Shown piece after piece: positions 1-23,804 of a stretch of DNA of 23,804 nucleotides. Source of the stretch: a virus; the IMG/VR virus record IMGVR_UViG_3300042291_000613, positions 1 through 23,804 of that record; one strand, written 5' to 3'. The translations under genes and the position numbers were made by a program. Each line of letters begins with the position of its first letter. Within the stretch, counting starts at the first letter, position 1. Under the pieces are notes generated by a model, which had not been told where the DNA came from, did not search any database, and saw nothing but the letters and a program-made list of their open reading frames with translations.

Positions 1-214
1 GAGGCCAGGGTGGTGGAGCAGTGTCGCTGTAACCACCACCAAAACCACCGCCACCAACAGCAGATGCCTGTTGTGCTATCAGTTTGTTTTGTTGATCTAG
101 TTTGTTGTTGGTTTGACAGGCAGCGCAAGTCAAAGTCCAACCATATGTCATTACAACACCGCATTGGTTGCAGTTTGATTTAAGTTTGACGTAGTTGTTG
201 TTATCTTCGCTCAT
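1..214 (-). CDS. Zinc-ribbon-like small protein, C-terminus outside window
   Basis: An ORF too short for usual cut-offs starts at ATG 214-212 and runs off the window edge, giving at least 71 residues. It begins MSEDNNNYVKLKSNCNQCGV and contains two CxxC pairs (CNQC at residues 15-18 and CAAC at 30-33), the arrangement of a small zinc ribbon. A Gly-rich segment (GGGGFGGG) and a Pro-rich tail follow. It is the only gene downstream of a strong sigma70-type promoter at 247-275, so it probably opens a separately expressed unit. The metal-binding role is inferred from the cysteine spacing. The target is unknown; DNA, RNA or protein binding are all possible. The missing end prevents a firmer call. 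Confidence 0.7.
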   Translation of the reverse strand, partial: MSEDNNNYVKLKSNCNQCGVVMTYGWTLTCAACQTNNKLDQQNKLIAQQASAVGGGGFGGGYSDTAPPPWP

Positions 215-246
215 GTTTGCCAGTTCTGTTTGTTTACTGTAAAAAC

Positions 247-275
247 AGTATAGCATTGGGGCGATTTTGGGTCAA
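247..275 (-). promoter_or_regulatory. Strong sigma70-type promoter upstream of zinc-ribbon gene
   Basis: On the minus strand a -35 box TTGACC (270-275) and a -10 box TATACT (247-252) are separated by exactly 17 bases. The -10 lies 32 bases upstream of the ATG at 214. This is close to the host sigma70 consensus (5/6 matches in each box) and unlike the T4-type late elements found elsewhere in the window, so the downstream gene is probably transcribed early by unmodified host RNA polymerase. Confidence 0.72.
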
Positions 276-287
276 CCAAAATCTCAG

Positions 288-312
288 CAAAATGTGTTGT
301 TTTTCAACAACA
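288..312 (-). terminator. Possible weak intrinsic terminator after the large structural gene
   Basis: Immediately after the stop codon at 314-316 the minus strand forms a 7-bp perfect stem (TGTTGTT/AACAACA, 295-301 with 306-312) closed by a GAAA tetraloop, followed by a short T run (288-291) and further T-rich sequence. The stem is AT-rich and the T tract short, so termination would be partial. Its place between a structural gene and a new sigma70 promoter supports a boundary role. Confidence 0.45.
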
Positions 313-313
313 A

Positions 314-2203
314 TTATGCAGAAGTTGCAGGTATTTGGGTGTCAGAACCTATTCCAGCTGTGTCAAATACCTTGATATTTCTGCCTTCTCTAAAGCTGGC
401 AATAATGGCTTGCCCGTACTGATTTGAAGTGTCAGTGATTGCTGTAAAGAAATCGTTTTGACCTTTTGGGGCCACATCTGTGCCAATGTCGTGCAGACTA
501 CTGCTGAGACTCATGACGCTGCTTCTGGAGTTGGCAGCAAGATCTGTAAATGTCACTTGTGCAAGAACCAAGTTATTTGTTTCTGCGCTCAACTGCTGAG
601 CCATTGTGGTAAAGCTGGTATTGAGACTACTGGTGTTGCTGGCGTTGTTTGCGGCCACGTTGGCAATAAGGTTGGCAGCGGCTGGTATTAGACCGGTACT
701 GAAAGCAGCATCCAAGTTGCCATATGTTCCTGCTCCCGGCAAGCCTGGTGGGATAGTGATGGTGATTTCGATGGGGCTGGGATTTACTACCGTGGTATAA
801 TCACCGTTTAGTGTGTCTTGCATTACGGTATAAACGCCGTTGGTGGCGTCAGTTAAGGTGTAGAGAGCATTGGCTGACTGCATGTAGTTTATGGTGCTGG
901 TCACGGAAGTGAATTCAGCAGTATAAGGTACGCCAGCAGTGGCACCCATGAAGTCAAACAAGGTTAGTGTACCGTTTGGACCTGTTCCTGTGGCCAAGGT
1001 ACTGTTGATGTTGGAAGCAACACTGGCAGGAACAGGTTTTGTTAGGGCAGTAATATCTCCCAAGCCCGAGTTGGTTTCAGTTGTTGCTACTGTTCTGGCC
1101 AACACTGGCAAGGTCAGTTGAAAAATGTTTTTGACCTGTTGCAAACTGTCAGCAATGGCCTGCGCAGCTAAGGCCTGGTCTGGTGGTATAATCTTAGATA
1201 AACCAACGTAGGCTGGGCTGGTACCATACACTAACAGCAGATTGCTGTTGACAGTGGCAGCAGAAACATACACATTGCTGAGCACCGTGGCAGTGGGGCT
1301 GACATCAGTACCAGTGGGTGTTAAATTGGTCAGACCCAAGTAACTGTTGGGCAGGCTCTTTACTGGATTCAACAGGTCAGCCATTGTGGACAAGTTTTCA
1401 GTGGTCACACTCAACAGCAGCTTGACCTGATCTAGTAGGTCGCCTGTGACTTGAGTCATGACTTGATAAATCAACAGATCCACTGATCCAGCCACTTCAG
1501 ATCCGCGTTGTATAGAACTGAGGTCATCTATAGTAACTCCAGCATTGATTAACTGTTGTGTCAATTCTGGCATGATACCGCCAGCTTGTGACATTTGATA
1601 CAGTAACACCCAGGGATATCCAAACAGCGGTAATTTGTTCAAGGCCCAAGCAGTTCCTAGTTTGGCCAAGTCTGCGCCAAATGTCGGCAAGTTTCTATTG
1701 ATGTCGCTAATGCCACCTGTAGTTATGCTGTTCATACTGGTAAAGGTTGTGTCCAACACCGCAGAATTTTTTACACTGTTGATGATGGGATTGTTTTGTA
1801 CAATATAGCCTTGACACTGACCATATACCTGTGCAAACTTGCCCAGGTCGCCGTTGCCCAAGATTAAGTTTGCCTGTGTGGTCACCAGACCCGAAAACCC
1901 TGTGGCACTGTTGCCAATAGGCAAGGTGTTGGCATACGCAGCAGGCACTGCATCAGTAATGGCTGGCAGTGTGTTGGCCGCCAGGCTCTGTAAAGAACTA
2001 AAAGTGCTGGTGGTGATTTGATCATTGGCTGTGCCCACATTGGCAGCAGCCGATGACAGTATACCAAGATAGTCACTGACCGCAGTGGTACTGGCATAAG
2101 CATTAATGGCCACTGTCAAGTTGCCACTGATCACGAGACCTTGGTTTTGCAGTAGGCCATCAGTGGCAATCAACATTACTGAACTATAAGGACCTTGACT
2201 CAT
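314..2203 (-). CDS. Large probable virion structural protein (629 aa)
   Basis: The 629-residue product starts MSQGPYSSVMLIATDGLLQN and is rich in Ala, Thr, Ser, Asn and Leu, with no Cys-based metal site and no signal peptide or clear membrane segment. No enzyme motif is visible. The low-complexity, hydroxyl-rich composition fits a baseplate or tail-associated structural protein, and the gene lies 3 bases after the PAAR spike-tip gene, which suggests tail-tip or baseplate function. The start is preceded by GGATAAACA, giving a usable Shine-Dalgarno overlapping the end of the PAAR region. I recall similarly placed large virion proteins in T4-like marine phages but cannot name the family. The specific role is therefore inference from context. 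Confidence 0.7.
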   Translation of the reverse strand: MSQGPYSSVMLIATDGLLQNQGLVISGNLTVAINAYASTTAVSDYLGILSSAAANVGTANDQITTSTFSSLQSLAANTLPAITDAVPAAYANTLPIGNSATGFSGLVTTQANLILGNGDLGKFAQVYGQCQGYIVQNNPIINSVKNSAVLDTTFTSMNSITTGGISDINRNLPTFGADLAKLGTAWALNKLPLFGYPWVLLYQMSQAGGIMPELTQQLINAGVTIDDLSSIQRGSEVAGSVDLLIYQVMTQVTGDLLDQVKLLLSVTTENLSTMADLLNPVKSLPNSYLGLTNLTPTGTDVSPTATVLSNVYVSAATVNSNLLLVYGTSPAYVGLSKIIPPDQALAAQAIADSLQQVKNIFQLTLPVLARTVATTETNSGLGDITALTKPVPASVASNINSTLATGTGPNGTLTLFDFMGATAGVPYTAEFTSVTSTINYMQSANALYTLTDATNGVYTVMQDTLNGDYTTVVNPSPIEITITIPPGLPGAGTYGNLDAAFSTGLIPAAANLIANVAANNASNTSSLNTSFTTMAQQLSAETNNLVLAQVTFTDLAANSRSSVMSLSSSLHDIGTDVAPKGQNDFFTAITDTSNQYGQAIIASFREGRNIKVFDTAGIGSDTQIPATSA

Positions 2204-2206
2204 TGT

Positions 2207-2497
2207 TTATCCGATAAAGACACTTTCGCTGCCTTGAATTATTTGTGTGCATTCACTCATACGATCGCCTACAGTGGCAATGGGCTTTCCATTCACAAAA
2301 ACAGAACTGCTACGAGCTATGATTTTGCTCACATGCGGTACGCACTTGTTGCCCTGTGGTTTTTGATGCACTGTGCTGGAATCGCCGTCGCGAGCCACAG
2401 GCCGCCCATCAACAAACACATCTGGGGATCCTGCAGCAATTGTGTATCCACTGCAATGTACAGCCCCGGCATCACCTTGTCTTGCTACTGCTGGCAT
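2207..2497 (-). CDS. PAAR-repeat tail spike tip protein
   Basis: This 96-residue protein has the PAAR-family pattern: MPAVARQGDAG at the N-terminus, repeated FVDGRPVARDGD and FVNGKPIATVGD units (about residues 28-39 and 67-78), and His/Cys residues (H14, C15, H44, C52, H55, C83) that could supply the buried metal site of PAAR cones. In T4 the equivalent gp5.4 caps the gp5 spike and sharpens the membrane-piercing tip. The length is typical of stand-alone PAAR proteins. Expression appears to be controlled by the hairpin and late promoter directly upstream (2499-2538). The next gene, the large structural protein, follows after 3 bases. Confidence 0.93.
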   Translation of the reverse strand: MPAVARQGDAGAVHCSGYTIAAGSPDVFVDGRPVARDGDSSTVHQKPQGNKCVPHVSKIIARSSSVFVNGKPIATVGDRMSECTQIIQGSESVFIG

Positions 2498-2498
2498 A

Positions 2499-2538
2499 GT
2501 ATTTCTCTCGTAAGTTGTATATTTATCGAGAGAAATAC
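2499..2538 (-). promoter_or_regulatory. SD-sequestering hairpin with late promoter in its loop (PAAR leader)
   Basis: Two perfectly complementary 12-base arms (GTATTTCTCTCG at 2499-2510 and CGAGAGAAATAC at 2527-2538) enclose a 16-base loop. In minus-strand RNA the downstream arm holds the GAGAG Shine-Dalgarno and ends one base before the PAAR ATG. The late element GATAAATA (2527-2520) spans the last base of the upstream arm and the loop. Transcripts started there would lack the upstream arm and leave the ribosome site free, while read-through transcripts would fold it shut. The same logic is established for T4 gene e (lysozyme), soc and I-TevI. Confidence 0.72.
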
Positions 2539-2545
2539 AGGTGTA

Positions 2546-3193
2546 TTATGTATTGGCCAGTTGTGCAAGATACTGGTCAGTAGCCGGAGTTCGAACACCA
2601 GTTACTTGCAGCGTTACTCTTGGGTGATGGCTGGCATTGGCTGTGGCATGTGGTAGATTTTGCCAATCAAATGTGGTCACTTCGCCGGCACGCCAACGAC
2701 TATGGCAGTAGTTGCCATAACTCCAAAACTGTCCAGATTCCCAATCAGTCAGCTGTATTTGTACACGAAGCACACTGTCGGGATCGTCGGGATTCCACTT
2801 TTCCAACTTGTCCAGGTGCAGGTTCCAAACTTGACCAGGCATTTGTACGTGAATACGAGCCATGGAATCTTCCAAGGCAAAGCGGTCAGCAATATCTTGT
2901 AACACAGGAGGAATTGCCCAGTTGAGATTGCTAATCACATAGTCTTTACCGTAGCCTTCACGTTCCAGGTCGTAGTCTTCAGCGGCTAGTTCTTCTTCAG
3001 GACGGCTTTTGCCCGCAGCACCCCGTGTGCGCCAAGTAGCAGACCGCGAGTTGGCCACAATGTCTGCCAACTCTGAATCCCAGCAGGGTTCAATAAATCC
3101 CAAGCGCACAACACGATCTTGATCGGGATCAAATTGTTGATTATCAAAATGATATTGACTGCGTTTTTTTGTTTCGTCCCAGGAGCTTTTCAT
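2546..3193 (-). CDS. Fe(II)/2-oxoglutarate-type oxygenase (Asp/Asn beta-hydroxylase-like)
   Basis: The 215-residue protein has a double-stranded beta-helix signature: WNLHLDKLEKW supplies the HxD pair (H126, D128), followed by the strands VLRVQIQLTDWESGQFW, then LPHATAN (distal His H182) and R192 as a likely 2-oxoglutarate-binding Arg. This matches non-heme Fe(II)/2OG oxygenases, nearest in layout to the aspartyl/asparaginyl beta-hydroxylase type. The substrate cannot be read from sequence. The ATG overlaps the stop of the upstream sulfotransferase-like gene (ATGA, 3190-3193), so the two are translationally coupled and form the tail of the TctA-TctC cassette. A cupin-type binding protein is an alternative, but the His/Asp/His/Arg set favours an enzyme. 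Confidence 0.75.
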   Translation of the reverse strand: MKSSWDETKKRSQYHFDNQQFDPDQDRVVRLGFIEPCWDSELADIVANSRSATWRTRGAAGKSRPEEELAAEDYDLEREGYGKDYVISNLNWAIPPVLQDIADRFALEDSMARIHVQMPGQVWNLHLDKLEKWNPDDPDSVLRVQIQLTDWESGQFWSYGNYCHSRWRAGEVTTFDWQNLPHATANASHHPRVTLQVTGVRTPATDQYLAQLANT

Positions 3194-3804
3194 ACGACTG
3201 TTACCTCTATGTCTGATTTTTTATAACTTTGATAATACTCCATTGGCGGTGGTTCGATACCCAAGGTTCTTGCCAAGGTCAGGTTGTCACCAATGTAATA
3301 GCTGTCTTTCCATGCTGCCAAGATGTCACGATTTTGATCTGCAATGATGCCGGCCATGTTTCTTAAGTTTACGTAATACTTATCATATTTGGGGTATGTG
3401 ATGTCAAAGTGTCCGCACTTGACCCACCAGCCCAGGCAAGCATCGTCGTTTCTGTGTACCAGAATAACAGGACACTCGGGCCAATGCTGCTTTAAGAAAT
3501 CAATATGATGCGCAAACACATGACTCTTAACAATGCGTACACCTTCACCTGAAAATGGACGATCAAATTCTGCTTCACATTCAGCTTTGGTATATTCGTT
3601 TAGTCGATCAAAGAATCCGCCAAATTCCATGCCGGGATCAAAGTATGCGCCCATATGCATCAAATGTGGTTCTCCCCAAGCACTGTGCCAGTATTCGCGT
3701 TCAGGACTTGCGTCACTACGATCGATACTGGGACTAAAGTAAATGTTCTTGCTGACACTGGACCACTTGGATCCCGGTGCACCTGCCATAAAAATATATT
3801 TCAT
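3190..3804 (-). CDS. Sulfotransferase-like protein
   Basis: The 204-residue protein starts MKYIFMAGAPGSKWSSVSKN, where residues 7-16 resemble the PAPS 5'-phosphosulfate-binding loop of sulfotransferases. A central VKSH segment (92-95) and VILVHRNDDACLGWW (113-127, R118-N119) resemble the 3'-phosphate-binding region with its conserved Arg. It is shorter than typical cellular sulfotransferases (250-300 aa), so it is a minimal version, possibly of altered activity. Family knowledge would predict transfer of sulfate from PAPS to a hydroxyl or amine of a small molecule or glycan. The substrate is unknown. The start codon overlaps the tctC-like stop (ATGA, 3801-3804) and its own stop overlaps the next ATG, locking it into the transporter cassette. 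Confidence 0.62.
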   Translation of the reverse strand: MKYIFMAGAPGSKWSSVSKNIYFSPSIDRSDASPEREYWHSAWGEPHLMHMGAYFDPGMEFGGFFDRLNEYTKAECEAEFDRPFSGEGVRIVKSHVFAHHIDFLKQHWPECPVILVHRNDDACLGWWVKCGHFDITYPKYDKYYVNLRNMAGIIADQNRDILAAWKDSYYIGDNLTLARTLGIEPPPMEYYQSYKKSDIEVTVV

Positions 3805-4862
3805 TTGATCACCAATTCAGGTTTGTAAACGCTTTTGAATTGATAAGCATTGTCGTGCCACCAAACCAAAGTCTGCAATTTTTTCTCAGTGATATTTTTA
3901 CGCAAGCGATCTACAACTTGATTACCGTCTGCGCCGACAATCCATGTGTAACGACCCGAGTCTGCTTCTAATGCTTTGACTGCGTCGGGATCGGCTAACA
4001 TACTGCGAAGTGCTGCTCGCAATTTTTCTGCATTGGGATTACCTTTGTTTACCCACAAAGCCTTTTGTAACACATCTCTAAAGTTTCTTTGCAGTGTATA
4101 CGCTTCATACAATTCGCCACGAGGCTCTTGTCCGTATATGCGTTTGAAGACATCTTCAAATCGAAAACCTGGAGGAAAGTTAGGATCTTCTTGCTGCTGA
4201 CCTGTTGCTAAATCTAACACACCGTGGTGATACCAAATCTTGCTGTCGGGTTTGTTGACATAGTGTTTGATCCAAGCAGCCGGTGTTTCTCTCACTGTGT
4301 TGAGTTCTCCTCGCTGATATGCCAATCTGCGTTCTGAACCTTTGATTCCGTTGACCCAGGTCACATGTTTTTTCCAACATGCCAGGTAATTTTCTTTCTT
4401 GGGCAAGTTGCCGCAGACCAGCATGGCAATGGCCATGCCGTCGGGTTCAAGTCCCGAGCCACCAGCAATACGTATACGATCACGTTCAGGATTAGTTGTA
4501 GCTGCATGTCCTAATACAATGTTGAGATTCTGCATGCCAATGGAATCGTAGTGCTTGTAGTCATAGTCAATTTGGTCTACCAGATAACTGACGCCGTTGC
4601 CGCCGTGGCTGACCATGATCACTTTGGGATCTGTTCTTAGCTTGTTGTGAAACTCGTTAAAGCCAGGAATGTCTTTGGCCCCAGGAATGTGCTGGATTAC
4701 AATTTTTTCTCCCAGATGCTTTTCTAAATGTCGGGCAACAATGTTGGCCCAAACACTGGTGCCACCTCCGGGTGCCTGTGGTACAATCATGCGATACTCA
4801 GCATGTGCTGTGCTGACTACAACAGCCAATCCAGCAATGATCAATTTTACTATGTTGCGCAT
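3801..4862 (-). CDS. tctC: TctC-type periplasmic solute-binding protein (TTT transporter)
   Basis: The product (353 aa) has a clear Sec signal peptide (MRNIVKLIIAGLAVVVSTAHA, predicted cleavage after AHA). The mature protein begins with the TctC/Bug hallmark: VPQAPGGGTSVWANIVARHL followed by GEKIVIQHIPGA. It should therefore be exported to the host periplasm, where such proteins capture carboxylates or related small solutes and deliver them to the TctA/TctB membrane complex. At 353 residues it is longer than usual (about 320). The region around residues 165-250 (rich in Trp, Lys, His) looks divergent, so ligand specificity cannot be transferred. A strong Shine-Dalgarno AAAGGAG lies 6 bases before ATG. 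It sits 11 bases after tctA and overlaps the sulfotransferase start by 4 bases. Confidence 0.88.
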   Translation of the reverse strand: MRNIVKLIIAGLAVVVSTAHAEYRMIVPQAPGGGTSVWANIVARHLEKHLGEKIVIQHIPGAKDIPGFNEFHNKLRTDPKVIMVSHGGNGVSYLVDQIDYDYKHYDSIGMQNLNIVLGHAATTNPERDRIRIAGGSGLEPDGMAIAMLVCGNLPKKENYLACWKKHVTWVNGIKGSERRLAYQRGELNTVRETPAAWIKHYVNKPDSKIWYHHGVLDLATGQQQEDPNFPPGFRFEDVFKRIYGQEPRGELYEAYTLQRNFRDVLQKALWVNKGNPNAEKLRAALRSMLADPDAVKALEADSGRYTWIVGADGNQVVDRLRKNITEKKLQTLVWWHDNAYQFKSVYKPELVIK

Positions 4863-4873
4863 ATTAATCTCCT

Positions 4874-6313
4874 TTAATGATATGCTAACCCGCGATTGGG
4901 TCTAAAAATACTGTAAGTTACAATGACTAGAGAAATAACGGTTAGAGACACAAATATGGGTCGTGTTGCCAATTCGTTTATGGTGTACAAGGCTTGAGTT
5001 TGCTGAATGTAATTTTCCAGTTTCTCTACCAGGATAAATGCCACCATCACTGCTGGGCGTGAGATACCAAATTTTTTGCAAGCCACGCCCAACACACTGC
5101 ACAATGCCAAAATATAAAGATCGTTCACAGTTCCAGTGTATTCCAAGCAACTCCATACAATAATGGACAAGATCACAACAGCGTAAATCCAGTAGGGTAT
5201 TTCCAGCAGCTTGACCACAATGCGTGTGGTAAACATTGCAATAAAAAATGCTAATACCGTGCTGGCAATAAATGCTCCGCCCAGGCTCCAGAAAAATGCA
5301 GTGTCTTTGAGTGTTTCAGGTGTGCCCAATTCCATTCCAAAGTAAACACATATGGCCATCATAATGGCTGCAAATGGTGCACCAGGGATGCCAAACAACA
5401 CAGTAGGAACCATGCTGGAAGCTTTTTGTGCATTGTTGGCACCTTCGCAGCCCAGCAAGCCTTTGATGTTGCCGTTGCCAAATGTTTCTCGGGGATTCTT
5501 AGCCACTGTGGCACCATAGGCCATGATGTCGCCTACCGATCCACCAATTCCTGGCAGCAGGCCTGAAACAAATCCAATGAATCCACCACGCAAAACTTCA
5601 CGCCAATGCATCACACAATCTCTGAACCCACGAAACAGTTGCGGCCAATAATCTGTAATGGGTTCTGGGCGTACTGCAGATTTTCTAAATCCCGACATGA
5701 CTTCTGGTATACCAAACAAGCCAGCAATCAAAGGAATCAATTGTATGCCGGCTCCGAGATATTCCCAACCACCGGTATAACGCACAACTCCCGTGGCAGG
5801 GTTTTGCCCAATCATACCTAGAAAACAGCCCAGGCCGATGGCCACCAAACTCAGCAGCACATTTTTGCTGGTAATGAATCCCACACAGGCCAGTGCCATC
5901 AACATGAACGCCATAAACTCCGGAATACCAAATACCAATACCAATTTGGAATACCATGGCATCAGTGCAAATGCTATTGTGCCCCACAGCACTCCGTTTA
6001 CAGTGGAATCCATAATGGCAATGCCAATGGCACGAGCAGCCTGTCCTTGCTGCGACATCTTGTATCCATCAATAATGCTGGCAGCGGTGGAATTACTACC
6101 GGGTATTCCGGTCAAGATACTGGTGAAACTGTCGCCAGTTGACGATGCTGCTATTAGACTGGTTAAAAACACAATGCCCAAGTAAGGATCTGCAAGAAAG
6201 TAACTGCTGAGTCCAAACACAGTTAATAAACCTGTGGTGGCCCCAGCCATTGGCATGATGCCAATAATCATTCCATAAACAGTACCAAGCAGGCACCAAA
6301 TCACATAATCCAT
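4874..6313 (-). CDS. tctA: TctA-family large permease subunit (tripartite tricarboxylate transporter)
   Basis: The 479-residue, highly hydrophobic protein carries family signatures: GIPGSNSTAASIIDGYKMSQ (residues 69-88), GIPEVMSGF (201-209), the loop GLLPGIGGSVGDIMAYG (251-267), and EGANNAQKASSMVPTVLFG (290-308) followed by IPG. About 10-12 membrane segments are visible. TctA is the large translocation subunit of the TTT system and would insert in the host inner membrane. Cellular systems also need the small TctB subunit. No tctB fits here, since only 11 bases separate this gene from tctC. In the first internal repeat the usual PG motif reads PMAG (21-24). The length is near the family norm (about 500), so the gene looks intact and expressed rather than decaying. 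Confidence 0.93.
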   Translation of the reverse strand: MDYVIWCLLGTVYGMIIGIMPMAGATTGLLTVFGLSSYFLADPYLGIVFLTSLIAASSTGDSFTSILTGIPGSNSTAASIIDGYKMSQQGQAARAIGIAIMDSTVNGVLWGTIAFALMPWYSKLVLVFGIPEFMAFMLMALACVGFITSKNVLLSLVAIGLGCFLGMIGQNPATGVVRYTGGWEYLGAGIQLIPLIAGLFGIPEVMSGFRKSAVRPEPITDYWPQLFRGFRDCVMHWREVLRGGFIGFVSGLLPGIGGSVGDIMAYGATVAKNPRETFGNGNIKGLLGCEGANNAQKASSMVPTVLFGIPGAPFAAIMMAICVYFGMELGTPETLKDTAFFWSLGGAFIASTVLAFFIAMFTTRIVVKLLEIPYWIYAVVILSIIVWSCLEYTGTVNDLYILALCSVLGVACKKFGISRPAVMVAFILVEKLENYIQQTQALYTINELATRPIFVSLTVISLVIVTYSIFRPNRGLAYH

Positions 6314-6428
6314 CGAGTTACCGTGTTGAGAGAGAAATATATTGCAGAAGATTTTGCAAGATAATTAATACTATATATCAAAAATTTATTTGTTTAACAA
6401 ATTTATTTATCAAAATAGGAAATTTTTA
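6314..6428. promoter_or_regulatory. AT-rich divergent intergenic region with repeats (tctA / methyltransferase)
   Basis: This is the only divergent junction in the window. It contains the direct repeat AAATTTATTT at 6382-6391 and 6399-6408 (17-base period) and an odd palindrome TTTGTTTAACAAA (6389-6401). On the minus strand GATAAATA occurs at 6404-6411, a candidate late element for the tctA operon about 90 bases upstream of its ATG. On the plus strand TTGCAG (6342-6347) and TAATAC (6366-6371), 18 bases apart, make a weak sigma70 candidate for the methyltransferase. The AGGA at 6417-6420 is that gene's ribosome site. The operator role is inference from repeat spacing. Confidence 0.45.
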
Positions 6429-7163
6429 ATGAATAGCAAAATTTTTAATTGTATCTTAGAAAAATTACAAGATACCTGGCATTTACCAAAATACGCAGAA
6501 ATTCGTGCCGATTTCAACAAAGACACTGTGTTAGATCAATTGCCTTGGACTCCGGCACGCAAACTAAAGTTTCAGCAAGATTTAAGTTCTACATTCAATG
6601 TACCTGTTGAAATAGAAGGCACTATTGCTAATCTAGTTAACAGAACCGATGTACGTTACTTGTCGTGGTTCTTTGGTGAGATATGGAAGCCCCGTACAGA
6701 AAAATATCATTGGACTGGATATCGTGTTGCAGAAGAAATTTGTCGTATGAATCCACGAAAAGTATTGGATGTGGGTTGCGGATACAATCCCTTTAAAGGA
6801 CGTATTCCTAATCTCATAGGTATTGATCCTTACAACAACTGTGCTGACTTCATGGTCGACATCTTGGATTATCATGTAGAGCCTGCTAGCTTTGATCATG
6901 TGATTGCCCTGGGTTCAATCAACTTCAACAGCAGGGAAGATATTGAACTACGGTTCTCTGCCACTATCAACTTGCTGGCACCAGGCGGTCATTTGTGGAT
7001 GCGTTGCAACCCAGGACACAGTCATAAAAATGGACCATGGGTTGAAATTTTCCCATGGTCCTTCGATGTTGCTTACGAGTTAGCCAAGCAGTTCGACTTA
7101 ACTCTAGAAACTCTTAAACAGGATCAAGACAGATTGTTTTTCCTGTTCAAGCGTAACGCTTAA
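6429..7163 (+). CDS. SAM-dependent class I methyltransferase
   Basis: The product from ATG 6429 is 244 residues. An upstream in-frame ATG at 6390 exists, but AGGA at 6417-6420 with 8-base spacing supports 6429. The core has the Rossmann SAM-binding motif VLDVGCGYNPFKG followed by LIGIDPY (acidic residue D for ribose contact), then FDHVIALGSINF (motif IV-like) and NLLAPGGHLWMR, typical of small-molecule or nucleic-acid methyltransferases of the Methyltransf_11/25 type. The substrate is unknown. This is the only plus-strand gene. Its first 100 bases are much more AT-rich than the surroundings, and its stop codon overlaps that of the converging minus-strand gene within the shared TTAA at 7160-7163. 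A late insertion or separate regulation is plausible. Confidence 0.83.
   Translation: MNSKIFNCILEKLQDTWHLPKYAEIRADFNKDTVLDQLPWTPARKLKFQQDLSSTFNVPVEIEGTIANLVNRTDVRYLSWFFGEIWKPRTEKYHWTGYRVAEEICRMNPRKVLDVGCGYNPFKGRIPNLIGIDPYNNCADFMVDILDYHVEPASFDHVIALGSINFNSREDIELRFSATINLLAPGGHLWMRCNPGHSHKNGPWVEIFPWSFDVAYELAKQFDLTLETLKQDQDRLFFLFKRNA
7032..7061. repeat. Perfect 10-bp inverted repeat inside the methyltransferase gene
   Basis: GGACCATGGG (7032-7041) and CCCATGGTCC (7052-7061) are exact reverse complements around a 10-base loop. The stem is GC-rich and lies about 100 bases before the methyltransferase stop. No T tract follows on either strand, so it is not a standard terminator. It could be an mRNA structure or simply chance in codons for GPWVEIFPWS. 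Confidence 0.6.
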
Positions 7164-7462
7164 CCTACTAAGATCTTCTTCTCCGGCGGTACTACTACGC
7201 CGGTTGTTACTTCAATATATTTGGTTTTGATATCATCCTTGGCGTCAGCAATCATGGAAACGGCTGCGCCATACAGAACAATTTCCTTGTCCAAGTTGCC
7301 GCTGAACATGCTGGGCATCATTTGCAGGCCTTGCTGAGTTGGTGCCATGCTGATGGGCTGTTTCAAAATAAACATACCATCAGTTACTTCCACAATCTTG
7401 GCAATCAGCTCTTCGCCGCTGTTTAATTTAAAAACCAATATTTCGTCTTTTTCAATCTTCAT
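7160..7462 (-). CDS. Sm-like (LSm-fold) small protein, hypothetical
   Basis: The 100-residue product begins MKIEKDEILVFKLNSGEELI and continues AKIVEVTDGMFILKQPISM. The pattern of a short beta strand, SGEE turn, strand with V-x-D-G, then strand with P is that of an Sm/LSm-like barrel (residues 5-45), a fold used by Hfq and related RNA-binding rings. The rest, including a Met/Gln-rich loop (TQQGLQMMPSMF) and VVVPPEKKILVG at the C-terminus, is phage-specific. RNA binding is only an inference from fold resemblance. Its Shine-Dalgarno AAAGGA lies inside the last codons of the glutaredoxin gene 2 bases upstream, so both are probably co-translated from the promoter at 7726-7754. Its stop overlaps the convergent methyltransferase stop. 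Confidence 0.7.
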   Translation of the reverse strand: MKIEKDEILVFKLNSGEELIAKIVEVTDGMFILKQPISMAPTQQGLQMMPSMFSGNLDKEIVLYGAAVSMIADAKDDIKTKYIEVTTGVVVPPEKKILVG

Positions 7463-7464
7463 TG

Positions 7465-7707
7465 TTATCCTTTAAGTTGTGTCCAAAATTCTTCGGGTTG
7501 TCCAGCAAGTCCTTGATAGCCACCTTGTAACAATGTTGTACCGTTGAATACTTGTGGAACACTACGCAACCCTTGATCAACTAAAAAATCTCTAGCGTCA
7601 GGTTGATCCTCAAGATTAATGGTACGATATTCTACACCGCGGCTTTCTAGCAAAGCTTTCGCACGATCGCAAAATGGACAATTATTTTTTGTGTATACTG
7701 TTAACAT
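7465..7707 (-). CDS. grx: Glutaredoxin
   Basis: The 80-residue protein has the complete small glutaredoxin pattern: MLTVYTKNNCPFC with the CPFC dithiol (C10, C13) at the start of helix 1, the cis-proline loop SVPQVF (P51), and the GG pair (62-63) before the final helix. Glutaredoxins reduce the C-terminal cysteine pair of class Ia ribonucleotide reductase, here the CEAC in the NrdA tail encoded two genes of the same block away, so the gene completes a dNTP-production set. T4 carries an analogous nrdC. The gene has its own consensus sigma70 promoter just upstream, allowing expression independent of nrdA/nrdB. A NrdH-type redoxin is an alternative name, but the function would be the same. Confidence 0.93.
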   Translation of the reverse strand: MLTVYTKNNCPFCDRAKALLESRGVEYRTINLEDQPDARDFLVDQGLRSVPQVFNGTTLLQGGYQGLAGQPEEFWTQLKG

Positions 7708-7725
7708 ATCAATTTCCTAGTCTAA

Positions 7726-7754
7726 ATTATAGCAGTTTTTGTTTAGTGTGTCAA
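7726..7754 (-). promoter_or_regulatory. Consensus sigma70 promoter for grx
   Basis: The minus strand carries a perfect -35 TTGACA (7749-7754) and a perfect -10 TATAAT (7726-7731) with the optimal 17-base spacer, 18 bases upstream of the grx ATG. It lies exactly in the 49-base gap between the 109-residue gene and grx. Both hexamers match the bacterial consensus at all 12 positions, pointing to strong early transcription by host polymerase. Confidence 0.88.
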
Positions 7755-7756
7755 CA

Positions 7757-8086
7757 TCAAATGGATTTGTTTATCAATTCAAACGTGATGCCGTTTTCCG
7801 TTTGGTATCGGGTAAAAAATGCCAGCCATTCAGGATCAGTTCCTTTTCCTTGTGCAGCAGTGGTTTCGTCTTTCCAAACATATACTCTGTCATTGACAGC
7901 ACCAGATCCTTCGACCACTACAAGATCGCCGCGAGCAACGGCCTGATCTCTCAAATCAAACTGTCGTAGTTCGGCAGCACGAAACTGAGCTTGCTCGGCC
8001 ATGGGTAGAGTTTCTATCCATTTGTGTAGTGGCACAGCTGGCTGTCCATCTTGGGTCTTGTAAACAAATTCTTGTGCGACTGGCAT
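7757..8086 (-). CDS. Hypothetical protein between nrdB and grx
   Basis: The product has 109 residues (MPVAQEFVYKTQDGQPAVPL...). It is acidic, soluble, cysteine-free and without signal peptide or membrane segment. The middle (ARGDLVVVEGSGAVNDRVYVWKD cluster) looks beta-rich. No known family is recognised. Its ATG lies 2 bases after the nrdB stop, so it is translated with nrdB, and its stop is 3 bases before the -35 of the grx promoter. The tight placement inside the nucleotide-reduction block suggests a role linked to nucleotide metabolism or simple co-regulation, but the sequence gives no direct evidence of function. Confidence 0.72.
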   Translation of the reverse strand: MPVAQEFVYKTQDGQPAVPLHKWIETLPMAEQAQFRAAELRQFDLRDQAVARGDLVVVEGSGAVNDRVYVWKDETTAAQGKGTDPEWLAFFTRYQTENGITFELINKSI

Positions 8087-8088
8087 GA

Positions 8089-9192
8089 TTATAAGCTGGG
8101 CAGCTGATCGTAATCAAGGTCATCGCTCATGACACCAATTACATAATTTGTTGATTCTGTTTCTTGTAATGCTGACTGCTTCTTGTGTATATCTGTGTGC
8201 TTGTTAAACCAAGGAATTGGAGTGGTACGTGGGGCTGTGCCTTGATACTTGATGCCAATTTGTTTTAACGCATCTACTGCTGTGTAGTCTACAAAGTCCA
8301 TCAAGATATTGGCGTTGAGTCCAATTACAGGACCTTTCTTAAACAGGTACACAGCCCAATCTTTTTCTTCGCGGATAACATCTTTGTAGATTTCATACAC
8401 TTCTGCTTCGCACTCGGCCTTGATTTCAGCAAAGCGTGGATCTTCTTTGACCACCTGATTGATCAAGAAAGCTGTCCAGCCTTTGTGCAACAGTTCATCT
8501 TGCAGGATCAGGCTAATGATGTTGCCGTTGCCGATAAAGATACGATTCTCAACCATTGCTAAACTTGTAGCAAACGAAACCATAAAGCGGAATGCTTCTA
8601 ATGCATAGCTGGCGTGTAGTGCTAGCCAAATTGCCTTAATGTGTTCTTTCTCTGTGACATTATCAGGGTTGAGTTCTTTGCGGCAGTTTAATCTGTGTAA
8701 GTAGTCATAATACTTGCCCACGCTGCTTGCCATGCCCACAATTTCTTCTGTGTCGTGAATTGTGTTAAACACATCTTTGGGCACGTTGTAGATGTTGCGA
8801 ATGATATGACTGTAGCTGCGACTGTGAATATTTGTTTCAAAAAAGCTCCAGTTGTACATTAGGGCTTCCAGCTCAGGCAGGCTTACACAAGGTGTAAACA
8901 CCTGTGCAGGGCCACGCCCTTGCAAACTGTCTAGGGCTGTTTGACGTAACAAGTTGCTGGTAAAGATATGCTTGACAGCATCGCTGGCATCCTTAAAGTC
9001 ACCTGCATCTTTAGTCAGACTGATCTCTTCTGGTACCCAATAGAAACCACGTGCTGTAGTTTCAAAGTTGGCAACCTTGTTGTACTTGACTTCTTCAAAG
9101 CGTTGAATAGTAACCGGACCTGCTGGATCCAGAAACATCTTGCGATTTAGATAGTCTGTTTTTGTTTTTAAGTTGTATTGTGCGTTGCTCAT
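8089..9192 (-). CDS. nrdB: Ribonucleotide reductase class Ia beta subunit
   Basis: The 367-residue protein aligns by eye along the E. coli NrdB plan: FYWVPEEI (W52), ALDSLQGR (first ligand D88), FFETNIHSRSYSHI (E119, H123, radical Tyr Y127), YALEAFRF (E199) and LQDELLHKG (E233, H236), plus a C-terminal Tyr (Y350) in TNYVIGV followed by the acidic tail that docks on NrdA. It assembles a diiron(-type) cofactor and supplies the radical for NTP reduction. All expected ligands are present. However, the spacing E119 to H123 is 4, against 3 in E. coli NrdB (E115 to H118), while all other ligand spacings are conserved. The Shine-Dalgarno is weak. The upstream membrane-protein gene ends 3 bases before the ATG. 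Confidence 0.96.
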   Translation of the reverse strand: MSNAQYNLKTKTDYLNRKMFLDPAGPVTIQRFEEVKYNKVANFETTARGFYWVPEEISLTKDAGDFKDASDAVKHIFTSNLLRQTALDSLQGRGPAQVFTPCVSLPELEALMYNWSFFETNIHSRSYSHIIRNIYNVPKDVFNTIHDTEEIVGMASSVGKYYDYLHRLNCRKELNPDNVTEKEHIKAIWLALHASYALEAFRFMVSFATSLAMVENRIFIGNGNIISLILQDELLHKGWTAFLINQVVKEDPRFAEIKAECEAEVYEIYKDVIREEKDWAVYLFKKGPVIGLNANILMDFVDYTAVDALKQIGIKYQGTAPRTTPIPWFNKHTDIHKKQSALQETESTNYVIGVMSDDLDYDQLPSL

Positions 9193-9195
9193 AAT

Positions 9196-9387
9196 TTACC
9201 AATTTTTAAGTATGTTTGCAATAATAAAAATGCAAGTTACCACATGTATAATGACCCAAAAAGTTTTAAGAAACAGTGCTATACGAGCTTCTCTAAGTGT
9301 AAGAATAGGAACATCTGGTCGATCATCGTCGGTATTACCCATCAAATGCCCAGTTGCCCTGGCCCATATCTTTTCAAAACTATTCAT
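9196..9387 (-). CDS. Small single-span membrane protein between nrdA and nrdB
   Basis: The 63-residue product has a soluble N-terminal half (MNSFEKIWARATGHLMGNTD, then acidic DDRPDVP) and one hydrophobic helix near the C-terminus (residues about 38-60, LFLKTFWVIIHVVTCIFIIA). It fills the space between nrdA and nrdB with 2- and 3-base gaps, so it is co-transcribed and almost certainly real. The likely topology is N-terminus in the cytoplasm with a C-terminal anchor. I do not recognise a named family. Tethering of the reductase to the inner membrane or modification of the host envelope are guesses only. Confidence 0.75.
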   Translation of the reverse strand: MNSFEKIWARATGHLMGNTDDDRPDVPILTLREARIALFLKTFWVIIHVVTCIFIIANILKNW

Positions 9388-9389
9388 AG

Positions 9390-11708
9390 CTAGAGTTTGC
9401 AGGCCTCACAGTCTTCTGCATCATCAAAATCAACAGCTTCTAGCATCACTGGTGCATCTTCTGCTGCGGCTTTGCTGCCTTGTTTGTTGATCAAGCTGTA
9501 GTAGAATGTTTTTAAACCCCAATGGTGTGCCTGCATCAAGTTTTTAGCAATCAATGTAGTTGGCACTTTACGATCTGCCCAGTGTGCCGGATTGTAGAAT
9601 GTGTTGGTTGAAATTGACTGGTCGACATAAGCTGCCAACACTGCCGCAGTCTTTAAATAGCCAACACAGTCTGTTTGTTCCCACATCAGTTGATAACGAT
9701 TCTTCAACTTTTGGTATTCTGGAACAACCTGTACCAATGATCCGGCTTTTGATTCTTTGACAGTGATCAAGCTCATTGGCTGTTCAATACCGTTGGTACT
9801 GTTGATAACAACACTGCTGGATTCCACAGGAGCAATGGCCATTTGCGTGGCATTACGTACACCTGATTTAATCATGCGTTCACGCAATGGTTCCCAAGGA
9901 AGTTCTGCTGTGAAGTCTGCAAGTTCGTTGACACCGGCAGCACGTAATTCCCAAGGAAACTTACCTTGTCCGTAACGTGTCTGGCTACTGTGATCGCAAG
10001 CACCGCGTTCTTCCGCAAGCTCTACGCTGGCTTCTGTCAAATAGAACGCTTGATGTTCCATCCAGGATTTAACATCTGCTAAAGCATCGGCATCGCCGTA
10101 CTTGAGTCCACGTTTGGCATGCCAGTAAGCCAGGTTGGTAATACCAATACCCAAGGGGCGAATCTCGTCATTGCTTAGTTTACTTTGTATTGATAAGAAG
10201 TCTTGATAGTCCAAGATGTTGTTTAAGCTGCGATGAAGTATACGACAAGCACGACGCATGTCTTCCGGGTTACGGAATGCACCCCAGTTGATAGAACCCA
10301 GGGTACATAAGGCAATGCGACCTTGGTCGTCATCGAGCCGTTGGAACGGCACTGTAGGCAATAAGATTTCACAGCACAAGTTGCTTTGATAGATGGTATG
10401 ATACTCAGGGTCAAACGGACCTTGATTCATTACGTTGTCAATAAACACAAGATAGATACGACCAGTGTCGGTGCGTTCTTTGAGCAAGCCCGACTTGAAT
10501 ACTTCTTCAGCACTCATTGTTTTCTTACGTAGGTCTTTGCGCTTTTCGTATCGGACATACAGCTCTTCGAACAATTTTGTATCGCTATAGAAAGCTTGAT
10601 GCAGATCAGGTACTTCGTTGGGATCAAAGAAGGTAATGTTTTCTTTGTTCTTAAAGCGACGCCAAAATAACGCACTTAGAACAACACCGTAGTCCATGAA
10701 GCGCACACGAGTTTCTTCTGTGCCTTGGTTGTTCTTCAGCACAATCAAGTCATCAAACTGATAGTGCCATATGGGATAAAATACTGTAGCTGATGCATTA
10801 CGAATGCCACCTTGGCTGCAACTACGTAGGTCACCAAACCACTTTTTCAAGAATGGGATCATGCCTGTGTGCATGATCTCGCCACCGCGTATGGGTGCGC
10901 CTAGCGGGCGTAAGCGACCAATCTCCAAGCCAATGCCGGCACGTTTGGCCGCATACTTGGCCATCATCTCGCCACTAGCAAAGATACTGTCAAGATTATC
11001 ATCGCTACGAATAAGAACACAGCTACTAAACTGCTTAGTGGGTGTGCCAAGACCTGCAAGTACAGGAGTAGCAAGAGTGAATAAGCCATCCGACGCTGCA
11101 TTATAATATTCTTTGATATAACGCATACGGACTGTGTTGGGTTCTTCTCGATGAAATACTGTTGCTGCCGCAACCATGTATCGCACTTGTGGAGTTTCGT
11201 ATGTTTCTTTTGTGGTACGATTGCGCACCAGATACTTTTCGATCAGCTGTTCGATTGCAGCATATCCGTACTGTTCATCTTTCTCGTGATCGATGATGTC
11301 GTCCATGCGATTCCAATCATCTTCTGTGTACCAAGTCAGTAGTTCACTGGTATACACACCTGCTGCCACGTTCTTGCAAACGATTTCGTACAGGCGAGGA
11401 GGCTCGTAACTACCATATACGTCCTTGCGGAGCATACTCAAGCGTTGCTTGCCGGCTACATATTGATAATTTACATGTCCCACATCAGGATTGGATTCTA
11501 CATCAATCAAATCCACTATAGCACGTAGAGTTATTTCGTCGATTTCTTTTGTGGTAATGCCATCGTAAAAATGCGGCTGGCTTTTGATTTCTATCATCGA
11601 TTGACTTACATCTGCTATGCCACTGCAAACTTTGGTAATTTGCGCTTGCCATTTATCGATGTTTAAAGGCTCACGATTACCGTTTCTTTTTTGAACTTGA
11701 ATTGTCAT
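9390..11708 (-). CDS. nrdA: Ribonucleotide reductase class Ia alpha subunit
   Basis: The 772-residue catalytic subunit (E. coli 761) begins with an ATP-cone (TIQVQKRNGNREPLNIDKW). Active-site residues are all visible: C230 in FSSCVLI, N443/C445/E447 in SNLCCEILLPT, C468 in IALCTLGSINWG, the radical-transfer pair Y736-Y737 in KTFYYSL, and the C-terminal shuttle cysteines C767 and C770 in CEACKL. It reduces ribonucleoside diphosphates to deoxy forms for phage replication, in complex with NrdB. The presence of the ATP-cone suggests retained dATP overall-activity control. There is no intein or intron. The gene starts 7 bases after the tailspike companion gene and has a poor ribosome site, so translation may depend on upstream coupling. 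Confidence 0.97.
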   Translation of the reverse strand: MTIQVQKRNGNREPLNIDKWQAQITKVCSGIADVSQSMIEIKSQPHFYDGITTKEIDEITLRAIVDLIDVESNPDVGHVNYQYVAGKQRLSMLRKDVYGSYEPPRLYEIVCKNVAAGVYTSELLTWYTEDDWNRMDDIIDHEKDEQYGYAAIEQLIEKYLVRNRTTKETYETPQVRYMVAAATVFHREEPNTVRMRYIKEYYNAASDGLFTLATPVLAGLGTPTKQFSSCVLIRSDDNLDSIFASGEMMAKYAAKRAGIGLEIGRLRPLGAPIRGGEIMHTGMIPFLKKWFGDLRSCSQGGIRNASATVFYPIWHYQFDDLIVLKNNQGTEETRVRFMDYGVVLSALFWRRFKNKENITFFDPNEVPDLHQAFYSDTKLFEELYVRYEKRKDLRKKTMSAEEVFKSGLLKERTDTGRIYLVFIDNVMNQGPFDPEYHTIYQSNLCCEILLPTVPFQRLDDDQGRIALCTLGSINWGAFRNPEDMRRACRILHRSLNNILDYQDFLSIQSKLSNDEIRPLGIGITNLAYWHAKRGLKYGDADALADVKSWMEHQAFYLTEASVELAEERGACDHSSQTRYGQGKFPWELRAAGVNELADFTAELPWEPLRERMIKSGVRNATQMAIAPVESSSVVINSTNGIEQPMSLITVKESKAGSLVQVVPEYQKLKNRYQLMWEQTDCVGYLKTAAVLAAYVDQSISTNTFYNPAHWADRKVPTTLIAKNLMQAHHWGLKTFYYSLINKQGSKAAAEDAPVMLEAVDFDDAEDCEACKL

Positions 11709-11715
11709 TTGTCGC

Positions 11716-12141
11716 TTATTGTAAAAAACTTGCTAAATCTTTACTGTTGATACGTTGGAGCACAGTGAGTGGTGTTGAGTTGGTATTTAACACTTCACCA
11801 GGAGCCCAATTCAATATATATTTCCCAGAGTCGATCTGGACTAAATTGTCTTGGCCTGTTGAAATGATCTCAAGATCAGTATATAGCTGACGATCCAACA
11901 ACAGTAAAGTATACACGATACCGAGAGCTTTTGCAAGATCACAATAGCCGTTATTCACTAATAAATCCCAGGGAGTTGGCCATTCAGCTGGGTTATCCCA
12001 CGTTACTACTCTGTTGACAATAGGTGCGCGGAACCACCAGGTGTTGATCAGTTGTAACTGCTCAGGAAGTTCTACCGCAGAGGCTGCTTGCCGAAGATGA
12101 TACCAATCAGCAAGTCTTTCTTGATACAGGTGTTTCCACAT
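11716..12141 (-). CDS. Hypothetical protein coupled to the tailspike
   Basis: The 141-residue product (MWKHLYQERLADWYHLRQAA...) is soluble and Trp/Leu-rich with the segment WPTPWDLLVNNGYCDLAKAL (residues 77-96), which also contains the only cysteine. The C-terminal half (YILNWAPGEVLNTN) looks beta-rich. The WPTPWDLL...CDLA arrangement vaguely recalls cysteine-dependent transglutaminase/protease-like folds, but no His/Asp partners can be assigned, so no function is claimed. Its start overlaps the tailspike stop (TAATG at 12141), which indicates co-translation and suggests a tail-fibre chaperone, assembly factor or minor tail protein. Confidence 0.7.
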   Translation of the reverse strand: MWKHLYQERLADWYHLRQAASAVELPEQLQLINTWWFRAPIVNRVVTWDNPAEWPTPWDLLVNNGYCDLAKALGIVYTLLLLDRQLYTDLEIISTGQDNLVQIDSGKYILNWAPGEVLNTNSTPLTVLQRINSKDLASFLQ

Positions 12142-13718
12142 TAAGCTAGTCGTGCTAAGGAATATGTTATGGTTCCGGATAAACCTGTTGATGTACTTGA
12201 ATAAAGTACACTGACTACATCGCCTGATCTAGTTACACTTAAAGTAATGCCCGAGCTGGCATCTTCAGTGTATTCATCAGCATAGCTTACTGCTGGCGAT
12301 ACAGATCCTGCTGTGACAACCAAGGTTCCAAAACGAACTACAGTATCTCGTATGATAGTGTAAGTCATCTCGTAGGCTTTGATAGTGGATGTGTCGGTTG
12401 TAAAAATAGTTTGATTACTTTGGTTATCTGTCAGGGTGAAGATTCTACCATTCTCTCTGGCATAGTGACCCACTTGTATTTGTGTGCCAGTAGTGGTGGC
12501 AGAACCTGTAACTTCGACTCTGGGTTCTATCCGTGCATCAACATCGTCGCGTTCAAACATGTCGCTGATCGACACGTTGTTGTCACTGCCAAACAAAACA
12601 ACTGGTGTTGCAGGACTGGACGAATATTGATTACCTACATCGTAGAATACATTGTAAGCTGATACGTTGAGATCAACATTATCATATATAATGCCTTCAG
12701 AATATATTTCATCAAACAAGTTTTGTACTGCGCGGAATCCCGTTGCGCCTCCGTTGACAGGTGTGCCAGTACCCAGAGAGATACCCTGGTACAGTGTGAC
12801 AAATGCACCATTGCTGACTGTGACAGAATTGATTTCTTGATCTGTGTTGATACCGTATGTTAAGCCTTGGAAACGGCACTTGTCAAATGTGATTTGATTA
12901 CATACCAAGCTGACTGTGCTGGCAAAACGCACGCCGGCAATGTTGTCAGCACTGGGGGTGGCAATGATATCAGTTGCGGTCAACGGGCCCACAAAGTTCA
13001 CGCTGTCAAAGTAACACTGTGTGGCATCTTCAACTAAGAATACATCAGTGACTTCTGCTGTTTGAAATGTCATTGACGAGATTTCAATGTTGGTAGGAGC
13101 AGTGGCACCGTTGTTGCCTATGTTGACACCGGTCTGCTGTAGGCTATCACCGTAGCGAGCCACGTATGCGCTCAAGCTGGAAATATCGCTGCTGGTATCT
13201 AAATAAATTGTGGTACAGTTTGCACCTTCGCCTACTAATTTAGCATAGGCAGGAACGATAATAGTTTCTGTTATTTTGTAAGTACCGGCTGGGAAATACA
13301 AAGTACGGCGGATCTGTGTGTTGGCTTCTACACAGTATAATTGGAACAAGGCACGATTAATGGCTGCTGTGTCATCAGCAGCACCGTCACCGACAGCACC
13401 AAAATCTCTAACATCTGCAAAGTCGTCCAGCTTGGCTTGTACTGTGCGTACCACTGGATCACTGGCTGTAGGACCTGTTTGTGCTGCATAGCCAACAGCA
13501 ATGTCTTTGTAGGTGTAGTTGCTGACTGCTGTAATGTCTGAAAATTCTGTTAAGATCTCAGTATTTCCGATTACTGGGGCACCTTCTTGCAATGTACCGT
13601 TACCGATAAACAACTGTCGAGTATCAACAGCCCAGCCCAATTCAGCGCCAGCCAGCTGCGGCAGGTTTTCTATTAACCCTTTACGGTTGGTAATTCTAGA
13701 GATTTGTACAATGGCCAT
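12141..13718 (-). CDS. Tailspike / tail fibre with pectate-lyase-like beta-helix
   Basis: The 525-residue protein starts MAIVQISRITNRKGLIENLP, then AGAELGWAVDTRQLFIGNG, an N-terminal module shared with phage receptor-binding proteins of the Mtd-N type that attaches the fibre to the virion. At residues 103-120 VRDFGAVGDGAADDTAAI is the signature of the pectate-lyase-3 parallel beta-helix found in tailspikes. The repeated short beta strands up to about residue 400 fit that solenoid, with a C-terminal beta domain. It probably binds or cleaves surface polysaccharide during adsorption. Catalytic residues cannot be assigned. A late-type element CATAAATA and a small hairpin precede the ATG. The next gene is coupled by TAATG. 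Confidence 0.88.
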   Translation of the reverse strand: MAIVQISRITNRKGLIENLPQLAGAELGWAVDTRQLFIGNGTLQEGAPVIGNTEILTEFSDITAVSNYTYKDIAVGYAAQTGPTASDPVVRTVQAKLDDFADVRDFGAVGDGAADDTAAINRALFQLYCVEANTQIRRTLYFPAGTYKITETIIVPAYAKLVGEGANCTTIYLDTSSDISSLSAYVARYGDSLQQTGVNIGNNGATAPTNIEISSMTFQTAEVTDVFLVEDATQCYFDSVNFVGPLTATDIIATPSADNIAGVRFASTVSLVCNQITFDKCRFQGLTYGINTDQEINSVTVSNGAFVTLYQGISLGTGTPVNGGATGFRAVQNLFDEIYSEGIIYDNVDLNVSAYNVFYDVGNQYSSSPATPVVLFGSDNNVSISDMFERDDVDARIEPRVEVTGSATTTGTQIQVGHYARENGRIFTLTDNQSNQTIFTTDTSTIKAYEMTYTIIRDTVVRFGTLVVTAGSVSPAVSYADEYTEDASSGITLSVTRSGDVVSVLYSSTSTGLSGTITYSLARLA

Positions 13719-13724
13719 TTACGT

Positions 13725-13749
13725 ATACCTATTTGATTAGGTATTTATG
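13725..13749 (-). promoter_or_regulatory. Late-type promoter embedded in a leader hairpin (tailspike)
   Basis: CATAAATA (minus strand, 13749-13742) differs at one position from the T4 late consensus TATAAATA. It overlaps the upstream arm of a 7-bp hairpin: ATACCTA at 13725-13731 pairs with TAGGTAT at 13738-13744 around a 6-base loop. In RNA the downstream arm contains the AGG Shine-Dalgarno of the tailspike ATG at 13718. A start about 6 bases beyond the element would fall in the loop and remove the pairing partner, as at the PAAR gene. Confidence 0.5.
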
Positions 13750-14455
13750 CTGTTAGATAGTACAGCTCAACTCGCTTGGTCCACTCATCAGTCCAGTAGT
13801 CAAATTCGTCACCTTCAATGACAAATTCCAAGTACTGTGGTTTAGTGTAGGTTTGATCTTCCAAGAGTTTGGGCTGCACAGCCATTAAAATAACACCGGT
13901 GTTGATGTCTGTTCCGTGCATTTCATTGTGGGCTTGTGCGTATGCTGCCAACTGCAAGAAGTAGTCAGTGATGTACTCACGCTTCTTGACCTTGTTGCTT
14001 TGTTTGAAGTCCATGATAGCAGGTCGGTCTTTCCATTTACCTACCAAGTCTGTAGTACCAGCATATAACCCACTATAATACACAGGAACTTCTGTACCCC
14101 AGAATTCTGTGGCATTTACCAAACCTTGCAAGATAATTTCGGCTGCCATGAACCAACTTGGGTGTGCAAATGGGTTGCTGGGCAAAGGCTTCATTTCGTC
14201 CATCATCACATAAGTTTCCAAGTAGGCATGCATGCGTGTGCCTCTGTTGGCTGCTTCTGTGGTGATTTGCTGGGCACGTTGTTCACCTACATTCTTGCGC
14301 CAGTTGGCCAAGGCGTCGCGATCTTTCTGCGGCTTGGTGCGGTCCAGGACGGTTGTTACACTGGGTACTTTCTTGCCATCAGGCAAGCAATAGTGTCTCT
14401 TGCCATCCACAGTGGTTCTGTCAATGGGCACATAATTATATCGTTGTGTTATCAT
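13745..14455 (-). CDS. PD-(D/E)XK nuclease (RecB/Cas4-type fold)
   Basis: From the ATG at 14455, which overlaps the iscA stop (TAATG), the product has 236 residues. An in-frame ATG 24 bases upstream exists but would lie inside iscA. Nuclease landmarks: RGTRMHAYLE (H76), E122 in GTEVPVYY, YAGTTDLVGK (D136), AIMDFKQS (D149, K151) and YFLQLAAYAQA (Q168, Y172), in the order motif H - D - D-x-K - QxxxY of RecB-family exonucleases. It probably acts as a DNA exonuclease in phage recombination, replication or host DNA breakdown. Cas4/AddB-type iron-sulfur cysteines are absent: only C23 is present. Coupling to iscA is therefore positional rather than a sign that this enzyme needs a cluster. Confidence 0.87.
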   Translation of the reverse strand: MITQRYNYVPIDRTTVDGKRHYCLPDGKKVPSVTTVLDRTKPQKDRDALANWRKNVGEQRAQQITTEAANRGTRMHAYLETYVMMDEMKPLPSNPFAHPSWFMAAEIILQGLVNATEFWGTEVPVYYSGLYAGTTDLVGKWKDRPAIMDFKQSNKVKKREYITDYFLQLAAYAQAHNEMHGTDINTGVILMAVQPKLLEDQTYTKPQYLEFVIEGDEFDYWTDEWTKRVELYYLTA

Positions 14456-14781
14456 TAGATTGTAAAACTCTCGCCACATCCGCAGCGAGCCGATTCCTTG
14501 GGGTTGGAAAAATCAAAGCCTTCGTTGAGACCTTGACGTGTGTAGTCTATTTCTAAGCCGTCGATATAGGCCAAATCTTTGCTATTGACCCAAACTCTGG
14601 CACCGTCTCGCTCATACTCAGTCCAGTCCCAGGTACAAGGTGCTTCATCCATATATTCTAGCACATAGGCCAAGCCCGAGCACCCTGTGGTTTTAACACC
14701 CACTCGAATGCCCACACCTGATCCACGCTTGGCTATGTTGCTGACAATCTTCTTTGCTGCTGTTTCAGTTATGGTTATCAT
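14455..14781 (-). CDS. iscA: IscA-type A-family iron-sulfur carrier
   Basis: The 108-residue protein has the A-type carrier pattern: MITITETAAKKIVSNIAKRG, then GIRVGVKTTGCSGLAYVLEY with C34 and the C-terminal CGCGESF with C100 and C102. These three cysteines match those used for cluster or iron binding in IscA/SufA/HesB (Cys35, 99, 101 in E. coli IscA). The sequence is closest to proteobacterial IscA. It receives [2Fe-2S] or [4Fe-4S] clusters and passes them to apo-proteins in the cytoplasm. The ATG lies within the end of the iscU C-terminal ORF (17-base overlap), and its stop overlaps the nuclease start. No iscS, hscA, hscB or fdx is present in the window, so it must plug into the host machinery. 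Confidence 0.95.
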   Translation of the reverse strand: MITITETAAKKIVSNIAKRGSGVGIRVGVKTTGCSGLAYVLEYMDEAPCTWDWTEYERDGARVWVNSKDLAYIDGLEIDYTRQGLNEGFDFSNPKESARCGCGESFTI

Positions 14782-15031
14782 GTTTATTTCTGTAGTCTGC
14801 TATGGCTGCACGGACAGAATCCTCGGCTAGGATGGAACAATGAATTTTTACAGGCGGGAGAGCCAACTCCTCAGCAATATCCATATTACGAATTTCTAAT
14901 GCTTGGTCAAGAGTTTTCCCTTTGACCCATTCAGTAACCAATGACGAACTGGCAATGGCCGATCCGCAGCCGTATGTTTTGAATTTTGCATCTGTAATAA
15001 TGCCATCTAGAACTTTAATCTGTAACCTCAT
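14765..15031 (-). CDS. iscU: IscU scaffold, C-terminal part (separate ORF)
   Basis: This ORF encodes residues equivalent to about 41-128 of IscU: MRLQIKVLDGIITDAKFKTY, then GCGSAIASSSLVTEWVKGK (second ligand Cys), LPPVK (the HscA recognition motif) and IHCSILAEDS (third ligand Cys). The ATG at 15031 has an AGGAG Shine-Dalgarno 5 bases upstream, inside the apparent 7-base insertion that ends the N-terminal ORF. The frame is open up to a GTG at 15061, but that start has no better ribosome site. The piece lacks the first scaffold cysteine (Cys37 equivalent) and the N-terminal region. It could work only together with the N-terminal peptide, by +1 frameshifting, or not at all. Conservation of every other feature argues against long decay. 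Confidence 0.9.
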   Translation of the reverse strand: MRLQIKVLDGIITDAKFKTYGCGSAIASSSLVTEWVKGKTLDQALEIRNMDIAEELALPPVKIHCSILAEDSVRAAIADYRNKHDNHN

Positions 15032-15041
15032 TACATCTCCT

Positions 15042-15158
15042 CTAACCGCAAGCTGGGGCACCGACTAAGCCGGTCCCAACTTGCGCATCTCCTTTATCAA
15101 ATGTTCCTACATTTCTTGGATTTTCATAATGGTCCAAGACTTCTTTTGAATATGCCAT
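15042..15158 (-). CDS. iscU: IscU scaffold, N-terminal part ending at a premature stop
   Basis: A 38-residue peptide starts at ATG 15158 with Shine-Dalgarno AGGAG 6 bases upstream. It reads MAYSKEVLDHYENPRNVGTF and ends GLVGAPACG, the near-canonical IscU N-terminus including the first cluster ligand Cys (C37). A TAG follows exactly where IscU should continue with DVM. Removing the 7 bases TAGAGGA would join it in frame to the downstream ORF and give the standard 128-residue length. A +1 slip at GGT-TAG would instead give a full-length protein with Arg-Gly added after the Cys-Gly. Nothing in this stretch looks degraded, so the break is recent, functional or an assembly artefact. Confidence 0.9.
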   Translation of the reverse strand: MAYSKEVLDHYENPRNVGTFDKGDAQVGTGLVGAPACG

Positions 15159-15159
15159 T

Positions 15160-15255
15160 TCAATCTCCTATAATAGATTGTACTACATCATCTGGTTGAA
15201 AACTATCCCATTTTTTGCGATTTTCTTCGCCCAGTATAAATCTTAAATTATTTCC
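15160..15255 (-). other. In-frame open extension behind the TAA of the secreted protein
   Basis: After the TAA (15258-15256) that ends the Gly/Tyr-rich secreted protein, the same frame stays open for 31 codons: GNNLRFILGEENRKKWDSFQ followed by PDDVVQSIIGD, then TGA at 15162-15160, one base before the iscU ATG. The peptide looks gene-like (charged, ordered ending). No ATG, GTG or TTG begins it, although AAGGA lies at its very start. It may be a read-through tail, a small ORF with a rare start codon, or the end of a gene that has lost its head. Confidence 0.45.
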
Positions 15256-15594
15256 TTATCTATAACATTGACACACACTATCCCAGTATAGCACTGGTGG
15301 GGGATTGGGATCCACGTAAGTGTTGGGAGGTGTGTAATACACCGGGGGTGGTGCATAAACAGGCGGCGGAGGTGCATAATAAATCAGAGGAGGTGCGTAG
15401 TAAGGTCTTGCTCCATATGTGAGAGCGCCGCCAATGATGGCTCCACCCAAAAAGGCTGCTCCGCCCCAGGCCCATGCATTGTTGTAGCCACGATTGTAAC
15501 CGTTGTTGTAGCCGCGATTATAACCATAACCGCCGGCTTGGACAGTGCCCACAACAAAAATTGTTAAGATTAAACTGAGAAGTATTCGTTTCAC
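15256..15594 (-). CDS. Small secreted Gly/Tyr/Asn- and Pro-rich protein
   Basis: The 112-residue protein starts with GTG behind a perfect AAGGAGG six bases upstream, so it should be translated strongly. Residues 1-20 (MKRILLSLILTIFVVGTVQA) form a clear Sec signal peptide with AxA-like cleavage (VQA). The mature part begins with GYxRGYNN repeats (GGYGYNRGYNNGYNRGYNNA), then a Gly-rich hydrophobic stretch (AAFLGGAIIGGALTYGA, glycine-zipper-like), then a Pro/Tyr tail with repeated YAPPP units and a final CQC. Such low-complexity secreted proteins resemble small envelope or surface-associated host proteins. In a phage the role is unknown; envelope modification or exclusion are guesses. It lies just ahead of the iscU pieces and just after the hydrolase gene. 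Confidence 0.8.
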   Translation of the reverse strand: MKRILLSLILTIFVVGTVQAGGYGYNRGYNNGYNRGYNNAWAWGGAAFLGGAIIGGALTYGARPYYAPPLIYYAPPPPVYAPPPVYYTPPNTYVDPNPPPVLYWDSVCQCYR

Positions 15595-15600
15595 GATAGG

Positions 15601-15633
15601 CCTCCTTGGACTATATTGCTATTTAATATTATA
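15601..15633 (-). promoter_or_regulatory. Perfect Shine-Dalgarno and possible -10 for the secreted protein
   Basis: AAGGAGG (minus strand, 15607-15601) is fully complementary to the 16S anti-SD and supports the GTG start at 15594. TATAAT at 15633-15628 lies in the end of the hydrolase gene; a TCGATA box 17 bases further upstream matches the -35 consensus at 4 of 6 positions. The ribosome site is firm, the promoter only a possibility. Confidence 0.4.
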
Positions 15634-16197
15634 CACGAACTCTTTGATAATATCGACTGTTTTGGGGCTCATTACCACTTCATAATGATTGATGTAAAGC
15701 TCTTCGAATTGCATTTCGGAACGATGCCTCATGCTGCTTATGGTTACCACTCCATCATTGGGTTGCATGATCCAAGGACTATCTCCACGAGTGGTTATTA
15801 TGTTTAACCATGGATGTTGTATTCTAATTTTTCCGGCAGTTTTCATCGGAGTACTACTAGGGCCGATATCGCGCAATAGACGATTAAACGGTAAGAAGTA
15901 TTTGGCATAGTCAGCTGATTCGGCGCCACCATATGGTGTGCTCATTGTTACTGCACCAGAAACTCGATCTGGAAAAGCATCAGCTAGATGTAGTGCGTAT
16001 ATGCCACCTAAGCTGTGGCACACAAACACAATCTCTTCAATGTTGGACACAATGCGTTTCATGTCATCGAGATTACGATCAAATCCATTTTGGCTGTCGT
16101 ACTCTATGACAATTTCGTCATGGTGGTTGAGGTGGTGCCGAATGTAATTAAAGCTATCCCCGGTGGCACTGGCACCGTGAATATAAACAAGATTCAC
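15619..16197 (-). CDS. Alpha/beta-hydrolase (lipase/esterase-like)
   Basis: The 192-residue protein shows the alpha/beta-hydrolase set: HGASATGDSF near the N-terminus (oxyanion loop), VFVCHSLGGIYALHLAD with nucleophile S62 in the elbow, D148 in QPNDGVVT and H171 in YINHYEVVM, giving a full catalytic triad. It is compact, with little cap domain, resembling PGAP1-like or short-chain esterases and lipases. No signal peptide is present, so it acts in the cytoplasm unless released at lysis. The start is GTG, overlapping the TGA of the 38-residue membrane protein (GTGA, 16194-16197), so the two are coupled. A lysis-associated esterase or a small-molecule hydrolase are both possible. Confidence 0.85.
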   Translation of the reverse strand: MNLVYIHGASATGDSFNYIRHHLNHHDEIVIEYDSQNGFDRNLDDMKRIVSNIEEIVFVCHSLGGIYALHLADAFPDRVSGAVTMSTPYGGAESADYAKYFLPFNRLLRDIGPSSTPMKTAGKIRIQHPWLNIITTRGDSPWIMQPNDGVVTISSMRHRSEMQFEELYINHYEVVMSPKTVDIIKEFVYNIK

Positions 16198-16310
16198 GAT
16201 CGCTTAAAGAAACCCAGTATCTTGGATTGAATGGCTTTGGCAAAATCAGGTTGTGGAAAGTTCCATCCAACAAAAGCACCTAGTAATAACCAGAAAATTG
16301 TTTCTAACAT
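16194..16310 (-). CDS. 38-residue single-span membrane protein
   Basis: The ORF MLETIFWLLLGAFVGWNFPQ followed by PDFAKAIQSKILGFFKRS starts at ATG 16310 with AAGGA inside the tail of the upstream gene (AAAGGACTTTAAC-ATG). It has one N-terminal hydrophobic helix (residues 3-17) and a basic C-terminus (KRS), so the tail should face the cytoplasm. Its stop overlaps the GTG of the hydrolase gene and it fills the gap exactly, which supports a real gene despite the size. I recall similar short membrane proteins in T4-like phages of aquatic bacteria without known function. Confidence 0.75.
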   Translation of the reverse strand: MLETIFWLLLGAFVGWNFPQPDFAKAIQSKILGFFKRS

Positions 16311-16311
16311 G

Positions 16312-16650
16312 TTAAAGTCCTTTTTTGTTTAGTGCCCGCTTGGCCATTGTGTCAACAGTGTCGCGAGCCTGATCCACAGTCATGTTTGGTGCACCTTCTA
16401 CAGCACCTTTGAATATGATTTCGGTGTCAGTGACATCGGCAATTAATTCATTTAGCGGAGCCTGCTGAACCAGATTGCGCAGTTGAGAGTCAGTTAGGCT
16501 GACACCTATGTTGTTGGCCAATTCAAGAAATGCAGCAATAGATATTTTCTTTTGTGCATCTGTATCTTGCGCACGTGCCAACAAAAACTGGCTTAATGCA
16601 GCCAGTTCTGTTGTGCTTTGTGTAGATACGTCGAATTCGTCAAGTCGCAT
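16312..16650 (-). CDS. Hypothetical protein, helical, probable virion/assembly factor
   Basis: The 112-residue product (MRLDEFDVSTQSTTELAALS...) is mainly alpha-helical, with segments ALSQFLLARAQDTDAQKKIS and FLELANNIGVSLTDSQLRNL, and a Lys-rich C-terminus (RALNKKGL). It has no cysteine, signal peptide or membrane span. Its ATG overlaps the stop of the preceding Ala-rich gene (TAATG, 16650), indicating co-translation and a shared pathway. The neighbours look like capsid or assembly proteins. No family name can be given with confidence. Confidence 0.75.
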   Translation of the reverse strand: MRLDEFDVSTQSTTELAALSQFLLARAQDTDAQKKISIAAFLELANNIGVSLTDSQLRNLVQQAPLNELIADVTDTEIIFKGAVEGAPNMTVDQARDTVDTMAKRALNKKGL

Positions 16651-17639
16651 TACTTGGTTTTCTTGGCAAAAGGATTTTTCTTTTTGTCCGCAGCAGCCTT
16701 CTTCATTGATTCTTTCTTGTTGCCGTCTTTGTCTAAATCAATGTAGTCGGGTTTAGCAGCTTCGGCTACGTCACGGCGTTCACGACCCAAGCCGGCACCA
16801 CCTAACGGTGTTGGCTCTTCTTCGTCAGCTGGTGCAGCTTCAGCATCGACATCAAGTTCGGCTCCTATTTCTGGGGCAGGCTCAGCGTTTAAGTCAGCAC
16901 CCATGTCTGCAGCAGGCTCAGCACCTGGTACAACTGGAGCAGTACCTGTCAATGTGCCTTGTGCGCCTTCTAAGGCTGTCTTACCTTGTTGCACACTGGA
17001 CAACAACTGTGTAAGTGCGGCAGCAGCAGCTGATTGATAAGCAGTGGCTTGATCAACACCCATGTCGTTCTTGATTGAATCTGTCAAGGCTGGCAGATCT
17101 TTAAACTGCATGGCGCTGATCTGTTCCAGCATTTTTTGTACTTGATCAACCATGTCTTGTGCAGCCAACACAACTTGAGCTTGTTGGATTTCGCTTTCGC
17201 GTAGTCTGCGACGTGCTTGCATTGATTCTTTCTGCATAGAAGCAGTAGCAATGGCTCCCACCAGCTTTTGCTCTTCAGGATTGAGAGTTTGGCCAGCTTG
17301 CGATTTTTTCATTGCAGCTTGAACTTTGGGATCTTTGGGATCAACAGCCATGGTAGGTTCTGTACCTGGTGCTGCCGGAGCTGGCATAGCAGCCTCGTGC
17401 AGGCGTCCTTTGAGACCAGATTCAAGCATAAGCAGTTTGAGATAAGCAGGATCACGTTCGCTTGAGTGCGATGCAGCACTGGATCTGTGCTCATTGATCA
17501 GCCCACGCACACGCATCAGCATATGGCGTGATTCACGCAGAGTAAGATTATTAAACGAAACGGTTTGACCCAATCGTTGTTCTAATACTTGTGCTGCTTT
17601 ATCTTGTTGTTTGAGTGCGTCTAGTTCGTGCAGTTTCAT
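16650..17639 (-). CDS. Ala/Gln-rich probable prohead or structural protein with EF-hand-like tail
   Basis: The preferred start is the internal ATG at 17639 (MKLHELDALKQQDKAAQVLE), with AAGGA 10 bases upstream, rather than the first ATG at 17684. That gives 329 residues. The N-terminal 90 residues are helical (ESRHMLMRVRGLINEHRSS, then YLKLLMLESGLKGRLHEA). A Pro/Ala/Gly/Asp/Glu-rich linker follows (about 245-300), and the C-terminus reads YIDLDKDGNKKESMKKAAAD then a Lys-rich end. DLDKDG resembles the calcium loop of EF-hands but lacks the position-12 Glu. The composition, helical with acidic linker and basic tail, fits a scaffold-core or internal capsid protein. That is inference. The 5' end overlaps the preceding gene by 41 bases. 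Confidence 0.72.
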   Translation of the reverse strand: MKLHELDALKQQDKAAQVLEQRLGQTVSFNNLTLRESRHMLMRVRGLINEHRSSAASHSSERDPAYLKLLMLESGLKGRLHEAAMPAPAAPGTEPTMAVDPKDPKVQAAMKKSQAGQTLNPEEQKLVGAIATASMQKESMQARRRLRESEIQQAQVVLAAQDMVDQVQKMLEQISAMQFKDLPALTDSIKNDMGVDQATAYQSAAAAALTQLLSSVQQGKTALEGAQGTLTGTAPVVPGAEPAADMGADLNAEPAPEIGAELDVDAEAAPADEEEPTPLGGAGLGRERRDVAEAAKPDYIDLDKDGNKKESMKKAAADKKKNPFAKKTK

Positions 17640-18099
17640 CGCGGTTGAATCCTTGTATTTGCCAGTATTTAGCCAAATTGACACATTTAGTTAATTGTTT
17701 TTCTACTGTGTACATTGTGGTTTTTTTGGTTGTTAGCTTAAGGTGCGCAACTTCTTTACGCTCTACATTGCTAATGGTTTTTAACAAAGACTGTCGTACA
17801 GCAATGTCATCAGACATGCGTAGTTTTTCTTTGTCTAGGCTTACCAAGCGATAAGCCAAGTTAATCTGTTGATATTTGTCAGCAATACACCAGCTGAACG
17901 CAATACGCAAGGAACTGAAAGTTTTTGGATCGTAGCGACGTTTTACAACATCAAACGTACCGGAGGAATTTTTTGTTATTGTATAAGTGTCAAAAACATG
18001 ATATTGATTGTTGTCACAGAATATTAAATTATCTTTAATCTGTTCAAAATCTTCTTCTACCAGCTTTTCCAGCTGTTTTAAAACAGCATCTTGTTTCAT
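17599..18099 (-). CDS. Hypothetical protein (166 aa)
   Basis: The start at ATG 18099 (MKQDAVLKQLEKLVEEDFEQ) is chosen because it overlaps the stop of the upstream coiled-coil gene by ATGA; the longer frame begins inside that gene. The product has an N-terminal helix, a beta-like middle (YHVFDTYTITKNSSGTFDVV) and a basic C-terminus (RDETARTRRTQTTR), and two cysteines in the body. No domain is recognised. It overlaps the next gene by 41 bases, an unusually long overlap here, with that gene's Shine-Dalgarno inside it. Role unknown; position suggests a virion-assembly or morphogenesis block. Confidence 0.68.
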   Translation of the reverse strand: MKQDAVLKQLEKLVEEDFEQIKDNLIFCDNNQYHVFDTYTITKNSSGTFDVVKRRYDPKTFSSLRIAFSWCIADKYQQINLAYRLVSLDKEKLRMSDDIAVRQSLLKTISNVERKEVAHLKLTTKKTTMYTVEKQLTKCVNLAKYWQIQGFNRDETARTRRTQTTR

Positions 18100-18359
18100 C
18101 GGATCACGTAGTGCATCAGCAAGTAACCAATAGACGCTACCAGCACACCGATGACGGCAGTGCCCCATTTGATGATTTGATCATTGCGCTTGTTGACAAC
18201 TTCGTCCATCATACTGCGGATATCAGCTACCATTACATTCATGGCACTGACAGTGGATTCAACTGTTTCCAGTTTGTTTTCAAGAAAACGATAGCGTTCT
18301 GCACACAGTTCCACGTGTGCTTCCAAACTCTTTTTTTCAATATCAGTTGTGTCAACCAT
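18096..18359 (-). CDS. Coiled-coil protein with C-terminal membrane anchor (XhlA-like)
   Basis: The 87-residue product has an amphipathic heptad-rich region (residues about 10-60: ERYRFLENKLETVESTVSAM, then MVADIRSMMDEVVNKRND) followed by one hydrophobic helix (WGTAVIGVLVASIGYLLMHYV) and a single terminal Arg. This plan is that of phage hemolysin XhlA-type lysis accessory proteins, which work with a holin. No holin or endolysin gene is visible in the window, so a lysis role is only suggested. The Shine-Dalgarno AAGGA precedes the ATG by 7 bases. A late-type GATAAATA (18386-18379) sits about 20 bases upstream, within the end of the preceding gene. Confidence 0.68.
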   Translation of the reverse strand: MVDTTDIEKKSLEAHVELCAERYRFLENKLETVESTVSAMNVMVADIRSMMDEVVNKRNDQIIKWGTAVIGVLVASIGYLLMHYVIR

Positions 18360-18377
18360 AACGGATCCTTAGACAGA

Positions 18378-18818
18378 TTATTTATCGTCTATTTGCTGAA
18401 CAACATCAAACCAAATATTGGCTGCTGAGCCTTGAGTAGATAAAAAAGCAGCATTATCCTGAGATTCTCCGAGTCCGGTTATCATGGGAACGCCGTTGCA
18501 GTCAGCTACTAGATATCCAACAGGGTTGTTGTTGAAGGTAACAGAACCTGGATCAACTACATCAAACTCAAATGACCAAGTTGCAGCAGCAGAATCCACA
18601 AGCGGTGTTGATATACGTTCAGGCAATGTACGTAAACTGATCACTTGATTTACAGTTTCCCAGTTACATTGCTGATTTCTGGCCAGTTGCCATTCTGCTT
18701 GTGTTGTGATTGTTCGTCCAGTTTTGTCACAAAACGGCATGTTTGATCTAAACACACGATTGCGTATACCAGTTTCAGTGATGTCAAAGCGGGTAGTACA
18801 TTTTATTCTTACAGTCAT
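18378..18818 (-). CDS. Hypothetical phage protein (146 aa)
   Basis: The start at ATG 18818 overlaps the oxygenase stop (ATGA, 18815-18818). The protein reads MTVRIKCTTRFDITETGIRN, then QCNWETVNQVISLRTLPERI, then a beta-rich C-terminal half (ATWSFEFDVVDPGSVTFNNN). It has four cysteines without a clear metal pattern. No signal peptide or membrane span. I recall proteins with this N-terminus in T4-like marine phages as conserved hypotheticals, possibly virion-linked, but no function is established. The last codons contain the late-type element for the next gene. Confidence 0.72.
   Translation of the reverse strand: MTVRIKCTTRFDITETGIRNRVFRSNMPFCDKTGRTITTQAEWQLARNQQCNWETVNQVISLRTLPERISTPLVDSAAATWSFEFDVVDPGSVTFNNNPVGYLVADCNGVPMITGLGESQDNAAFLSTQGSAANIWFDVVQQIDDK
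18379..18386 (-). promoter_or_regulatory. Candidate late promoter element GATAAATA
   Basis: The minus strand reads GATAAATA across the stop codon of the 146-residue gene, 20 bases upstream of the ATG at 18359. It matches the T4 late consensus TATAAATA at 7 of 8 positions and equals the element at the PAAR gene. It lies in the loop of a short 5-bp stem (TAGAC/GTCTA) next to the AAGGA ribosome site, a weak echo of the PAAR leader. Confidence 0.45.
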
Positions 18819-19477
18819 ATTGATATCGACATCTGTGACATATCGGCCTGTGTTATTCTTGAATTTAATGCAATCACTATGCGATCTGTTGTGCCGCGAT
18901 AAACAACCGCAGAATGCTGTACCCAACTGGGGAAAACAATCATCATGCCAGGTTCAGCTCTGAAATCAATACTGGTGTTGCGGTTTGTCCAGGCCATTCC
19001 GGCATCTGCATACGCACAATTATTGGGATTGTAAAATCTGTTGACACCATTTTTATCTTCAGCAGCACCCATGTCTCCGGTGTCTACATAATAGATAGCA
19101 GACCAAGAACTACCTGGATGAGCATGCATGTCGTGATAGCCGCCGTCGCGGGTAATGTGGCACCAGGACTCGTGTATTTCTACATTGACATTCATGCCCG
19201 GGGGCCAATACGGCTTATTGGCGTTGGCAGCAGCACGAAATAAACATTGTTTGGCCCAATGACTAAATGCAACAATAGCAGGCGAATCTGTGGTCACAAA
19301 ATCAAACCCACTTTCGTATAAACCGCGTTTGGCATCTGGTGCCACATTGCTGACATGCTTCTTAGCTTCAAGATCATAACATACCCGAGCAAGTTCGTCA
19401 CGATATTGATCGTGTTCTGCCCATTGAAAATCGTACATCAAAACAGGCCATAATGGAATTGTATTAAGTGGTTGCAT
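18815..19477 (-). CDS. 2OG-Fe(II) oxygenase (phage type)
   Basis: The 220-residue protein has a clear non-heme iron core: GYHDMHAHPGSSWSAIYYVD (residues 113-132, ligands among H118 and H120), then GMMIVFPSWVQHSAVVY with distal H188 and R199 in TTDRIVIALN as the 2-oxoglutarate-binding Arg. The H-x-HPGS...SAIYYV pattern is that of the putative 2OG-Fe(II) oxygenase family often seen in T4-like phages of marine bacteria. It probably hydroxylates a protein or small molecule using 2-oxoglutarate and O2. The substrate is unknown. The first gene after the terminator at 19498-19527, it may start from ATTAAATA at 19488-19495, a poor late-type match. Stop overlaps the next ATG. Confidence 0.87.
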   Translation of the reverse strand: MQPLNTIPLWPVLMYDFQWAEHDQYRDELARVCYDLEAKKHVSNVAPDAKRGLYESGFDFVTTDSPAIVAFSHWAKQCLFRAAANANKPYWPPGMNVNVEIHESWCHITRDGGYHDMHAHPGSSWSAIYYVDTGDMGAAEDKNGVNRFYNPNNCAYADAGMAWTNRNTSIDFRAEPGMMIVFPSWVQHSAVVYRGTTDRIVIALNSRITQADMSQMSISI

Positions 19478-19497
19478 AGTGTAGGTATTTAATGGTC

Positions 19498-19527
19498 AAA
19501 AGAAAGCCCCGAAATAAATCCGGGGCT
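19498..19527 (-). terminator. Intrinsic terminator after the small structural gene
   Basis: On the minus strand AGCCCCG (19527-19521) pairs with CGGGGCT (19511-19505) around a 9-base loop, followed by TTCTTTT (19504-19498). GC-rich stem plus T-tract is a textbook rho-independent terminator, 22 bases after the stop of the 153-residue gene. It isolates that gene from the oxygenase downstream. Confidence 0.9.
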
Positions 19528-19548
19528 GTGTCAGTAACGAACTGGCTA

Positions 19549-20010
19549 TTAGGCTAGTTTGAAACCTACGTTTGTAACGTCTGTACCCGAAACGTTAACA
19601 CCAGTCACTGTACCATTGCTGGCTGTGATCTGAACGTTGCCCAGTGCCTTAAGAGCTGCGTCAAGAGTAGCAGCAGTCCAAGCACCACTTGGGTAGATAC
19701 CGTAGCTGATCTGACCGCTTGTGTCAGCTTCAACTTGATACATAGCGATTGTAGCTGTTTGCTGGATAGCCTGGTTGAGCTGAACAACAACACCTGGTGT
19801 GAAAACACCATTTGTTACGTTACCCAACTGGTTAGTAATGTCAACTGCTTGCTGTGAACCGTTCTGAACGATAACTTTGAAGTAGTCTAACTTAGGACCT
19901 GCCATCTGCACTAATGCAGCGGCAGAGATGTCGCCTTGTTGGGCGCCGTTGTTGATGTCTAATGCGAATACCGGTTGTGCATCGCCATTTGCTGGTGGAA
20001 AATATGCCAT
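19549..20010 (-). CDS. Probable abundant virion structural protein (153 aa)
   Basis: The protein MAYFPPANGDAQPVFALDIN followed by beta-rich Gln/Asn/Thr/Val sequence ends DVTNVGFKLA. It has no cysteine, membrane span or catalytic motif, and looks like a small beta-sandwich decoration, tail or head protein. Expression signals are the best in the window: late promoter TATAAATA 44 bases upstream, a leader hairpin, a strong AAGGAG six to seven bases before ATG, and a terminator right after the stop. A monocistronic unit of this kind suggests a product needed in high copy, such as a capsid decoration protein. The codon pattern (many GCT, GGT, AAC) also looks biased toward frequent codons. Exact role is inferred. 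Confidence 0.78.
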   Translation of the reverse strand: MAYFPPANGDAQPVFALDINNGAQQGDISAAALVQMAGPKLDYFKVIVQNGSQQAVDITNQLGNVTNGVFTPGVVVQLNQAIQQTATIAMYQVEADTSGQISYGIYPSGAWTAATLDAALKALGNVQITASNGTVTGVNVSGTDVTNVGFKLA

Positions 20011-20027
20011 TTTAAAGCTCCTTGGTT

Positions 20028-20054
20028 AAGTGGGACAATTTCGTCCCTGCACTT
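20028..20054 (-). promoter_or_regulatory. 5'-leader hairpin of the structural gene mRNA
   Basis: GGGAC (minus, 20047-20043) pairs with GTCCC (20036-20032) over a 6-base loop, and the stem can continue with AAGT/ACTT across a 3-base bulge. If transcription starts about 6-7 bases past the late element, the RNA begins at or inside this hairpin. Terminal 5' hairpins are known to stabilise phage mRNAs; the role here is inferred. Confidence 0.5.
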
Positions 20055-20061
20055 ATTTATA
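20054..20061 (-). promoter_or_regulatory. T4-type late promoter TATAAATA
   Basis: The minus strand has an exact TATAAATA, the full T4 late promoter -10 consensus read by the gp55/gp33/gp45-modified polymerase. It lies in the 76-base gap between the NTase/ligase-like gene and the structural gene, 44 bases before the ATG. There is no sigma70 -35 box at the matching distance. This is the best evidence for T4-type late regulation in the window. Confidence 0.83.
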
Positions 20062-20086
20062 CCAAAAGGAAGAAATCGGCCAGTAC

Positions 20087-21988
20087 CTATCCTAATTCAG
20101 GATTGTTTTTAGCAAAATTTGCAGCACTAAAACGCATGCGATCCACAAACTTCATGCCATTGCCCACATAGCCTTCGTGTCCAGGTTCGTTGTTGATACT
20201 GGCTTTGACATCGTGTGCTTGTGCATCCAGCTGACGAACCACTTGATTCTTAAGGTTGGATATTTCCAAGAACGCTTGAAATAGTGCTGCCACTGCTTGC
20301 TTGTTTTCTGTGGCCCATTCAAATATGCGTGGTGCCTTGGCAGGTGCTTTTTGTTTGACCCATTCACCAAACCCGCCGATCAAGTTGTCGTAACTGCCCG
20401 ATCGAACACGGCTGTTGATGTAGGTTTTAATTAAGGCAGGAAAGTCGCTGATTTTACGTGCTCGCAGTTCGGCAGGATTAAACAGGCGATCCATTGCAGA
20501 ACCATACTTTGTGAGCAAACTGTTGGCGTCCTTGACTGATTTATCATTTAATTGTATTTTGCGAGGCTCTTTTAAACTGGGATCCAAGATCAAAAGCCCA
20601 GGGCTATCAGTTAGAGCAGCAGCACGAATAGGAGTGGGTGCAGCACCCGGAGCAGCGAGTGCAGTATGTATGGCCACTGCTGCTTGGCTTTGTGCAATTT
20701 TCTTGCCTAATTCTGTATCAGCCGGTACAGTGTATTTTACTGTGTTGGGTGTAAACACATAGTCGTTGCCCACTAGCTCAGGTGTTTCGCTGTACAACAA
20801 GTCGCCTTGAATGTAGCCACGAAAGTCCTGTGGCACAGCACGGCGTAACAAGGGAAATAAACGTTGATACAGTGCAACAAGTTCACCACGTTCTCCGCCA
20901 CGCATGTTCATGATTTGTGCAATCTGTTCTGGACTTGTGGCCAGACCATCATAGCCCTTGGCTCCAAATCCTGACTTGTCTGTGAGCACAAACTCTCCGT
21001 TTGGTTTGCGACCAAATATGATGGCAGGCTTGCCATCCCACTTGACAGTGGTTTCGCTGGGATTTTGAGCAGCGGCCACAATACCATCTAAGGCCTGTTT
21101 AAGACCAGCACTGGGACGCTGATCAAAAATCATGTCCTCTGGATGTTCAATGCGCACACCTTCTACAATAACCTGCATGCCTTGATTTACAATACGATCA
21201 CGTAAACGGGCCATGATACTGACTTCGTTATATTCTGTATACAAGTCTGTGTTTTCGTAAATGCCTTCGTCAAACTGTATGCCTTCACGTTCCATGTGTG
21301 CTTTAAAGTCAGCAATTTTTGCAGCACGTTTAGGATCTGCTTCTAGGGCCTTGAGAATAGATTCTACGCTGTACAAGTCAGAAGGTGTGGCATTTGGGCT
21401 CAACAACATCTGCGCCACCATGGCAGGATCATCAGTGATCATTTCGTCGGTGGCACGATTCATGATGCCGTCATTTTGATTCAGTTTGTAACCCAAGGCT
21501 TTGGCCATTGAATTCATCATGATGTTGCGTAGCGCACCCTTGTATTTGCTCTTAGGATCACTGCTTAATACAAACTGTGTCCAGCGCGGCTTGTTACTAA
21601 ACATAAAGTCTGTTTGTACAAAGCCGTTTTTAGGATCACCCCCAATGGCAGTAAAGAAGTGTACAGCTGATCCCGACTTCTTGATGTATTTGGCAGGATC
21701 CACACCTTTGCTTTTGGCCCACTGCGACAATACCGCAACCAACTGATCTTTGCTCATTTCTCCAGCATCCACACTCATGTCTAGGTCGCCCGAATCAGCT
21801 TTACGACCAGTTGAGCCTAACCACTTGACGGGTTTGCCATCGCGCGGGTCTCGATCTGTTGTGAGATCAAGGCCAGTGATCTGTTCCAGCCATTTGGCTG
21901 TGGGCATCACGTCAGCTTGAGCAATACGCTGTGTAAGCGGATTACCTGCTGTATCTTTGAATACGTTGCCGCCTTCGTTTAAATTCAT
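20087..21988 (-). CDS. Fusion of polymerase-beta-like nucleotidyltransferase and KxDG ligase-like domains
   Basis: The 633-residue protein has two recognisable parts. The N-terminal part shows the NTase fold: WLGSTGRKADSGDLDMSVD (G58-S59 loop, D68 and D70 metal ligands) and FVQTDFMF (D127, third carboxylate). From about residue 280 a second part has TTVKWDGKPAIIFG (K316, D318, G319), the KxDG nucleotidyl-lysine motif of DNA/RNA ligases and capping enzymes, then FVLTDKSGFG, YIQGDLLYS (G395-D396) and NTVKYTVP (K418) as candidate further motifs. I recall the second part as a conserved domain of unknown function in T4-like phages (possibly DUF6267). A nucleic-acid end-healing or sealing role is inferred. 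Its ATG overlaps the upstream stop (ATGA). Confidence 0.75.
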   Translation of the reverse strand: MNLNEGGNVFKDTAGNPLTQRIAQADVMPTAKWLEQITGLDLTTDRDPRDGKPVKWLGSTGRKADSGDLDMSVDAGEMSKDQLVAVLSQWAKSKGVDPAKYIKKSGSAVHFFTAIGGDPKNGFVQTDFMFSNKPRWTQFVLSSDPKSKYKGALRNIMMNSMAKALGYKLNQNDGIMNRATDEMITDDPAMVAQMLLSPNATPSDLYSVESILKALEADPKRAAKIADFKAHMEREGIQFDEGIYENTDLYTEYNEVSIMARLRDRIVNQGMQVIVEGVRIEHPEDMIFDQRPSAGLKQALDGIVAAAQNPSETTVKWDGKPAIIFGRKPNGEFVLTDKSGFGAKGYDGLATSPEQIAQIMNMRGGERGELVALYQRLFPLLRRAVPQDFRGYIQGDLLYSETPELVGNDYVFTPNTVKYTVPADTELGKKIAQSQAAVAIHTALAAPGAAPTPIRAAALTDSPGLLILDPSLKEPRKIQLNDKSVKDANSLLTKYGSAMDRLFNPAELRARKISDFPALIKTYINSRVRSGSYDNLIGGFGEWVKQKAPAKAPRIFEWATENKQAVAALFQAFLEISNLKNQVVRQLDAQAHDVKASINNEPGHEGYVGNGMKFVDRMRFSAANFAKNNPELG

Positions 21989-23670
21989 ATTCTTCTTTGT
22001 CTCTTGTGGCTTTCATTTGTGCCGGTGGCCAGTCTGTCACGATCGTCAATTATTTCTAAATCCTTGATCAATTGTTTTCTTTGTTCTGGGGTCATCATTT
22101 CATATGATTTAAGAATTTGATCAGTGTCCATTGCCGGAGCAGCGGTGGCTGATTTACCTGCAGCAGGTTGAGTAGCAGTGGCAGCAGCAGGTTGAGTAGC
22201 AGTGGCAGCAGTAGTAGCAGCAGGTTCGACAGCAGGTTGTGCTGCTGCGGGGGTTCTAACCCACGACGGTACTGGTGCTTCTACTGCATTGAATGCAGAT
22301 GCAACAACATCATCTTTAACTCCAGCTTGTCTTAATATCGCAGCTATTTTCTCGCTGTCCATGGGTTTACCGTCTTTTGTCCACATGGATTTTAACTTGT
22401 CAGCTGTGACTTTGGTAGTGAGATTTTTACCTTTGGTTTTCAACCAATCCATCGGTCCTTCGTTTAACAAGCTACCAGCAACAGCAAATATTTCGTGTAC
22501 TTCTTTATTGGTTAATCTAATGTGATGTTCGCGAACCTGATTTGTTGCAGTGCCGGCAGTAGGAGTTTTAGCTGCCGGCGCAGGTGCTGCAGATGCTCCT
22601 GCTAATCCACCTTGTACCGCCGCACGAAGCGTTGAAGAAATTTTAGCGGCTACTTCCTTAAAATTAGCAGCATTAGCTACTGCTTGATCATATAATGTTT
22701 GATTATTACCAGCTATCTCTTTTACATACTGCCGTACCTCTGGATTATCAACTATGGCTGTAACTTCATTCCAAAATTTACCTGCACTTGCCCAATCGTT
22801 ACGATCGATATAGTTTGAAACCTGATCTAAAAGTAATTTTAATTTAGGAGCTAATTGACTAGGAATCTCTATTCCACGAAGATCACCAAAAAAGTATCCA
22901 GGATTGTTACCACCAACCTGGACGTCTTGCCGAATAAAGTCGAGTTTAGCAAGCTGTGTATATCCTGGTATCTGACTGGCAACAACCTTGATGTTTCCAA
23001 AATAATCACCTAGTGCGGTTATGCCGGCGCCCAAAGCTCCACCAATGGCTGCAGACTTTGCACCTCGTCCCACAGCAGTTGATAACTTCTCACCTTTGAG
23101 TAATTCTACTGCTCCACGTAACACTTGACCAGCAACAGCACCACCTGCAGGACCGCCAGCAAAGGATGCCACTGCTGTGAGTGCACCTATCACAAAGGCT
23201 GTCTTGCCAGGGTTGGCTTTAGCGTATTGACCCAGTTGATCAACTATAGCCATTGTTTTGCTGTCGGCACCCAACTTGGCAGTGATTTTGCGCTTTAGCT
23301 CATCAAACTGATCATCAAAATACTTCACAGGTGCAGTGGTCTGTAGGTAACCGCCTAACTTGTTGATAGCATCGTTGACAGCACCAGCAGTGCTGCCAAC
23401 TGCACTGCCTACTTTACTGCCCACTGCTTTGGTTACATCTACTGCCTGACCAACACCTGAGCGATTAACGCCAGCACTGGTGAGATTTTGTTCTGCTTGA
23501 GAAAATATTTGATCAATTTTTGTTTGGGTCAAAGGTGCTTCAAACAAGGGACGCAGTTGATTGACAATACCTTCTACAACACGACGTTGATCTCGAGTGA
23601 GATCACGACACACACTTTCCAACAAGGTAGCGTGAGGTGTTGCGGGCAAGGTTATTTCAAATATGTTCAT
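21985..23670 (-). CDS. Large Ala/Gly-rich probable virion protein (561 aa)
   Basis: The protein begins MNIFEITLPATPHATLLESV. Residues about 60-100 and 160-240 are rich in Gly/Ala with hydrophobic stretches (TAFVIGALTAVASFAGGPAG, then SAAIGGALGAGITALGDYFG) that resemble glycine-zipper membrane-active segments. A helical middle follows, then a C-terminal segment LTNKEVHEIFAVAGSLLNEG and SMWTKDGKPMDSEKIAAILR with QAGVKD, a motif I recall in several T4-like marine phage proteins. An Ala/Thr/Pro linker encodes repeated ATATQPAA, and the end is basic (SHKRQRRI). It may be an internal head or injected protein that meets the membrane, but this is inference. It overlaps both neighbours by ATGA, so three genes form one coupled string. 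Confidence 0.68.
   Translation of the reverse strand: MNIFEITLPATPHATLLESVCRDLTRDQRRVVEGIVNQLRPLFEAPLTQTKIDQIFSQAEQNLTSAGVNRSGVGQAVDVTKAVGSKVGSAVGSTAGAVNDAINKLGGYLQTTAPVKYFDDQFDELKRKITAKLGADSKTMAIVDQLGQYAKANPGKTAFVIGALTAVASFAGGPAGGAVAGQVLRGAVELLKGEKLSTAVGRGAKSAAIGGALGAGITALGDYFGNIKVVASQIPGYTQLAKLDFIRQDVQVGGNNPGYFFGDLRGIEIPSQLAPKLKLLLDQVSNYIDRNDWASAGKFWNEVTAIVDNPEVRQYVKEIAGNNQTLYDQAVANAANFKEVAAKISSTLRAAVQGGLAGASAAPAPAAKTPTAGTATNQVREHHIRLTNKEVHEIFAVAGSLLNEGPMDWLKTKGKNLTTKVTADKLKSMWTKDGKPMDSEKIAAILRQAGVKDDVVASAFNAVEAPVPSWVRTPAAAQPAVEPAATTAATATQPAAATATQPAAGKSATAAPAMDTDQILKSYEMMTPEQRKQLIKDLEIIDDRDRLATGTNESHKRQRRI
22161..22208. repeat. 24-bp tandem repeat in the Ala/Gly-rich gene
   Basis: Two consecutive copies of CAGCAGGTTGAGTAGCAGTG plus GCAG occupy 22161-22184 and 22185-22208, with a degenerate third copy after them. 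The period is 24 bases, so reading frame is kept and each unit encodes ATATQPAA in the Ala/Pro linker. It probably arose by slippage or unequal recombination and may vary between related phages. Confidence 0.85.
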
Positions 23671-23804
23671 CGTGGGTCATATCCAAATCTTGTCAACAAT
23701 GCATCAGCTCTAGGATCTCCTGTTGCTCTAATATGAGGCACGGACAAGGCTGATTTCAAGGTATTGATTGGAGGAAGTTTAACTCCTTGAGCAGCAAGTT
23801 CAGC
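23667..23804 (-). CDS. C-terminal fragment of an upstream gene
   Basis: The frame entering at the window edge encodes AELAAQGVKLPPINTLKSAL followed by SVPHIRATGDPRADALLTRF and GYDPR, ending at TGA 23669-23667. The stop overlaps the ATG of the next gene (ATGA), continuing the coupled arrangement. Only 45 residues are visible: soluble, no motif recognised. The sense reading is supported by lack of stops and by the overlap. Confidence 0.7.
   Translation of the reverse strand, partial: AELAAQGVKLPPINTLKSALSVPHIRATGDPRADALLTRFGYDPR

What the first reader, a model, noticed from the sequence alone, without database searches (positions are those of the whole stretch)
20087..21988. Nucleotidyltransferase fused to a KxDG ligase-like domain
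Seen: GS loop with D68/D70/D127 of the polymerase-beta fold in the first third, and K316-W-D-G with downstream TDKSG, GDLL and VKY candidates in the middle. Known: KxDG enzymes form a lysine-NMP intermediate; polymerase-beta NTases add nucleotides to RNA ends, small molecules or proteins. One protein with both could trim-fill and seal tRNA or genome ends, or counter host nuclease defence such as tRNA-cleaving systems. Its neighbours are virion-like, so a role in packaged DNA end processing or co-injection is also possible.
Basis: partly seen in the sequence, partly recalled or inferred. Interest (0 to 1): 0.7.

Follow-up and report, generated by a model that had tools for sequence, protein, structure and literature searches.

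The report
Phage polymerase fused to hidden ligase
This phage gene encodes one protein that joins a small gap-filling DNA-polymerase-like domain to a nucleic-acid-ligase-like domain never annotated as such (Pfam DUF6267), and the same ligase-like domain sits in every sampled T4-like marine cyanophage, a group reported to lack any phage DNA ligase.

Summary
The 633-aa ORF (minus strand, 20087-21988) is under strong purifying selection (dN/dS about 0.05). Its N-terminal domain (about 6-240) is predicted with good confidence and matches family X DNA polymerases (Pol beta/lambda/mu/TdT; Z 11.2, about 161 residues), palm plus thumb only, with invariant G58-S59, D68, D70 and D127. Its C-terminal domain (279-626) is Pfam DUF6267, function unknown. 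Predicted alone (pLDDT 89.6), all 50 PDB entries listed by VIA-align are polynucleotide ligases (best Naegleria RNA ligase, Z 7.9). Split relatives of the two domains lie side by side in jumbo phages Atu_ph07 and Phosso and two genes apart in PA5oct. DUF6267 without the polymerase is in 12/12 Kyanoviridae genomes tested, none of which has a recognisable DNA or RNA ligase; T4 and KVP40 show the reverse. Most likely a fill-and-seal nucleic-acid repair enzyme, DNA more likely than RNA; activity is untested. Packaging in the virion is unproven.

The parts
20087..21988 (-). whole gene, 633 aa: family X polymerase-like domain + DUF6267 ligase-like domain
   Evidence: dN/dS about 0.05
21974..21988 (-). 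5-residue leader M-x-[IL]-x-E before G6; possible prohead-protease (LxE|G) site, unproven
   Evidence: 17/17 relatives fit M-x-[IL]-x-E-G; split homologues in jumbo phages start directly at M-GG or M-SG
21269..21973 (-). N-terminal family X DNA polymerase-like domain (residues 6-240; palm + thumb fold match 9-209)
   Evidence: VIA-align Z 11.2, 161 aligned, rmsd 3.0 to Pol beta; listed rows all Pol X; Foldseek 4m9h E 8e-4
21812..21817 (-). GS loop, G58-S59
   Evidence: invariant in A1 and A4
21779..21787 (-). first two catalytic aspartates D68-x-D70
   Evidence: invariant incl. PA5oct and Lak homologues
21608..21610 (-). third catalytic aspartate D127 (VQTDFMF)
   Evidence: invariant
21155..21265 (-). 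flexible linker, residues 242-278
   Evidence: pLDDT below 50
20111..21154 (-). C-terminal DUF6267 = covalent-nucleotidyltransferase (ligase)-like domain, residues 279-626
   Evidence: PF19782 145 bits vs cut-off 27; model pLDDT 89.6, pTM 0.84; all 50 VIA rows are polynucleotide ligases, best Z 7.9
21032..21043 (-). motif I K316-W-D-G, putative nucleophilic lysine
   Evidence: K, D and G invariant in 44 DUF6267 proteins
20969..20983 (-). T336-D-K-S-G; K338 invariant across DUF6267
20795..20806 (-). motif III-like G395-D-L-L (D396 invariant)
20732..20749 (-). P414-N-T-V-x-Y419, shared with jumbo-phage KLDG proteins (PNSIRY, PNTVVY, PNVIEY)
20219..20545 (-). about 110-residue all-helical insertion, residues 482-590, between PNTVxY and motif IV
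   Evidence: DSSP of model; reduced in some cyanophage members
20165..20176 (-). motif IV E605-G-Y-V
20141..20152 (-). motif V K613-F-V-D
   Evidence: K, V and D invariant; jumbo-phage proteins have KVVDK, KIVDK
21985..23670 (-). upstream gene, ATGA overlap with the start; weak homologue of PA5oct gp257, a MS-detected structural protein
   Evidence: (E 2e-5, two-sequence comparison)

Best explanation
The gene encodes a single-chain fill-and-seal nucleic-acid end-repair enzyme. The N-terminal minimal family X polymerase module (palm and thumb; GS, D68, D70, D127; two metals) would add nucleotide(s) to a 3'-OH at a gap or processed end. The C-terminal DUF6267 module would load AMP on K316, pass it to a 5'-phosphate and seal the strand. 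Most likely substrate is gapped or nicked phage DNA; RNA is the main alternative. Shown here: sequence, conservation, selection, predicted folds, recurrent pairing of the two modules, and the complementary distribution of DUF6267 and recognised ligases. Inferred: catalysis, cofactor, substrate, and that the two modules act in sequence.
For: N-domain fold: Pol X, Z about 11, E 8e-4. C-domain fold: every one of 50 listed PDB entries is a polynucleotide ligase of the covalent NTase superfamily. Invariant motifs I, IV and the motif V lysine. Homologues of the N-domain sit beside separate KLDG proteins in Atu_ph07 (gp66/gp65 overlapping genes; gp66 hits Pfam RNA_ligase E 0.002), Phosso (gp446/gp447) and PA5oct (gp256/gp253). 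Profile comparison aligns DUF6267 with these KLDG proteins at motif I and PNxxxY. In Kyanoviridae DUF6267 often lies after gp43-uvsX-gp41-mazG and 12/12 genomes have it while 0/12 have PF01068, PF01653 or PF09414; T4 and KVP40 are the reverse. Purifying selection on both domains.
Against: No sequence-level hit of either domain to any known polymerase or ligase (Pfam, NCBIfam, PDB). Foldseek alone is weak for the C-domain (best E 0.056) and Z 7.9 is near the background for unmatched models; the uniformity of the list is the stronger point. No room for an OB domain after motif V. Motif V is KxV, not KxK. A contig of a close relative (G002) also carries a canonical ATP DNA ligase, so the fusion is not that phage's only ligase. 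Lak phages carry the Pol X-like gene with no adjacent ligase.
Confidence: 0.6

Rival explanations
1. RNA (tRNA) repair: the N-domain restores nucleotides lost from a cleaved RNA and the C-domain ligates it, countering host anticodon nucleases, as proposed for RlaP NTases with RNA ligases.
For: Top fold matches of the C-domain are RNA ligases (Naegleria RNA ligase, REL1, T4 Rnl1); no OB domain; Atu_ph07 gp66 hits the RNA_ligase profile; NTase plus RNA-ligase pairing is a known theme in jumbo phages (PMC7824862).
Against: N-domain matches DNA polymerases of family X and has no RlaP Pfam hit; cyanophage DUF6267 sits with replication genes; no kinase or phosphatase partner seen beside it; DNA ligases score only about 2 Z units lower.
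Confidence: 0.22
2. Virion cargo (compatible with either substrate): the protein is packaged by a 5-residue prohead-protease leader and injected to mend the ends or gaps of incoming DNA, or to modify host molecules, like T4 internal proteins.
For: 17/17 relatives carry M-x-[IL]-x-E-G, resembling the T4 core protease site LxE|G (site from general knowledge); genes 16312-17684 and 21985-23670 start alike; PA5oct homologue of the N-domain annotated as detected by ESI-MS/MS; the cytidylyltransferase next to cyanophage DUF6267 is found in virions.
Against: The same N-terminal pattern occurs in about 6% of all ORFs of related contigs, gp32-like ones included; T4-GC71 is not among the virion-detected core proteins named for S-SM1; 5 residues is short for a targeting leader.
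Confidence: 0.25
3. DUF6267 is a covalent nucleotidyltransferase that does not seal nucleic acids: it AMPylates or GMPylates a protein or small molecule, perhaps with NAD+ as donor, with the neighbouring or fused NMNAT-like cytidylyltransferase recycling NMN.
For: In cyanophages the next gene is a CTP_transf_like/NMNAT-like protein, and proteins of about 600 aa matching DUF6267 are named cytidyltransferase-like in BFVD; no OB domain; odd motif V.
Against: Pairing or fusion with a Pol X module points to nucleic-acid ends; no LigA-type Ia domain is visible before motif I; the NMNAT-like gene was not found in the available window-type contigs.
Confidence: 0.1
4. Fold without catalysis: both domains are enzyme-derived structural or binding modules of the virion.
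For: Virion-like neighbourhood; low sequence similarity to any active enzyme.
Against: All candidate catalytic residues are invariant down to about 25% identity, which structural reuse would not preserve.
Confidence: 0.05

Closest known systems
DUF6267 (Pfam PF19782; T4-GC71 of cyanophages; PHROG 455)
   Same: The C-domain is a clear member (145 bits, residues 280-627).
   Different: Most cyanophage and pelagiphage members are about 300-420 aa and lack the polymerase-like domain; the family has no assigned function.
Family X DNA polymerases (Pol beta, lambda, mu, TdT; minimal viral form ASFV Pol X)
   Same: Palm plus thumb fold and GS/DxD/D catalytic set.
   Different: No 8-kDa or helix-hairpin-helix fingers domain; no Pfam Pol X hit; fused to a ligase-like domain. 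ASFV comparison is from general knowledge.
RNA ligases of the covalent NTase superfamily (Naegleria RNA ligase, REL1, T4 Rnl1) and ATP-dependent DNA ligases
   Same: NTase-domain fold and motifs I, IV and the motif V lysine.
   Different: No detectable sequence relation, helical insertion of about 110 residues before motif IV, motif V KxV, no OB or other C-terminal domain.
RlaP NTase + RNA ligase repair pairs of jumbo phages (PMC7824862)
   Same: A Pol-beta-superfamily NTase working beside an ATP-grasp-type ligase.
   Different: Here Pol X-like by fold with no RlaP sequence hit, DUF6267 rather than Rnl1/Rnl2, and in one polypeptide.
Bacterial LigD (NHEJ polymerase-ligase)
   Same: Works like: polymerase and ligase in one chain.
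   Different: The LigD polymerase is of the archaeo-eukaryotic primase type (general knowledge); no Ku or phosphoesterase part here.

Membership tests
DUF6267 (PF19782) | score above Pfam gathering cut-off over most of the profile | tested here: met
   145.2 bits vs 27, profile 4-374/376
Covalent nucleotidyltransferase / polynucleotide ligase superfamily | motif I KxDG with invariant lysine | tested here: met
   K316, D318, G319 invariant in 44 sequences
Covalent nucleotidyltransferase / polynucleotide ligase superfamily | motif IV EGxV | tested here: met
   E605, G606, V608 invariant
Covalent nucleotidyltransferase / polynucleotide ligase superfamily | motif V KxK | tested here: inconclusive
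   K613-x-V615: first lysine invariant, second position is Val
Covalent nucleotidyltransferase / polynucleotide ligase superfamily | motif III acidic residue | tested here: inconclusive
   D396 invariant in GDLL-type sequence; structural equivalence to ligase Glu not seen residue by residue
Covalent nucleotidyltransferase / polynucleotide ligase superfamily | NTase-domain fold | tested here: met
   50 of 50 listed VIA rows are ligases, best Z 7.9, 178 aligned, rmsd 3.8; Foldseek alone weak, E 0.056
Covalent nucleotidyltransferase / polynucleotide ligase superfamily | lysyl-NMP intermediate | not testable with these tools
   needs biochemistry
ATP- or NAD-dependent DNA ligases (PF01068, PF01653) | sequence-profile match | tested here: not met
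   no hit in hmmscan of window protein and relatives
ATP- or NAD-dependent DNA ligases (PF01068, PF01653) | OB-fold domain after motif V | tested here: not met
   chain ends about 20 residues after K613 with one helix
Family X DNA polymerase | GS ... DxD ... D catalytic set | tested here: met
   invariant in 17 sequences
Family X DNA polymerase | palm and thumb fold | tested here: met
   Z 11.2, residues 11-208 vs Pol beta 142-334
Family X DNA polymerase | sequence-profile match to Pol X models | tested here: not met
   no Pfam, NCBIfam or PDB sequence hit
Family X DNA polymerase | HhH fingers / 8-kDa domain | tested here: not met
   domain starts at the palm; no N-terminal extension
RlaP NTase | match to RlaP profile | tested here: not met
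   no Pfam hit at E up to 1 in window protein or 16 relatives; fold relation not tested
T4-type packaged internal protein | present in virion and cleaved after LxE | not testable with these tools
   only sequence pattern available

The most novel reading that the evidence does not exclude
DUF6267 is the unrecognised polynucleotide ligase of the T4-like cyanophage/pelagiphage family (Kyanoviridae), replacing the missing T4 gp30 DNA ligase, and in the window's phage group it has been fused to a minimal family X polymerase to give a one-chain gap-filling and sealing enzyme.
Probability: 0.35. Interest if true: 0.8.

Novelty: new variant of a known kind. Interest (0 to 1): 0.66.

Why it matters
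A 2010 review states that homologues of T4 DNA ligase (g30) are not found in cyanomyoviruses and that either distant homologues have not been identified or the genes are absent (PMC2984593). DUF6267 is a concrete, previously unannotated candidate that is present in all 12 Kyanoviridae genomes tested and lies in the replication gene block in several of them. A simple adenylylation and nick-sealing assay would answer the question. The fusion also gives a rare architecture, Pol X-like plus ligase-like in one chain, which ties two uncharacterised phage families to nucleic-acid end repair and may be useful as a reagent.

Tried and rejected
Sequence-only routes failed: phmmer/hmmsearch against the PDB with the protein, A1, A3 and A4, NCBIfam and a scan of bacterial and archaeal genomes (54 pattern matches, none a relative) gave nothing, so the family appears phage-restricted. 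hhalign of DUF6267 against T4/KVP40-type DNA ligases, Rnl2-like and LigA sequences gave no meaningful alignment; only the jumbo-phage KLDG group aligned (E 6e-4, probability 28%). Scans for IMG/VR relatives of Phosso gp447 and PA5oct gp253 returned none. 'VKY' as motif V was rejected because its lysine is not conserved. The N-terminal M-x-[IL]-x-E pattern was tested as a packaging signal: about 6% of ORFs in two related contigs fit, gp32-like and capsid-like ones (judged by eye) included, so it is not specific. S-CREM2 proteomics was checked for DUF6267: the virion cytidylyltransferase ORF154 is not beside a DUF6267 gene there; its DUF6267 lies at 58914-59762, a position not in the published list of detected virion ORFs. 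An NMNAT-like neighbour for window-type phages was sought and not found in the available contigs. Whether the window phage has another DNA ligase could not be settled because the window and relatives are fragments; one 81-kb relative has a PF01068 ligase. The T4 gp30 tblastn listing shows only the ten most frequent organism names, so it was not used as evidence of absence.

Full report
1. Observation. The finding is one ORF on the minus strand, 20087-21988, 633 aa, ATG start; it overlaps the upstream gene by ATGA. The window is a 23.8-kb virus fragment. Compared with relatives at 89-92% identity, dN/dS is 0.046-0.053 over the ORF and similar for both domains, so the whole chain is under constraint.

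2. Relatives. A scan of IMG/VR gave 105 loci encoding relatives; the best 80 were kept, mostly full length and down to 44% identity. None was confirmed in bacterial or archaeal genomes. Pfam assigns only residues 280-627, to DUF6267 (145 bits); PHROG 455 is also of unknown function. DUF6267 without the N-domain is found by tblastn in several hundred phage records, nearly all T4-like cyanophages with a few pelagiphages, methylophage Melnitz and others. No paper in the held library mentions DUF6267.

3. N-terminal domain. AlphaFold2 with 44 sequences gave mean pLDDT 83.6 with two confident domains and a disordered linker at 242-278. Residues 9-209 match family X DNA polymerases: Foldseek best E 8e-4, probability 1.00; VIA-align Z 11.2 over 161 residues at 3.0 A, and every row listed is Pol beta, lambda, mu or TdT. 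The aligned range covers palm and thumb, with no fingers or 8-kDa domain. G58, S59, D68, D70 and D127 are invariant in 17 sequences, including 22-31% identical homologues from PA5oct, Atu_ph07, Phosso and Lak phages. No sequence method finds this relation.

4. C-terminal domain. Modelled alone with 33 sequences: pLDDT 89.6, pTM 0.84. VIA-align lists only polynucleotide ligases among its 50 entries: Naegleria RNA ligase (Z 7.9, 178 residues, 3.8 A), RNA editing ligase 1 (6.8), T4 Rnl1 (6.6), Trl1, and DNA ligases at 5.5-6.0. Foldseek alone is weak (E 0.056, an archaeal RNA ligase), and a Z of 7.9 by itself would be near background; the consistency of the list together with the motifs carries the argument. 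Across 44 DUF6267 proteins the invariant residues include K316-x-D-G, K338, D396, PNT-x-x-Y419, E605-G-x-V608 and K613-x-V-D-R. The order I, III-like, PNTVxY, helical insertion (482-590), IV, V follows the ligase order.

5. The two modules recur together. Homologues of the N-domain are separate genes in jumbo phages. In Atu_ph07 gp65 overlaps gp66, which starts LLEKLDGSF, has EGVV near its end and hits Pfam RNA_ligase at E 0.002; in Phosso gp447 overlaps gp446 (EKLDGSF ... EGVV ... KVVDK); in PA5oct gp253 lies two genes from gp256 (EKIDGYY ... EGYV ... KIVDK). Profile comparison of DUF6267 with these KLDG proteins gives E 6e-4 (probability only 28%) with motif I and PNxxxY aligned. Fusion in the window group and adjacency elsewhere are a classical sign of joint function. 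Lak phages carry only the Pol X-like gene at that place, so the pairing is not obligatory.

6. Distribution of ligases. Twelve Kyanoviridae genomes (S-8S56, P-RSM6, P-SSM4, Melnitz, S-CREM2, S-SCSM1, P-TIM68, S-PM2, HTVC008M, P-SSM2, Syn9, S-SM1) all have DUF6267 and none has a match to PF01068, PF01653 or PF09414; T4 and KVP40 have no DUF6267 and have PF01068 and PF09414 matches. Exceptions: Vibrio phage 2.275.O has DUF6267 together with PF01068 and PF09414, and the 81-kb contig of a close relative of the window phage has a PF01068 ligase besides the fused gene. The Pol X-like profile was not found in any of these 12, nor in T4, KVP40 or Vibrio 2.275.O. In many cyanophages the DUF6267 gene follows gp43, uvsX, gp41 and mazG and precedes an NMNAT-like cytidylyltransferase; in some (S-CREM2, P-SSM2, P-TIM68, S-SCSM1) it lies elsewhere. 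A review notes that T4 g30 ligase homologues are not found in cyanomyoviruses and may be too distant to recognise (PMC2984593). DUF6267 is therefore a specific candidate for that gap.

7. Virion link. Neighbours of the window gene are virion-like: 16650-17684 matches a virion structural PHROG, and the upstream gene is weakly similar to PA5oct gp257, a MS-detected structural protein. PA5oct gp253, the homologue of the N-domain, is annotated as detected by ESI-MS/MS. The cytidylyltransferase beside cyanophage DUF6267 is found in virions (PMC3037559 and PMC10665884). But the S-SM1 virion study names T4-GC15 and T4-GC190, not T4-GC71, as detected core proteins, and the S-CREM2 list has no ORF at its DUF6267 position. 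All window-type relatives carry a 5-residue M-x-[IL]-x-E leader before G6, absent from jumbo-phage homologues, which would fit a prohead-protease site, but similar starts occur in other genes. Packaging stays open.

8. Mechanism. Best supported: a fill-and-seal enzyme for nucleic-acid ends, DNA preferred on the Pol X fold and the replication-gene context of DUF6267, RNA possible on the RNA-ligase resemblance and the missing OB domain. Catalysis, cofactor and substrate are inferred. The known RlaP plus RNA-ligase pairing in jumbo phages (PMC7824862) and bacterial LigD (general knowledge) work in a comparable way; this protein is not a member of either by the tests made or by what is known of them.

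9. Verdict. Observation confirmed; interpretation partly supported and extended. Novelty lies in giving DUF6267 a ligase-like identity and in the Pol X-ligase fusion; searches of the held papers found no earlier report, but that library is partial. Without biochemistry the claim stays a well-supported prediction.

Noticed in passing
3801-6313 (-): TctA permease of the tripartite tricarboxylate transporter family (PF01970, E 2e-91) followed by a TctC-like periplasmic binding protein (the latter recognised by eye only): an unusual solute-transport gene pair for a phage.
   Followed up: partly
L276:3863-4828 and L277:3863-4840: Lak megaphages (540 kb, genetic code 15) carry a stand-alone Pol X-like nucleotidyltransferase with the same GS, DxD and D set, not beside a ligase gene.
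   Followed up: partly
L086:5824-6501 and L087:5773-6561: A third gene, 43% identical between Phosso (gp448) and Atu_ph07 (gp64), directly follows the Pol X-like gene in both; no known family.
   Followed up: partly
L083, L084, L275, L286: Cyanophage DUF6267 genes are followed directly by an NMNAT-like cytidylyltransferase, and BFVD holds proteins of about 600 aa matching DUF6267 that are named cytidyltransferase-like, suggesting an NAD or adenylyl-transfer connection.
   Followed up: partly
PV764938.1 118350-119132 (-): Phosso has a second Pol X-like gene (E 4e-25 with profile A4) elsewhere in its genome.
   Followed up: no
L066:7070-7090: The 191-kb relative has the fused ORF split by a frameshift near residue 357 of the product; sequencing error or real break not decided.
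   Followed up: no
18815-19477 (-): 2OG-Fe(II) oxygenase gene (PF13759) close to the finding; similar oxygenases lie near DUF6267 in cyanophages.
   Followed up: no
14455-15061 (-): Two short genes whose sequences look like iron-sulphur cluster assembly proteins (IscA-like and IscU-like), judged by eye only.
   Followed up: no
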